Origin: Cyanobacteriota bacterium
Lineage (GTDB): Bacteria > Cyanobacteriota > Cyanobacteriia > PCC-6307 > Cyanobiaceae
Length of the DNA: 64,000 nucleotides
Direction of reading: 5' to 3'
Assembly: GCA_026389335.1 (NCBI GenBank)
Contig: JAPLIB010000089.1
Coordinates: 62,001-126,000 of the forward strand
Positions 1 through 64,000 of this stretch are shown here, piece by piece. Each line of letters starts with the position of its first letter. The stretch's first letter is position 1. Under the pieces are notes generated by a model that saw only the letters and a list, made by a program, of their open reading frames with translations, searched no databases and had not been told where the DNA came from. A program made the position numbers and the translations under genes.

Positions 1-187
1 CACGCAACTCGGCGGCTGCCGCTTCAGTGAAGGTGACCACCAGCAACCGTCGCATCGGCAGCTGCTCCTCGCTGATCAGGCGCAGCACCAGGTGGGCCAG
101 GGCGAAGGTCTTGCCCGTGCCGGCGCTGGCCTCCAGCAGCCGCACGCCGGGGTCCAGCGGAAAGTCGTTGGCTTCGAAGATCTCCAT
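1..187 (-). CDS. recB: Exodeoxyribonuclease V beta subunit (RecB), N-terminal part only, runs off window
   Basis: Minus-strand translation from ATG at 187: MEIFEANDFPLDPGVRLLEASAGTGKTFALAHLVLRLISEEQLPMRRLLVVTFTEAAAAELR, a UvrD/RecB Walker A (ASAGTGKT); overlaps the recC stop (TGATG). Confidence 0.85.
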   Translation of the reverse strand, partial: MEIFEANDFPLDPGVRLLEASAGTGKTFALAHLVLRLISEEQLPMRRLLVVTFTEAAAAELR

Positions 188-3100
188 CACAGCTGCGCCT
201 CCAGCAGGGGTTGCCACAGCTCCTTGGCCCGCACCTCGAAGGCCGCATCAATTAGATCGCTGGCCTCCCGGTCGGCGCCGAAGCAGACCACCATCTCCTC
301 CTGTTGCCGCTCGGCCCACTGGTTGGGGGCCCCTTCCCACTGGCGCTGGGCGGCTTCAAAGCCCGTGCCGGCGCGCTTTGATTCGGCCAGAACCCAGGCC
401 CAGCCACTCAGCGGTGGCACCGGCCAGCAGGTGCAGCGCCACTGCTGCTGCAGGGCGGCGAGCTGGGCCAGTTGCGTCTGGGCCTGTTCGAGGCCCGGTG
501 GTCTGAGCTTGAGCTGGGGGCTGAACTGGTCCCGGTGTTTGTCATCGCGGGCTATCACCACGCCCTGCAGCGGTTGGCGGCCGCCAGCGGCTGCGGCCAC
601 CACGGCAAACAGCAACTGCAGCCACAGCTCCAGCCGCTGGGCCGGCTTGATCTTGGCGGTATGCACCAGCACGATGCTCTGTCCTTGCCAGCGCGGTTCC
701 CCCTGCCAGTCCCCCCAGACCAGGGGCTCGCGGTGGGCCGGACCCAGGGCCGCCAGGCTGCTGCGCAGGCTGGACCATCGCTGGTGCAGGCCCTCGGCTT
801 CCAGTTCCGCTCCTGCCAGGGCGGGCAGCCGGCCCTGGCCGCGGTAGTGCTTGAGCCAGTCGCTGGGCTCGCTTGGTTCCGTGTCGGCTCCATGCTGCGG
901 GTCTGCCTCCAGCTCCGCCAGTCGATCGCGCAGCAGCGCCGCCCGTTGCCGCTCGGCCAGGGCCAGGGGATCGAGGTCTTCGATCCGCTCCTGCCATTCC
1001 CCCGGCCGTAGGCCGAGGCTGCGCAGCCAGTGCTTCTGCGGCGCCTTCAGCCAGGCGGTCAGATCCTCCAGGGGGTTGGCCGCCAGCTCCAGCTGCAGGG
1101 CCTCGGGCATCGGGCCTTGCAGCAGGGCGATGGGCGGCGGCGGCGGCGCGCTTTCCAGCAGTTGGCGCGCGGCCAGCAGGCGGCGATCGCAGCTGGGGGC
1201 AGGCCGTTCCGGTGTGTCGAGGAAGTTGCTGCGCTCCAGGGGGCTGGGGGCATGGGCGGCCACCAGGGCGCCGCTGCCGCCAGCCAGTTCGCCATCCAGC
1301 CACTGCATCCATTGCCGCACTGGCGAGGCCGGTTCGAGCGCAGCGCCGCTGCGATCGTCGCGGCTGCTCCAGCTGATCAGCAGGTGGTCGCGGGCGGAGA
1401 GCAGGGCCTCCATCAGGGCGTAGCGATCCTGGTCGGCGGGATCGGGATCACCAAGGCGCCGCCGCGATTCCATCAGGTGAAAGCCGGAGCGGTTGCTCTG
1501 GCGCGGGAAGGGGCCGGCATCAAGACCCATCAGCACGATCACCCGATGGGGAATCGCCCGCATCGGCTCAAGGGCGCTGATCGTGAGGGCGCCGCTGCGA
1601 TGGCCGAAGCGGCCGCTGTCCACACTCAGCCCCTCGTCGAGCCCATCGGCTACCACCTGGGCATCGAGGATCAGCGCACAGGACGCCGCGGCCTGCTGCC
1701 AGGTGTCGATGGCGGCGAGTAGCGGTGGCAGTTCCCAGGCGGCATCACCGCCCTCACCGAACAGGTCGGCCAGCAGCTCCACCAGCAGCTCGCTCCAACG
1801 CGCCACCAAGGCCCCCTGGCGCAGCACGCTCAACCAGTGCTGCAGACGATCCAGCAGTCGCAGCCAGCGGCCGCTGAGATCGAGGGAGCTGCCACTGGTG
1901 GCGGGGGCGGTGTGGGCCGGCGCCAGGCCGGGGGTTTCGGGGAGCACCAGTCCCAGCAGCAGGCGATCGACACTCCAGCGCAGGCTGTGGGTCGGATCGC
2001 CGTGGCGATCGCGGCCATCGAGACCCCAGCGGAAGCCGCAGTGCTGCAGGGCCTCGGTGAGCTGGGCCGTTTCGGCGGCGTTCAAGGCGAAGTGTTGCTG
2101 CAGGGGTCCGCAGCTCAGCAGGCTTTCCAGTTCCGAGGCACTGAGCCGGCCGCCGGCCAGGCGCAGCAGCTGCAACAGGGCCCGGCCGATGCCGGCACTG
2201 CTCTGCTGGCTGCGGTCGGTGAGGCGCCAGGGCAGATCGACACCGGTGGCGCCCATGTCGCCGAACACCGAAGCGACCAGGGGGGCGAAGCGATCCACCT
2301 GGGGGGTCATCACCAGGATGTCCCGGGGTTGCAGGCTGGGGTCAGCGGCCAGCAGCTGCAACAACCGATCGCGCACGATCTGCACCTGGCGCAGCGGCCC
2401 GGGACAGGGGTGGAACTCCAGGGAGCTGTCGCCTGGCGCGCGGCGCAGGGCAGGCAGGATGTCCGGATCGGCCAGTTGGGCCTGCAGCTGGTGCAGCAGC
2501 GGTGGAATGGCCCCGGCTTTTGCTCCCCGGGCACTGGCTGGTGGCTCGTGGTCACGGGCTTTGGAACTGGGCAGCACGGAGGCCGGGGCCACGAATAAGT
2601 CTGCGGCTTCCCAGCGGCCCAGCTGGGTCTCGCCGGTTCCCTCCAGCAGCTGCTGGAATTCCCCCCCCAGACGACCGAAGCGGGCCTCAAGCCCTGGCGC
2701 CTGCAGCAACCAGTCCATGCCGAAGGGTTCGGCCAGGGCCAGGCTGTCACTCAGTTGGCGGCGACGATCGATGCAGCGCTGCCAGAGATCGGCGCAGGGG
2801 GTGAGCAGGTAGATCTCCACGTCGATCACGCCGCTGAGGGCCTGCAGCAGGCGCACCTGAACCGGCGCCATGCTGCTGAGCCCGAACAGGCGCACCCGCT
2901 GGCTGGCTAACTGCGGCGGCCGCTGCTGCCGCCCCAGTTGCTCGATCGCCGCTTCCACCCGGACGCCGAAGGGATCGCAATGCAGGCGCGCGACCAGGGC
3001 CCGATACAACGCGGCCTGCCAGTGCTGGCTTGGCGGCAGGGGCCGGCCGCCGTCATCGTGCGCTTCCCCCTGGGCCCAGGCCCGCAACATGGCGGGGCGG

Positions 3101-3600
3101 TACAGGCCGTAATCGTCAAAGGCATCGGCGATGGCGCGGCCCAGCTGCCAGGCGTCCCGCTCCAGTCGCTCCTGCCCGGCGAAGCGATCCAGCCAGGGCC
3201 GCAGCGGTGCCCCACTGGGTCCGGCCGCCACCGCGGGCAGCAGCTCCAGCAGCGGCCACACCAGCACGTTGGCCCGCCAGGGGTCCAGGGTCGGGGAGAC
3301 TGGCGGGCCGTCGCCACCACCGTCGGCTGCGGCTCCGGCTGCGGCCCCAGCCGCCGCTGGGCTCTGCTGCAGCACCGACTCGACCAGCTGGCGCAGACGG
3401 GCACCCGGAAAGGGATAGCGCAGGTTGGCGGCGATGCCACCCAGGTGAAGGGCCAGTTGCTCGCCCAGCCAACGGCTGGTGGGCCAGGTGTTGACCACCA
3501 CCTGCACCGTTTCCAGGGGATCGGGTGGGCTGAGCTTCAGCTGAGCAGCCAGGATCTGGGCCAGAAGTTCGGCCCGATTGCTGCGGTAGACGATCAGCAC
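187..3600 (-). CDS. recC: Exodeoxyribonuclease V gamma subunit (RecC)
   Basis: 1137 aa; N-term MLIVYRSNRAELLA..., VVNTWPTSRWLGEQLA; followed directly by recB. Confidence 0.9.
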   Translation of the reverse strand: MLIVYRSNRAELLAQILAAQLKLSPPDPLETVQVVVNTWPTSRWLGEQLALHLGGIAANLRYPFPGARLRQLVESVLQQSPAAAGAAAGAAADGGGDGPPVSPTLDPWRANVLVWPLLELLPAVAAGPSGAPLRPWLDRFAGQERLERDAWQLGRAIADAFDDYGLYRPAMLRAWAQGEAHDDGGRPLPPSQHWQAALYRALVARLHCDPFGVRVEAAIEQLGRQQRPPQLASQRVRLFGLSSMAPVQVRLLQALSGVIDVEIYLLTPCADLWQRCIDRRRQLSDSLALAEPFGMDWLLQAPGLEARFGRLGGEFQQLLEGTGETQLGRWEAADLFVAPASVLPSSKARDHEPPASARGAKAGAIPPLLHQLQAQLADPDILPALRRAPGDSSLEFHPCPGPLRQVQIVRDRLLQLLAADPSLQPRDILVMTPQVDRFAPLVASVFGDMGATGVDLPWRLTDRSQQSSAGIGRALLQLLRLAGGRLSASELESLLSCGPLQQHFALNAAETAQLTEALQHCGFRWGLDGRDRHGDPTHSLRWSVDRLLLGLVLPETPGLAPAHTAPATSGSSLDLSGRWLRLLDRLQHWLSVLRQGALVARWSELLVELLADLFGEGGDAAWELPPLLAAIDTWQQAAASCALILDAQVVADGLDEGLSVDSGRFGHRSGALTISALEPMRAIPHRVIVLMGLDAGPFPRQSNRSGFHLMESRRRLGDPDPADQDRYALMEALLSARDHLLISWSSRDDRSGAALEPASPVRQWMQWLDGELAGGSGALVAAHAPSPLERSNFLDTPERPAPSCDRRLLAARQLLESAPPPPPIALLQGPMPEALQLELAANPLEDLTAWLKAPQKHWLRSLGLRPGEWQERIEDLDPLALAERQRAALLRDRLAELEADPQHGADTEPSEPSDWLKHYRGQGRLPALAGAELEAEGLHQRWSSLRSSLAALGPAHREPLVWGDWQGEPRWQGQSIVLVHTAKIKPAQRLELWLQLLFAVVAAAAGGRQPLQGVVIARDDKHRDQFSPQLKLRPPGLEQAQTQLAQLAALQQQWRCTCWPVPPLSGWAWVLAESKRAGTGFEAAQRQWEGAPNQWAERQQEEMVVCFGADREASDLIDAAFEVRAKELWQPLLEAQL

Positions 3601-3628
3601 GGCGTACCGCTCAGCGGGGGTGAGGGTG

Positions 3629-4450
3629 TCAGCGCCGGGGCAGCCGTTGTCCTGGGAACGATTCTCCTGTCAGCTGTTGCTCCGGCCGCCATTCCCCAGT
3701 GGAACGTTGCCCAGAGAACCTTTGCCCAGAGAGACGCTGTGCAGAGAGACTTTGTCCAGAGAGAAGTTGGTCAGCTCGCTGGAGCCCGGGCAGGGCGGGT
3801 TGGAGCTTCCACTCCTCGCTCTCTCCCTCCTCCTGGATGAAGGCGCCGGTTTCCGGGCAATAGGCGGTGAGCTGGCCGCCGTAACAGGCGCCGGTGTCGA
3901 TCAGCACGATCTGGCGCACGGGGCCGACGCGGCGCACGCCCGGGCCGGGGGTGTGGCCGACGATCACATCGCCGAAGCGGCCGTCGTAGTTCTGCCAGAA
4001 GGCCATCCGCACCGTGGGATCGGGCTGCCAGCTGAGTGGGTCGAAACCGGCATGGGTCGCCACCCAGCCCTGGCCCCAGTAGGCCATCGGCAGCGTTTCC
4101 AGCCGCTCCAGCCAGCGGCGACAGCCCAGGTCGCCCAGCTGGCGATAGGTGTCGCAGCCCGCCAGGGACTGAAGAGCCCGCCAGTCGCCGGCGCGCAACT
4201 GCTCCACCAGGGTGCGCTCATGGTTGCCCATCAGCCAGATCGCCCGACCGCTCTCCACCAGCTGCCAGGCCAGGCTCATGGCCGCTTCGATGCGGGGGCC
4301 GCGGTTGATCACATCACCGCAGAACACCAGGCGATGCTGACGCGGCAGGCGTTCGATCAGAGCCTCGAGGGCATCGGCGCAGCCATGGACGTCCCCGATG
4401 ATCCAGTGCAATACCGGATGCTTCGTGGACTCGTGGGGGGGCGTCATCAA
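3629..4450 (-). CDS. PPP-family metallophosphatase with short-repeat C-terminal tail
   Basis: GDVHGC, GDVINRGP, GNHE motifs; tail QSLSAQRLSGQRFSGQRSTGE. Confidence 0.85.
   Translation of the reverse strand: MMTPPHESTKHPVLHWIIGDVHGCADALEALIERLPRQHRLVFCGDVINRGPRIEAAMSLAWQLVESGRAIWLMGNHERTLVEQLRAGDWRALQSLAGCDTYRQLGDLGCRRWLERLETLPMAYWGQGWVATHAGFDPLSWQPDPTVRMAFWQNYDGRFGDVIVGHTPGPGVRRVGPVRQIVLIDTGACYGGQLTAYCPETGAFIQEEGESEEWKLQPALPGLQRADQLLSGQSLSAQRLSGQRFSGQRSTGEWRPEQQLTGESFPGQRLPRR
3711..3770. repeat. 15-bp tandem minisatellite, about 4 copies, inside the phosphatase C-terminal coding region
   Basis: (C/G)CAGAGA motifs at 3711, 3726, 3741, 3756: exact 15-nt period. Confidence 0.85.
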
Positions 4451-4804
4451 AAGGATGCGTTAGGTCCAGTGTTGCCCGCCACAGGGTGATCTGTCAGCCC
4501 CCCAGTCTTCAGAACGCCATCAGCGACGCTGATCCATCCAGCTCCGGATTGCTGTCCCTGGCAGCGTTTTGCCGATCGATCGCCAAACAGAAATTCGGGG
4601 GCCTTGCCACAGCCGAGACGATGCAATCCGCAAACAGGTTGAGACAAAAGTGACCGAATCTCGACGCACTGGCTCCACCAACTCGGCTGCCCAGCAATCG
4701 ATCTCGAGTCCCCGACGTGTCTGAAGCGGGCTCCAGGCGAGATCAGCCTGAGACCGTTTGGCACGGTGACCGGCAGCGCCGGCGGGCCTTTCGATCTGAA
4801 CGGG

Positions 4805-4987
4805 CTAGGAGCCTGTTGCACATAGACCGTTCCGGACGAAAAGACCCGATTCGCTCCACGCCAACGTCAAATTCGGTCTCAGGCAGGTCTCGCCGGCTCC
4901 CTCACGTCAGGCCAGCCAAAAACCTGAGATCGATTGTGGTGCAACCCCCACTTTCTGCTCGGAGATCTATGCGCAACACGCTCCTAG
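4805..4987. mobile_element. MITE-like 183-bp non-coding element with 22-bp terminal inverted repeats
   Basis: Left CTAGGAGCCTGTTGCACATAGA (4805-4826); right TCTATGCGCAACACGCTCCTAG (4966-4987), reverse complement CTAGGAGCGTGTTGCGCATAGA; 20/22 identical. No convincing ORF inside. Confidence 0.65.
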
Positions 4988-5124
4988 CGGCAACACGCAC
5001 CTCGCGGCTGGGGCTCAGACAAGAGCGAACCCGGCCTGGGGCCTCGCCCAAAGCCTGTCCACGAACGCCCCAAGGGCCCAGGCTCCGCTGATACGGTGAC
5101 CTGATTGAGGATTGAAGAGACGCG

Positions 5125-5577
5125 ATGGCGGGAGTCGATCCGAAATCCCTGCCGGTGACGCAGCGCATAAATCTGCTGCTGAAGGCCCTCAATGGGGCTA
5201 AGCGCACAAACGAGGCCCTGGCCCGCTGCGGGGATGGCGAGGCGATGCTGGACGTGCTGTTGGAGGCCTCCGCCAAGCTGGGTCTGGGCCTGAGCCGCGC
5301 CGATCTCCAGAACACTCCGCCGATCCGCGACTGGATCTGGTGGAAGAACAAGGAGGCCCTGCTTACGATCGGCGACAACACACCCCGCTATCAGCAGGAC
5401 GCCAGCCGTTCCCGCCAGGGTTCAGCCGCCGCCGATTCCCGTGCTGAAAACACCAGTGCTGTGAACAGCAACGCTGCGAAAATCAGTGCTGTGAAAACCA
5501 ATGCGGCGAACATCGCAGCGGGCGACCCCACCAGCTCGGCACAGCTCCCCCGCAAGCGCTTTTTGGGACTGTTCTGA
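5125..5577 (+). CDS. Hypothetical protein; N-terminal helical region vaguely Nif11-like, Ala/Asn/Ser repeat C-terminus
   Basis: 150 aa; LARCGDGEAMLDVLLEASAKLGLGLSRADLQ then AENTSAVNSNAAKISAVKTNAANIAA. Confidence 0.55.
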   Translation: MAGVDPKSLPVTQRINLLLKALNGAKRTNEALARCGDGEAMLDVLLEASAKLGLGLSRADLQNTPPIRDWIWWKNKEALLTIGDNTPRYQQDASRSRQGSAAADSRAENTSAVNSNAAKISAVKTNAANIAAGDPTSSAQLPRKRFLGLF

Positions 5578-5966
5578 GCCGCGGGGCTGGTGTAGTCACC
5601 GCTCCCCACAGCCGCTGTGCACAGCCGCTCTGGCCAGGGCCCCCAACCCAGCCAAATGGTTGCCTCGCTCAGCGGCACACCTGAAATCGCTGGCGTCAGC
5701 CCCCTCGCAGCGGCACCCCGTGGAGTGAAGAAGGCCCCCGCACAACAGACATCCCAGTCTTGCGCCTGGCTGGGCTGGGCCACGGTGGAACATCCCATCG
5801 CCCCGCAGCAAGTTGCCCGCAGCAAGCCAGTGTTCAAAGGCTTTCTCAAAAGGCCGGTGGAAAGCCAGTCGGGTTTGCCGCTGGTTTTTCAGCAGTCCCT
5901 TAAGCCCTGGCCTCGGCAGTGAGCCCGACGGGTCCAGCTGGGGTCTGGGCTGGATCCGGCCTGGTT

Positions 5967-6287
5967 TCACTCCAGGCTGGCCTGGGCGGAGGCGATGGTG
6001 GCGGAGGGGGCTTCGAAGCTGCCGCGGGCGACGAACTCCAGCCGCAGCTTCAGAAAGGTGATGAACTTTGGATCGCTGGAGACCACGGCCGCGGCCGGCC
6101 GCGGCACGGCCTGGGCCAGGGGAGCCAGCTCAGGAGCCTCGAGGAAGGCCGGCCGGCGCACCAGCCAGAAATCAATCGGGCGCTGCTGTTCGGCGTAGTT
6201 GCGAACCCGCTCCCGCAGCACCTCCTCCAGCGGCTCCTCCTCGCAGAGGAAGGCCTCACTGGCCGCAATGAAGTGGAACGTGCTCAT
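5967..6287 (-). CDS. MgPME-cyclase complex family protein (DUF2488-like)
   Basis: [54 protein letters not shown]...; C-terminal part of the longer listed ORF, start at 6287. Confidence 0.75.
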
Positions 6288-7030
6288 GGGCGCTGGCCGA
6301 ACAGGGGGTCGCGGCGGGGATTCTGAACCAGCGCCTTCATCTGCCGCACCGCAGTCTCCAGACCCACCGCCAGGGCCCTGGCCACGATCGTGTGGCCGAT
6401 GTTCAGTTCCTCCATGCCCTCGATTGCGGCGATCGGCTCCACGTTCTGATAGGTGAGGCCATGACCGGCATTCACCCGCAGGCCGAGGGAGCGGGCCATG
6501 GCGCTGCCCTCGATCAGTCGCACCAGTTCCTGCGGCTGCTGCGTCCATGGCGCTTCGGCATAGCGGCCGGTGTGCAGCTCCACCCAGCGGCTGCCGGTGG
6601 CAGAGCAGGCATCCAGCTGGGCCCGATCGGCATCGACGAACAGGCTGACACCGATGCCCGCCGCCTGCAGACGGCCGACCAGCTCCGCCAGGACACCCAC
6701 CTGGGAGGCCACATCCAGGCCCCCCTCGGTGGTCACCTCCTGGCGCTGTTCCGGCACCAGGGTGACCATGTCCGGCCGCAGCCGCAGGGCGATCGCCTCC
6801 ATTTCGGCGGTGGCGGCCATCTCAAGATTGAGCCGGGAGCGCACGGTGGCCCGCAACAGCTCCACGTCCCGGTCCTGGATGTGGCGCCGGTCTTCGCGCA
6901 GGTGCACGGTGATGCCGTCGGCGCCGCCCAGTTCCGCCAGCAGGGCGTAACTGACCGGATCCGGTTCCACGGTGCGCCGGGCCTGACGCACGTTGGCGAT
7001 GTGATCGATGTTGACGCCGAGGCTGGCCAT
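6284..7030 (-). CDS. pdxJ: Pyridoxine 5'-phosphate synthase
   Basis: [51 protein letters not shown]. Confidence 0.95.
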
Positions 7031-7165
7031 GGACGGGGCGCGGCAGGTTGCGCAGCAGGAGGGATAGGGGAAACCGTATCGGCCGAAGGTTCAACTGCCC
7101 GTATCGGCTGGGTCCGGGCCGGGTGCCGCCCCTAGGTTCAGCAGACAGATTTCGAGGATGCAGTC

Positions 7166-7897
7166 GTGTTGGCGGCACGTGAGGGCCAGTCCACGCCGAT
7201 CAGCGATCTGGCCCTGAAACGGGAACGGTGTCTGGGTAGTGGGATCAGCCCCTGGCTGGCTCCCCTGGCGACCCTCCTCACCCAGGATCTGGCCCTGCCC
7301 AGTTTTTTCGATCGCGTGCGGGTGCTGGATCGGCAGCGTCTGCCGCTCCACGGCGCCGTGCTGCTGGCGCCCACCCATCGGGCCCGCTGGGATGCCCTGT
7401 TGCTGCCCCATGCCGCCGGCCGCCGGGCCACGGGACGCGATTGCCGCTTCATGGTCACGATCGATGAAATGAAGGGCCTGCAGGGCTGGTTCCTGCATCG
7501 CCTCGGCTGTTTTCCCGTGGACCAGGGGCGACCGACCTTGTCGAGCCTTCGCTATGCCATCGATCTGCTCGGGATGGGCCAGCAGCTGGTGGTGTTCCCG
7601 GAAGGCAACATTCGCCGTGATGACGGCCCGATCCGGCTGCAGCAGGGTCTGGCCCGCCTGGCCCAGATGGCGGCGACCCAGGGCGTGACCGTACCGGTGG
7701 TGCCTGTGGGCATTGCCTATGGCCATGCCCAGCCCCGCCCGGGGGACGGGGCCGCCGTCTGCTTTGGCCCCCCCCTGTGGGCCCAGGGTCAGGGGCGGGA
7801 TGCCGCCCGTCATTTCACCCAGGAGCTCAGCCTGGCCATGCAGTCGGCCGAGCAAGCGGCCCGCGCAGCCGTCGGTCGCCCGATCGATCGCCCGTAG
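7166..7897 (+). CDS. 1-acyl-glycerol-3-phosphate acyltransferase-like (PlsC family)
   Basis: HX4D motif in APTHRARWDALLL; FPEGNIRRDDGPI. Confidence 0.8.
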   Translation: MLAAREGQSTPISDLALKRERCLGSGISPWLAPLATLLTQDLALPSFFDRVRVLDRQRLPLHGAVLLAPTHRARWDALLLPHAAGRRATGRDCRFMVTIDEMKGLQGWFLHRLGCFPVDQGRPTLSSLRYAIDLLGMGQQLVVFPEGNIRRDDGPIRLQQGLARLAQMAATQGVTVPVVPVGIAYGHAQPRPGDGAAVCFGPPLWAQGQGRDAARHFTQELSLAMQSAEQAARAAVGRPIDRP

Positions 7898-7924
7898 AGT
7901 TCGCCCCTCCGTTTCGGCGTCACC

Positions 7925-8503
7925 GTGACCAGGCCAGATTTCCGCCAAGCCTTCGGCCCCAGGGCTCCATTCCGCCTCCAAGGCAAGGCGCTGGGGCTGG
8001 CCCTCGGCCTGCTGACCCTGGTGGCTCCCTTCAATGCCAGCAACGCCCTTGCCCAGAGCGAAGCCGCTGGTCCGCCAGCAGCTACCGGCAGCGCCTTCGA
8101 TGTGGCGGCCGTGCGCCAGCTGCTGGCCCGCGGCGATGCCGCCGCCGCCTCAGGCAACCTGGTGGAGGCCCGTCGCCTCTATGACGACGCCCGGGTTGCC
8201 AGCCGCGCCCTCGCGGGCTTCTACCGCACGATCGCCGGCGCCTTCCGCGGCCTCGATGCCCGCATTCCCCGCGAGATGGACGACAAGGGTCGCCAGTCGA
8301 TCGAGCTGCTGGCTGAATCCAACATGCGTCTGGCCGCCCTGTTGCGTCGCCAGGGTCAGGCGGAAGTGGCCGTTCCCCTGCTGGTGGAGGTGCTTACCGC
8401 CACCACACCGGCCTCCGAACAGGGTCGCAAGGCCTACCAGCAGCTGGTGGAGATCGGCTTCGTCAGTACCCCCTATGCCGCCGGAGCTGCTGCCGGCAAC
8501 TAG
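7925..8503 (+). CDS. Hypothetical exported helical protein
   Basis: Hydrophobic N-terminus LALGLLTLVAPFNASNALAQ; RQLLARGDAAAASGNLVEARRLYDDARVAS. Confidence 0.65.
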   Translation: MTRPDFRQAFGPRAPFRLQGKALGLALGLLTLVAPFNASNALAQSEAAGPPAATGSAFDVAAVRQLLARGDAAAASGNLVEARRLYDDARVASRALAGFYRTIAGAFRGLDARIPREMDDKGRQSIELLAESNMRLAALLRRQGQAEVAVPLLVEVLTATTPASEQGRKAYQQLVEIGFVSTPYAAGAAAGN

Positions 8504-8536
8504 ATTCCACCTTCCCCCCTGTCTCCCCGCTGCGTC

Positions 8537-8767
8537 ATGGTTCAACCGGATCAGGTCAGGGATGCCATTTGCCGTGCCCTGCCCGATGCCGCCGTGGAGG
8601 TCGAGGATCTCACCGGCGGCGGGGACCATCTCCAGGTGAAGGTGGTGTCCGCTGCCTTCGCCGGTCTCAACAGGGTGCGCCAGCACCAGCTGGTCTACGG
8701 CGCCCTGCGCAGCGAACTGGCCACGGAGGCCATCCATGCCCTGGCCGTGCAGACCTCCACTCCCTGA
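8537..8767 (+). CDS. BolA family protein
   Basis: 76 aa; [38 protein letters not shown]; followed by monothiol glutaredoxin. Confidence 0.9.
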
Positions 8768-8775
8768 ATCCATCC

Positions 8776-9099
8776 ATGGACCCGAACACCCAGCAACGCA
8801 TCGCCACCCTGGTCACCAGCAGCCCTGTGCTGGTGTTCATGAAGGGCACGAAACTGATGCCTCAGTGCGGTTTCTCCAACAACGTCGTGCAGATACTGCA
8901 TGCCCTTGGCATCTCGTTTGAAACCTTTGACGTGCTCTCCGATCCCGAGATCCGCCAGGGCATCAAGGAGTTTTCCGACTGGCCGACCATCCCCCAGGTG
9001 TACGTGAAAGGCGAATTCCTCGGCGGCTCCGACATCCTGATCGAGATGTACAACAGCGGCGAGCTGCGCGAGAAGCTTGAGGTGGCTCTGGCCTCCTGA
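8776..9099 (+). CDS. grxD: Grx4-type monothiol glutaredoxin
   Basis: MKGTKLMPQCGFSNNVVQIL (CGFS), WPTIPQVYVKGEFLGGSDI. Confidence 0.93.
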   Translation: MDPNTQQRIATLVTSSPVLVFMKGTKLMPQCGFSNNVVQILHALGISFETFDVLSDPEIRQGIKEFSDWPTIPQVYVKGEFLGGSDILIEMYNSGELREKLEVALAS

Positions 9100-9114
9100 G
9101 CCAGGACAGCGGCC

Positions 9115-9381
9115 TCAGAGGCGTCCGCTTTCATACAAGGTGCGCCGATCACCATCGGCGCCAATGAAGGCGGATGGGTCCAGGATCCAGCGATCGATCA
9201 ATTCCTCCAGGCGCCTCTGGGAGATGGGATCCAGCACGGCAGTGCGCCGCAGAGCATGCAGGTAGCCATCGGCGTAAAGCCGCAACTCGCCAGGCCCATG
9301 GCGGCGGTGGGCAAGCTCCTGGCAGGCGTCGCAGAGCGACTGGAAATGGCGGATGGCGTCGGGGTGCTGCAGAGATGTCAT
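9115..9381 (-). CDS. Conserved hypothetical small protein
   Basis: MTSLQHPDAIRHFQSLCDACQELAHRRHGPGELRLYADGYLHALRRTAVLDPISQRRLEELIDRWI; start at 9381. Confidence 0.6.
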   Translation of the reverse strand: MTSLQHPDAIRHFQSLCDACQELAHRRHGPGELRLYADGYLHALRRTAVLDPISQRRLEELIDRWILDPSAFIGADGDRRTLYESGRL

Positions 9382-9664
9382 AGGGCCTCCAGCCCGCCGC
9401 ACCATTCTGTCGCGCGACCATGCGACCAGCGAGTAGCAGAGCCTCCAACGCTTGGTCGGATCTCCGCCCCCGATCCCCTTGATCCCGGCTTCGTCAGCAA
9501 ACCATAGCGAAACAGGCCAAAGGCAGCGGCTGATACTCGCTTTGTGCCGAAAGCACCGTTAAGTTGGGAACGATTTGATGATTGGTCAGGATGTTGGAGG
9601 ATGTTTGCAGCAAATCAAATCCCTCTGACAGCCAGCTCTCATCCCTGACGTTGAGGCTTTCCGG

Positions 9665-10444
9665 ATGGTGCAGCAGTCGGTGAGCGAATCCTCAGGCCAT
9701 CCCAAGCGTGTGTTGGTCGTGGATCCCCACGCCACTCTCCGCACCGTGCTCGCCCAGCGGCTCCGCCAGGACGGCCACCTGGCGGCAGCGGTGGCGACGG
9801 CCAGGGAGGCCGTGGAGATCTGCCATGACCAGTCCCCCGATCTGCTGGTCAGCGCCGAACTGCTGGAGGAGACCTCCGCCCTGCGTCTGGCCAGCCAGCT
9901 GCACTGTGCGGTGATGGTGCTCACGGCCCGTTCCGGCTCCGAACCGGTGGTGGCCTTGCTGGATGCCGGCGCCGACGATGTCCTACGCAAACCCTTTGGC
10001 CTCGAAGAGTTGGCGGCTCGCTGCCGCACCCTGTTGCGTCGCAGTGGGAGCGGCCTGCAGGAACGGGTCTGCGTCGGCCCATTGGAAGTGCATCTGTTGT
10101 TGCGCCAGGTGACCTTGCGGGACCAACCGGTTGAGCTCAGCCCGCGGGAGTTCGCCTTGCTATGCGCTCTGCTTATGCCCCCGGGTGTGGTACGTACACG
10201 GCAGGAACTACTGCGCATGGCCTGGCCTCCCTTCAGTGGTGGCCCCCGCTCCGTCGATACCCAGGTGCTCACCCTGCGCCGCAAGCTGGAGCAGGCTGGC
10301 CTCGGCGATGGCGGTGGCATCGAGACGATGCGGCAGCAGGGTTACCGCTTCAGCCTCGACACCCTGCCCGACCAGGACGACGCCCCCATGGCGCCGCAGC
10401 CGAACCTGATGGCCAGTCAGTCACCCGGCAATCGTCTGATCTGA
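9665..10444 (+). CDS. OmpR/PhoB-type response regulator with atypical receiver
   Basis: VLVVDPHA...PDLLVSAELL...VMVLTARSG...GADDVLRKPFG plus winged-helix region ELSPREFALL...DTQVLTLRRKLE. Confidence 0.85.
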   Translation: MVQQSVSESSGHPKRVLVVDPHATLRTVLAQRLRQDGHLAAAVATAREAVEICHDQSPDLLVSAELLEETSALRLASQLHCAVMVLTARSGSEPVVALLDAGADDVLRKPFGLEELAARCRTLLRRSGSGLQERVCVGPLEVHLLLRQVTLRDQPVELSPREFALLCALLMPPGVVRTRQELLRMAWPPFSGGPRSVDTQVLTLRRKLEQAGLGDGGGIETMRQQGYRFSLDTLPDQDDAPMAPQPNLMASQSPGNRLI

Positions 10445-10923
10445 GCAGGACCCTGTGCTGGGGATGGGCACGGCCCAGATGCCGAAGCTCAGGGCATTGC
10501 GCGCTCGGCATCCGGCCTCGGGACTCCGGCCTCGGGACAAGGAATCGTTGGCTGTCCAGACACCGCTCTGGTTCAGCTCAGAGCGTTGACCAACAACAGG
10601 CGAGGCCCCTGAGCATCACCACGGGTGGGAAACGGGATATTGCATACCAGTTCAACGATGCTCGGCCTTGAACCAGGCCTGAGGTCTCAAGACTCAGATG
10701 CAGACATTCGCTTGAACACCCAATGGCGGAGTGGGGGCTCCAATCCCACACCTTAAGCAAGAGGTGACAGGGATTCGGTTCCAGGCCATGGCTGATTCCT
10801 GCGGCCCTGATCACCCACTCCTATTCGGCCTGGGGGAAAAGAAAGGGACATGTTCTCTGCAAGCGATGACCTCGAAACGTCTGGTCATCTTGTTAAGATC
10901 GACATAGACCAGACTTTGATCAG

Positions 10924-13900
10924 ATGATCGAAATTGGCTGCATGACTGAAAACTTCAGCGCTCAGGAACCGTCGACGGATACCAACGCAACGGCCCTTGA
11001 TGGGATAGCGATTGTCGGAATAGGCTGCCGGCTGCCGGGTGGAATTGATACACCTGACGACTTTTGGTCGTTTCTGGCTTCGTCTCAATCTGCAATCAGT
11101 GAAGTACCTGGCTCCCGCTGGAAACTTGATAATCATTACCATCCCGACCCTAGTAATCCATATACTCAGCACGTTAAGTACGGAGGCTTCCTCGCTGGAA
11201 TTGATCAATTTGATGCCAGTTTTTTTGGTATCTCGCCGCGTGAAGCTATCTGCATGGACCCCCAACAGCGCATGCTCATGGAGGTGGCCTGGCGGGCCAT
11301 GGAAGATGCCGGCTACCCCCAGGAAGCGATCCGCAATCAGGACGTTGGTGTTTTCATTGGTATTTCCAGCAATGACTACGGCTCATTGCTCTGGGCATCC
11401 GAAGAAGAATGGGCGACACCGCACAATGAGCCCTATGTCCTTCCAGGCAATACAGGTTGTATAGCGGCCAATCGTCTTTCCTACTTTTTTGATCTTAAAG
11501 GTCCAAGTCTTACCGTTGATACTGCCTGTTCGTCCTCGCTCGTAGCCGTTCACCTGGCTTGCAAAAGCCTCAGATCCGGGGAATCCAGCATGGCTTTTGT
11601 CGGTGGGGTTCAGGCCTTGATCCATCCTGGAATCCAAACGACATTTTGCAAGGCTGGCCTGCTCTCACCTGATGGTAGATGCAAAAGCTTTGATGCCAAA
11701 GCGAATGGTTATGTGCGTTCAGAAGGTGCTGGCATGGTCCTGCTCAAGCCCTATGCAAAGGCACTAAAGGATGGAGATAGAATCTATGCGCTGATTCGTG
11801 GCACAGCGGTCAATTCCGATGGCCGTAGCGATGGCATGGTAGCGCCAAACGTAGACGCCCAGATTGCGTGTGTTCGCAAAGCTTTTGCCAGTGCCGGAAT
11901 CGACCCTGCCCGCACACAGTATGTGGAAGCCCATGGCACCGGAACGCGACAGGGTGATCCTATTGAGTTGCGAGCTCTTGGCACCGTTTTTGGTGAAGGA
12001 CGATCCGAATCAAGTCCCTGCCACGTCGGCTCAGTTAAGACGAATCTGGGACATTCCGAAACGGCTGCCGGAATCACAGGACTGATCAAAACAGCCCTCT
12101 GCATCAAGCGACGTCAGATTCCCCCAAGCCTGAATTTCGAGACCCCGAATCCCTCAATAGACTTTAAGGGCCTGAAATTAAAAGTTCAAACGGAATTGAC
12201 GCCATTCCCATTGCCAGAACATGAGCTGATAGCGGGAGTAAGTTCTTTTGGTTTTGGCGGAACGAATGCCCATGCGGTTCTAAGTGAATCGGATCCATGC
12301 GGGCCAACGCCTGCGCGCTACAGCAATCAACCAAACCTGTATCTGCTGACACTATCGGCACGAACAGACCATGCACTATCGGCACTTGCCACTGGTTATC
12401 TACAGCTCCTGGATCAACAGCCAAGTCTATCAATCAAGGATCTCTGCGCCAGTACAAACCTTCAACGTACGTCCTTCCGTGAACGAGCCGTATGTATTGC
12501 GAAGGACCGAGCCGAACTGAGTCAACAGCTCCAGGTACTCAGCCAGGGGCGCACACCACTGCCACCAGAAATACGACGAGGTCTGGCATCCCGTCGTCCC
12601 GGCAAGATTGCCTGGCTATTTACCGGCCAAGGCTCGCAAAGCCCTGGGATGGCGCGTGAGCTACTGCAGGAACACCCCAGCTTCAGAAGGGCTTTTGAGA
12701 GGGTCAGCGCCATGCTCGACCCCCATCTGGACCTACCATTGCGCACCCTGATCGAGCCGAATCATGGGAGCGGGAATAAAGCCACCTCACCCCTTGACAG
12801 TACGGGATACACCCAACCAGTTCTGTTCGCAGTTGGCTATGCCATCAGCCAACTTTGGCTGGAATGGGGTGTATCACCAGACCTGCTTCTGGGGCATAGT
12901 ATCGGCGAGGTCCTGGCGGCCCATCTTGCAGGTGTGTTTAGCCTGGAGGACGCTTGTCAACTGGTGATTGCTCGTTCCCAACTGATGCAAGCCTTGCCGA
13001 CAAATGGTGGCATGGCTGCAATCCTCTGTGCTCATGAACGCCTAGCTCCATGGCTGAAAACTGAGCCTGAAGTGGCTATAGCTGCGTATAATACACCTGA
13101 TAACTCTGTTGTTTCCGGTCCACTTGAATCAATCCAGCGCGTGGTGGCTAAAGCTCAAGCCGCTGGGATTGATGTGCGCGAACTACGTGTTTCACATGCC
13201 TTCCATTCTCCTGCCATGGCACCGATGCTGGCGAGCTTTGAGAAGGAACTAGGGAAAATAAGTTTTTCAGCACCAACAAAGATTCTAATCAGCAACCTCA
13301 CTGGCAAGGTTGCTGGTTCAGAAATAGCTCACCCAGAATACTGGTGTGAACACGTGATTAATCCAGTGCGATTCGAGCAAGGAATTCACTGCGTCAATGC
13401 CTTAGGGGCTCAAGTTTTCCTGGAGATCGGCGCTCGACCAACCCTGATCGGTCTGGCGCGCCAATGCCTTGAGGATCCAGCTCTTACCTTCCTGCCGAGC
13501 TTGGTGCCTGGCCAGTCAGACTGCAAAACACTATTCACCACACTTGGGCAGCTCTACGTTTCCGGTTATTCCAGCGATTGGCAAAGTTTCCATCAGCCCT
13601 ACGAGCATCAATTCGTCTCACTGCCAGGCTATCCATTTGAGAGACATAAGTTTTGGTGGGCCAGCAAAGGTACGATTTCTGGCGCCAGTCTCTGGACAGA
13701 TCATATTGGCCTAGGCAATGTAGCCTCAAAAACTGATTTTGCAGCAATATCTGAACCCAAAGCTGGAGCGGGACCAGAGTATTCTCGGCAGCTAAAACTT
13801 CTAGACATACCAAGCCTGGAGCGCCACTACAAACGCACCATTACGATGGATCAACCATCTGATCTAACGGATCATCGCATTCGGGAGACAGTAATTTTCC

Positions 13901-16900
13901 CCGCAGCAGGTTTTATTGACCAATGTTGCGATGTTCTGTCACAGGAAAAACTGCCTCTACGCCTGATTAATCTTGCTCTTGCACGGCCGCTCAAGCTTAG
14001 CAATCAGCCAGTCTCTCTCTTATTTAAGCTCGATCCAGATCCTGCTGCGGATACGACTTTTCTCCGCTTCTTTAGTAACAGTGAAGCAGCTGTGGATTGC
14101 AACTGGGTTTGCCATGGCCAGGCCCAGCTCCCCGCCCATGGTGACGCCCTGGAGAGCCCACCGTTCGCGCCGGGGCTGCCACCATCGGAACTCACCCCGA
14201 TCGATCTGGAGGGCTTTTATGCCGCCTTGGAATGTTTCGGACTCTGCTATGGACCCACATTCAGAGGCCTGAAGCAACTGGTGAGTAGTGGCGAGATGGC
14301 CTGGGCAGATCTCGAACGTCCCTCCGGGGGCAGCGATCGCGGATTGCTCGATAGTTGTTTTCAAGCGGTTGCGGCTCTGCTGGGTCCAACCTCAACCGCA
14401 GGCCAATTTTTACTGCCCGTTGGGCTGGTGGCTATGGACCTGCAATCCCTGCCGCTGCCAGACCATTTCAGTTGTCAGGTGAGATTGCGCTCCAGCTCGG
14501 AGCCAGCCTTCGTGATATGCGACCTGGTATTGCACACAGGCAGCACAATTCTTGGCTGGATTGAGGGGTTCCGCTTGCGTCGAATGCCCCGTCAAGCACT
14601 TGAATGGCTGTTCCCCATCCACGAAGAGTTCACGCAAATTGAAGAACCGGCTTCCTGGCTAATTCATCGTGACTGGTTAGACCTTGCTGCAGCGAAGGAG
14701 ACAGCTCTCTTGCCGCTGAAGCCAGTGCAGGATCAGCTCTCACTGTTGGGCCGCCCGATTGCATCTGCGCCTGAGCTCGCAGCTTGGTGCGTGTCCCAGA
14801 ACCTCCAAATACATGAGATCGGCCTTGATCATGTGGTGCCGGACAGTGCGGGAGATGTGCTGATCTGGCCGATACTTGGCAGCATTTGTTCATCAGAGGC
14901 GATTGTAGAGCTCTGTAGTCAGATTCTTCTGCAAATTCAGCAAATTACAAGCGGACGGGTCAGGCCAATCTGGCTCCTGCTCGATGGTGCCGGGGCTGCT
15001 CAGGGTGCCCTGGAAAGTTTATTGAAAACAGCTGCCCTGGAATATCCTCAATATCGCTGGACCCAACTCCATCTACCAGAACTGATCTGCGAACACCCCA
15101 CGGCAAGTGCCTGGGGTGAGATCTGGGCAGGGGCCAGGATAGAAGCCAGTTTGCGCTGGTACGGCGGACGCCTCCAGGTTCCACGACTGCGTCGCTTGGC
15201 GACTCTCGATCGGTTCCGACTCAGCACCCGTGCATGCGGCAGCCTGGAGGATCTGGTGTGGCAGTCCTTACCGCAGCAGCAGCCACGCCCGGGGGAAGTG
15301 GAGGTCGCTGTCGAAGCAACCGGTCTCAATTTCCGCGATGTACTGAACGCCCTGGGTCTACTTTCTACGTATAGTGCCCAGCTCGGAATTGACGCCGACG
15401 CAAAAATTCCCTTTGGTGGCGAATGTGTCGGTCGGGTGATTGCCATCGGCCCAGGGGTAGATCCCGCTCTGCTCGGGGAGCGGGTGCTGGCCGCCTTGGC
15501 CGTAGGCAGCCTGGCCAGCCATGTGCTTTGCCGCTCTGAACTCTGTGTCGTACTACCCAGCACCATCACACCAGAGCTGGGAGCCAGCATCAGCACCGTC
15601 TTCCTCACCGCACTTTATGGCCTGGAAACTCTGGCCGATCTGCAGGTGGGTGAAACCGTGCTCATTCATGCGGCGGCAGGCGGCGTAGGCCAGGCAGCTG
15701 TGCAAGTCGCCCGATCACGCGGCGCCAGGATTTTCGCTACCGCGAGCCAGGCCAAACATGCCGCCTTGTTGGAACAAGGGGTTGAAGCGGTGTTCGATTC
15801 CCGAAGTCTTGACTTTGCCGATGCGGTACTGCAGTCCACGCAAGGCAGGGGAGTGGATGTGGTGCTCAATAGCCTTAAAGGCGAGTGGGTGGACGCCGGA
15901 TTTCGGGCCCTTGCTCAAGGTGGTCGCTTTGTCGAACTAGGAAAAATCGAGATCTGGTCTGGCGAAGAGGCCCGGAAGCGGCGACCCGACGCCCGCTACC
16001 TACCCTTTGATCTGCTGGAGGTTGCCGTTGCAGATCCCCAACTGATCCGGAATCTGTTGATTCGATTGCTAAAGGACCTCGGACAGGGCGTGCTGGTGCC
16101 GATCCCGTTGAAGGTTTTCACGATCGATCAGACAGTTGACGCCTTTCGATGGATAGCCCAGGCTAAACACGTTGGCAAAGTTGTGATCGTCCAACCCCTG
16201 CGGCCTGAGCCGTTGGTGATTCGAGCGGAAGGCACATATCTGGTGACTGGAGCATTTGGTGGTTTAGGGTTGCAGTTGCTGGAATGGCTTGCAGCCCAAG
16301 GCGCAACATCCCTGCTGGCCATTGCCCGCGGGGCCAATGAGCCACCGGAGACCGCCCGGCAGGTCCTGGCTCGCCTGGCTGATGCTGGAGTGGAATGTCA
16401 TTGTCTGGCCGTCGATTTGGCAGCCGTGAGTGAGGAGGAAACTGCAGCGGCTAGCGCATTGGCTCAAGCTCAGGCTGCCCTTCCACAGAACAAGCCACTC
16501 CTCGGTGTGTTTCATGCTGCTGGCATTTTGGATGATGGTCTGATAGCCAGTCAGACCCAGGAGCGCATGCATAGGGTTATCTCACCCAAATTTGGAGGCT
16601 GGGAGATTCTCCACCGCGCTCTTATTGGCAATCATTTCTATGTGAGTTTCTCCTCCATGGCTGCCTTGCTGGGCTCTCCTGGTCAGGTGAGCTATAGCGC
16701 CGCTAATGGTGCCCTTGATGGAGACTGTTTGGCCAGGAGCCTTGAGCCTGAATGCCCAGATGGGCTGCATCTCTCCATCCAGTGGGGTCCCTGGGCGGGA
16801 GCCGGCATGGCGGGCTCGCTTTCGGATCGGGATCGTAAGAGATTCGAAGCCTTTGGGGTGGGATTGTTGGAGCCAGCACAGGCTTTCAAGGCCCTTGAGA

Positions 16901-18528
16901 TCGCTCTCCTGCGAGGCATTGGTGGACAACTGGCAGTTGTCAATAACAACTGGCAGCGAATCTCAGAGCAGAGTCCCACTAGACAAGCAAGAGCACTCGA
17001 AGATTTGCTCAATGCACATCAAACTAGTGAAGGTGATGACACAGCAGAGACCCGCCAGATCTTGCTTGATAAAATCGCCCAGTCTCCAGAAATAGAACAC
17101 CATGCCCTTGTGGTGGGCTTACTACAAGCCAATCTTGCGCGCGTGATGGGACTTAGCGATCCAAGTTTCCTAGACCCAGGAGAATCGCTCTTCCATATCG
17201 GGCTTGACTCACTGATGGCCGTTGAATTAGCGGCCACGATTCAGCGAGATCTTGGTGTTAGTCTGGAACTTGAATCCTTGGCAGGAGATCCAACATTGGA
17301 TGGCCTGGGCCACTACGTGCTCGCAGCCCTGATTGATCCATTGGCACGTCAGAGAAAGTATCTTGACCTGGGCCAAGAGGCTATCTTGCCCAGTGATTGG
17401 AAGGTCATTCCAGGCGATTGCTTAAGCGATATGCCGGGAGAGGAGATTCTTTTAACTGGAGCATCCGGATTCCTTGGGGCCTATCTTCTGGCAAGTCAAC
17501 TCCAACGCTGGCCAGATCTGTGTGTCCGTTGCCTGGTTCGTGCTGCTGATGCTAGCCAGGGGTTGGAACGTATCCGTTCCAACATGGTGCACTATGGCAT
17601 CTGGAATATGGATTGGGAGAGCCGTATCATTGCGATTCCCGGTGACCTGGCAAAACCTGGATTCGGCATGGAGGCCGATAAATATACAGCCTTGGGCACT
17701 GGCATCGGTGGCATTATTCATAACGGTGCCTATCTCAGCCAAATGGCTACCTATAGCCAACTGGCTCCCACCAATGTGGAGGGAACGCGTCGCATTCTCC
17801 AAATCGCATTTGATCACGGTGGCATTCCAGTCCAAATGATCTCCAGTGTTGCCATTTTCGAAGGGGCGGCATATCGAGACAAAGAAATCTTTGAAACTGA
17901 TGAGATCAGATCGTGGGAAGGAATCTTCAATGGTTACTCCCAGACCAAATGGGTCAGTGATCGCCTGGTTGTCCAGGCTGGTTTGAAAGGACTGCCGGTC
18001 ACGATCTATAGACCTCCACTGATTGGTGGCCACTCCCAAACTGGAGCTTGGCATCAAGACGACCTCCTCTATCGATTGCTGAAAGGATGTCTACAACTTG
18101 GTATGGCTCCTGATGTTTCATGGGAACTCGATCTCGTTCCCATTGACTACGTTGCTGATGCAGTGACTGCCCTGGCCTGGCGGCCAGAGTCTCAAGGACA
18201 ATGCTTCCACCTACAGCATCCCAAGCCACATTCATTGAGAGATCTTTTAGGTGGACTTACAAACAAAGCCACCCCAGTGCAAAGAGTGTCAATGCAGCAA
18301 TGGCTGTCGGCTATTGAGAAGGATCCAAGCAACCCTCTTCACGAGATGCGTGGATTTTTCACGCGCCGATGGGGGGCTGAGCAGCTCACGTATCCTGAAC
18401 TCAACCAAATCGGCCAAAAATCACGACCCAGTTCGGCCCTCACTGTTGCAGCACTTGATGAACTCGGGGTGCGCTGTCCGACGTATGAAAAACTTTTTGT
18501 GACCTATGGAGCCGCACTACTTCAATAA
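10924..18528 (+). CDS. Type I polyketide synthase KS-AT-DH-ER-KR-ACP-thioester reductase
   Basis: KS VDTACSSSLVAVH; AT GHSIGEVLAAHLAG and SHAFHSP; DH DHRIRETVIFP and DSCFQAV; ER LNFRDVLNALG and AAAGGVGQAAVQVA; KR YLVTGAFGGLGLQ and SYSAAN; ACP LFHIGLDSLMAVEL; TR ILLTGASGFLGAYLL and YSQTKW. Alternative start 10942. Confidence 0.95.
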   Translation: MIEIGCMTENFSAQEPSTDTNATALDGIAIVGIGCRLPGGIDTPDDFWSFLASSQSAISEVPGSRWKLDNHYHPDPSNPYTQHVKYGGFLAGIDQFDASFFGISPREAICMDPQQRMLMEVAWRAMEDAGYPQEAIRNQDVGVFIGISSNDYGSLLWASEEEWATPHNEPYVLPGNTGCIAANRLSYFFDLKGPSLTVDTACSSSLVAVHLACKSLRSGESSMAFVGGVQALIHPGIQTTFCKAGLLSPDGRCKSFDAKANGYVRSEGAGMVLLKPYAKALKDGDRIYALIRGTAVNSDGRSDGMVAPNVDAQIACVRKAFASAGIDPARTQYVEAHGTGTRQGDPIELRALGTVFGEGRSESSPCHVGSVKTNLGHSETAAGITGLIKTALCIKRRQIPPSLNFETPNPSIDFKGLKLKVQTELTPFPLPEHELIAGVSSFGFGGTNAHAVLSESDPCGPTPARYSNQPNLYLLTLSARTDHALSALATGYLQLLDQQPSLSIKDLCASTNLQRTSFRERAVCIAKDRAELSQQLQVLSQGRTPLPPEIRRGLASRRPGKIAWLFTGQGSQSPGMARELLQEHPSFRRAFERVSAMLDPHLDLPLRTLIEPNHGSGNKATSPLDSTGYTQPVLFAVGYAISQLWLEWGVSPDLLLGHSIGEVLAAHLAGVFSLEDACQLVIARSQLMQALPTNGGMAAILCAHERLAPWLKTEPEVAIAAYNTPDNSVVSGPLESIQRVVAKAQAAGIDVRELRVSHAFHSPAMAPMLASFEKELGKISFSAPTKILISNLTGKVAGSEIAHPEYWCEHVINPVRFEQGIHCVNALGAQVFLEIGARPTLIGLARQCLEDPALTFLPSLVPGQSDCKTLFTTLGQLYVSGYSSDWQSFHQPYEHQFVSLPGYPFERHKFWWASKGTISGASLWTDHIGLGNVASKTDFAAISEPKAGAGPEYSRQLKLLDIPSLERHYKRTITMDQPSDLTDHRIRETVIFPAAGFIDQCCDVLSQEKLPLRLINLALARPLKLSNQPVSLLFKLDPDPAADTTFLRFFSNSEAAVDCNWVCHGQAQLPAHGDALESPPFAPGLPPSELTPIDLEGFYAALECFGLCYGPTFRGLKQLVSSGEMAWADLERPSGGSDRGLLDSCFQAVAALLGPTSTAGQFLLPVGLVAMDLQSLPLPDHFSCQVRLRSSSEPAFVICDLVLHTGSTILGWIEGFRLRRMPRQALEWLFPIHEEFTQIEEPASWLIHRDWLDLAAAKETALLPLKPVQDQLSLLGRPIASAPELAAWCVSQNLQIHEIGLDHVVPDSAGDVLIWPILGSICSSEAIVELCSQILLQIQQITSGRVRPIWLLLDGAGAAQGALESLLKTAALEYPQYRWTQLHLPELICEHPTASAWGEIWAGARIEASLRWYGGRLQVPRLRRLATLDRFRLSTRACGSLEDLVWQSLPQQQPRPGEVEVAVEATGLNFRDVLNALGLLSTYSAQLGIDADAKIPFGGECVGRVIAIGPGVDPALLGERVLAALAVGSLASHVLCRSELCVVLPSTITPELGASISTVFLTALYGLETLADLQVGETVLIHAAAGGVGQAAVQVARSRGARIFATASQAKHAALLEQGVEAVFDSRSLDFADAVLQSTQGRGVDVVLNSLKGEWVDAGFRALAQGGRFVELGKIEIWSGEEARKRRPDARYLPFDLLEVAVADPQLIRNLLIRLLKDLGQGVLVPIPLKVFTIDQTVDAFRWIAQAKHVGKVVIVQPLRPEPLVIRAEGTYLVTGAFGGLGLQLLEWLAAQGATSLLAIARGANEPPETARQVLARLADAGVECHCLAVDLAAVSEEETAAASALAQAQAALPQNKPLLGVFHAAGILDDGLIASQTQERMHRVISPKFGGWEILHRALIGNHFYVSFSSMAALLGSPGQVSYSAANGALDGDCLARSLEPECPDGLHLSIQWGPWAGAGMAGSLSDRDRKRFEAFGVGLLEPAQAFKALEIALLRGIGGQLAVVNNNWQRISEQSPTRQARALEDLLNAHQTSEGDDTAETRQILLDKIAQSPEIEHHALVVGLLQANLARVMGLSDPSFLDPGESLFHIGLDSLMAVELAATIQRDLGVSLELESLAGDPTLDGLGHYVLAALIDPLARQRKYLDLGQEAILPSDWKVIPGDCLSDMPGEEILLTGASGFLGAYLLASQLQRWPDLCVRCLVRAADASQGLERIRSNMVHYGIWNMDWESRIIAIPGDLAKPGFGMEADKYTALGTGIGGIIHNGAYLSQMATYSQLAPTNVEGTRRILQIAFDHGGIPVQMISSVAIFEGAAYRDKEIFETDEIRSWEGIFNGYSQTKWVSDRLVVQAGLKGLPVTIYRPPLIGGHSQTGAWHQDDLLYRLLKGCLQLGMAPDVSWELDLVPIDYVADAVTALAWRPESQGQCFHLQHPKPHSLRDLLGGLTNKATPVQRVSMQQWLSAIEKDPSNPLHEMRGFFTRRWGAEQLTYPELNQIGQKSRPSSALTVAALDELGVRCPTYEKLFVTYGAALLQ

Positions 18529-19439
18529 TAAGCATCCTGAGCTGTGCTTTAAACATGTAAATGTTCAGATTCCAAGAAATGACTGAGTATCAAGATCTAA
18601 TTACTTTGGGCACAGCCCAAGAGATTTCAAACCTTGAGGCTGAGATCTTCATGGTCCATCCAGTCATAAATGATATCAAGAGATGATTCACGAAAGCCTG
18701 CTGTTACAATGATGATGACAGTCTTATGGATTTACCTTTGGGGGGCTCGATGTGGTTCTTGTCTGCCAAGTAATGCCACACTACACTTGCCTCTGTGGCA
18801 AACAAGGTTGTTAGCATGGATGCTGGCGAGATAGATCAACTCGTCCATTGGTTCTAATGGTGAGTTGGTTGAACTACTTAGCCAGTACAGCATCAATATC
18901 TTGCCTACCGAAATCAGCCAATAGATGAAAATACTGCATGACATCTGGGCCCAAGAGCAAGTCCTGGAGACTGGCAGCCATTTCCACCGTTTAAGAGCTG
19001 CACTCATTGCTTAAATACTTCCTCAACCCAGCCAAATACAGACGATTGGACGAAAAAATCCCCAAAAAGGTACTATAAAGGCTTAACTATGAAGCCAAGT
19101 CTCGGTCCATGCTTAAAGTGAGTAGAGTGGCGAAAGATTTGTCAGTGGCTCGAATTGCCGAGTGCTTATTGAGGTGATGACTCAGCCTTGCCTCATGGAG
19201 GCGGCCAGACCCTAGGCAGCGACAACATGGGTAGACAATAACTCAACAGGCCACTGAACGAAATTTGGCAGCCAGAACGCTATGATAAGCATTCGTCAGA
19301 TCAGGACTAAAGTCGCCGACGCAGTCGCGTGCCTCAATCCTCAGGAAACTATAATCAACACAAGCACTATTGCTCTTGCACGCCAGGATCTGCGCAGTCA
19401 AAATTCTCCTTTTCTTGTACTTTCTCCCTGTATTTGCAA

Positions 19440-20336
19440 ATGAAGAGCGACTCTGAAACTTTGGTGGGACTGCCTGTTGTCCGGCATCCCAACTTTGCAT
19501 TCAAGGATGTACCGCGTGATTGGTACGGGAATGAACCTGTGCTCACTTGTTTTGTCAATGCACTGCATCTATTCATCCCGGACGGTGAAAACTTTTTTGT
19601 GCGCACTATTCTCGATTCCTCTCAATCAACTATTGATCAAGGCCTGAGGCTGCAGGTGCAACGCTTTGCTGGCCAAGAAGCTAGTCATAGTTTACTTCAT
19701 CGGGAGTATCAGGTGATGCTCGTTATGCAAGGCTACGAAATTGAATCCTGGCTGACTTGGTACCAGAACCTTGCCTACAAGAGAATGGAATCAACACGGT
19801 CACCTCTGCTTAACCTCAGTATCACCGTAGCATTAGAGCATCTGATTTCATCGCTAGGGGAGTGGATTCTCAAGCCAGGACATTCGCTTGGCGACAGAGC
19901 AGATCCGACAATGGCAGCCTTGTTTCGCTGGCATGCAGCAGAAGAAATTGAACACAAGTCCGTCGCTTTTGACGTTTTTCAAAATATTTCTGGGAATATT
20001 TTTATACGCTGGGCTGGGATGATAATTGCATCTGGAGAGATCCTTTGCTTTTGGCTGTCAGCAAGCCAGCATCTTATGCGACAGGATGCTCGGATCACGA
20101 TCAGAAGTATACTGGCCTGCTGGAGTAGAAACCATGAGCTTAATCTAGTTGTTCCCCATCTGCTGCATGCGGCGTGGTCCTTTCTCTGGCCAGGATTTCA
20201 TCCTGCAAAAATCGACAACAACAAACTTGCCTCAAACTGGCTTAAAAGTGAGTCCATGAAAAGCACAATGACAGGTGCAAAGTCTAAGGCAATAAATCAA
20301 ACGAAACAAGGGGTAGCCTGTCATCTCGACGGATAA
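19440..20336 (+). CDS. Predicted metal-dependent hydrolase / ferritin-like di-iron protein (PF10118-like)
   Basis: GQEASHSLLHREYQ (ExxH) and WHAAEEIEHKSVAFDV (ExxEH-type) motifs; start ATG at 19440. Confidence 0.7.
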   Translation: MKSDSETLVGLPVVRHPNFAFKDVPRDWYGNEPVLTCFVNALHLFIPDGENFFVRTILDSSQSTIDQGLRLQVQRFAGQEASHSLLHREYQVMLVMQGYEIESWLTWYQNLAYKRMESTRSPLLNLSITVALEHLISSLGEWILKPGHSLGDRADPTMAALFRWHAAEEIEHKSVAFDVFQNISGNIFIRWAGMIIASGEILCFWLSASQHLMRQDARITIRSILACWSRNHELNLVVPHLLHAAWSFLWPGFHPAKIDNNKLASNWLKSESMKSTMTGAKSKAINQTKQGVACHLDG

Positions 20337-20440
20337 ATCTAATTCGTCGTCGACATTAACATAAACGCATGGCGACAATTTTGAGATGGTGCGGCACATC
20401 TTGACAAGCAATCTTGCGCCCTTATCGGGAAAGCATAAGA

Positions 20441-21604
20441 CTACAGCCTCTGTGAGTAACCTAAGGTCTGGAATGCAAACTGCCAACGAGTGTTAACAAA
20501 GTTTCGATCTTCATCCGATATCTTATGGTCATTTTTGATGTACGAGCACTGCGTTTCCAGATACCGCTGAAAAGAAGAAAGACTGGAATCATATCCAGGC
20601 AATCCTAACTTTTGGTAGATCGTTTCAAGCTCCCCTAAAGGGTCACGCTCCAAATCCTCAAAACGAACTTCAACCAATTGCCCCTCTGGAATCAAGTCTC
20701 GATCAGTGAAATATCGATGCATCATCGAATCGTAAATCGCTGCTATCGATTCTCGTTCCTGGCCTGGTGGCAGGGCCTGAAGCCGAGTGAGTGTACCAAG
20801 ATTTTGATAGAGTCCTAATGTGGAGGAGAAAACTTCGTAGGGATTTCGGGCAATGTGTATAAAACGTGCCTTCGGGAATAACTTCAGAAGCACCCCGATG
20901 CGCGCAGTATTAATTGGATTCTTAAGAATCAATTGTTTCCCACCCGCCCGAAGAGTTGCAATGGCCAGCACCTTGCGATAAGCACACGCAAAGGAGTGAA
21001 AGTGATGATTCTGATCATCCTTGAACTCTACGGCTTTGGCGAAGAATTCTTGATTCTTTCTTGGGAATAGCAAGCTCACATAAAAACCCCATGGCAGCAT
21101 CTTGGATAGGGCGAACTCTTCTTCCTGAGGAGCATCAAGTGGCCAACACATATTATCCATTGGCCGCTTTAATGGCACCAACTGCGCTAAAAACTGTTGC
21201 AGCCATGAGCCGCCAATGAGTGAACATTCAGGCGCGATAGTCTGGTACATGTTGACATAGCCGAATGCCGAGTCCTGGATGAGCAGATTATGTAAATGCG
21301 TTGTACCACTTCGCCAGTGACCCAAAATGAACACCGGCGCCTCATTGATCATGACTTGTTGGATTCTCTGTCCCCAGATCATCATCTCAAGTAATCGTAA
21401 AGGAGCGCTGATCAGGCTCACAACGATCAGAAATAAGAGGCGCGGCAGGTAGCGAATTTCGATAGCAGGGGCGAATGGAGCGAGTCTCAGAATATTCGTA
21501 AAACGCGTAAATCCCAGAAATCCCAACTGGTACCCGAGTCGCGAACCACGGCTCTCATCCTTCATGGCTGCCAAGCAACCGGACCTGAAATCGCAGAGCG
21601 ACAA
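20441..21604 (-). CDS. Sulfotransferase family protein
   Basis: PAPS-binding P-loop-like VFILGHWRSGTTHLHNLL; KARFIHIARNPYEVFSSTL. Confidence 0.85.
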   Translation of the reverse strand: MSLCDFRSGCLAAMKDESRGSRLGYQLGFLGFTRFTNILRLAPFAPAIEIRYLPRLLFLIVVSLISAPLRLLEMMIWGQRIQQVMINEAPVFILGHWRSGTTHLHNLLIQDSAFGYVNMYQTIAPECSLIGGSWLQQFLAQLVPLKRPMDNMCWPLDAPQEEEFALSKMLPWGFYVSLLFPRKNQEFFAKAVEFKDDQNHHFHSFACAYRKVLAIATLRAGGKQLILKNPINTARIGVLLKLFPKARFIHIARNPYEVFSSTLGLYQNLGTLTRLQALPPGQERESIAAIYDSMMHRYFTDRDLIPEGQLVEVRFEDLERDPLGELETIYQKLGLPGYDSSLSSFQRYLETQCSYIKNDHKISDEDRNFVNTRWQFAFQTLGYSQRL

Positions 21605-22104
21605 ACATTAGCCAATTCATCCGTGACACCCTATTCTATGCTTTCATCCTATGCTGACGGCGTCTGCAGGAGTACTGAGCCGCCGTTGGCATTCTGGAGC
21701 GGCAAAGGTTGCATGCCATAGCAGACGCACGAACCAAAATACACTGCGGCCCAAATGCAAGACTTCTTCATTTGGAGAAATCTAAAAAGGCTCATCTTGC
21801 ATTCCTCAGCTTCTGCTCTTCTCAATAGCCATACAAGCACAAGAAGCCTAAATTAGCAAATATAAAATGCGAATAGCAGAGACCGTTCGAGATTTAGGCT
21901 CGTCCATATTGAGCTCACGGAGCTCACGGAGCTCATCGCATGGCCGACGGGCCTCTGCGTAGATTTTCTCCTGCCATTCGCCTATTTGGCACGATTTTGA
22001 ACATCTAAATAGCAGTTTATCGCAACTAGTCGGACGTCGTAACTGGCCATGATTTAGATGTCGTAAGGCAACACAACTGCCACTTCAAGCAGTGCCAATG
22101 CCTC

Positions 22105-22977
22105 GTGGCCTCTACAATCATGTATCCAGGCGTTGAACCAATGGATCTTGCTACTATTTACATCATTCGTGGTGCTGGCTTCGGACGTGACTTCACGCCT
22201 AAGATACTGCTCGCTTTCATCACAATTGGAATCGTGATGTGGGATTGGCGCAAGCAGCGCCGACTTGATTACCTGTGGGTCTTCGTATGCGGTTCACTTC
22301 TATGGGCTGCCGCCGAAGCTCTCCTGTCGCTTCAAGGCATCCGCGATATGCCGATACGTTCATTGTTCGGCCGACCGCTCTCTCTGACCCTTTCCTGGGC
22401 AATCCAGGGAATGTCAGAAGGGGCCTTCGTCGCTGTTGTCAGTTTGTTCGTCGGTGACAGAATCCTGAATCGAAGCACCCGGATCAGCGGATTGATCTCA
22501 GGCGTGGTTGTCTTGGGAACAATTGCCCTGGCAACATTCAGATCGCGTCGGTTTTTGCTGTATTTGGGGCCAGCATCACGCCGAGATCTTCTGGATCCAA
22601 GGGCTCTGCTCACCCTGGTTGTCCTAAGTCTCGTTGTGATCATTTTCTACGTTATCCGTAAGCGCTGGCGCCAGCGCACACTGATGATGTTCGGCTTTAT
22701 GGTTTGTCTCGGCGCCGTCTGGTCGTCGACTCAGGTTGCTGTCGGCGGCCGATGGGTCGAGATCGATTCCGCTGGCCATGGGTATGAGCGAGCTGGATCA
22801 TTGATCACTTTTTCGGCCTTGGCTTTTGACGTTGCGGTTGAGATCGCATTGGTTTACGTCAGCTTCCTGGCCATCCCAGTGTTTCTCGGCCTAATGCGCC
22901 ACCCGCTGCCATTACCAGTACCACCGAACGAGATTTCTAAATCACACCACGTACAGCAATTTGAGGATCGAAACTAA
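22105..22977 (+). CDS. Multi-pass integral membrane protein of unknown function
   Basis: 290 aa with several hydrophobic segments; no family recognised. Confidence 0.6.
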   Translation: MASTIMYPGVEPMDLATIYIIRGAGFGRDFTPKILLAFITIGIVMWDWRKQRRLDYLWVFVCGSLLWAAAEALLSLQGIRDMPIRSLFGRPLSLTLSWAIQGMSEGAFVAVVSLFVGDRILNRSTRISGLISGVVVLGTIALATFRSRRFLLYLGPASRRDLLDPRALLTLVVLSLVVIIFYVIRKRWRQRTLMMFGFMVCLGAVWSSTQVAVGGRWVEIDSAGHGYERAGSLITFSALAFDVAVEIALVYVSFLAIPVFLGLMRHPLPLPVPPNEISKSHHVQQFEDRN

Positions 22978-23172
22978 GGAATCTCGAGATGGGCTATCAC
23001 CAAGATTAGGTTTTCATTGATTAAACTATCGTTAATTAATAACTTCGAGGCGTTGCGGTCGATTGACTGATTTTAGTGGATTGTGTCCACTGCATGATGA
23101 AGCAGTTGGGGCTCATCCTCAGTTGGGGCATGGCGCAACGGGAGTTGGCGCTCGCTCGCCTGCGGGGCTGGA

Positions 23173-25368
23173 TTACCCAGCGCCGCCACTTGTTTCCAGC
23201 TTCACCATGCGCCGCAGGTAGCCCTCCTGCTCCAGCAACTCCTGGAAACTGCCGCGTTGAGAGATGCTGCCGTTCTCGATCACAATCACCTGATTGGCAT
23301 TGCGCAAAGTGGAGAGGCGGTGGGCGATGGCAATGCGGGTAATCCCGAGGGAATCGATAGTGTTGGAAATTTGCTGCTGAGAGATGGTATCAATGGCGCT
23401 GGTGGCCTCATCCAGCAGCAAGACCCTGGGCTGGGGCAGCAGGGCCCGGGCCAAGGCCAGGCGCTGCCGCTGACCGCCGGAAATGTTGCTGCCTCCATTT
23501 AGGATGGGGGTGTGGAGTCCAAGGGGCATGCTGCGTATTTCTGCTGCGATGCAGGCCTGCTCCAGGGCCGCCCAGACGGCTGGCTCATCATCAGTGCGAC
23601 CGCCTAGAACCACATCCAGAATGCTGCCGTTATCGAGGCGGGCATCCTGGATGACGATGCCCAGTTGTCTTCGGTAGGCACGAATTGCCAGTAATGGCAG
23701 GGGGATGTGATCCACCAGGATTTCGCCAGAGCTGGGGATCATCAGACCGGTGATCAACTTCAGTAACGTTGATTTGCCAGCACCACTTGGGCCGGTGATC
23801 GCCACATAGGAACCAGCTCTGATTTCGAAGCTGAGATTGACGAATGTTCTGTGGTTGCTGCCAGGGAACTGGAAGGACAGGTCGCAGATCGAGAAGTTAC
23901 CTTGTACCTCATGGTGAATGGCCTCGGGTTCATATCCGCTTTCTACAGGCTGATAGAGAACGGGTTCGCATCGCTTCCAGAGAGAGATCACATTGGAGAA
24001 CACGTCGGCAAGAGCACTTGTCGCCGAAGACACAGCTGCACAAAAAGCGATGAAAGCCGCATAAAAGGCGATGAAGGAAGCGATCGAAGAGGGGTTGGAA
24101 AAATCCGCTGGGGATGTGAGTACTTGGATGATCACAACCGCAAAGAGCAATAAAGAGCCAGCCATGCTCAGTAGATTGGTCAACAGCTCAATAAGCTGCG
24201 ACAAGAAGTTGGAGCGAAGGTTTGCATCTGCAAACTCTGTAAATATAATCATCCAGCGCTTCAGCACAAAGGCTTCACATCCGAGTGTGCGGATCTGGGC
24301 AATGCCGCAAAGAGATTGGTAGGCGAAATTAGCGATTCTAGCCATCTGTGGATTGATTTCGTCCTGAATCGAGATGGCAGAGCGTGCAATCTGGAAAATA
24401 GCCGCATACACAACCACGACCAGCGCTGAAGACCAGAGAGCCAGCCCGGGGCTGTAGCTGAACATCAGCACGAAGAAAGCCAGAGAAAATAGGGCAGAAA
24501 GCAGGCTTTTAAGGGTGCCCGCATTGATCTGGCTACGGATGCGATAGATGGCGGTAACGCGTGAGTTGATATCGCCGATGCTTTGACTCTGAATGAATAG
24601 GAGTGGGAGTTTTGTGAGCCGGTCCCAGAGGGCAGTTTGCAGGCGTAGATCGGAGATTGTCTCCAGTCTCAAGGCCATAAGGCCCTGCACATACTGACCA
24701 GAGATTGAGGCGATGATGATCAGGCTCACCACAACCAGACTTTCAAGCAGCAAGGTGTAGTCGGTTTGGGGCAGAACCTGTGAAACGAGAGTATTGGTGA
24801 GGATAGGAATCGAGAGGCTAAATCCCACCACCACCAGTGAAATCAGCCCCAATGCCACAATGGCAGCAGTGTCTGTGCCGTAGGTGAAGCGCAGCACATC
24901 CCAGGGTCCCTGCAGCGTTGCCGGCAACAGCGGATAGAGTTCAATCGCTTGGTGATGCAGGGTTGGCAGCCCATTCCTAAGCGGTACCACCTGGCCATCC
25001 ACGGCCGTAAGCACCTGGTTTCGTTGGCCAGAGCGGCTGAGCAGATAGGGGGTGCGATCGCTGGCGTTGAACAGAATCAGCAGTTGGTATTCGCCCTTTT
25101 CAAGATTCGTGGGGAGTGCGATGGTACGACTGTAGATATCATTATGCTCCAGGAGATCTAGAAAGCTACCCGGATAGGCATGAATCCGGTAGCTCGTCAT
25201 ACCGAGGAGCTTGAGGGCCTTGCTGAGCAGCAGCATGTGGCTATCGCTATGCGTTTCTGGCGGTCTCTGGCGGTTCAGGTGATATAAGCTGCGATCAAGG
25301 CTGCTGAGCAGCTGGTGCGCGGCGCCTTGATCAGGCGGATGATCGTTGTTTGGTTTGGGTCGTTGCAT
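23173..25368 (-). CDS. NHLM-system-like ABC transporter (TM + ATPase)
   Basis: Walker A ITGPSGAGKSTLLKL, signature ISGGQRQRLALARALL, Walker B VLLLDEAT. Probable start at 25368 (MQRPKPNND); the listed ORF extends to 25422. Confidence 0.85.
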   Translation of the reverse strand: MQRPKPNNDHPPDQGAAHQLLSSLDRSLYHLNRQRPPETHSDSHMLLLSKALKLLGMTSYRIHAYPGSFLDLLEHNDIYSRTIALPTNLEKGEYQLLILFNASDRTPYLLSRSGQRNQVLTAVDGQVVPLRNGLPTLHHQAIELYPLLPATLQGPWDVLRFTYGTDTAAIVALGLISLVVVGFSLSIPILTNTLVSQVLPQTDYTLLLESLVVVSLIIIASISGQYVQGLMALRLETISDLRLQTALWDRLTKLPLLFIQSQSIGDINSRVTAIYRIRSQINAGTLKSLLSALFSLAFFVLMFSYSPGLALWSSALVVVVYAAIFQIARSAISIQDEINPQMARIANFAYQSLCGIAQIRTLGCEAFVLKRWMIIFTEFADANLRSNFLSQLIELLTNLLSMAGSLLLFAVVIIQVLTSPADFSNPSSIASFIAFYAAFIAFCAAVSSATSALADVFSNVISLWKRCEPVLYQPVESGYEPEAIHHEVQGNFSICDLSFQFPGSNHRTFVNLSFEIRAGSYVAITGPSGAGKSTLLKLITGLMIPSSGEILVDHIPLPLLAIRAYRRQLGIVIQDARLDNGSILDVVLGGRTDDEPAVWAALEQACIAAEIRSMPLGLHTPILNGGSNISGGQRQRLALARALLPQPRVLLLDEATSAIDTISQQQISNTIDSLGITRIAIAHRLSTLRNANQVIVIENGSISQRGSFQELLEQEGYLRRMVKLETSGGAG

Positions 25369-25372
25369 CAGC

Positions 25373-27568
25373 TCAATGGCCCTGCAGCTGGCCTTCGGCC
25401 AGCACAAGGCGATGAAAGGCACCCTGGCGAGCCAGCAACTGGTCTGGAGGACCCTGTTCCAGCACTTTGCCTTGCTCCAGAACGATCACCTGATCACTTT
25501 GCCTGGCCGCATTGAGACGGTGGGCAACGCTGATGACAGTGATGCCCAACTGCCTCAAAGCTGCCAACACATGCTCCTCGGTTCTGTTGTCTAGGGCACT
25601 GGTGGCTTCATCCAATAATAGAATAGTGGGCTTATGCATCAATGCTCGGGCAATTTCCAGTCGCTGACGTTGGCCACCACTAAGATTGGTGCCATTGTCT
25701 TTCATTATTGCGTTATATGATTCGCCATATTTCATGATGTCATCGTGTAGATCGGCAGCCATGGCGGCTCTCACGACATCGGCATGGCTGCAGTCCGGGC
25801 GCCAGAGCTTGATGTTGTCCTCGAATGACGTATTGAAGACAAAGACATCCTGGGGCACATAGGCGAGAGAAGAACGGATCGTCGGATCCGGAATCGTCAT
25901 CCATTCACGACCAGCGAGGCGGTAATGGCCTGAGCTCGGTCGATAAAAACCAGCCAGCATACGGATGATCGTTGATTTTCCAGAGCCACTGCTGCCTACC
26001 AGTGCCAGATGCTCCCCCGGATTCACCTGGATATTGAGATTACAGATGTAGGCCTCATCAACAGGGCTGAAGGCATAATTGACATTCTCCAACTCAATCC
26101 GGCCCGGCAGCTTTTGGTTTTCAAGTGGCAGGTCGGAATAACGAGAAAAGCCCCTCAAATAGGGATCATGTGGTGCCGTGGCTAGGTCGTGAAAGCGACG
26201 CAACTTGCCTTGCGCCTGCTGCCAACTGTTGCTGATATTTGGTATCTGATAGATAGCATTATTGATTTGTGATTGCAGAAAGAGAAAGGCCAGCAAGGAA
26301 CCCAGAGACAAGGATCCTTGGATGATCAGTAGTCCGCCGACCCCAAGCAGGATGGCCGTAATGGCGAAGATGGATCCATTAACTGAAAGATCTGATCGGA
26401 TTGCCATTCTGCCAATAATCTGTGCTTGACGGATACCCTCGAGATAATGCCACTGAAATTCTCTTAAGAAATTAAATTCCAATCCTGACGACTTGATCGA
26501 TTCAATATTGGCAATTGCCTCAATTCCCTTGGCGCCTGCCTGGTTACCTTCTGCAACGAGAATATCGTTGTTTACGGATAGGTTCAGTGCAATCCAGATG
26601 TTGTAGGTTATGGCCATGATAAATCCTGCCAGCAGCAGTAGAAACAGGATCGGAGAGATCAGTGAGGAGAAGGCAATCAGCAGGATGCCTGTCCACAGTT
26701 GCAGGCACGCCGATCCAATGCGATTGACGACCAGATTGGGGATGTACATGGCAAAGCTCAACCTTCCAGCCAGTTCCGAGCTGCTGCGCTGTAGGTAGTA
26801 TGGGAAATCAGCTGAAAAGGCATATTCAAAGATGTCGGCAGCAAAGCTGCGGGTCAACACATAGTTGACGCGTCTGATCATGAGATTGCGAAACAGGATC
26901 AGCAGTAGCCAGAGTGCCACCGCCATCAGAACCAACCAGAGGATCGGCAGTCCGAAGGACAGCCGCTGCTGCTGCAAAAAGCCATCAATGAACTGGGAGG
27001 TGCTACCTGCAATCATCAGCAGGGGGATAACAGCGGCGCTGGCGATCAGCGTCAGTAGGGCCAGTTCGGCGCTGAGGGGCCGTAGTAACCGCAGCAGCAC
27101 GGTCCAGATCGAGGGGGGTGTTCCCTGTGGCTGGAAGTCTGGACCGGGCTGCAGCAAAAGGATCTCGGCGGCCTGCAGCTGCTCTGGCTGCATTCGTAAG
27201 CTGCCTCGAGCTGTATCGAACACCTCAAGGCCATCGCGAAGCCAGCGCACTAGAACGATGTAGCGGTTGTCCTTGGTGTGCACAATCGCCGGCAAGCGGC
27301 CGGATCGTTCCAGCTCCAGCAGTGACTCCGGCCCCACATTCAACTGCTGTTGGCTCTGCAGGCCGTGCAGCCGGGCCGCAACCAGCAGTTTGGCTGGCGT
27401 GGTGCCATCTCTGGTGACGCCACAGTCGTTTTTGATGGTCGTCAGCCCTACATGCCGGCCGTAGAAGGCAAGAATGATGCCGAGAGCTACAGCACCGGAT
27501 TCATTGGGTTCAGATTCCAGAATCGCGTTGATTCGGCGTTGGCGGCTGATTCGCTGGACCTTCATCAC
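25373..27568 (-). CDS. ABC transporter with degenerate C39 (peptidase-like) N-terminal domain
   Basis: ESGAVALGIILAFYGRHVGLTTIKNDCGVTRDGTTPAKLLVAARLHGL; Walker A LVGSSGSGKSTIIRML; LSGGQRQRLEIARAL; LLLDEATSALD. Confidence 0.88.
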   Translation of the reverse strand: MMKVQRISRQRRINAILESEPNESGAVALGIILAFYGRHVGLTTIKNDCGVTRDGTTPAKLLVAARLHGLQSQQQLNVGPESLLELERSGRLPAIVHTKDNRYIVLVRWLRDGLEVFDTARGSLRMQPEQLQAAEILLLQPGPDFQPQGTPPSIWTVLLRLLRPLSAELALLTLIASAAVIPLLMIAGSTSQFIDGFLQQQRLSFGLPILWLVLMAVALWLLLILFRNLMIRRVNYVLTRSFAADIFEYAFSADFPYYLQRSSSELAGRLSFAMYIPNLVVNRIGSACLQLWTGILLIAFSSLISPILFLLLLAGFIMAITYNIWIALNLSVNNDILVAEGNQAGAKGIEAIANIESIKSSGLEFNFLREFQWHYLEGIRQAQIIGRMAIRSDLSVNGSIFAITAILLGVGGLLIIQGSLSLGSLLAFLFLQSQINNAIYQIPNISNSWQQAQGKLRRFHDLATAPHDPYLRGFSRYSDLPLENQKLPGRIELENVNYAFSPVDEAYICNLNIQVNPGEHLALVGSSGSGKSTIIRMLAGFYRPSSGHYRLAGREWMTIPDPTIRSSLAYVPQDVFVFNTSFEDNIKLWRPDCSHADVVRAAMAADLHDDIMKYGESYNAIMKDNGTNLSGGQRQRLEIARALMHKPTILLLDEATSALDNRTEEHVLAALRQLGITVISVAHRLNAARQSDQVIVLEQGKVLEQGPPDQLLARQGAFHRLVLAEGQLQGH

Positions 27569-28971
27569 GGCGCGCCCTGGGTGGCCGGCTCAATTGCTTG
27601 CTGGCGACGGGGTGAGCTGCTGGGAGGACTGACCCCCGAGGACTTGAGCATGAACGGGATCAAGAGGCTGATGGGGCTCACCCGCTGGGCTGTGATCTGA
27701 AGATTCAGCTGACTTCCCGTGCTGATTGGAAAGGGCGGTGAACCCGGCGAAGACCAGCGGAACCCCCGATGATTTGGTTCCTTATCGTGGGGATCGCGCT
27801 GGAGGATCAGATCAACGCGTACAGGATTGGGAATCATGGTGCTCACTTCTTTGGCGATGGCCAGGGAGCCGATACGTTCGGCGATTTGCTGGAGGCTGGA
27901 GGGGAGAATATTGACTTTTTGCACCTTGCCGATGATGCCACCAAACTGGGCACGATCCATGCCCATCGGCGTTACGAGCACAGCCATGCCCGTGCTGATC
28001 TGTTGGGCATCGCTCTGGCTCAGATATCCAGGAATTTGATCGGGTAGCTCGCTGAGCTTGGTTGCTGAGACACGCATGACGGTGTCTTCGGCACGTACCA
28101 AGCTGTATTGAGAATTGTTTATGTCGACAATATAGAGGGGTGTTTTGGCGAATAAAAAGCTCCCATCAATGAATTCTATGAGGTCACTTCGTAGGCTGAT
28201 CAGGGCTTGCTGTCGGCTCGTTTCGTTCTCTACTTGTTTCTGATCATTATCGGCGATCTCCTGCATGTAGGAGATGATTGTGGTTCGAATGTCATCCACT
28301 CTGGCCTTTTGTCTTAGGACGTTTTCGCGGCTGGCATAACCCGTTTTAAACAGGGAGGAGATCTTGTCTAGATACTCTTTTTCGGAATCAACCTGTTGCC
28401 TAAGAATTGACAGCTTTGCGTTAATTTTTTTATTTTTTTGTTTCAGCTCTTCGCCTTTGTTGGTGAGCACAACACTGCCTTGATTGTAAGAGAGAAGTCT
28501 TTCGTTCAGATGGTTGCGGTTGGCGAGAGAATCAACCCAGGCCAGTACTCTGCCTGGTGGCACCAGCTTGGCATAGATCTTATTGAGCTCGAGCCTAGGG
28601 CCGCTAACGCGGGTGGCCAGGAGTTCTTTGGCGATCTCCGGTATCTCGGACTTGTCAATTGCCTTTTGATCCTGGGTGATCTGATATAGCCGCCTAAACA
28701 GTGGCTTGTCGATCAGCTGAGAAGCGCTAAATTGGTAGTAGATACGTCCCTCTGTATTGGTATTAATGGCATCGACATTGCCAAGTGCAAGCATATAAGA
28801 AATGCCATTGACATAGATCGGGATTCTTGCGAAGCAGGCCCAAGCAATGCCGGAGAGGCTGATCAGCAAGCTGATGATAATCGAGAACCGCAAAGGTGTT
28901 GCAATCAGCTCCACTGCTGCGGGCGTCCTCCTGGATTGGATGGGCTCTGCAGGGCCTGTTTTACTATTCAT
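27565..28971 (-). CDS. HlyD-family periplasmic adaptor (NHLM-like secretion protein)
   Basis: Single N-terminal TM, coiled-coil region, 4-nt overlap with downstream ABC gene. Confidence 0.8.
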   Translation of the reverse strand: MNSKTGPAEPIQSRRTPAAVELIATPLRFSIIISLLISLSGIAWACFARIPIYVNGISYMLALGNVDAINTNTEGRIYYQFSASQLIDKPLFRRLYQITQDQKAIDKSEIPEIAKELLATRVSGPRLELNKIYAKLVPPGRVLAWVDSLANRNHLNERLLSYNQGSVVLTNKGEELKQKNKKINAKLSILRQQVDSEKEYLDKISSLFKTGYASRENVLRQKARVDDIRTTIISYMQEIADNDQKQVENETSRQQALISLRSDLIEFIDGSFLFAKTPLYIVDINNSQYSLVRAEDTVMRVSATKLSELPDQIPGYLSQSDAQQISTGMAVLVTPMGMDRAQFGGIIGKVQKVNILPSSLQQIAERIGSLAIAKEVSTMIPNPVRVDLILQRDPHDKEPNHRGFRWSSPGSPPFPISTGSQLNLQITAQRVSPISLLIPFMLKSSGVSPPSSSPRRQQAIEPATQGAP

Positions 28972-30497
28972 GGCCGTGCTTGCTCAAGAGAATGTATATC
29001 CTGCAGAATCTGATCGCTCTGCTTGGCTGGCCATTGAGCTGAATAGCGATAGAGCTCAGCCAAAGAGTTGCTATAGCTCAGCTGTATGTCCTTGAGATTC
29101 TGTGCTGCTTCTGCCAGTAGCTGGGTGGCCTGGATCAAGTCTGCCATGCCACCGATTCCAACTTGGTATCGCTTATTGGCTACTTTTACGGCTATTTCAG
29201 ATTCGGCACGGGCCTGATTTGCTCCACGCAAGGCCAGCTTCGCCGTCCGATAGCTCATGTAACTGCGACGAATCTGGTTGGCTATGTTAAGGCGGTTCTC
29301 CTGAGCCTGGCTCTCGAACGCTTTGGCCTGGTAATCCGCTTGCCGTGCTTCGGCATTGCGGACACCACCATCAAGGAAATCCCAGCGTAGACCCAATCCG
29401 AGTCTGGCATCCGTGCTGTGCTGCCTGCTGAAGTATGGCTCTGGATTCTGGGCCACGTTGCCAGCAAAAGTTCCCTGTCCGCGGTAGACATTGGCCGTAC
29501 CTGTGAGCATCAACACGGGTAGATAGGTGTTGACCAGTCGACGCGCATCCCACTGGTAGGCCGAGGCTTCGGCCAGGCTGGCCTGGATCTCTTCTCGCAA
29601 TTGCAGCCCCTCCTGGATCGTGGCCTCCAGGCTGAGGGGCCAGGGCGGCGGCTCCTCGGGCGGATCCTGAGGCAGCACTCCACTGCCGGGAGTCAGTCCC
29701 ATGTTGGTCGCCAGATTCGAAGCATTGTGGGCCTGCTGCTGGTAGAGCAGGACCAGATGGGTCAACTGGTTGAGCATTTGTGTTCGCTTTTCTGCCACAT
29801 CGCCGATGTTGGTCATGCCGGCTTTCAGTTGGGCATTGATCATCGCCACCTGCTTTTCATTCTCACGTAAAATTCCTTCGTAGACCTGGATTAGTCGCTC
29901 TGTTTGTTGCAGTGTATGATATAGAATCTGAGTGTCAAGAACAAGGCTGCGGGCCACCGCATTAAATGTTAATTTCTGGGCGTTGAGGCTAGCACTGGCA
30001 CTATTGATGGCGGGTTGTCGCGTGGGATCAAAGAAACTCCAGCTCAGAATCAGCCCCAGTGACGCATTGCCATAGTTGTTGTAATTGCTGTAGCTGCTAT
30101 TGTAAGTGCTGGTTGCAAACGTGCTGCCATTGCTATTCGGGTACTTGGCTACGGTTGTTTCGAAGACCTGTCCCAGCATGGTCGTGTCAGGGTCGGCCTG
30201 TACCGCCGCCGTTGGCCACCAGCGCCGCCGATTGGCCGTCAGGTTCCACTCCCTGGCCTGGATCTTGGCGAATAGGGTCTGCAGCGAGGGATTTCGGCGC
30301 AGGGTGGAGCTTATTGCTTCTGCCATCGATACCCGCCGGCTCCCCTCCAGCAGACTGCGGAGCTCCCGTAGTTCTGGGGGTGAGGCCTCTTCGCGGAGTG
30401 CGCTCCTGGCGCCGGGCTGAACCAGGGCCAGCGCCACGATTGCAGACCAGACCAACCGTTGCGACCCGGCCCATCGCCTCCTCAGAACCATGGCCAA
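28968..30497 (-). CDS. TolC-family outer membrane efflux protein
   Basis: SMAEAISSTLRRNPSLQTLFAKIQAREWNL..., duplicated helical OEP architecture, overlaps HlyD gene by 4 nt. Confidence 0.85.
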   Translation of the reverse strand: MAMVLRRRWAGSQRLVWSAIVALALVQPGARSALREEASPPELRELRSLLEGSRRVSMAEAISSTLRRNPSLQTLFAKIQAREWNLTANRRRWWPTAAVQADPDTTMLGQVFETTVAKYPNSNGSTFATSTYNSSYSNYNNYGNASLGLILSWSFFDPTRQPAINSASASLNAQKLTFNAVARSLVLDTQILYHTLQQTERLIQVYEGILRENEKQVAMINAQLKAGMTNIGDVAEKRTQMLNQLTHLVLLYQQQAHNASNLATNMGLTPGSGVLPQDPPEEPPPWPLSLEATIQEGLQLREEIQASLAEASAYQWDARRLVNTYLPVLMLTGTANVYRGQGTFAGNVAQNPEPYFSRQHSTDARLGLGLRWDFLDGGVRNAEARQADYQAKAFESQAQENRLNIANQIRRSYMSYRTAKLALRGANQARAESEIAVKVANKRYQVGIGGMADLIQATQLLAEAAQNLKDIQLSYSNSLAELYRYSAQWPAKQSDQILQDIHSLEQARP

Positions 30498-30642
30498 CGC
30501 TGCCTGGGCGGTTGGGGGGCCCTATCCACTTCAATCCAGTGACCGGCTGTTGTCTTGTTGGAGTCGACGTAACTCGCTGCCAGGAGCATGCGCACAGACC
30601 ACCTGTTCGTGGCTGGACTGGACTCGACCTTACAGCGCGGCT

Positions 30643-30710
30643 CTCAGTCCTCTGAGCTCAGTCCTCTGTGCTCAGTCTTCAGAGCTCAGTCTTCAGAGCT
30701 CAACTTCAGG
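30643..30710. repeat. 14-bp tandem repeat, 4 copies plus partial
   Basis: CTCAGTCCTCTGAG / CTCAGTCCTCTGTG / CTCAGTCTTCAGAG / CTCAGTCTTCAGAG / CTCAACTTCAGG. Confidence 0.85.
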
Positions 30711-31039
30711 ATGCTCGACCGCGTTTTTAAAGCTTGGCGTGCCTGTTCGATCCAGGGTCTGCGTTTCCGGGTGTTGGCCTGTAGGCCCCGTGGATTGTCC
30801 CGATCCTGTTCGGGTCGGCTGGTCATGTCCTTCAGCCCAGCTTGACCGGCGTCGTTGGGTGTTGTCGCAGAGGCACCGTCCCCTGGCTGGGCTGCATCGC
30901 CAGTACGATCCCGCTTGAACACATGGTCATGCCGGGCTTCCCAGCCCAGCCCTTGGAGCTTTCGTCCCGGGCAGCGCCATGGGACTTGGTCCCGCCATGG
31001 TTCTTCCCGTCCCGCACCGACTGGGACTCCACCACCCCG

Positions 31040-31447
31040 ATGGATCCGATCCCGATGATGGACAGCCAAGGCGCTCCCCTGGATGCGATCGAAATCACGG
31101 GGATTCGCTGCTACGGCTACACCGGCTATTTCCCTGAAGAACGGGTCCTCGGCCAGTGGTTTGAGCTCGACCTCACCATCTGGATGGATCTGGCCCTCAC
31201 CGGCGCCGATGACCAGTTGGAACACACCCTCAACTATGCCGATGTGGTCGACCGGGTCACCACGCTGCTGGAGACCTCGCGGTTCAAAACGATTGAACGG
31301 CTCAATTCGGTGATCATCGAGGCGGTGCTCGCCTTTGCACCGGTGCGCAAGGTGCAGGCGCGCCTGGTGAAGGTGTCTCCCCCCATTCCCCGTTTCCAAG
31401 GCCGCATCGCCATCGCCATGACCCGCTCCAAGGGCGAATCCTGCTGA
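31040..31447 (+). CDS. folB: Dihydroneopterin aldolase
   Basis: IEITGIRCYGYTGYFPEERVLGQWFELDL...LNYADVVDRV...IERLNSVIIE...VRKVQARLVKVSPPIP. Confidence 0.88.
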   Translation: MDPIPMMDSQGAPLDAIEITGIRCYGYTGYFPEERVLGQWFELDLTIWMDLALTGADDQLEHTLNYADVVDRVTTLLETSRFKTIERLNSVIIEAVLAFAPVRKVQARLVKVSPPIPRFQGRIAIAMTRSKGESC

Positions 31448-31462
31448 CCTTTCGCTAACACC

Positions 31463-31975
31463 ATGCTGTTACCTCCGGAACCGCTCCAGCAGGCCGCCAT
31501 TGCCCTCGGCAGCAACCTGGGCACCAGCCGCGCCAGCCTCGAAGGGGCCCTCGCAGCCCTGGATCAGAGTGCCGGTGTGCGTGTGTTGTCTTGCTCCAGC
31601 TGGTATCGCAGCGCGCCGATCGGTCCGGTGCAGCCGGATTACCTCAATGGCTGCGCTGTGCTGGAGGTGACCCTGCCGCCGGAGGCCCTGCTCGATCTGT
31701 TGCTGGCGACGGAGCAGCGCTACGGGCGCGTCCGCGCCGAGCGCTGGGGGCCTCGCACCCTCGATCTCGACCTCATCTTCTACGGCCAGCTGCTGCTGGA
31801 TAGTGAACGCCTGCAGATTCCCCATCCCCGCATGGCGGAGCGCGGGTTTGTGTTGCTACCGCTGGCGGAGATTGCCCCGGCCTGGATCGATCCGCGCTCC
31901 GGCCGCTCGGTGCAAGAGCTGGTCGCAGCGCTTGCCGATCCGGGTGGTGTGGAACGGCTGGTGGAGGGCTCCTGA
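31463..31975 (+). CDS. folK: 2-amino-4-hydroxy-6-hydroxymethyldihydropteridine pyrophosphokinase
   Basis: IALGSNLGTSRASLEGAL...SSWYRSAPIGPVQPDYLNGCAVLE...RAERWGPRTLDLDLIFYGQ...IPHPRMAERGFVLLPLAEIAP. Confidence 0.95.
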   Translation: MLLPPEPLQQAAIALGSNLGTSRASLEGALAALDQSAGVRVLSCSSWYRSAPIGPVQPDYLNGCAVLEVTLPPEALLDLLLATEQRYGRVRAERWGPRTLDLDLIFYGQLLLDSERLQIPHPRMAERGFVLLPLAEIAPAWIDPRSGRSVQELVAALADPGGVERLVEGS

Positions 31976-32895
31976 TGGCGGGCGCGCCAGCGCTGCGGCC
32001 GCGCGGACCGGGCTGGCGCGTGGTGAGTGATGTGGATCACACCCTGCTCGAGCATGGGGGCGAGACCCAGTTGGCCGGCCACTGCCTGCGCCAGTTGCAC
32101 CAGCGCGGCATCCCCACTCTGCTGGCCTCCAGCAAGACCTTCGCCGAAATGGTGGCCTTTCAGACCCTGGCGGACTTGCCGCCCCAGCCCTTTTTGTTTG
32201 AGAACGGCTGCGGCATCGGCTGGCCACTGGCCTGCTGGCCCCCAGCCATGGCCGGCGAGCCGAAGCTGCTGCTGGGCGCCTACGGCGCCTTCGTACGCGG
32301 TGCCGATCCGGCCCGGCTGCGGCTGTTACTGCTGAGGCTGCGCCGGGAAGGTGGACTGCGGTTTTCGCTGCTGGAGGAGCTGAGTATCGACGCGATCCAC
32401 CAGCGGCTCGGCCTGGAGCCACAACTGGCGCGTCTGGCACTGCAACGCCTGGCCTCGCTTCCCCTCGTCTGGCATGAGGACGACAGCCTGGAACAGTTCC
32501 AGCAGCAGCTGGCCGGGGAGGGCCTGCGGGCGGTGAGCGGCGGGCGTTTGGTTCACGTCGCCCCCCCGTTCGACAAGGGGGAGGCCCTGGTCCAGCTGCT
32601 GGCCTGGCAGGGCGGCGAGCCGGCTTCGTTGCCGCTGCTGGCCTGCGGCGACAGCGAGAACGACCGCAGTCTGCTGGAGAGCGCCGCTGTGGCTCTGGTG
32701 TTTCACCCCGCCGATCGCAGGCCCCTGTGCCTGGCCCCCCCGGCGCTGGTGGCTGACGCGGCGCCTACGGCGGCGTTCCAGGCTCCACGCCGCCTCGAGC
32801 GGCAGGTGGTCGCCGGTGGCCCCGGGCCCTGGCTGGAGGCTGTGCAGGCGGCTTTGAGCGAGGTCGGGGCCTGGGCCGGTGCCGAAACCCGATGA
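31975..32895 (+). CDS. Mannosyl/glucosyl-3-phosphoglycerate phosphatase-like HAD hydrolase
   Basis: VVSDVDHTLLEHGG...LASSKTFAEM...FENGCGIGWPL...LLACGDSENDRSLLESA; followed by the synthase. Confidence 0.82.
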   Translation: MAGAPALRPRGPGWRVVSDVDHTLLEHGGETQLAGHCLRQLHQRGIPTLLASSKTFAEMVAFQTLADLPPQPFLFENGCGIGWPLACWPPAMAGEPKLLLGAYGAFVRGADPARLRLLLLRLRREGGLRFSLLEELSIDAIHQRLGLEPQLARLALQRLASLPLVWHEDDSLEQFQQQLAGEGLRAVSGGRLVHVAPPFDKGEALVQLLAWQGGEPASLPLLACGDSENDRSLLESAAVALVFHPADRRPLCLAPPALVADAAPTAAFQAPRRLERQVVAGGPGPWLEAVQAALSEVGAWAGAETR

Positions 32896-34124
32896 GCGAC
32901 TTTTTCCAGAACGGTATCGTCACTACCCTGCATGCGCTGGGGGAGCGCCGCGCGGCCGACCTGGAGGCGGAGGTGGCCCAGCTGGCCCGCCGCACGCCGA
33001 TCACCCTGGTGTTGCCCTGTCTGTCCAGCGAACTGCAAGGGCCGGCCCTGGGGCCGATGGTGCGTCAACTCGCCACCATCCCCTGGCTGGCTGAGATTGT
33101 GATCGGCCTCGACCAGGCGGATGCCGCCGACTACTGCCAGGCCCTCGCCCTGTTCGCGTCGCTGCCCCAGCGCCACCATGTGATCTGGAACGACGGTCCC
33201 CGGATCGGGGCCCTGGTGAAGGAGCTCAGCGAGCTGGGGCTGGCGCCGCGCGAACGGGGCAAGGGACACAACATCTGGCTCTGCCTCGGCCTGATGCAGG
33301 CCCACGGCCTGGCCGAGGTGGTGGCCCTGCACGACTGCGATGTGGTGAGCTTCGGATCGCCGATGCTGGCCCGACTGGTCTATCCGCTGCTCCGCCCCGA
33401 CTGCGGCTATGTCTTCGCCAAGGCCTTCTACCCACGCATCAGCGACGGGATGATCTATGGGCGCGTCAGCCGGCTGTTCGTCACCCCCCTGCTGCGGGCT
33501 CTGAAACGCTGCCTGCCGGCCAGCCGCTATCTGGACTTTCTCGACAGCTTCCGCTATCCCCTGGCCGGAGAATGCGCCCTGCGGGTGGGTGCGGCCCGCC
33601 GCCTGCATCTGCCCTGCGACTGGGGCCTGGAGATCGGGGTGCTGACGGAGGTGTTCCGCGACCACTCCACCCGCCAGATCTGTCAGGTGGACATCGCTGA
33701 CGCCTACGACCACAAGCACCAGCGCTTCGACCTCAGCCAGGGGGATGGCAGCACCGGCCTGGGACGGATGAGCCGTGATATCGCCCAGAGCCTGTTCCGC
33801 GGCCTGGCCGGCCAGGGCCAGGTGTTGGACCTGGGGTTGGTGCGCACCCTGGTGACGGCCTATCAGCGCATCGCGCTGGATCTGATCGAGTCCTATGCCG
33901 ACGATGCGGCCATCAACGGCCTGCGCCTTGATCGCGGCACGGAAGATCGGGCGCTGGCGTTCTTCAGCACCTGTCTGTTCGAGGCGGGGCGGAGCTTCGT
34001 GCAGGACGATCAGCACCATCCCCTCACCGCCACCTGGGACGAGGTGGGCCGTCTGCAGCCCCAGGCCCTGGCCCGGCTGCAGGCGGCGGTGCGGGCGGAC
34101 ACCGCCGACCATCGCCCGTTCTGA
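32892..34124 (+). CDS. gpgS: Glucosyl-3-phosphoglycerate synthase-like glycosyltransferase (GT81-like)
   Basis: MSDFFQNGIVTTLHALGERR...GKGHNIWLCLGLMQAHGLAEVVALHDCDVVSF...; overlaps phosphatase gene by 4 nt. Confidence 0.8.
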   Translation: MSDFFQNGIVTTLHALGERRAADLEAEVAQLARRTPITLVLPCLSSELQGPALGPMVRQLATIPWLAEIVIGLDQADAADYCQALALFASLPQRHHVIWNDGPRIGALVKELSELGLAPRERGKGHNIWLCLGLMQAHGLAEVVALHDCDVVSFGSPMLARLVYPLLRPDCGYVFAKAFYPRISDGMIYGRVSRLFVTPLLRALKRCLPASRYLDFLDSFRYPLAGECALRVGAARRLHLPCDWGLEIGVLTEVFRDHSTRQICQVDIADAYDHKHQRFDLSQGDGSTGLGRMSRDIAQSLFRGLAGQGQVLDLGLVRTLVTAYQRIALDLIESYADDAAINGLRLDRGTEDRALAFFSTCLFEAGRSFVQDDQHHPLTATWDEVGRLQPQALARLQAAVRADTADHRPF

Positions 34125-34141
34125 TTCCCCTGCGCTTCCCC

Positions 34142-34921
34142 ATGGCCCAATCCCGCCCCCGCCTCCTGCTGGGAGTCATCAACCTCTCACCCGAATCGAT
34201 GGTGAGCGATTCGGTGGTGTCGAGCACCGAGCAACTGCTGGAGCGGGCCGCCTGGCTCCAGGCCCACGGCTGCGCCAGCCTCGATCTGGGGGCCCGCTCG
34301 ATCACCCCCACCGCCACGATGATCGACGACCATGAGGAACAGCGGCGTCTGCTGCCAGCGCTGCGACGCCTGCGCCAGGAGGGCTACCGGGTATCGGTGG
34401 ACACCTGGAGTTCCGCCACCGTGCAGGTCGCCCTGGCGGCGGGGGCCACCGACATCAATTTCACCGGCGCCGTGATCAGCCCGGAAGCGCTGGAGACCGT
34501 CGCCGCGGCTGGTGCACCCCTGATCCTCACCTACATGCCCTATGGCGATGCCTATCGCATGCGTGACGCCGAACCGGTGCCCTACGGACTGCAGGCCCTG
34601 CTCGACCACCTCGGGCCCCGGGTGGAGCAGGCCCGCGCCTGCGGGGTGCGCGAGGTGATCATTGATCCCAATCTCGGCATCATCCACCCCTCCACCGACG
34701 ACTACGGCAAGATTCAGCTGCAGAACAGCGTGCTCTGGAACCTGGAGCGGCTGCGGGTGCTCGATTGCCCGATCCTGCTCTACGCCGCCCGTAAGCCCGA
34801 GCGCCTGGCCCGCATTCTGTTTGCCTCCAATGTGCTCTTCGCCGGGGCCGACATCATCCGCACCCACCACCCGGACATGCTCCAAGCCCTGCTTGCGGCG
34901 AACACGATCGAGACCCCATGA
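34142..34921 (+). CDS. Dihydropteroate synthase-like protein (divergent)
   Basis: LLGVINLSPESMVSDSVV...GCASLDLGARSITPTA...VSVDTWSSATVQVALAAGATDINFTGA...; canonical MHMRG and DPGIGF-type motifs altered. Confidence 0.75.
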   Translation: MAQSRPRLLLGVINLSPESMVSDSVVSSTEQLLERAAWLQAHGCASLDLGARSITPTATMIDDHEEQRRLLPALRRLRQEGYRVSVDTWSSATVQVALAAGATDINFTGAVISPEALETVAAAGAPLILTYMPYGDAYRMRDAEPVPYGLQALLDHLGPRVEQARACGVREVIIDPNLGIIHPSTDDYGKIQLQNSVLWNLERLRVLDCPILLYAARKPERLARILFASNVLFAGADIIRTHHPDMLQALLAANTIETP

Positions 34922-35652
34922 GCACCCTGCCCTTGCACGGTCGGGTGGCTCTGGTGACCGGGGCCGCCAGGCGCACCGGCCGCAGCATCGCCCTGGCCCT
35001 GGCCGAGGCGGGTGCCGATCTGGTGATCCATCACCACCACAGTGAGGCTGAGGCCCGGCAGCTGGTGGCGGCGGTGGAAGGGCTGGGCCGCCGCGCCCTG
35101 GCGATCGCGGTCGACCTGCGTGATGCCGCCGCCACCGAGGTGGCCTTCAGCCAGGCCGCCGAGAGCCTCGGCGGCCTGCACATCCTGGTGAACAACGCCT
35201 GCGGCATCCTCTGGAAGCGCCTGGAGGCGACGAGCGTGGCCGAGTGGCACAGCGGCGTCGAGGAAACCCTGCACATCACATATCACGCCTGCCAGGCGGC
35301 CCTGCCGATGATGCGGCGCCAGGGCTTCGGTCGCATCGTCAACCTGATCGACGTGGATGCCGATTCCCTACGCGCGGTACCGAAACTCACCCCATACAAG
35401 ATCGGCAAGACCGGCGTGCTGATGCTCACCCGCACCCTGGCGGTGACCGAGGCGCCCCATGGCATCACGGTCAATGGCGTCTCCCCCGGCACCCTGGACA
35501 ACTCCGAACGCAAGCCGCCCCTGGAGCGGATCCCGGCCGGCCGCTTCGGCCGCGCCGAGGAGGTGGCCCGGGCGGTACTGTTCCTGGCCGATCCGGCCAG
35601 TGCTTACATCACCGGCACCAACATCAAGGTGTCAGGCGGCTATTTGATTTGA
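34918..35652 (+). CDS. Short-chain dehydrogenase/reductase (pteridine-reductase-like)
   Basis: ALVTGAARRTGRSIA, LVNNACG, TPYKIGKTG (YxxxK); 4-nt overlap with the DHPS-like gene. Confidence 0.85.
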   Translation: MSTLPLHGRVALVTGAARRTGRSIALALAEAGADLVIHHHHSEAEARQLVAAVEGLGRRALAIAVDLRDAAATEVAFSQAAESLGGLHILVNNACGILWKRLEATSVAEWHSGVEETLHITYHACQAALPMMRRQGFGRIVNLIDVDADSLRAVPKLTPYKIGKTGVLMLTRTLAVTEAPHGITVNGVSPGTLDNSERKPPLERIPAGRFGRAEEVARAVLFLADPASAYITGTNIKVSGGYLI

Positions 35653-35694
35653 TTGTTTTGATTTGATTGATTTGATTAATTTGATTTGATCTGC
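35644..35694. repeat. TTGAT(TT)n low-complexity tract
   Basis: tatttgatttgattgttttgatttgattgatttgattaatttgatttgat directly after the SDR gene. Confidence 0.8.
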
Positions 35695-35743
35695 CCGGGC
35701 TGACCACGTCGCGCAAGCGAAGGCTGGCGTTCGAGGGCTGGTT

Positions 35744-36157
35744 CTATCTGCCCTGGTCGATGTAGAGGCGCACCAGCACCCTGGTGAAGCTGTTGAGCGG
35801 CAGGAGAAGGGCCTCTGCCGGTGTCAGCCAGAGCCAGGCTTCAATCTCGTGATTGGGTGTTACCGCGCTGCAGGAGCTGGAGGCGAAGTAATTGATCAGG
35901 ACAAAATGGGCGCTCCGATGAAACTGGGGATCGGTCACGGCCTCCTGCAGCAGGGCGAACTGCACCTGGCTGAGCTCCAGGCCCACCTCTTCGCGGAACT
36001 CACGCAGCAGGGCGGCCTCCAGCGTTTCGCCCCACTCCACCTTGCCGCCAGGCACCCCCCAGCTGCCCCGCCACTTGCACGTGCGCACGACCAGCACCTT
36101 CCCCTGCGGGTTGGTCACCAGGGCTCCGACCGTGGCCAGGGGGAATCGCTGCGTCAT
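35744..36157 (-). CDS. NUDIX hydrolase
   Basis: GGKVEWGETLEAALLREFREEVGLEL Nudix box. Confidence 0.92.
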   Translation of the reverse strand: MTQRFPLATVGALVTNPQGKVLVVRTCKWRGSWGVPGGKVEWGETLEAALLREFREEVGLELSQVQFALLQEAVTDPQFHRSAHFVLINYFASSSCSAVTPNHEIEAWLWLTPAEALLLPLNSFTRVLVRLYIDQGR

Positions 36158-36673
36158 CGCCGGCCCACATCCCCGGAATTTATGACAACAGGGCGCTTGC
36201 GGCCCTACGGAGTGGCCGGGGATGGGGAATCAGTCACGACCGTGGGTTCCCAGCCGTGGGGTCATCAGGGGCGGCAGGCGGGCCCAAGCACCTGAAACGT
36301 CGGGCGGCACTCGACACCCAGCCAGTTCCGGGGAGGGCTCCGTTGACGGGGGTCGGGTGGATGCAGGCTCAGGCACGTCCCTGGCTCCGGCTGGTCCGTG
36401 GCTCCATCTAGTCCGTGACGCCGGCTGGTCCGTGGTTCCGGCTGACGACTGGTGGATTTCGCGGATGGGGCAGGGCCCGGGGGATGCGCGGCGAGCTCTG
36501 GCACAGCCATGGCGCCGCGATGGCAAGCTCTGACCCAGCGGTGGCACAGCGATAGCGCAGCGGTGGTGGCTTGACGGCAACGGCGCTTGGCAACAGCGCT
36601 GAGGCAACAGCGCTGGGGCAGCAGCGACCGATCGACCGAGGCCCCTGGCGACCACGGGCGTTCGATCGCAACG

Positions 36674-37387
36674 TCAGCCCAAGCCCTGGTTCGGACTGCC
36701 CCAGAGGCCAAAGTGCCCGAAGCTGACCATCCCGATTTCAGCAATCAACAGCAGGCCACTGAGCAGGGCCAGGAGCTGGTAGGTCCAGGGCGGGGTGATC
36801 CTGCCGACGGAGTGCGTGTCGATGCCACTGGCGGCGCTGAAACGGCTCAGGAAATCGTCGAAGCCGGCAATCCGCTGCGGCAGCAGGTAGGAACGGCCGC
36901 CACCGCCACCAGCCGTGCCAGTGGCACTGGCGCCCCCGACCCCGGCATCACCGACAACAGCCTCATCCCCGTCAACCACGTTGGCCGTGGTTTGCCCATG
37001 GCCCCTGGTTGCCGACGAACCCAGGCTGGTCCCGCCATGGCCCTGGCTGCGCACATAGAACACTCGCCCTCCCTGACTGGTAGCCACCGGCGTGAGGCCG
37101 CTGATGGCCTCCCAGCGGAGGCTCCAGCCGCGGCGCAGGCACCAGGAGCACCAGGGGGGATGGCCAACTCGCAGCCCCTGGTCGTCCAGTTCCACCCGCT
37201 CACTCGTGATCGCCAGCACCAACACCAGACCCACTGGCACGGCTATGGCCATCCAGGAACGCAGAGCGCCGGGGGCCAGCAGCGGCAGGGGCAGCACCAG
37301 CGCCAGATAGAGGCTGATCAAGGTGAGGCGGATCAGCGCGGCCATCGGATAGAGGCGGGGGGCGCTGCTCATGTAGCGAAGAAGCAA
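36674..37387 (-). CDS. Membrane-associated hypothetical protein
   Basis: 237 aa; N-terminal TM hairpin (LTLISLYLALVLPLPLL / WMAIAVPVGLVLVLAI), soluble middle, C-terminal TM. Confidence 0.6.
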   Translation of the reverse strand: MLLRYMSSAPRLYPMAALIRLTLISLYLALVLPLPLLAPGALRSWMAIAVPVGLVLVLAITSERVELDDQGLRVGHPPWCSWCLRRGWSLRWEAISGLTPVATSQGGRVFYVRSQGHGGTSLGSSATRGHGQTTANVVDGDEAVVGDAGVGGASATGTAGGGGGRSYLLPQRIAGFDDFLSRFSAASGIDTHSVGRITPPWTYQLLALLSGLLLIAEIGMVSFGHFGLWGSPNQGLG

Positions 37388-37501
37388 TCAACCATGGCTG
37401 AGATCGGTTTTTCAGCTGTCTTTTGATACCAGAGGAGTGGGCCTCCAGGCTCTGCCCCTGGGGCCTGATCGTCTGCAGCAAGCGCCAATGTCCAGCGTGG
37501 T

Positions 37502-37786
37502 TCAGCGATCGTCCTTGGAGCCGGGCAGCGGTTCAATCACGCTGGCGGGCTGGTAGCGGCCCTCGAACACCTCGGCTTCGCGGCCTTTCCAGAATTCGCC
37601 CAGCCGCATCAGATCGGCATGGGCCAAGGCCAGCCGCTCGACAAACTCCTGGGGCTCCATCGAGTCCTTCTCCTCTTTGAGCTTGGCCAGGCGCAGCAGG
37701 TGCCACATCCAGGGTTTGCCCAGTTCACCGCGGCTCTCGAGATAGCGGGCCAGGTCGGCGGAATTGGGCAGGGAACTGGAGCTCAT
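37502..37786 (-). CDS. Conserved hypothetical protein
   Basis: 94 aa MSSSSLPNSADLARYLESRGELGKPWMWHLLRLAKLKEEKDSMEPQEFVERLALAHADLMRLGEFWKGREAEVFEGRYQP. Confidence 0.65.
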   Translation of the reverse strand: MSSSSLPNSADLARYLESRGELGKPWMWHLLRLAKLKEEKDSMEPQEFVERLALAHADLMRLGEFWKGREAEVFEGRYQPASVIEPLPGSKDDR

Positions 37787-37896
37787 CGATGGCGCTCACG
37801 CAGAAGATCAGCCTATGGAGCAGCGGTGGGCGGCTGTGGCTGAGGCGGCGGCGGGCATCCGGCCCGGCGGGCCCTGCAGGAACGCAGGCGCTGGCG

Positions 37897-38853
37897 CTAC
37901 CGCCCGGCGCCGCCGCCATAAAGTTCCGGCCGCAGATCGTCGTGGTAGCGGGTGCCGGCCGGATGGGTGGGGCCGTAGTCGCCGGGAAGGCAGTCGGCGA
38001 TCAGCAGGGTGGGTTCGGGGCGGGCCGCCACCAGCACATCCCCATGGGGCCCGCAAATGATGCTGTTGCCCAGATAGGCGGCCATCGGCCGGCCGTTCAC
38101 GGTTTCGAGGCCGCAGCGATTGGCGTAGGCGATGAAGCAGTCGTTTTCAAAGGCGTGGGCCGGCAGCAGGCTGCGGGAGACATCCGGGTAGGGGCGATCG
38201 GTGCGCTCTCCGTTGCTGAGGATCGCCCAGGCATCGGCGGCGGTGGGGATCAGCACCAGCCGGGCTCCCTGCAGGCTCAGGGCGCGGGTGAGCTCGGGGA
38301 ATTCGGCCTCATAACAGTTCAACAGCCCCAGCGGCAGCCCGTTCACCCTCTGCACCGTCAGGGCCGGCCCCTCTTCGGCGTGGCGATAACCAGCACTCCA
38401 GCAGCGTTGTTCCTCCGGACCCCAGAGGTGGGTTTTGCGGTAGTTGCGCAGCAGCGAGCCGTCGGCGCCGAACAGGGCAATGGCGTCATAAAAGCGCTCC
38501 GCTCCGGCCACCCGGGCCAACTCCGGATAGGGACAGGCGATCGCCAGACCATGGCGGCGGGCGGCGGCGGCCACCCGTTGCAGGCTGGGGCCGTCGACCG
38601 GTTCCGCCAGGGCCGAGGCCAGCTCCGGGGTGACGATGTAGCCACTCAGGTAGAGCTCCGGGAAGGCCAGCAATTGCACCCCGTGAGCGGCGGCGAGGCT
38701 GCAGACCTGCTCCAGCCGCTCCAGGTTTTCGGCCACGGCAGCGCTGCTGGCGGCGTTGCCGCTGCCCTGCCAGAGCGCCAGACGCAGGCCCTCCCCGGCG
38801 GCGGGTGGTCGCTGGTGCACGTAGCTGTGCACCCGAGCGCAGGTGGGATCCAT
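37897..38853 (-). CDS. Carbon-nitrogen (nitrilase-type) hydrolase
   Basis: E-K-C triad context AFPELYLSGY, YRKTHLWGPEE, LLNCYEAEFPE; start MDPTCARV at 38853. Confidence 0.85.
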   Translation of the reverse strand: MDPTCARVHSYVHQRPPAAGEGLRLALWQGSGNAASSAAVAENLERLEQVCSLAAAHGVQLLAFPELYLSGYIVTPELASALAEPVDGPSLQRVAAAARRHGLAIACPYPELARVAGAERFYDAIALFGADGSLLRNYRKTHLWGPEEQRCWSAGYRHAEEGPALTVQRVNGLPLGLLNCYEAEFPELTRALSLQGARLVLIPTAADAWAILSNGERTDRPYPDVSRSLLPAHAFENDCFIAYANRCGLETVNGRPMAAYLGNSIICGPHGDVLVAARPEPTLLIADCLPGDYGPTHPAGTRYHDDLRPELYGGGAGR

Positions 38854-38995
38854 GGCCGGGACGGCGGGCGGGCTCGGCTGATTCTGGGCGGCTGGCCGCT
38901 GGGCGGCTGGCTGCCGGGCGAGTGCCACCGCAACCCAGCCGAGAACGGATAGAACAAGGGGATCGGATGGGGCCCGTCCCGTTGGAGGTTGTGGG

Positions 38996-40420
38996 ATGGA
39001 GTTCAACCAGGCCGCTCGCCGTCCGCTCGCCGCTGAGAGCGTGGCGGCAGGTCTTCGGGGCCAGCTACGCGCTCGTTCGATCGCGGCCCGGCTGCCGGCT
39101 GACATCCCTGAGCAGCGGCTGGCCGATCAGGGTCTGCGCGCGGATCTGGCCTATGAGCTGATTCACGGGCACCTGATGCTCGATGGCAATGCCCGCCTCA
39201 ACCTGGCCACCTTCGTCGGCACCTGGATGGAGCCAGAAGCATTGCGGTTGATGGCCGAATGCGCCGATAAGAACATCATCGATAAGGACGAATACCCCCA
39301 GACGACCGATCTGGAGCGGCGCTGCCTGTTGATGCTGGCGGACCTCTGGCATGCCCCCGATCCCAGTGATGCGGTCGGCACCTCCACCACCGGCTCCAGT
39401 GAGGCCTGCATGCTGGCCGGCCTGGTGCTCAAATGGCACTGGCGCCAGCGCCAGCTGGGTGCTGATGCTGCCGCGGCGCCACGGCCCAATCTGGTGATGG
39501 GGGCCAATCGCCAGGTCTGCTGGGACAAGTTCTGTGCCTACTTCGAGGTGGAACCCCGCTTTGTGCCGTTGGGACCGGATCGGCTGCATCTGGAGGCTGA
39601 GGCGGCGGCGGCCCATTGCGATGCCGGCACCATCGGCGTGGTGGGGGTGGTGGGCAGCGTCGTCGATGGCAGCTATGAGCCGATCGCGGCGATTGCCACT
39701 GCCCTTGATCACCTGGAGCAGCGCAGCGGCCTGGCGATTCCCCTGCACATCGATGCGGCTTCCGGCGGCTTCGTGGCGCCGTTCAACGCGCCGGAGTGGA
39801 TCTGGGACTTCCGTCTGCCGCGGGTGGTGTCGATCAATGCCAGTGGCCACAAATACGGCGGCGTGCTGCCGGGGGTGGGCTGGCTGCTCTGGCGCCAGGA
39901 TGCCCTGCTGCCGAGGGAGCTGCGTTTTGACGTCAACTACCTCGGTGGCGTCACCCCGACGATCGGCATGAACTTCTCGCGGCCGGGGGCCCAGGTGGTG
40001 GCGCAGTACTTCAACTTCGTCCATCTCGGCCGCCAGGGCTACAGCGAGCGGATGGCTTTGCTGGAGGCGATCGCCTGCCATCTGGCCGATCAGCTGGCGG
40101 TGCTGCCGCCGCTACGACTGGTGAGCCATCCGCTCGGCCAGTTGCCGGTGTTCTGCCTGGAACTGGAGCCGCGGGTGCGCTTCTGGAGCGTGTTCCACCT
40201 CTCCGACAAGCTGCGGGAGCGGGGCTGGCTGGTGCCCGCCTACACCCTGCCGCCGGATCAGCAGCATCGGGCCGTGCTGCGCATCGTGGTGCGGGCTGGT
40301 TTCAGCCGTCACATGGCCGATCAGTTGCTGGACGACATTGTGCGGGCGGTGGCCTGGTTCGAATCCCTCACGGTGGCGATGCCGGAGCCGATGACCCACT
40401 GTTCGTTTTCCCACCTCTGA
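38996..40420 (+). CDS. Glutamate decarboxylase (PLP-dependent)
   Basis: NIIDKDEYPQTTDLERRC...GTSTTGSSEACMLAGL...HIDAASGGFVAPF...VSINASGHKYG. Confidence 0.92.
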   Translation: MEFNQAARRPLAAESVAAGLRGQLRARSIAARLPADIPEQRLADQGLRADLAYELIHGHLMLDGNARLNLATFVGTWMEPEALRLMAECADKNIIDKDEYPQTTDLERRCLLMLADLWHAPDPSDAVGTSTTGSSEACMLAGLVLKWHWRQRQLGADAAAAPRPNLVMGANRQVCWDKFCAYFEVEPRFVPLGPDRLHLEAEAAAAHCDAGTIGVVGVVGSVVDGSYEPIAAIATALDHLEQRSGLAIPLHIDAASGGFVAPFNAPEWIWDFRLPRVVSINASGHKYGGVLPGVGWLLWRQDALLPRELRFDVNYLGGVTPTIGMNFSRPGAQVVAQYFNFVHLGRQGYSERMALLEAIACHLADQLAVLPPLRLVSHPLGQLPVFCLELEPRVRFWSVFHLSDKLRERGWLVPAYTLPPDQQHRAVLRIVVRAGFSRHMADQLLDDIVRAVAWFESLTVAMPEPMTHCSFSHL

Positions 40421-40473
40421 CCCTTTACCCAACCCTGAGCGGGGTCCAGGCTGTCAAGGTCGTGGCTACAGCC

Positions 40474-42096
40474 TCAATCCGGCAGAGCCCAGGGGTTGAG
40501 GCCGAGATCGGCACCGATGCGGTGGGCACAGGCGAAACCACTGAAGGCAACAGCGTTGAGGCCCTGGCCGGGGAAGCAGGAGTCGCCGACGCAGTACAAC
40601 CCTTCGATACCGGTGCGGTTGAAGGGCATCGGCAGCAGACCGGGCAGGCGCAGCGCCGGGATCGGGCCGTAGCTGCCGCCGGAGCGGCCGAGGAAGCGGC
40701 GATGGCTGCGCGGTGTGCCCACTTCCCGATGGCTGATGGCGCTGCCGAGCCCGGGCAGGAAGGCCTCCAGCCGCTGAATCAGCCGCTGGGCGTCGCTCTG
40801 TTTCTTGGCCGCATAGGCACTGGGAGACAGCCCCTGCCAGTGCTCCATCGATGAGGGTGTGAAAGTGTGGACAATGTGCTGGCCCGCAGGAGCCAGCGAG
40901 GGATCGAGCAGGGTGGGAATCGAGACGAATGCGGTGCCCTGCTCCGCTTCCATCGCGCTCCACTCCTCGAGCAGCAGGTGGTGCACATGGGTGTCGCTGG
41001 GGATGGCCTCAGCCTTCACCCCCAGGTGCAGTGACAGGAACGACGGCGACGGTTTGTAGCGCCGGCGCCAGGTGCGCTCGGCCGCAGGCGTGTGGGCTGC
41101 GTCGATCAGTTGGCCGAAGGTGTCCCAGCGGGTGGCATTGGAAATGATGCGCTCAGCGTGAATCGCTGCGCCGCCGGCCAGCTGCACCCCCACCGCCTTG
41201 TCGCCTTCCAGCAGCACCTTGGTGACCCGGGCCCGGTAGCGAATCGCGCCGCCATGGCGCTCCAGGCCGCGCACCAGCTGCTCGGCGATCACACCAACGC
41301 CTCCCCTGGGGTAGTTGATGCCGCCGGCATGGCGATCGGAGAACACCATGCCGGCATTGATCATCGGCGTCTGATCCGCCGGCATCACCGACCAGCAGAA
41401 GCATTCCATGTCGATGAACTTGAGCAACGCCGGATCGCTGATATGGCGGCGGGCCACCGCCCCCACGTTCACCGGCAGCCAGCGGGCCAGGCCGAGACAG
41501 GCCAAGGGCGCCTTGAAGAACACCTTGGCCAGATAGGCGGGATCCTCCAGCGACAGCAACGGCATCGCATCGAGGCAACGGAACACCTGCCAGCAGGTGT
41601 CATAAAAGTGGCGAATGCCACGGGCCTCGTGCGGGAAGCGGGCGATCAGGTCGCTGAGAAATTGCTCGTAGTCGCGGGCGACGGCGATCTGCAGGCCATC
41701 GGGCAGGTGATACTCGAGCTGCACCGGGTCGGCGATGGTGGCGCAATGTTCGCCCACATCGGCCAGGGCACGGGTGAGCAGGTTGGTATGGCCCTTTTCA
41801 CCGAAGCCGAAGATCATCGAGGCACCCACATCAAAGGTGTAGCCCTCGCGCTTGAAGCTTCCCCCCGATCCACCCGGAATCAGATAGCGCTCCAGCACCA
41901 GCACCTTCGCCCCCTTGGCGGCCAGCTGCGAGGCGGTGACCAGGCCGCCGATGCCGGCGCCGATCACGATCACATCCCAGCGATGCTCCGGGCTGGCTGC
42001 GTTCAAAACAGGGAAGACGACTCGATTTGAGCTTAGGAAGCCATCGGCTGACAGCGCTTCTGCCGATGGCCCCACGCCCGTTCCTCGGGCCCGCAA
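40474..42096 (-). CDS. crtH: Carotenoid isomerase (CrtISO/CrtH family)
   Basis: WDVIVIGAGIGGLVTASQLAAKGAKVLVLERYLIPGGSGGSF...; C-term GLYCVGDSCFPGQGLNAVAFSG. Start uncertain within the ORF. Confidence 0.88.
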   Translation of the reverse strand: MRARGTGVGPSAEALSADGFLSSNRVVFPVLNAASPEHRWDVIVIGAGIGGLVTASQLAAKGAKVLVLERYLIPGGSGGSFKREGYTFDVGASMIFGFGEKGHTNLLTRALADVGEHCATIADPVQLEYHLPDGLQIAVARDYEQFLSDLIARFPHEARGIRHFYDTCWQVFRCLDAMPLLSLEDPAYLAKVFFKAPLACLGLARWLPVNVGAVARRHISDPALLKFIDMECFCWSVMPADQTPMINAGMVFSDRHAGGINYPRGGVGVIAEQLVRGLERHGGAIRYRARVTKVLLEGDKAVGVQLAGGAAIHAERIISNATRWDTFGQLIDAAHTPAAERTWRRRYKPSPSFLSLHLGVKAEAIPSDTHVHHLLLEEWSAMEAEQGTAFVSIPTLLDPSLAPAGQHIVHTFTPSSMEHWQGLSPSAYAAKKQSDAQRLIQRLEAFLPGLGSAISHREVGTPRSHRRFLGRSGGSYGPIPALRLPGLLPMPFNRTGIEGLYCVGDSCFPGQGLNAVAFSGFACAHRIGADLGLNPWALPD

Positions 42097-42137
42097 AGGC
42101 TCGGGCTGAATGGTCCTGGCAACAACGCCTGGGCCGC

Positions 42138-43532
42138 TCAGGCCATCTGCAGCGCAGGATCGCCAGCCTCAACGCCGGTGAAGGGCGCCAGATCCTGCAG
42201 GGAACGGTCGCGGTAGGCGCCGTAGCGGCGCCGCTTGTCGCGGATGCGGTCCTCCAGTTCGGGCAGCAGGCCGAAGTTGGGCGGCATCGGCTGGAAGCGA
42301 CCTTTGCCGGAGCGGTTCTCGCCGCAGGGGGCGGTGGCGATGAAGTGGGTGAGGGCGCCGATCATCGTGGTGGGCGGCAGGCTGATCGGTGCCTGGCCCC
42401 GGGCCAGGCGAACAGCATTGGTGCCCGCCAGCCAGCCGCCAGCCACGGCCGCCGCGTAGCCCTCGGTGCCGGTGATCTGGCCTGCGGCCAGCAGGGTGGG
42501 GCGGCGGCGGAACTGCAGGGTGGGATCGAGCAGTTGGGGAGATTCCAGAAAGGTGTTGCGATGCATCACGCCGAAGCGCACAAACTCGGCGTTCTCCAGC
42601 CCCGGAATCATCCGTAGCACCCGCGCCTGTTCACCCCATTTGAGATTGGTCTGGAAACCCACCAGATTCCAGAGGCGCCCATCCTTGTCCTCCTGGCGCA
42701 GTTGCACCACGGCATAGGCGCGATTGGCGCGGCGCACATCGCGGTCGTTGACATCACCCCAGCGGGGATCCCAGAGACCGATCGGTTTGAGCGGGCCGTA
42801 GCGCATCGTGTCCTCGCCGCGGCGGGCGAGTTCCTCAATCGGCAGGCAGCCCTCGAAGAAGTTGGCACTCTCCTGTTCGAAATCCTTCAGTTGCGCCTGC
42901 TCGGCCTGCAGCAGGGCCTCACGGAAGGCCAGGAACTGATCCCGATCCAGCGGGCAGTTGATGTAGTCGGCATCGCCCTTGTCGTAGCGGCTGGCCCGGA
43001 AGGCGCGCGCCAGGTCGATGCTTTCGCCGGCCACGATCGGGCTGGCAGCATCGAAAAAGTGACAATCCCCTCGCCCGGTGAAGTCGCGCAGGTCGGCGGC
43101 CAGGCTGTCGCTGGTGAGGGGACCGGTGGCCAGCACGGCGATCTGGTCTGCCTCCGGCAACTGCAGCTGCTCGCGGCGCTCAACGCTCACCAGGGGATGG
43201 CCTTCGAGCCTGGCGGTCAGGGCAGCGCTGTACTGGCCCCGATCGACCGCCAAGGCCCCGCCGGCAGGAACCGCATGGATATCAGCGGTGCGGATCACTA
43301 GGGAGCCCAGACGCCGCAGTTCTTCCTGCAGCAAGCCGGCGGCACGGTCCGCCGAGAGGGCACCAAAACTGTTGCTGCAAACCAGTTCGGCGAATTCGGC
43401 GCTGTGGTGGGCAGGGGAGCGCCGCACTGGACGCATCTCAACCAACCGCACTGGCAACCCGGCAGAGGCGATCTGCCAGGCGGCTTCTGTGCCCGCCAGA
43501 CCAGCACCGATGACCAGGAGCTCAGGGGGCAA
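42138..43532 (-). CDS. trmFO: tRNA (uracil-5-)-methyltransferase, FAD/folate dependent
   Basis: [18 protein letters not shown]...VEMRP...[11 protein letters not shown]...[15 protein letters not shown]. Confidence 0.93.
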
Positions 43533-43585
43533 CGTCGGTCAGCTCTGGGGGGAGGGGCTTTGGCGCAACGCAGATGCTGGGCGAA

Positions 43586-43708
43586 TCAGGCCCGGGCGCG
43601 CTTGAGCATCAGTTGCAGCTGGCCAACAGCGGCACGGCCGATGTTGAAGCCAGCCCAGCCCACAGCCAGGAGGATCGGGGCAGCGACCAGGAGCAGCCGA
43701 AGGTCCAT
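43586..43708 (-). CDS. psbY: Photosystem II protein PsbY
   Basis: 40-aa single-TM: MDLRLLLVAAPILLAVGWAGFNIGRAAVGQLQLMLKRARA. Confidence 0.82.
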   Translation of the reverse strand: MDLRLLLVAAPILLAVGWAGFNIGRAAVGQLQLMLKRARA

Positions 43709-43746
43709 GACGAGAACTGAGCAGGGATTCAGGGATCTTAGGGGAA

Positions 43747-44262
43747 TCAGGGCTGGTCGCTTCTGCCGGCATGGGCCATGGCCAGACGTCTGTAACGCCG
43801 GGCATGCTCCCGTTGCTCCTCCACGGCCTCGTGGCTGAGTTGCCGTTTCAGCAGGGCCGGCGCGCCCATCACCAGGCTGGCGGCGGGCACATCCCGCGTC
43901 ACCACCGATCCAGCGGCCACCAAGGAGCCAGCTCCCACGGTGACGCCATTGAGCACGATGGCGCCGATGCCGATCAGACAGCCGTCTTCGATCGTGGCCC
44001 CATGGATCACGGCCCGGTGCCCAATCGTCACGAAAGCACCGATGCACACAGGCTGGCCCGGATCGCCGTGCAGGATCGCCCCGTCCTGAACGTTGCTGCT
44101 CTCGCCGATCAGAATCGGACAGACATCGCCACGGGCCACCGCTGTCGGCCAGAGGCTCGACCCTGCCGCCATCCGCACATCACCGATCAAGACGGCCGCA
44201 GGAGCCACCCAGGCGTCGGCATGGACCTGGGGCTGGGGCCAGGGGGCGTCAGGCACTGTCAT
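43747..44262 (-). CDS. Gamma-carbonic-anhydrase-like left-handed beta-helix protein
   Basis: LIGDVRMAAGSSLWPTAVARGDVCPILIGESSNVQDGAILHGDPGQPVCIGAFVTIGHRAVIHGATIEDGCLIGIGA; start MTVPDAPWP at 44262. Confidence 0.85.
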   Translation of the reverse strand: MTVPDAPWPQPQVHADAWVAPAAVLIGDVRMAAGSSLWPTAVARGDVCPILIGESSNVQDGAILHGDPGQPVCIGAFVTIGHRAVIHGATIEDGCLIGIGAIVLNGVTVGAGSLVAAGSVVTRDVPAASLVMGAPALLKRQLSHEAVEEQREHARRYRRLAMAHAGRSDQP

Positions 44263-44480
44263 AGGGGCTGCTGCAACCATTCTCGGTGGGCCAGGTTCTG
44301 AGCGGTTTCGCGACGCGATCGGCACGCTCCCCTGCAGAACCGGCTGGCGCCATGGCTCCGCAGGCTGATGCACTTGCGGGAGGGGCCTGGCCGGGTGATA
44401 CGTTCTCTGGGTGGACGTTGTCGGCCATCCCTCCGGGATGCCAGCACGGGCCCAGCTCCCCTCTCGGGGCAGCTTCCAAA

Positions 44481-44552
44481 GGGTCGCTAGCTCAGCGGTA
44501 GAGCACTCGGCTTTTAACCGATTGGTCCTGAGTTCGAATCTCAGGCGACCCA
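44481..44552 (+). tRNA. tRNA-Lys (anticodon TTT)
   Basis: gggtcgctagctcagcggtagagcactcggcttttaaccgattggtcctgagttcgaatctcaggcgaccca: cloverleaf stems, loop CTTTTAA. Confidence 0.95.
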
Positions 44553-44731
44553 TTCCCGTCGCAGCCTTGATTCTGGGTCAAATCCCAGTCCTGGTACGCA
44601 ATCTCACCTGTCCTCTCGGCTCTGCAAATAGGGACAGATGAGGACCGTCTGAGTCTGATCTGGACAGTTTTTTGAAACTTTTTTGAAACTGTTTCAAGCG
44701 CCTGGGCAAGACTGGATCCAGTCGACGCGAC

Positions 44732-46270
44732 TTGGGCATGCGTGCCGTCCCAGGGTTCCAGAAGGCGCAGGCGCGGCTCCGGATGGAGGGCTGCTGCTAT
44801 CGGCTCCGTGAGGTTGCCCGCAGCCCCTTCGCCTATGTCTACGAACTCGACCCGCCCCAGCGGCAGCAGGTCGCCCGTTGCTGCCGCATCCAGGACGACG
44901 AGGCCTGTGAGCGTCTGACCGAGCTTCTGCTTGAAGCAGGCAAGAACCGCGCTGCTGGCGGTAGGGGCTTGGACTGGGACTGCCTCAGCAGCCCTCTCGG
45001 CAAGCCAGCAGCAGATTCAGCTTCTCCATCCGGCCACACCCTGACCTGGGGAGAGATTCGGGACGCCATCAAGGCCGACATCGCACCGGGCGGGCCCAAG
45101 GCACGGGACCGCAACCCGTTTGTCTGCTTCCGAGACAGGGGGTTCTTCGGCGTGATGTACCCCGACTCCCTGCCGGCGCAGCCAGAGCACCTGGAGCAGT
45201 TCTGTCTGTACACCCCAGATTCCATTCAGGCGCATTGGGCCGAGCACTCATCACCTCTGGTGCCTCGTGAGTACAACTCCAAGGTGTTCTATCAGGTGAT
45301 TCAGATGGTGAATTACCTGGCCAAGAAGGGGATCAACATCGCCACTCCTCAATTGCAGGAGCGTCTGGCCGGGCTCAAGACAACCGCCGGTAAGGGCAAA
45401 GCTCCCAAACCGCGCTACATCCCCGCAACCGACGAAATTGAGTCCTGGCTGGATCAACTGGTTGCGCTCGATCCGTTTCGCGGCTGGGTGATGGCGATGG
45501 TGGCCACCTACGGCCTCCGCAACCACGAGATCTGGCATGTCGATGCCCTGCCAGGCGAGATCGACGCCAATCCCCGCATGATCAGCGTGGGCTCGTTCAG
45601 CTCCATCAGTCATGGCAGCGAAACGAAGACCGGCCATCGCTTTGCTCTGGCCCTGCCTGAGGCCTGGCTCGAGCGCTACCGCCTCAATGATCTGGAGCAC
45701 GCCCGCGCCATGCTCGACCAGCTGCGGCGTAGCCATCCGATCCGCACGACGGAGCGCCCCGACGGGGTGCTGCAGTTCCACAACAACGAAGCTCTGAGCC
45801 GGGTGCTCAGCCACTGGTTCCGCAACAGTGCCCGTGAGGATCGGGAGCTGCCCGTGAAGTTGTACGGCTGGCATCAGCCCCGCGCGATTCCGGGCCGACC
45901 CAAGCCCAAGGCCATCCAAGACCGCTGCAAGGTCTATGACCTGCGCCATGCCTGGGCTCTGCGAGCGAAGGAAACCACTACCTGGTCGACCACCCTCAAA
46001 GCCATGGCCATGGGCCACAGCGAGGCGGTTCACACTCGCCGCTACCTGGTGGAGGAGCAGGCCCTGCATCGGTTGGAGGGCATGAACCGACTGCTGGCGC
46101 TGGATGAGGGCGGAGTCCATATCCCGACCCCTCGCCGCCGTGGTGCTCAGCGCCTGACCTCTGCAGCGCCTGTGGCTTCCGCCCCCAGGCCAGCTGCTGC
46201 CTTGCCTGATGGAGTCACGCCGGAGCTGATCGAGATGGCGCGAAAGCTCAAGGCCGCCGGCCTGGGCTGA
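44732..46270 (+). CDS. Tyrosine recombinase / phage integrase
   Basis: C-terminal YDLRHAWALRAKE...MAMGHSEAVHTRRYL; adjacent to tRNA-Lys. Confidence 0.88.
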   Translation: MGMRAVPGFQKAQARLRMEGCCYRLREVARSPFAYVYELDPPQRQQVARCCRIQDDEACERLTELLLEAGKNRAAGGRGLDWDCLSSPLGKPAADSASPSGHTLTWGEIRDAIKADIAPGGPKARDRNPFVCFRDRGFFGVMYPDSLPAQPEHLEQFCLYTPDSIQAHWAEHSSPLVPREYNSKVFYQVIQMVNYLAKKGINIATPQLQERLAGLKTTAGKGKAPKPRYIPATDEIESWLDQLVALDPFRGWVMAMVATYGLRNHEIWHVDALPGEIDANPRMISVGSFSSISHGSETKTGHRFALALPEAWLERYRLNDLEHARAMLDQLRRSHPIRTTERPDGVLQFHNNEALSRVLSHWFRNSAREDRELPVKLYGWHQPRAIPGRPKPKAIQDRCKVYDLRHAWALRAKETTTWSTTLKAMAMGHSEAVHTRRYLVEEQALHRLEGMNRLLALDEGGVHIPTPRRRGAQRLTSAAPVASAPRPAAALPDGVTPELIEMARKLKAAGLG

Positions 46271-46290
46271 CGATCAGCCCCCGCCCCGAC

Positions 46291-46578
46291 TCACAGGCGG
46301 CCGAGGGCCATCTCGCAGCGCTGAACATGCCAGAGCAGGTCTGAGGAGGGTGACGCCGGATTCTTCCTTGCCCAGTGGCGCTGCTGCTTGAGGATCCCTC
46401 CCTTCTTCAGCCGGAAGAGCGTTTTGCGGCTGATCCCGAGGTGCGCACTGGCTTCGCCGGTGCTGATCCAAAGGCAGGCCGGCGAGCGCGGGCTGCTTCT
46501 CCTTCCTCTCCTGCTCGTCGCTGTGGAGGGAGAGCCCGGCTCGTGGGGCTGGTGGCTCTCATGTGGGTAAGCGCTCAT
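46291..46578 (-). CDS. Excisionase-like HTH protein
   Basis: ISTGEASAHLGISRKTLFRLKKGGILKQQRHWARKN; start at 46578. Confidence 0.7.
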   Translation of the reverse strand: MSAYPHESHQPHEPGSPSTATSRRGRRSSPRSPACLWISTGEASAHLGISRKTLFRLKKGGILKQQRHWARKNPASPSSDLLWHVQRCEMALGRL

Positions 46579-46847
46579 GCGATCAAACCTCGGAACAACG
46601 TCGATGAAGTGGCTTGGTTGTCGGGAACGCTCTCGAAGCCGGGCTGCGAGATCGATGGCAGACCTGGCGAATGCAGATGGCCCGGGGCTGGCCACGCCAC
46701 CAGGAGCAACAGGGTGAGGCACTGAAGCAGCAGCACCAGTAGCAGCAGGGGCTGCAGTCGTTCGGGTGCCACGGGTCTGGATGGCCGCCTCAGCGGATAG
46801 GGCCGGGGGAAGGTGGGCAGCCGGAGGTCGCGTTGATGCCTGGTCAT
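46575..46847 (-). CDS. Small membrane protein, unknown
   Basis: 90 aa MTRHQRDLRLP...LQPLLLLVLLLQCLTLLLLVAWPA; ATGA overlap with upstream ssb stop. Confidence 0.5.
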   Translation of the reverse strand: MTRHQRDLRLPTFPRPYPLRRPSRPVAPERLQPLLLLVLLLQCLTLLLLVAWPAPGHLHSPGLPSISQPGFESVPDNQATSSTLFRGLIA

Positions 46848-47317
46848 CAGAAGGGCACCTCCTCGTCGCTGAGCGGGGTGCCGCCGGAGGGGCCGCTTTT
46901 CCACTCGCTGCTCGCCGTACTGGGCTGCGCCGCGCCGAGCGCAGCAGCCGCAGCCAACCCTCCTGCTCCTTTGCTGAAGCCGCCATCGGCGCCGTTCCTG
47001 CTGCCGCAGAGCTCCAGGCGGTCGATCACCACCAGGGCCTTGCTGCGGACCTCGCCGCTACTGCGGTCGCTCCACTGCTCGATCTCAAGCCGGCCGACGA
47101 TCGCCACCTTGCTGCCCTTGCGCAGGTAGTCCCCCGCCACCTGGGCGGTCTTGCCCCACGCCTTGCAGCTCACCCACAGCGGCTCCTGGTTTTGCCCATC
47201 TCGGGGCGGGCGGTTGACCGCCAGGCTGAACTCACAGACGCAGCTGCCGCTCTCAAAGAAGCGCAGCTCCGGATCCCGGCCGGCATGGCCGACCAGCACG
47301 ATCACATTGATGCTCAT
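46847..47317 (-). CDS. ssb: Single-stranded DNA-binding protein
   Basis: MSINVIVLVGHAGRDPELRFFESGSCVCEFSLAVNR...WVSCKAWGKTAQVAGDYLRKGSKVAIVGRLEIEQW...; acidic tail DEEVPF. Confidence 0.92.
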   Translation of the reverse strand: MSINVIVLVGHAGRDPELRFFESGSCVCEFSLAVNRPPRDGQNQEPLWVSCKAWGKTAQVAGDYLRKGSKVAIVGRLEIEQWSDRSSGEVRSKALVVIDRLELCGSRNGADGGFSKGAGGLAAAAALGAAQPSTASSEWKSGPSGGTPLSDEEVPF

Positions 47318-47559
47318 GCCTCCACCTCCAGCGCCGAGCCGCTGCGGGCCTCGATGCGCTCCTGAACCGCCAGCAGGGACGGCAGGCCGATGAGCGGATG
47401 GGTGCGCACCAGTTCGTGCAGTGCTCCGCTCCAGGTGATGTTGTGCCTGCGGGCGAAGGCATCGACCCGCGTAAAGGTGTCGTTGTTCATGGCGATGGTC
47501 TTTTTGTGGTTGCCGATCCGCTGACGCAGTGGCCGCGGTTTCTGGGGGGAGGTGCTCAT
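47314..47559 (-). CDS. Small hypothetical DNA-binding-like protein
   Basis: 81 aa MSTSPQKPRPLRQRIGNHKKTIAMNNDTFTRVDAFARRHNITWSGALHELVR; 4-nt overlaps with both neighbours. Confidence 0.6.
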   Translation of the reverse strand: MSTSPQKPRPLRQRIGNHKKTIAMNNDTFTRVDAFARRHNITWSGALHELVRTHPLIGLPSLLAVQERIEARSGSALEVEA

Positions 47560-47942
47560 GGCTGGAGTCTCTGGAAGTGGCGGGTGTTGTGCGGATGGCG
47601 GTAGAGCGGCGCTCTGGATTCACCAGCGAGGGGGACGAGCCGCACGCAGCTGGGGATGAGCGGACAGGCCTCGACCCGGTAGAGGCCCCCCTCGCCGCGC
47701 CAGTGATCACCGGGTTGGAAGTGCTGTGGATCCGGTGCCTCTGCGCCCGGGTTGAGAAGGGCGCTGGTCTGCAGCGCCAGGAACCGCACGAGGGCTGCAC
47801 GTTCCACCAGCCGCAGCAGCTGCTGGAGGCTCCGCTCACCACGGGCCACCTCAAAGACGGCGCTATCGCGCTCTTGCTGGGCCTGCATCAAGGCCGCCTC
47901 CAGCAAGCGGTGGGCGTGGCGCAGGTAGACGGTGGTGCTCAT
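47556..47942 (-). CDS. Hypothetical protein
   Basis: 128 aa, 4-nt overlaps within the same operon. Confidence 0.55.
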   Translation of the reverse strand: MSTTVYLRHAHRLLEAALMQAQQERDSAVFEVARGERSLQQLLRLVERAALVRFLALQTSALLNPGAEAPDPQHFQPGDHWRGEGGLYRVEACPLIPSCVRLVPLAGESRAPLYRHPHNTRHFQRLQP

Positions 47943-49282
47943 GTTCCCGCCCCCGCGCTCTGCTGGGCGCTCTCGCCGTCCTCGAGCTGAAGGCGACGCC
48001 TGGAGATCGCATTCCAGAGCCGCTCGGCGTTCTCGTCGTTGATCCGTCCCGCGCTGAGCAGCTGGTTGACGCGCCCGTAGGCGCTGTCGAGCTCCAGCAG
48101 GGTGGCGATGCGTGGGATCTGGCGGAGGCCGTTCTCCACCGGATCTGGCTCAGGCTCTGGAGCTGCGGCAGGAGCTTGAGCTGGAGTCGGGCCTGGAGCC
48201 GTGGCTTGAGCGGCCTGGCTCCTGGCTCGCCGCGGTGCTGGTTGGGTGACTGCGGCAGAAGCCTCGCTGGCCAGTAGCGATAGGGCCTCCTGCTGCTCGG
48301 TTTGCTGCCCGGTTTGCTTCCCGGCTGCGGCGGCCGGCTCTGATTCAGCCCTGCTGGCGTCCACAATCTCGGCGTCGATGACCTCCGCATTGGGCTCAGC
48401 GCCACCCCCATGGGACGACTCGATGCGCCCATCGGCCCTGTTCTGGGCTTCCTGCGGAGTTACTTCGTCTTCGCGATGGCGTAAAAGCTCGGGTACAGCG
48501 GCAGCTCGGGAGCTGGCTGCAGGACGCTGGACGCCGGGTTTTTCCGGCGCCGTGGCGTTGGCTCCAGCAGGCTCCTCAGCGGCCTGGCTCCACGCCGTAA
48601 CCGCCTGAGGCGGGGCCTGGATTTCAGCCCTACTGACGCCGGCCCCGCCAGCCTCTCGGACCGTGACCGCCTCGATGTCGAGCGCCTCCTCCTGGGTGAT
48701 CAACCCCAGGGCGATCTCCGGGCAGTAGACGTTGGACCACCAGGCAGCAGCGCGGTAGCGCAGCATCTGGCCGGTCATCGTCTGCCACTTGCTGGTCTCG
48801 TTGCCGTTGCGGTCCTTGCGGCTCCACCAGCCCTCCTTGCGGGCCAGCTCCAGGGTGATGGTTTCTCCTTCCAGCACCTCACCGGTGGCCTTATCGGTGG
48901 ACACCGCGTAGCAACAGGTGGGCTTCTCCTTGTTGTCAAAGACAAAGCGCAGCGGCGAGAAGCGGCCGCTGGCATTGACCGTGGCGATCAGGAACTTGCT
49001 GCTCCAGGTCGGCCGGCCGTGGATCGGTGTCATGTTCTGCATCACCACCAGCGGTGAGAGGCGCATGCGGGCGGCGATCTCCAGGGCGATCAGGCTGTTG
49101 GCCAGGCCCTGCTGCCCCTGGTAGTCCCTGGGCACCAGGGTGGAGGAGCACAGGGCCCGGGCCATGCGCTGGGCGGCGTCAAAGGCGGCGATGCCGCTGA
49201 ACACCTGCAGCACTTCCCCCGGTGCAGCCAGGGCCGAGGAGGAGGACGTGTCGGTTGCGGGGTTGGGAATGGTGTCGTTCAT
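47939..49282 (-). CDS. recT: RecT-family single-strand annealing protein
   Basis: ALCSSTLVPRDYQGQQGLANSLIALEIAARMRLSPLVVMQNMTPIHGRPTWSSKFLIATVNASGRF...GQMLRYRAAAWWSNVYCPEIALGL. Confidence 0.85.
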   Translation of the reverse strand: MNDTIPNPATDTSSSSALAAPGEVLQVFSGIAAFDAAQRMARALCSSTLVPRDYQGQQGLANSLIALEIAARMRLSPLVVMQNMTPIHGRPTWSSKFLIATVNASGRFSPLRFVFDNKEKPTCCYAVSTDKATGEVLEGETITLELARKEGWWSRKDRNGNETSKWQTMTGQMLRYRAAAWWSNVYCPEIALGLITQEEALDIEAVTVREAGGAGVSRAEIQAPPQAVTAWSQAAEEPAGANATAPEKPGVQRPAASSRAAAVPELLRHREDEVTPQEAQNRADGRIESSHGGGAEPNAEVIDAEIVDASRAESEPAAAAGKQTGQQTEQQEALSLLASEASAAVTQPAPRRARSQAAQATAPGPTPAQAPAAAPEPEPDPVENGLRQIPRIATLLELDSAYGRVNQLLSAGRINDENAERLWNAISRRRLQLEDGESAQQSAGAGT

Positions 49283-50130
49283 CAGAAGAGCTCAATGGAA
49301 TCCAAATCAATTGCTACGGTTTCGGGAAGGCTGAAATCTTGGGAGACAGGGCGAAACGCCTGGCGCCCGTGACTCGGCCAGCTGCCCGTGGTCTGGCATT
49401 CGGCGATCCGCCGGAAGGCCTCCTCCCGCCGCTGCAGACCTTTCTGCAGGTCCTGCCCATCCAAGATGAGCAGGCTGCAGTCGATCGGGGCGGCCGGATC
49501 GGTGGGCCACTCAAAGGCGATCACACCGGCTTCCGCCGGCGGCTCACCATGGCGGTCCTCGTGGCCCAGGGCCAGGTGGGCCATTTGCAGGTCATAGGCC
49601 AGGTCCTTGGCCTGCCAGTAGAATTTCCGCGGCACAGCGCTGCGGGTCTTCTTGAGGTCAAACAGCCGCCCGTCGCTGGTGACCACATCGGGCAAGCAGC
49701 GGCAGGGCCGACCCTCCTGGTCATCCCAGAAGTGAGGCTGCTGGCTGATCGCTGGATCCAGCGCCGCCAGCACCTCGCCCACCACCGGATCGGCCCGCAG
49801 GGCATCACGGATGCGTTGGGCCTGCTCGACCATCTCGACGCTCACCGGCGTCAGCCCGGCGGCCTCGGCTTCTGCGCAGTTGGCGGCGCCGACTTTGGTG
49901 TTGCGGGCGATCGTGCTGAACACCTTGAACCGCCCATCAAGGCAAAAGGGCGGCGTCAGCAGGGCATCGACCAGATCGCCCTTCACCATGTCGGGACTTG
50001 GGACAAAGGGAGCAGCCCCCGGCCCGAAACGATGGCTCCAGGCCCGCATCGTGCCGGTCACCGCGGCCTTGAGCGCCGTGGGGGACCAGGCGGGATGGCG
50101 GTGATACTCCGCCAACGAGAAGGTGCTCAT
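49282..50130 (-). CDS. PD-(D/E)XK exonuclease (RecE/exonuclease VIII-like)
   Basis: MVKGDLVDALLTPP...GRPCRCLPDVVTSDGRLFDLKKTRSA (D...DLKK); adjoins recT. Confidence 0.8.
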   Translation of the reverse strand: MSTFSLAEYHRHPAWSPTALKAAVTGTMRAWSHRFGPGAAPFVPSPDMVKGDLVDALLTPPFCLDGRFKVFSTIARNTKVGAANCAEAEAAGLTPVSVEMVEQAQRIRDALRADPVVGEVLAALDPAISQQPHFWDDQEGRPCRCLPDVVTSDGRLFDLKKTRSAVPRKFYWQAKDLAYDLQMAHLALGHEDRHGEPPAEAGVIAFEWPTDPAAPIDCSLLILDGQDLQKGLQRREEAFRRIAECQTTGSWPSHGRQAFRPVSQDFSLPETVAIDLDSIELF

Positions 50131-50474
50131 GGGGAATCCTCCAGGCCCTGGCCCAGCACGATCGAGCGGGCCTCCTGCAGGCTGGGGCAGAACCCTGAAT
50201 CGATGCCACCGCCATCGCGGTGCAACAGGGTGGCGACATAACCGCCGCAGAGGCTCTGGCGGTAACTGATTGCGATGCCGTGCTCAGGGAGGGCCAGCAG
50301 CGATTCGGCTGTGATGCGATTCCATTGCCTCTGCCAGGCGACCAGGGAACGGGAGAAGGCGGCCTGGATTGCGGTGTAGTGCCCCAGCTCGCAGCGGCAT
50401 GTTTTGTGGGGTTGATCTGGGCGGCCCTTGGCTTGGTTGCCGGACGCCGGGGAGCCACGTTCGGGTTGGGGCAT
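50127..50474 (-). CDS. Hypothetical protein
   Basis: 115 aa from MPQPERG at 50474; 4-nt overlap with the nuclease gene. Confidence 0.45.
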   Translation of the reverse strand: MPQPERGSPASGNQAKGRPDQPHKTCRCELGHYTAIQAAFSRSLVAWQRQWNRITAESLLALPEHGIAISYRQSLCGGYVATLLHRDGGGIDSGFCPSLQEARSIVLGQGLEDSP

Positions 50475-50619
50475 CGGTTGACTCGAGGATCGGCCAACGC
50501 TACCTGGAGTACATCTCTTTCGGGAACGCCTAAAGAAATTAATCGTATTCTTGTATAAATGCCCTAACTGTTGCTTTTGCGACTGCGCTTTTTGGCTTAG
50601 TGTCCCTCTAGTCGGGTGA

Positions 50620-51303
50620 TCAGCCTTTCTCCCCTTCTGTCGCGGCCGGCAGCAGATCGCCAGCCACCCCCGCCACCCAGCCATGCAGGGCCTTTCGGGC
50701 CGTGGCCACGGTGCTGGTGGGCAGCCGCTCGCCGGCAAACAGGGCGTTTTCGATCGCCACCACCTGCTCCATCGGCAGGTCACCCGCCAGGCGCAGCACC
50801 TGCATCGCTGCTGACACCGGCCGCAGGCCACTGCGCTCCACGGCCGCATCAAAGAGGCTGCGCAGCCGTTTGGTTTCGGCCTCCGCATCGATCTCCTCCT
50901 GCCGTGGCCAGAGGTCAGCGGGGCCCTCCAACTTGCCGATGTAGCAGGCGAACCAGTCCTCGGCGCCCCAGGGCCGCCCATCGGTATGGAGCACCGGCCG
51001 GGCCTGCTGCACCCGCTCCCTGAGCAGCTTGTCCCGGATCGTGCCCCGCTCCTGTTGCGCCAGGCATTCGTTGAGCACACCCAGCTGGATGAAGGTGCTG
51101 GGCTGGGGCTGCATCACCTTGCCGTTCTCCAGGTTCCCCCACTGCCCCCCGGCCACCCGCAGGGCCCAGGGGATCAGGGCAGGACAGGCCTTGGCCCAGT
51201 CCTGGGCCGTCGTGACCGACCAGTCGTTGCTCTTGCGCCAGTTGCGCAGGAACTTGCCGAACTGGACTCGTGCGGCATCGAGCTTGTGCGGCAGGCTCTG
51301 CAA
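50620..51303 (-). CDS. Hypothetical phage protein
   Basis: 227 aa MQSLPHKLDAARVQFGKFLRNWRKSNDWSVTTAQDWAKACPALIPWALRVAGGQWGNLENGKVMQPQPSTF; helical, possibly regulatory. Confidence 0.55.
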   Translation of the reverse strand: MQSLPHKLDAARVQFGKFLRNWRKSNDWSVTTAQDWAKACPALIPWALRVAGGQWGNLENGKVMQPQPSTFIQLGVLNECLAQQERGTIRDKLLRERVQQARPVLHTDGRPWGAEDWFACYIGKLEGPADLWPRQEEIDAEAETKRLRSLFDAAVERSGLRPVSAAMQVLRLAGDLPMEQVVAIENALFAGERLPTSTVATARKALHGWVAGVAGDLLPAATEGEKG

Positions 51304-51433
51304 GTGGTTACCGTTTGGGAACCCTAAAAGTATGCCGTCTCACTGGCGAAGGACCAGCCCTAGGCGTTGGCTTCGTGACAGGTTGATTTGGGGCGTCGGT
51401 TGGAGGGGACAGCGGCAATCCTCGCCGGCCTAT

Positions 51434-51778
51434 TCAGCTGAGCCTCAGCACCCTCGCGGCTTCTGCCGTGCTCCTGGCCACGCCGCCGTAGCCGCCGCAG
51501 CGTTCCACCAGGGCAAGGAACGATCTCTGCTCCTCCCGCAACCTTCCGCCCGGGGCCTTCACCTCGATGGCGGTGAACACCGCCAGGGTTTGGCCCAGGT
51601 GCTCCGGGCCGATCAGCACCTGGCGCAGCCCGATCAGGTCGCTGCTGCCCTTGCACAACCCGTAGGTCACCAGCCGGCCGCGTTCATCGCGCAGGGCGCC
51701 GACGTTGTTGCGCCACAGCCGCACTGGACCGGTACCCAGCTCCAGCCGGATTCGTTGCTGTAGCTCCTGCTCGCTCAT
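51434..51778 (-). CDS. VRR-NUC domain nuclease
   Basis: LRLWRNNVGALRD...GSSDLIGLRQ...AIEVKAPGGRLREEQRSFLALVERCGGYGGVARS. Confidence 0.85.
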   Translation of the reverse strand: MSEQELQQRIRLELGTGPVRLWRNNVGALRDERGRLVTYGLCKGSSDLIGLRQVLIGPEHLGQTLAVFTAIEVKAPGGRLREEQRSFLALVERCGGYGGVARSTAEAARVLRLS

Positions 51779-54063
51779 GCCACCCGGCTCCAGTGGCCCC
51801 GCGTCTGGCGTCCCGCCAGCACATGCCGTGCCCAGCCCTTGGGGTTTTTGAGGCCGCGCTTGGTGCCCAGCGCGATCAGATCCTCAAGGCTGCGGGCTTC
51901 TCCTTGCTCTCGCTTTTTTCTGCACCGGAGCTCCTGCTGGCTGATCTCCCGTAGCTCACCCTCCACCGTGACCAGCTTCTGGCGCTCCGGCCGGAAGGCA
52001 TGGCCGCACTCCGGGCAGAGGCTGAGCGTGCTGGCCATGGCACAGAAGCACTGCGGGCAGGTTTTGACCGACGGGGCCTTGGACTGCTCCCGCTTCTTGA
52101 TTCCATCGAGGCTCCACTCCTGCACATCGAGGTGGTGGCCCAGCCGCTCGATGTTGCCGACGTGATCGAGGATCACCGCCTCTTTGCCGGGCTGGGGCCT
52201 GAGGCAGCGGCCGATCATCTGCAGGTGCAGCGCCAGGCTCTGGGTGGGCCGCAGCAGCAGGCAGCCTCCCACCGAGGGCACATCCACCCCCTCACCGATG
52301 AGGCTGCAGCTGGTGAGCACCTGCAGCTCACCGCTTCTCAGCTGCTCCAGCAGCTGCCTGCGCGTTGCCGCATCCTTGGTTCCGTCGATGCTGGCCGCAT
52401 TTACGCCACGCTCGCTGAACGCCTCGGCCACCGCCTCGGCATGGGCGATTGAGCAGCAGAAGGCAATCGCCGTGCGGCCCGCCAGATGGCGCTGGTAATG
52501 GCTGACCGCATCGCCCAGGATGCGGCTGCCGCCCAGGGCACCGGCGGCCTGGCGCAGATCGAAATCCCCCATTCGTCGCCGCAGTCCCTTCGCCGAGAAG
52601 CCAATCGGAGGGGCATAAACCCGGGCCGGAGCCAGGTAGCCGTTGTCGGTCAGCCAGGCGGGCGTGGGGCCGAGCACCATGCTGGAGAACCAGGCACCAA
52701 GTGCCTGGCCGTCGCTGCGGCAGGGTGTCGCCGTGACGCCGAGCACCTTGGCGCTGCAGAAGTGTTTGAGCGCCTTCGCCCAGGTGCCGGCGCTGGTGTG
52801 GTGACAGTTGTGCACCAGGAGGCCAGCGGCAAAGTAGTTGTGGTGCTGCTCAACTTCGATGTTGTACATATAATTTCCCTCATGCAGCTCTCCAGATCCG
52901 CCTCGATCTGTTGATTCGTAAACCTCAACACGATCCACCCGATCGAGGCAAGGAACTCCTCCTTCTTCCTGTCCAGCATCTGGCGCTGGATCGTGCCATG
53001 GGATGGGCCATCCACTTCGATGCCGATCCGCAGCTCCTGATGGCCGATATCCAGCTTGTAGCAAGTCGGGTAGCCACTGCCGCGCGGCATCCCCGTTCGG
53101 ACCACCACTTCCATCGGCCAGCCCAGGGCATCCGCCAGTCGCTGCTGCTGCTTGGTGGGCCCACGGCCATTGCCGCCGCGTACCAGTGGCTGATGGTTGT
53201 TGCGCCGTAGCGTTGTGCTCATCTTCTCCCTGCACCCTGGCCGCTGCATCGGGTTGTTGTCGCGCATGCGTTGCGATGCGTACTGCCGATTGGTTCTCGC
53301 CATCACCACGGCTTTTTGCTGGCTCAAAGAGGCGCCGGAGCACTCTCGGCTGCAGTAAACCCGGCCTCTTGCTCTTAGTTGGTCGCGCTTGATCTTCGTA
53401 TTCAGAGCAACCGAGACTCCGCACCAATGGCACGGCGCAGAGTTCGTCGCCGGGACGCAGGATGCCAGCGGGGATGTAGCCATGGTTGACCGTAAAGAAC
53501 GGATGGGAGAGGGTGGTTTCGAGGCTTCGGCCGGAGGTTGTCGTGACACGCACCATCCAGCGGGGCATCGGATTGCAGAACAGTCGCTTGACGCGGCCGC
53601 TGCTGATCTGAGCGCTCTGGTGGTCAAAGCAGCTCACGACATCGCCGACCTGCAGGGTTTCGATCGGCCTGCCGTCAACCGGTGTTCCGGCTGGAAAGCA
53701 CTCATCAACCACCAGCAGCTGGAAGTGCTCCGGCTTGAGCAAATCCAGCCGGCGGGCCAGGGTGGAGACCGAGGCCACCTGCACCGGCGCCCGCAGGTTC
53801 ATCGAGCGGCCGGCGGCGATCAGGCCGTGCTCCACGCCAAGCGTGGCAAGGGAGCGGGAGGCCTGCTCCAGTAGCTCAACGCGGTGCACCAGCACGGCGA
53901 TCCGGTTGCCGCGGGCTGCCGCCTGCTGGGCGATGTGGCTGAACACCACCGTCTTGCCGCCACCGGTGGGCAGCACGAACAGCACGGCACGATGTCCCTC
54001 CATGAAGGCAAGCCGGACCCGCTGCACGGCCTCCAGCTGGTATGGACGCAGGGCGATGGTCAC
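51775..54063 (-). CDS. Superfamily 2 DExH helicase containing an in-frame intein
   Basis: LPTGGGKTVVFSHIA (Walker A); QLLVVDE|intein|CHHTSAGTWAKAL; SLIGEGVDVPSVGGCLLLRPTQSLALHLQMIGRCLRP (motif VI); C-terminal CPQCFCAM...CPECGHAF zinc motif. Confidence 0.88.
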   Translation of the reverse strand: MTIALRPYQLEAVQRVRLAFMEGHRAVLFVLPTGGGKTVVFSHIAQQAAARGNRIAVLVHRVELLEQASRSLATLGVEHGLIAAGRSMNLRAPVQVASVSTLARRLDLLKPEHFQLLVVDECFPAGTPVDGRPIETLQVGDVVSCFDHQSAQISSGRVKRLFCNPMPRWMVRVTTTSGRSLETTLSHPFFTVNHGYIPAGILRPGDELCAVPLVRSLGCSEYEDQARPTKSKRPGLLQPRVLRRLFEPAKSRGDGENQSAVRIATHARQQPDAAARVQGEDEHNATAQQPSATGTRRQWPWAHQAAAATGGCPGLADGSGGPNGDAARQWLPDLLQAGYRPSGAADRHRSGWPIPWHDPAPDAGQEEGGVPCLDRVDRVEVYESTDRGGSGELHEGNYMYNIEVEQHHNYFAAGLLVHNCHHTSAGTWAKALKHFCSAKVLGVTATPCRSDGQALGAWFSSMVLGPTPAWLTDNGYLAPARVYAPPIGFSAKGLRRRMGDFDLRQAAGALGGSRILGDAVSHYQRHLAGRTAIAFCCSIAHAEAVAEAFSERGVNAASIDGTKDAATRRQLLEQLRSGELQVLTSCSLIGEGVDVPSVGGCLLLRPTQSLALHLQMIGRCLRPQPGKEAVILDHVGNIERLGHHLDVQEWSLDGIKKREQSKAPSVKTCPQCFCAMASTLSLCPECGHAFRPERQKLVTVEGELREISQQELRCRKKREQGEARSLEDLIALGTKRGLKNPKGWARHVLAGRQTRGHWSRVA
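52650..53483 (-). CDS. Homing-endonuclease-like domain in a different (+1) frame inside the intein: zinc finger plus DUF559/Vsr-like PD-(D/E)XK
   Basis: CHWCGVSVALNTKIKRDQLRARGRVYCSREC...LDIGHQELRIGIEVDGPSHGTIQRQMLDRKKEEFLASIGWIVLRFTNQQI. In-frame ATG at 53483 possible; true start unknown. Confidence 0.7.
   Translation of the reverse strand: MATSPLASCVPATNSAPCHWCGVSVALNTKIKRDQLRARGRVYCSRECSGASLSQQKAVVMARTNRQYASQRMRDNNPMQRPGCREKMSTTLRRNNHQPLVRGGNGRGPTKQQQRLADALGWPMEVVVRTGMPRGSGYPTCYKLDIGHQELRIGIEVDGPSHGTIQRQMLDRKKEEFLASIGWIVLRFTNQQIEADLESCMREIICTTSKLSSTTTTLPLASWCTTVTTPAPAPGRRRSNTSAAPRCSASRRHPAAATARHLVPGSPAWCSAPRPPG
52807..53700 (-). other. Intein (894 nt, 298 codons in the helicase frame) in the DExH box
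   Basis: N-terminal Cys block CFPAGTPVDGRPIETLQVGDVVSCFD, block B-like RSLETTLSHPFFTVNHGYIPAGILRPGDEL, C-terminal NYMYNIEVEQHHNYFAAGLLVHN followed by +1 Cys. Confidence 0.9.
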
Positions 54064-54144
54064 GGCACGCCGACAGCAGTACGCCAGATTTTAGGGCTTG
54101 CGAAAACTGCCGCTAGGCTTTTGCGGTAGCACTGCACCACCACC

Positions 54145-54330
54145 ATGAAGCGCGTCCAGCTCCAGCTCCCCTACGCCGTCGTCGAGTGGATCGACCACAA
54201 CGCCGATGGCATCGAAAGCCGCGCCTCTTTTGTGCGGCGCACCCTGGTGCAGGTGATGCGCTCGGAGCGCTGCCACCACCCCGGCCACCACGATCCGCAG
54301 CCTTCCACCACGCCGGATCACCGCTGCTGA
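54145..54330 (+). CDS. Small ribbon-helix-helix-like protein
   Basis: MKRVQLQLPYAVVEWIDHNADGIESRASFVRRTLVQVM; its stop overlaps the next start (TGATG). Confidence 0.6.
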   Translation: MKRVQLQLPYAVVEWIDHNADGIESRASFVRRTLVQVMRSERCHHPGHHDPQPSTTPDHRC

Positions 54331-56993
54331 TGGCCGGCGATCTGATGGAGGCCGCATCGGGTCAGTGGCCGCGGTTGCTGATCGAACTGGCCGGCCTGAG
54401 CCCGGAGCAACTGCAGGATCGCCATCAACCCTGCCCCGCCTGCGGCGGCACCGATCGCTACCGCTGGGACCGCGACGACGGCCCCGGCGGCTGGTTCTGC
54501 AACCAGTGCGGCGGCCGTGAACGCAGCGGCGGTGGCGGCAGCGGCATGGACCTGTTGCTGCGCCTGACCGGCTGGGATTTTGCGACTGCCGCCCGGCGGA
54601 TCGAGGCCCAGCTCGGGCTGCGGCAGACGGGGGGCTCTGGGCCTGGCCCCGCTCCGCCGGCCTCTGGGCATCCTGCTGCAGGGCATCAAGCCTCCGAGCA
54701 TCGGTCCCCCGGGCTACCCGCCCTGCGGTTGGTGGTGCTCGATGGCGACCATCCGCCCCTGCCCGCCGGCAGCCCCTACGCCTACTCCCCGTCCCAACGC
54801 GTCAGCCGCCTCGATCGCCCCGGCGGCAAGGTCTTCTACGCCAACCACCGCACCGACGAGGGTTGGCAGCGCGGCGCCGGTCCCGATCCCTGGCCCATGT
54901 ATCAGTGGCCGGCCCTGCTGCAGGCCTCGGGCCGCTGGCTGATCGAACTGGAGGGAGAGAAGTGCGCCGATCTGGTGATCGCCGCCGGCTTTCTGGCCAC
55001 CACCCAGCCCGGCCACGCCCACCGAACTGCCCAGATCCTGGAGCGCTACCGCGCCCTGCGGCAGGCCGGTGTCGCCGGCATCGTCTACATCTCCGACCAC
55101 GACGAGCAGGGCCTCAAGCGGGCCCTGCAGGTGATCAAGGCCGCAACAGAAACCGCCCTGCCGCTGCTCCATCTGCCGGCCGCCGAGCTCTGGGCTGCTC
55201 TCCCCGCAGGCGGCTCAATCGATGACGCCCCCGGCTCGATCCAGGAGCGCATCAGCGTGATCCTGCGGGCTGCACGGGCCGCTCATCGGTGGATGAATCA
55301 CGCCGCAGTTGACTGCTCCGCCGCTCCGGCAATTCCGGGCCTCACCCCTGGTGCAACAGCGGCGCCGCGGGCAGCCCACGCCACAGGCGAACGGCCATTT
55401 CTCTGCCTCGGCTTCGATGGTGACGGCTACTACTACCAGCCCCGCTCCACCGGTCAGGTGGTGCGGCTGGCTTCCTCCTCCCACGGCGGTATGAATCTCT
55501 GCCGCTTGGCGCCGATCGCCTATTGGGAGACCCTTTTTCCCTCCAAGACGGGGGTCAACTGGACTGCCGCCGCCTCTGATCTGTTCACTCAGCAGGCCGC
55601 CGTTGGGATCTTTGATCTGGAATGCCTGCGCGGTCGCGGCGCCTGGGCCGATGAAGGGCAATCGGTGCTCCACCTCGGTGATCGCCTCGTTGTCGATGGC
55701 CGCAGCCAGCCCATCACCCAGCCCTTCTGCTCACGCTTTCACTACCAGCGCGGCGCGGCCATCCACGGCCCCGGTGATGCCACTCCCATGAGCGATCAGG
55801 AGGCCTTCGTGGTGCTCTCGATCGCCGAGCGGTTTCACTGGGACATCCCGGCATCCTCCCTCCTGCTTGCAGGTTGGGTCGCCCTGGCGCCGATTTCCGG
55901 GGCGCTCAGCTGGCGCCCCCACCTCTGGCTCACCGCCGCCGCAGGCTCGGGTAAGTCGACCTTGCTGGAGCGCTTTGTGGGGGTGTTGCTCGGGGATTTC
56001 GCTCTGCCGGTGGTGGGCAACACCACCGAGGCCTTCATCCGTCAGGCCCTGCGCTCCGATGCCCTGCCGGTTGTGATCGACGAGGCCGAAAGCAACGAGA
56101 AAGCCGATCAGCAGCGCATCCAGCAGATCCTTGCCCTGGCTCGCTACGCCTCCAGCGAGACAAGGGCCTCGATCGGCAAGGGCTCTGCCGCGGGGGAGGT
56201 GCAGCGGTTCCGTGTTCGCTCGATGTTTCTGCTCAGCAGCGTTTCCACCGCCCTCAGGCAGGGCGCCGACAGACGACGCTTCTCCCAGCTCACCCTGCGG
56301 ACCCCGGATCACCTCCAGCCGCCGGCACGGCAACGCCACTGGGACGAACTCGACCGTGACCTCGAGGAGCAGATCACCGCCGAGACAGGCCGGCGCCTGA
56401 TCGCCCGAACCGTGGTGCTGATCCCGATGATCCGTCAGGCGGTGCGGGTGTTCTCCCGCGTAGCGGCGGCCCACTTCGGCTCCCAGCATCAGGGGGATCA
56501 GTACGGCACGCTGCTCGCCGGCGCCTGGGCCCTGCAGTCCAGTGAAGTCCCGACAGCCGAGCAGGCCCAGGCCCTGATCGCTGGCAGTGACTGGAGCACC
56601 TTTCAGCAGAGCATCGGCCTGCCGGATGAACGGCGCTGTCTCAATCGCATCCTGCAATACGAACTGCGGGTGGAAACCGAGGACCGGATCCATACACGCA
56701 ACGTCGGCGAGCTGGTCGAGACGGTCGTCACCCCGGGCGGCCTTGATCCTGTGAGCGCTCGCCATGCCGAGGACATCCTTTCGCGCCATGGCATGCGCAT
56801 CCAGGAGGGCCATCTGCTGGTGAGCAACACCGCCGAGGCGATCGCCCGCATCCTCGACGGCACCCCGTGGGCCTCCAGCTGGAGCACGATCCTTTCCAGA
56901 TTGCCGGGAGCGCAGCCCACCACGAACTCGGTGCGCTTCAAGGGAGCTGGTTCCAAGGCCAGGGCCTGCGCCATCCCCATCGATAGCCTCTGA
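54330..56993 (+). CDS. Phage/plasmid primase-helicase (zinc-finger primase + toprim-like + DUF927-like ATPase)
   Basis: CPACGGTDRYRWD...CNQCGG; GEKCADLVIAAGF...ISDHDEQGLKRA; LWLTAAAGSGKSTLLERFVG; LPVVIDEAESNEKAD. Confidence 0.85.
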   Translation: MAGDLMEAASGQWPRLLIELAGLSPEQLQDRHQPCPACGGTDRYRWDRDDGPGGWFCNQCGGRERSGGGGSGMDLLLRLTGWDFATAARRIEAQLGLRQTGGSGPGPAPPASGHPAAGHQASEHRSPGLPALRLVVLDGDHPPLPAGSPYAYSPSQRVSRLDRPGGKVFYANHRTDEGWQRGAGPDPWPMYQWPALLQASGRWLIELEGEKCADLVIAAGFLATTQPGHAHRTAQILERYRALRQAGVAGIVYISDHDEQGLKRALQVIKAATETALPLLHLPAAELWAALPAGGSIDDAPGSIQERISVILRAARAAHRWMNHAAVDCSAAPAIPGLTPGATAAPRAAHATGERPFLCLGFDGDGYYYQPRSTGQVVRLASSSHGGMNLCRLAPIAYWETLFPSKTGVNWTAAASDLFTQQAAVGIFDLECLRGRGAWADEGQSVLHLGDRLVVDGRSQPITQPFCSRFHYQRGAAIHGPGDATPMSDQEAFVVLSIAERFHWDIPASSLLLAGWVALAPISGALSWRPHLWLTAAAGSGKSTLLERFVGVLLGDFALPVVGNTTEAFIRQALRSDALPVVIDEAESNEKADQQRIQQILALARYASSETRASIGKGSAAGEVQRFRVRSMFLLSSVSTALRQGADRRRFSQLTLRTPDHLQPPARQRHWDELDRDLEEQITAETGRRLIARTVVLIPMIRQAVRVFSRVAAAHFGSQHQGDQYGTLLAGAWALQSSEVPTAEQAQALIAGSDWSTFQQSIGLPDERRCLNRILQYELRVETEDRIHTRNVGELVETVVTPGGLDPVSARHAEDILSRHGMRIQEGHLLVSNTAEAIARILDGTPWASSWSTILSRLPGAQPTTNSVRFKGAGSKARACAIPIDSL

Positions 56994-57076
56994 ACGGCTC
57001 GATAGCGCAGATCCACTGCAGCGCAGCCGTTCTTGCCCAAGATGCCAGTCGGTTACCTCGCGGTGGCCTGGATCCA

Positions 57077-57381
57077 GGTGGAACGCGGCGTTCCGCCCTC
57101 CAAATGCCCAGATCCATTGCGCTGCAATGGGTGGAACGGTTGGAACGGGTGGAACGCTCAGCAAGGACATCCCCCTAGATCAATAGGCACCTGAGCCTCG
57201 GCAAGGGATCAGCCTGATCGGTAACCCAATAGGTCCACCAATTGGTATGCAGCTTTAGGCCTCTAGCTATATCTATATCTCTATTTAGTGTTCCATCCGT
57301 TCCACCACCGTGGGATCGCTGCTCTGGCAAGCGATCTGGCTGGAACGCAGACCGTTCCGGCGCCGTTCCAGCCGTTCCGGG
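57077..57381. promoter_or_regulatory. Iteron-like array: about 11 GGAACG/CGTTCC motifs, many 9 bp apart, around an AT-rich core; candidate replication origin
   Basis: GGTGGAACG/GTTGGAACG/GGTGGAACG (57130-57156); TGTTCCATC/CGTTCCACC (57289-57306); GCTGGAACG (57339); CGTTCCGGC (57353); CGTTCCAGC/CGTTCCGGG (57364-57381); palindrome GGTGGAACGCGGCGTTCCGCC (57077-57097). Confidence 0.65.
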
Positions 57382-57537
57382 GCCTGCCGGCAAGCGGCTG
57401 GCTTGCGGCCAGAGCGGTCACCAGGTCGGGGGGTAGGCGAGCGCGGACAAAGCGCTTATGCTTTCGCTGAAACAAAACTCACTCATGGCACCTGCGAACT
57501 CAGTGGATGTGTCCCCGCGGCTCTGGTTGTCCGGCTG

Positions 57538-58056
57538 ATGGCTGTCCAGCAAGCGCCACCTGTCGACGAGGTCATCGAGGCCCTGCGCTCTGCCCCGCTG
57601 GAGCAGGACGCCGATGGCCGGGCCTTCATCCCCTCGGCCGGCGTCGATCCCACCAGGCCCGTCGGCAAGGGCAATCCTCCCCGCCTGCGCCGTCGAGGCA
57701 AGGTGGCGCCCAGGCCGACGGCGATGGAGGTTGAGCGGCGCATCGCTGAGGCGCAGCTGTGGATCGCCCAGCGGATGCCCCTGCTGCGGATCTACGAAAA
57801 CGCCGGAGCCAGCTGGGGGGTCACCAATACCCGCACGGTCCGCTCCTATCTGGATGCCGCCCGCCAGCGGATGGTGGAAGACCTGATCAGCAACCGCCTC
57901 GAACACCAGGCCCAGCACATCTACGCCCTCTACGACTGCGCCCGCCGGGCGATGGATGCCGAGCAGTTTTCTGCGGCGGTGGGTGCCTTCCGGGTGATTG
58001 CGGAGATCGGCGGCATCCTGCGGGCCCCCCTCAAACCACCAGAAGCGAAAACCTGA
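57538..58056 (+). CDS. Terminase small subunit-like
   Basis: AEAQLWIAQRMPLLRIYENAGASWGVTNTRTVRSYLDAARQRMVEDL; overlaps large terminase start. Confidence 0.65.
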   Translation: MAVQQAPPVDEVIEALRSAPLEQDADGRAFIPSAGVDPTRPVGKGNPPRLRRRGKVAPRPTAMEVERRIAEAQLWIAQRMPLLRIYENAGASWGVTNTRTVRSYLDAARQRMVEDLISNRLEHQAQHIYALYDCARRAMDAEQFSAAVGAFRVIAEIGGILRAPLKPPEAKT

Positions 58057-59774
58057 TGGGCCGCATCGCCTCCACCCTGCAGCCACCGGCTGCTCTGCTG
58101 TCCAACCAGGGCGGCTTACTGCTGGACCCAGCCACCGACCGCTGGGCCGACTGGGGGCTGCTCGGGGTTGCCGATCCCGAACGGGCGTCAACCACCGGCC
58201 AGGCGCTGCAGTTCCGGGAGTTCATCACCGGGGCCTTCCCAGGCTTCCAGCTCACCCGCTTCTCGGAACTGCTGATCGATCTGCTGCAGCAAGTGGCCGA
58301 TGGCCAGCTGACACGGCTGATCGTCTGCTGTCCGCCACGGGCGGGGAAAAGTCAGCTGGTGTCGCGTCTGTTCCCGGCCTACTGGGTGAGCCGCCACCCG
58401 CAGCTGTTCTGCGCGATCGCTTCGTATTCCGCAGAGCTGGCCTATGCCCACTCCCGCGAGGCAAGGCACTACTACCGGATCACCGGTCATGCCCTCTCCA
58501 AGGATTCGGCGGCGGTTGGCAACTGGCTGACGCCCCAACGGGGCGGCTGCATCGCCGCCGGCGTGCGGGGCCCGTTCACCGGCAAGGGCTACAACCTCGG
58601 CATCATCGATGACCCCTACAAAGGCCCGGAAGACGCCAAGTCGGCGCTGCAGCGCGAGCGGCTGATCGACTGGCTCAAGAGCGTCTGGTTCACCCGCGCC
58701 GAACCGGGCCAGAGCAGCGATGGCCACTGGCTCCCGGCGGCGCAGGTGGTGGTGCAGACCCGCTGGGACCACCAGGACATGACCGCCTGGCTGCTGGCCC
58801 AGGAGGGCCAGGGGCCCGAGGGCGGGGAGCACCCCGAGCACTGGACCGTGCTCAACCTGCCCGCCATTGCCGAGCCGATCAGCATCGCGATGCCGATCCC
58901 GCCCACCTGCACGCGGGTGCCGGACTGGCGTCAACCCGGCGAGGCCCTCTGCCCCGAACGGGTGCCGCTGGCGGTGCTGCAACGCATCCGCACGCGCCTG
59001 GGCTCCTACTGGTGGAATGCCCTCTACCAGCAGCGGCCCAGCCCTGCGGAGGGTCTGCTGTTCCGCAAGGCCTGGATCCAGCCGCCCCTGCCGGTTGCCC
59101 TGGGCCAGCCCCGTCGCTATGCGCCTTTGGTGCTGAGCTGCGACCTGAGCTTCAAGGACGGCAAGGACAACGACGCCTGCGGCTTTGCGTTGCTGGGCCT
59201 GCTGGAGCCGCAGCGACACCTGGCGGTGGCTGCCCGCCGGCAGGGCCTGGCGCTGGCCGCCAACGCTGCAGGGGCTCAAGGATCGCCAAAGGGCGTGAAT
59301 TCCATTCACCCCCCTGCTGCCGCTCAGGACCCCTGGGCGGAGCTCCAGATCGAGGCCCTCTGGGCCCACCGGCAGCGGCTGGACCTGCCGGGGGTGATCA
59401 AGTTCCTGCTGGCCTCTCTTGCCTCGCTGGAACGCCAGGGCCTGCGGCCCCACGCCGTGCTGATTGAGGACGCCGCTAACGGCCCAGCGGTCTGCCAGCT
59501 GCTTAGGCGCCAGGTGCCTGGGTTGATCGCGATCCCGCCCAAAGGCAGCAAGGCCTCCCGTGCCCACGCCGTCGCCCCGCTGGTGGAAGCCGGCCAGGTG
59601 CGCTTCCACCGCCGATCCGAGTCTCTGATCGAGGAGCTGCTGGCCTTCTCGCCCCGCGGAGGCGTGGACGACCAGGTGGATGCTTTCTGCCAAGGGGTGC
59701 TCTGGATCGAGGCGCAGTACTGGCGCGGGCGGGGCCACAGCTCAGCGCCGCTGCCGATGGTGTTCTCCCGGTAA
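58056..59774 (+). CDS. Phage terminase large subunit
   Basis: LTRLIVCCPPRAGKSQLVSRLFPAYWVSRHPQLFCAIASYSAELA...NLGIIDDPYKGPEDA...VVQTRWDHQDM; 573-codon ORF from ATG 58056. Confidence 0.93.
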   Translation: MGRIASTLQPPAALLSNQGGLLLDPATDRWADWGLLGVADPERASTTGQALQFREFITGAFPGFQLTRFSELLIDLLQQVADGQLTRLIVCCPPRAGKSQLVSRLFPAYWVSRHPQLFCAIASYSAELAYAHSREARHYYRITGHALSKDSAAVGNWLTPQRGGCIAAGVRGPFTGKGYNLGIIDDPYKGPEDAKSALQRERLIDWLKSVWFTRAEPGQSSDGHWLPAAQVVVQTRWDHQDMTAWLLAQEGQGPEGGEHPEHWTVLNLPAIAEPISIAMPIPPTCTRVPDWRQPGEALCPERVPLAVLQRIRTRLGSYWWNALYQQRPSPAEGLLFRKAWIQPPLPVALGQPRRYAPLVLSCDLSFKDGKDNDACGFALLGLLEPQRHLAVAARRQGLALAANAAGAQGSPKGVNSIHPPAAAQDPWAELQIEALWAHRQRLDLPGVIKFLLASLASLERQGLRPHAVLIEDAANGPAVCQLLRRQVPGLIAIPPKGSKASRAHAVAPLVEAGQVRFHRRSESLIEELLAFSPRGGVDDQVDAFCQGVLWIEAQYWRGRGHSSAPLPMVFSR

Positions 59775-59777
59775 GCC

Positions 59778-60287
59778 ATGGATCAGCAACCCAAACCGCA
59801 GGCCACAACGCCGCATCGGCCCCAGACCCACGCCGTCGCCACACCGGCCCGCCCTCGGCGCCATCGGCCGGTGAATCCCCATGCGGCGGCCAATGCCCTG
59901 GCCCTGCAGCACCAGGACATCGCCGAACGTGTGGCGGCCAACATCTCCAGGCGCACCGGACACCCTCGGGAGGATCTGCATCAGATCGCCATGCTCGGCA
60001 TCCTGCAGGCCGCCCGCCGCTACTCACCGGAGCGGGGATCCTTTCGGCCCTATGCCCGCACCTATGCCAACGGCGAGGTGTATCACTACCTCCGCGACAA
60101 GGGTTTCCTGATCAAGGTGCCGGCCAGCTGGCGGGAGTTGCATGCGCGGGGGCAGAAGTTGCTCAGGTTGGGTACGCCAGCGGCGGAGGTGCCGGGGCGG
60201 TTGGGGGTCAGTGCGGAGCGGTGGAGGGAGATCGTGGGGGCTTGTAGTCAGCGGGTGGTGGCGATGGAAGTTGCTGAGCAGGAGTGA
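59778..60287 (+). CDS. Sigma-70-family-like factor (region 2 / partial region 3)
   Basis: REDLHQIAMLGILQAARRYSPERGSFRPYARTYANGEVYHYLRDKGFLIKVPASWRELHARGQKL. Confidence 0.8.
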   Translation: MDQQPKPQATTPHRPQTHAVATPARPRRHRPVNPHAAANALALQHQDIAERVAANISRRTGHPREDLHQIAMLGILQAARRYSPERGSFRPYARTYANGEVYHYLRDKGFLIKVPASWRELHARGQKLLRLGTPAAEVPGRLGVSAERWREIVGACSQRVVAMEVAEQE

Positions 60288-60502
60288 CGTAAGCATCATC
60301 AAAACTCCCTCTGCCCTGCCGGGGTTGGCTAGATAATTTTGTTAGTTATTTGAATCTTAAATGTCAGGGAGGGCCTGGATAACTGCTGCTGTGCTAGTCG
60401 CCATAAAGGCAGTAGCGTGAGTCTTGGTCGGTGACTCGGTCGACCGGCCGGGCTATCCAGAGCCTCCTTAGATTACTTTTCGCTCCAGTCTATGCGAACT
60501 AT

Positions 60503-60727
60503 CTAAAGGGCATCGGCATCCTTGGCAAAAGGGCCATCATCAAGACGTGAAATTGCAGATGATGAATGATCGGCATTGAACATCAAGTTAAGATTTTCAA
60601 GCTTCTTCGTCTGATAGTCTTCGTTGGAATTCAGGCGAACCTCCGTTGCGCCGCTTTCAAGTGCAAATTTGAATGCCCCCAAAGCTGCGTCTACATCTTT
60701 GGTGTAGACGTCTACATATACTTTCAT
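60503..60727 (-). CDS. Small hypothetical cargo ORF
   Basis: 74 aa MKVYVDVYTKDVDAALGAFKFALESGATEVRLNSNEDYQTKKLENLNLMFNADHSSSAISRLDDGPFAKDADAL. Confidence 0.5.
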   Translation of the reverse strand: MKVYVDVYTKDVDAALGAFKFALESGATEVRLNSNEDYQTKKLENLNLMFNADHSSSAISRLDDGPFAKDADAL

Positions 60728-60935
60728 GGTTTTGCTCTTGATTGGGAAGAGGGGTTTTGTTGTTTTTGTTGCATGATGGTGATTGGGCAGTCCGCAGAAG
60801 TTGTTGCCCTATGGCATTTGCCGCTTAAACCGCCGATCGCCTCACCCCATGGCGACAAAAATTCATTATACGAGTACCACCGCAACTCCTTGCCTCTTCG
60901 CCATGGTTTGTTACGCAGTCTGGACGCCCCGGGGT

Positions 60936-61045
60936 TCAAAGAAGGTCAGCGGGGCTGCGCACCCCTGATGGTCCTCGACCCATCACATGGATACAATTCA
61001 TAGCGGTCTCCACATCGCTGTGCCCCAGCCAGCAGCGGCGTTGAG
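60936..61045 (-). pseudogene. Integron-integrase-like tyrosine recombinase, C-terminal remnant (copy A)
   Basis: GWLGHSDVETAMNCIHVMGRGPSGVRSPADLL*. Confidence 0.7.
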
Positions 61046-61105
61046 CGGTGGCGGGAGATTGTGGTGGCTTGTAGTCAGCGGGTGGCGTGGGAGGTGGATG
61101 GTTGA
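61044..61105 (+). repeat. Diverged duplicate of the sigma-like gene 3' end
   Basis: ttgagcggtggcgggagattgtggtggcttgtagtcagcgggtgg versus ggagcggtggagggagatcgtgggggcttgtagtcagcgggtggtgg near 60215-60260. Confidence 0.7.
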
Positions 61106-61190
61106 ACTCTGCCCCTGAGTGGCAGACGGTGTGCTTCTGGTGGCGGAACAGAGCTTGCGGTGGCCTGTCCACTCAAGGGGCTTGTTAGGC
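61101..61190. other. attC-like integron recombination site
   Basis: + strand GTTGAAC-TCT-GCCCCTGAGTGG-(46 nt)-CCACTCAAGGGGC-TT-GTTAGGC; inner arms complementary with one extra base; minus-strand GCCTAAC begins 1 nt after the TIR-like gene stop. Confidence 0.65.
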
Positions 61191-61191
61191 A

Positions 61192-61977
61192 TCAACGCAG
61201 GAAGCCTATTCGCTCAAAATACTCAACGACAGCGTCAGATATTTGTTGCTTCAGAGTTGCTGGGCGATCGTAGTCAATCCGCCGATTCTGCGCAAAGTCA
61301 AACGGGGTAGAATCATTCCCGAGCTCAGCAGAGCGGCTCTTTTTGATCATCAACACTTGATCTGCTCTCTTTCTGCTGAGAGCATACCCAAGTTCAAATA
61401 CAACATTCGCATTTGGATAGCACTTTCCGGCCTGCTCGTTGGCATCTACTCTGCTTACATTGGTAATATCAAAAATCGCCATTAGGCTTCGGTCGATATT
61501 CGCCTTAATCGCTTCGACGATATTGCCAGCACCGTCTTCCGGCCTCGTGGATTCGACTGCAATTACTTGGGACTTTGGATTACGACTGTTGATTATATCT
61601 ACCGCCGAGTTGATTCCCTCTCGGATGTGACCGCGCGAGGGATTGTAGTCGCTTTGCCAGCTATAGAATATCCAGGGACGGTATCTCGCTGGCAAATTTG
61701 ACTTCTCAAAGTAGAATTCACTTTCGACAAGGTCGATATTGGCTAGTTTGTACAGGCCGGAGCCTTCAATATAGAAGATGACAACGCCTGATATTAAGTG
61801 GAGCTGATACCAGGCGGAACTCTCAATCGCAGCACGATCGGTCAGGCAATATGCACGGTATCCGGCCTTCAGGATGCTTTTCTTTACAAGGTCTAGCGTG
61901 TGCGGCTGTGCCTCGACTTGTGCAACATCATATATACTATCCCCAACGAACCAGCATTTAACCCGAGTGATTTGCAT
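61192..61977 (-). CDS. TIR-like nucleotide-binding-fold protein, candidate defence effector in an integron-type cassette
   Basis: RPWIFYSWQSDYNPSRGHIREGINSAVDII...NANVVFELGYALSRKRADQVLMIKKS...TPFDFAQNRRIDYD; ~100-aa N-terminal domain of unknown type. GTTAGGC 16 nt before the ATG. Confidence 0.75.
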   Translation of the reverse strand: MQITRVKCWFVGDSIYDVAQVEAQPHTLDLVKKSILKAGYRAYCLTDRAAIESSAWYQLHLISGVVIFYIEGSGLYKLANIDLVESEFYFEKSNLPARYRPWIFYSWQSDYNPSRGHIREGINSAVDIINSRNPKSQVIAVESTRPEDGAGNIVEAIKANIDRSLMAIFDITNVSRVDANEQAGKCYPNANVVFELGYALSRKRADQVLMIKKSRSAELGNDSTPFDFAQNRRIDYDRPATLKQQISDAVVEYFERIGFLR

Positions 61978-62154
61978 GATTGTGTCCTTTAGTGCCTAAC
62001 ACTCATTCGGTGGTCCATAGAAGCTGCGGTATGCCGGCTCTTTGCCGCATAGGCTACCTCTCCTTGCCTCCTCTCTCAGGTTCCAACCAGCTGGAGCAAG
62101 ACATCTCGGGTATCGCCATCTGCCTCATGGATTGTTACGTGATCCGCAGAAGAT

Positions 62155-62345
62155 CCCTGCGTTCCTCAGGGCAGGTCAGTGGGGCTTCGTACCCCAGATG
62201 GACCTCTGTTCTACAAATGGGTGTAGACCATGGTGGTTTTCACATCGCTGTGGCCGAGCAGTTCCTGAATCGTGCGGATGTCGGCGCCCTGTTCCAATAG
62301 ATGCTTGGCGAATGAATGGCGGCAGGTGTGGCAGGCCGCCGGTTT
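62155..62345 (-). pseudogene. Integron-integrase-like tyrosine recombinase, C-terminal remnant with nonsense codon (copy B)
   Basis: [60 protein letters not shown]. Confidence 0.75.
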
Positions 62346-62431
62346 GCTGATCCCCGCAGCCACCCCATCAACGCACTGGGGGCCCCGCTGAATCCTTCGC
62401 TGGCAACAGCCAGCAGTCATGCCAAAGCCTC

Positions 62432-63960
62432 GTGCCCCCAGGCCCTCCCCTTGTAGCGAATGCGCCTTATAACCCTTGGCGCCAGCACCCAACCCTGACC
62501 GCCCTTGGGCCCTCCCTGCGGATCACCGCCGACTGCTGGGCCCTGCTCGCCGCCCCTGACGGCAGCAGCCGCAAGGAGCACTACCTCCCCAAGGGCGAGC
62601 GTGAACCGGACACCGCTTACCGCAAACGCTTGGATGCTGCCCGCCCGTCGGGATTTTTCCGGGACGCCCTGCGCACCTACGCCGGGATGCTCAGCCGGGG
62701 CAGCTGGATCAGCCTCCCGGCCAGCCTGAGCTCGGTTCTGACTGACGTCGACGGCCGAGGCACGGACCTTGGCGTGTTCCTGGCCGCTGTCGACCTGCTG
62801 GTCCTCCGCGATGGCGCCGCCCTGGTGCTGGTGCTCCCCCCAGAGCACAGCTGGCCCAGTGAGGGCGACCGCCAGGAGGCCCTACGCCGCGGCGATCGCC
62901 TGTCTCTGCCGCGTCTTCAGTTGGTCCCCAGGGCCAACTGCCTGAACTGGGAGCTGCCCGTCTCCTACGGCCTCCCTGGCCGGATCGTCTGGAGGGAGCC
63001 GGTCAACCGGCCCATCAGTGCTGAACCGACCGGGCCGGAAGGAGCAATCACCGAGCAGATCACCGCCCTGCTGGGCGATGCCGACGCCCCCGACCGCTGG
63101 CACTACCGCAGTCTGCAGCTGCTCACCACCGGCGACGCCACCAAGGCTGGGACCGCCAGGGGCGGGGCCGTCAGGGGCGGGGCCGTCACCGGCCTGCAGC
63201 TGGCGGCATCAGCCGGCTACCGGCCTGCTGGTACACCTCCGATGGCTCCGCCTTCGGGGATGGGGATCTGCCGCACCTGGGCCTGGCGCACCAGTACCTC
63301 AACCACTTCCGCTGCAAGAGCGAATACGAGGAGCTGCTGAGCCGTACGGCTCTTCCAGTGGGGGTACGCAAGGGGATGGTGGATGCCATGGGCAACAGCC
63401 AGGCCGGCCCCGTCGTGCTGGGGCCGAACACCTGCATGGACCTGCCAGCTGATGCGTCCTTCGAGTTCGTGGAGATCCGGGCCCGCTCCTTGGCGGAGCA
63501 CCGCGCCTGGCTGCAGATCCTTGACGACACCATGCGTCGTGATGCCCTGATCCCCTCCCAGAACCGGGGCGCGGCCCGCACCGAGATGGAGATCAGCCTC
63601 ACCGCCTCCCAGAGCTATGCGCTGCTACAGGCCATGGCGATCCAGAAGGCCTCGCTCTTCTCCACCCTCCTGCAGCACTGGTGCGCCCTGACGGGCGAAC
63701 CCCTCACCCCCGGTGCCGGCTTGCAGGTGACGGTGAGCCCGCTCACCCCGCCGATCCAGCCGCAGCCCCAGGTGAAGGAATGGATCGAGCTCTTCGACAA
63801 GGGTGTGATCAGCCGGGAGGAGCTGCGTCACCAGCTGGCCCTTGCCACGGCGAACGCGATCAGCAGCCCGACCCTCGATGACAGCCCGGCCACCAGGGCC
63901 GGGGAGAGGCGCGATGCGCCCATCGATCAAGCGGCAGCTGCTCAGCCCCCGATGGACTGA
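62432..63960 (+). pseudogene. Phage portal / DUF4055-like protein, interrupted by an apparent frameshift near 63229
   Basis: First frame ...RWHYRSLQLLTTGDATKAG...AGYRPAG; continuing in another frame WYTSDGSAFGDGDLPHLGLAHQYLNHFRCKSEYEELLSRTALPVGVRKGMVDAMGNS...PQPQVKEWIELFDKGVISREELRHQL. Confidence 0.6.
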
Positions 63961-64000
63961 ACAAGCTCCTCCAGGCTCACTCCGGTCTGGCTCGCCACAT

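Follow-up and report, generated by a model that had tools for sequence, protein, structure and literature searches.

Most work on integrons has been done in Proteobacteria, where they are seen as devices of resistance or of chromosomal storage. Integron parts (intI, attI, attC, and cassettes) have been described inside phage genomes, some of them with attC sites of the host type (Qi et al. 2023, PMC9892861). Integrons of reverse layout are known from Treponema, and their integrase clusters with one from Synechococcus sp. (PMC3607928). Sedentary chromosomal integrons have been described as biobanks of defence genes (Darracq et al. 2025; Getz et al.; reviewed in PMC12409362). For the TIR effectors of the CAP12/Pycsar type, the roles of individual residues, among them N80 and the catalytic E84, were taken from work on SfSTING (PMC9402430). 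Our search of the open-access literature recovered no work on the integrons of Cyanobium or of freshwater Synechococcus.

The locus reported here lies in a 64,000-nucleotide stretch of DNA (the window; all coordinates without a contig or locus name refer to it) of a Cyanobiaceae genome (contig JAPLIB010000089.1). Nine matches to phycobilisome families show that this genome, that of a picocyanobacterium, is cyanobacterial.

Prophage context, cassette boundaries, and attC

The original prediction, made from the letters of the window, had placed the cassette in phage cargo, and its neighbours bear this out. To its left are the genes for the terminase large subunit (58056-59774, plus strand; PHROG 38; 88% to the homologue at locus L011) and for a small sigma-70 region 2 protein (59778-60287, plus strand; PF04542), the latter forming the left border of the cargo gap. 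The right border is formed by the portal gene (62456-63921, plus strand; PHROG 145), which was recovered by tblastn as two pieces in different frames. The window prophage is siphophage-like, and it is degenerate because its portal gene is frameshifted. The same order of genes (terminase, small sigma-like protein, variable gap, portal) defines a prophage family that is present in several copies in this genome and was found in 19 of the 42 genomes of the genus. The terminase of this family is 36-38% identical to the terminases of the Synechococcus phages S-CRES1-3 and S-CBS2, and the same portal was found on nine viral contigs. Elsewhere in the prophage, a DNA helicase gene (51775-54063, minus strand) is split by an intein (PF14890), and a 325-aa ORF (52650-53627, minus strand) overlaps this intein-bearing gene in another frame.

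The cargo gap holds an integron gene cassette of 893 bp (61107-61999, minus strand), with G^TT cut sites at both ends (core GTTAGGC at 62000-61994 and the G of attC at 61107). Between the GTTRRRY core and attC, the cassette contains one ORF (61192-61977, minus strand), which encodes a 261-aa protein with an N-terminal domain (residues about 1-100) and a TIR-like domain. Read along the minus strand, the locus consists in turn of GAATGAGTG^TTAGGC, 16 nt, the ORF from ATG to TGA, a single T, GCCTAAC, the inner arms with one extra T, and GAG^TTCAAC. The individual elements named in the original prediction were all recovered, i.e., GTTAGGC 16 nt upstream of the ATG, GCCTAAC at 61190-61184, 1 nt after the stop codon, and the inner arms GCCCCTTGAGTGG and CCACTCAGGGGC, which pair except for one extra base, a T. 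The outer R' box GTTCAAC (61107-61101) differs from GTTRRRY by one base, as had also been noted. This deviation is explained by recombination at G^TT: because the boxes GCCTAAC and GTTAGGC of the excised circle are exact reverse complements, the letters to the right of the cut represent target sequence. The arrangement stands well above chance, since none of the other ORFs among the 180 in the window that reach 100 aa is bounded by a core on either side. A promoter scan detected nothing promoter-like directly upstream of it.

The attC site (61101-61190, minus strand) was searched for with a covariance model (R1), as had been suggested together with the prediction. To train R1, ten attC sites were drawn from integrons in other members of the genus, with the window site left out. 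The ten-site alignment had 37 cells with compensatory changes, compared to 10.4 in shuffles, and the support for the shared structure dropped when it was slid by one column. R1 recovered the window site with 43.6 bits and an E of 8.4e-8 in 443 kb. The E of the same site was 7.7e-7 across the whole genome and, when the local stretch was searched unfiltered, 5.9e-10; the runner-up in this stretch reached 5.9 bits. The site has R''/R' boxes, paired L''/L' arms, and an extrahelical base, and it can be aligned by blastn with attC sites of the host integrons L044, L048, and L049. The extra T in its L'' arm occupies a position that is common to other attC sites. The ORF and its attC are a true integron gene cassette.

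Integrase remnant, attI, and the sigma-portal gap

The original prediction gave the feature as 61101-62000. The cassette is indeed located there, but this extent is too short, since attI and a truncated integron integrase continue to about 62363. The integrase remnant (62175-62363, minus strand; TIGR02249, 106 bits) comprises residues 251-313, i.e., the C-terminal 63 residues, with one in-frame TAG. The attI region (about 61994-62180, minus strand) is conserved up to the core G, and the cassette starts at G^TT. Three other prophages (C91 of this genome, G226:C81, and G148:C79) have the attI stretch at 73-86% identity, and their divergence begins exactly past the core G. In several host integrons, the core is located 175-221 nt 3' of intI, and at ten host intI loci every attC match was 3' of intI and on the intI strand. 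The window remnant has this reverse layout, with the cassette 3' of intI and on the same strand. The proposal of an integron cassette inside a prophage therefore stands, but the insertion does not stand alone. The cassette is in first position in an integron remnant of reverse orientation, whose parts (delta-intI, attI, cassette, and attC) are all on the minus strand. Insertion at a secondary, non-integron site had been considered and was dropped after the discovery of attI and delta-intI. Because no intact intI over the TIGR02249 cut-off was found in this genome, the cassette is probably immobile here now.

A second, older integrase tail was matched by TIGR02249 at 60942-61031 (minus strand) and located at 60945-61028 by tblastn (aa 284-311) and by the alignment with integron remnant A; it is followed by a degenerate attI that extends to about 60728. 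The 3' end of the sigma-like gene occurs a second time at 61043-61096 (plus strand; tblastn aa 147-165, 84%), where it abuts the attC of the cassette. Two integron units are thus arranged in tandem, with the older remnant (60728-61030, minus strand) flanked by the complete sigma-like gene on one side and by the repeated 3' end on the other. A 74-aa ORF beside the older remnant (60503-60727, minus strand) may be an old cassette gene.

In the host genus, intI was present in 38 of 42 genomes (in 28 of them over the curated cut-off) and attC in all 42. Within the family, intI was found in 11 of 59 genera. The genome studied here also has attC sites outside the examined prophage copies, at C90:17894-17979 (L114) and C133:1879-1968 (L117).

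The position of the cassette recurs across the prophage family. In a set of 27 prophage and viral loci, two pairs of which have identical cargo, all 13 attC sites (E<0.01) were located in the gap between the sigma-like and portal genes, which accounts for 17% of the bases. The nominal p for this distribution is 1e-10, which is not a true probability because the loci are related. The virion genes are on one strand and all 13 sites on the other; the C91 site is near-palindromic and matches both strands. This site (L010, 9326-9387) is a 62-bp attC (GCCTAACATGCGCATTCAGCGG...) that forms an almost perfect palindrome. The last attC directly adjoins the end of the sigma-like gene in several prophage copies. 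Four prophages, of which two (that of the window among them) are in this genome and two elsewhere, share the truncation of intI against the portal-side sequence as well as a common attI, and have different first cassettes. The short start shared by the first cassettes of G148:C79 and the host integron L048 was not used, as only about 28 bp are common. Other prophages of the family have attC at this place, with different genes.

Because gap proteins of other members match defence-like families, the gap looks like a defence hotspot, which appears to be filled only partly through cassettes. The matches are to a type IIG restriction enzyme and PDC-S31 at L086, FRG/PDC-S15 at L085, SAVED-HNH-like endonucleases at L099, and, weakly, a HEPN family at L011. 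A DrmD-like match (L083:4961-5860) was left out of the count because it and the adjacent ORF of about 500 aa may be an IS21-type transposase pair. The fullest integron of the prophage family is that of L086 (G163:C38, 2339-8207). It has three attC sites, an MmeI-like type IIG restriction enzyme, the PDC-S31 candidate defence gene, attI-like pieces, and an integrase that covers residues 56-311 with one stop.

The TIR-like protein and its relatives

The cassette protein had been described as TIR-like, and PF10137 (CAP12/Pycsar TIR) matched its residues 139-215 with 29.7 bits, above the Pfam cut-off of 24.7. The protein shares the FYSWQSD and N.NV.FELGYA motifs with plasmid TIR proteins, and Glu195 is invariant in nine relatives. 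A profile match to SfSTING/Cap12 (7UN8) was marginal (E 0.66), with NVVFE aligned. This weak match places Asn191 and Glu195 on N80 and the catalytic E84 of SfSTING, if we infer an offset of 8 residues between the 7UN8 chain and the published numbering. Weak profile similarity was also found to 2-deoxyribosyltransferase, and the match in PADLOC was weak (E 0.0085). The AlphaFold model, built from only two sequences (window and L009), had a pLDDT of 40.5, too low for the model to be of use. A phmmer search against the PDB gave no match, and profile searches gave only marginal ones. No STING or cyclic-nucleotide-binding domain was recognised in the protein, and no nucleotide cyclase was found in the one-ORF cassette or among the neighbouring prophage proteins scanned.

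Searches of phage records, viral contigs, and 200 other genomes of the family recovered no relative of this protein, and none of those in plasmids covered 80% of the query. For two TIR relatives on plasmids, H1 and H2, the genes nearby include those of an Abi family, AbiE, and restriction. The closest relative is a protein from a Micavibrio MAG, which is 60% identical over the full length and keeps FYSWQSD. The neighbours of its gene are a helicase-like and an HNH-like ORF (identified by eye), and the covariance model detected no attC at this locus.

The N-terminal domain, which the original prediction could not place, has no match in Pfam, but it is shared with the Micavibrio protein and with a chromosomal family of cyanobacteria. 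In this family of about 256-aa proteins, it is conserved together with the TIR-like half. Of 386 genomes sampled across the phylum, 86 had a match, this genome included. The homologues (L123-L141 and others) occur in many cyanobacteria of other families, outside picocyanobacteria, and are Pfam-orphans. They have lost FYSWQSD, and the one that was scanned gave no PF10137 match. A common neighbouring gene, presumably that of an MltA-like murein transglycosylase, is present at 9 of 19 homologue loci. As a best guess from sequence comparison, which we hold with slightly more belief than doubt, the cassette protein would be an NADase or abortive anti-phage effector.

Proposed cassette exchange, alternatives, and comparison with known systems

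The attC, attI, truncated integrase, cassette boundaries, prophage context, and recurrence in related prophages are established computationally. The best explanation of the whole, which we regard as quite probable, is a first-position cassette at the attI of a prophage integron remnant that was exchanged in trans and encodes a TIR-like effector. In this mechanism, the integrase of a host integron or of another phage would have acted in trans, cutting at G^TT and exchanging the cassettes once the phage lineage no longer had an intI of its own, and attI would serve as a socket for phage cargo. This is the simplest reading because the intI truncation is shared but the first cassettes differ. Integrases of this kind are abundant, as the counts of intI for the genus show. 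Such loading in trans appears likely from the comparison of the prophages, but homologous recombination between phages could account for this step instead. In the most likely mode of action, the N-terminal domain would sense infection or drive assembly, and the TIR domain would hydrolyse or cyclise NAD+ and stop phage growth. A lysogen with this effector would exclude competing phages.

The attC-like structure could only with very small probability be a chance inverted repeat or terminator next to an ORF that is ordinary phage cargo. Folding of the single site is only moderately better than that of shuffles (z -1.9 and -2.2), which fits such an origin, but the E of 8e-8 came from a model built without this site, the site is homologous to host attC sites, and a matching attI and intI remnant adjoin it. 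The covariance search in effect already refutes this origin. It is also conceivable, and in our judgement unlikely, that the end of a host chromosomal integron was taken up passively once, and that the later differences are due to homologous recombination and deletion and not to integrase activity in the prophage. All five prophage intI copies seen are degenerate, the genome is without an intact intI, and the tandem remnants and duplicated 3' ends of the sigma-like gene indicate homologous or illegitimate rearrangement at this place. What disfavours passive uptake is that four prophages with one and the same intI truncation are conserved exactly to G^TT and then have different cassettes, because homologous recombination is unlikely to break at G^TT every time.

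A non-defence role is possible, as the chromosomal homologues resemble ordinary resident genes. The TIR-like protein would then act not as a defence effector but, in the manner of these homologues, as an enzyme related to nucleotides or NAD that serves the resident cell, a reading to which we assign an appreciable but minor probability. Several results are consistent with it: 86 of the 386 cyanobacterial genomes have a full-length homologue of equal size, 9 of 19 homologues share a neighbouring gene, the PADLOC match is weak, and there is weak profile similarity to a 2-deoxyribosyltransferase. This reading is opposed by the location in a gap amid defence-like cargo, by the plasmid relatives H1 and H2 near Abi family, AbiE, and restriction genes, and by the FYSWQSD motif, which the cassette and Micavibrio proteins keep but the chromosomal homologues lack, the scanned one also being without a PF10137 match.

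In this cyanobacterial prophage lineage, two virion genes enclose a docking site for integron cassettes, which differ from phage to phage and are in several cases defence-like. If this site is loaded by host integrases, it would give defence genes a direct path by which bacterial gene libraries and phages exchange them. More broadly, a temperate picocyanobacterial phage family may maintain, between its sigma-like and portal genes, an integrase-less attI/attC socket that is reloaded in trans with defence cassettes, so that the host integron pool would be the source of an arsenal against competitors; we propose this tentatively and with slightly more doubt than belief. The locus makes two questions testable, namely, whether phages use a host integron integrase in trans, and what role the protein family with the cyanobacterial N-terminal domain and TIR-like domain has.

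The phage integrons and CALINs that PMC9892861 describes for Vibrio, Shewanella, P1, and virulent phages are individual cases, whereas here, one cyanobacterial prophage family has repeated cassettes at a fixed place and a shared intI truncation. As in the reverse-layout chromosomal integrons (PMC3607928), the cassettes are 3' of intI on the same strand; unlike in those, the integrase is a 63-residue remnant inside a prophage. The locus resembles the biobank integrons (PMC12409362) in its small cassette-borne gene in first position, with a defence role that is predicted here, and differs from them by its location in a prophage and in a cyanobacterium. The protein shares with the CAP12/Pycsar TIR effectors (PF10137; SfSTING, PMC9402430) the PF10137 match and the alignment of N191/E195 with N80/E84, but its cassette has no cyclase, and its N-terminal domain is a different one, that of the cyanobacterial chromosomal family. 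Phage-borne integrons (PMC9892861) and integron defence cassettes (PMC12409362) are known separately; their combination at this locus is new, as are the two-domain TIR protein and a cassette socket that recurs within one family of cyanobacterial prophages.
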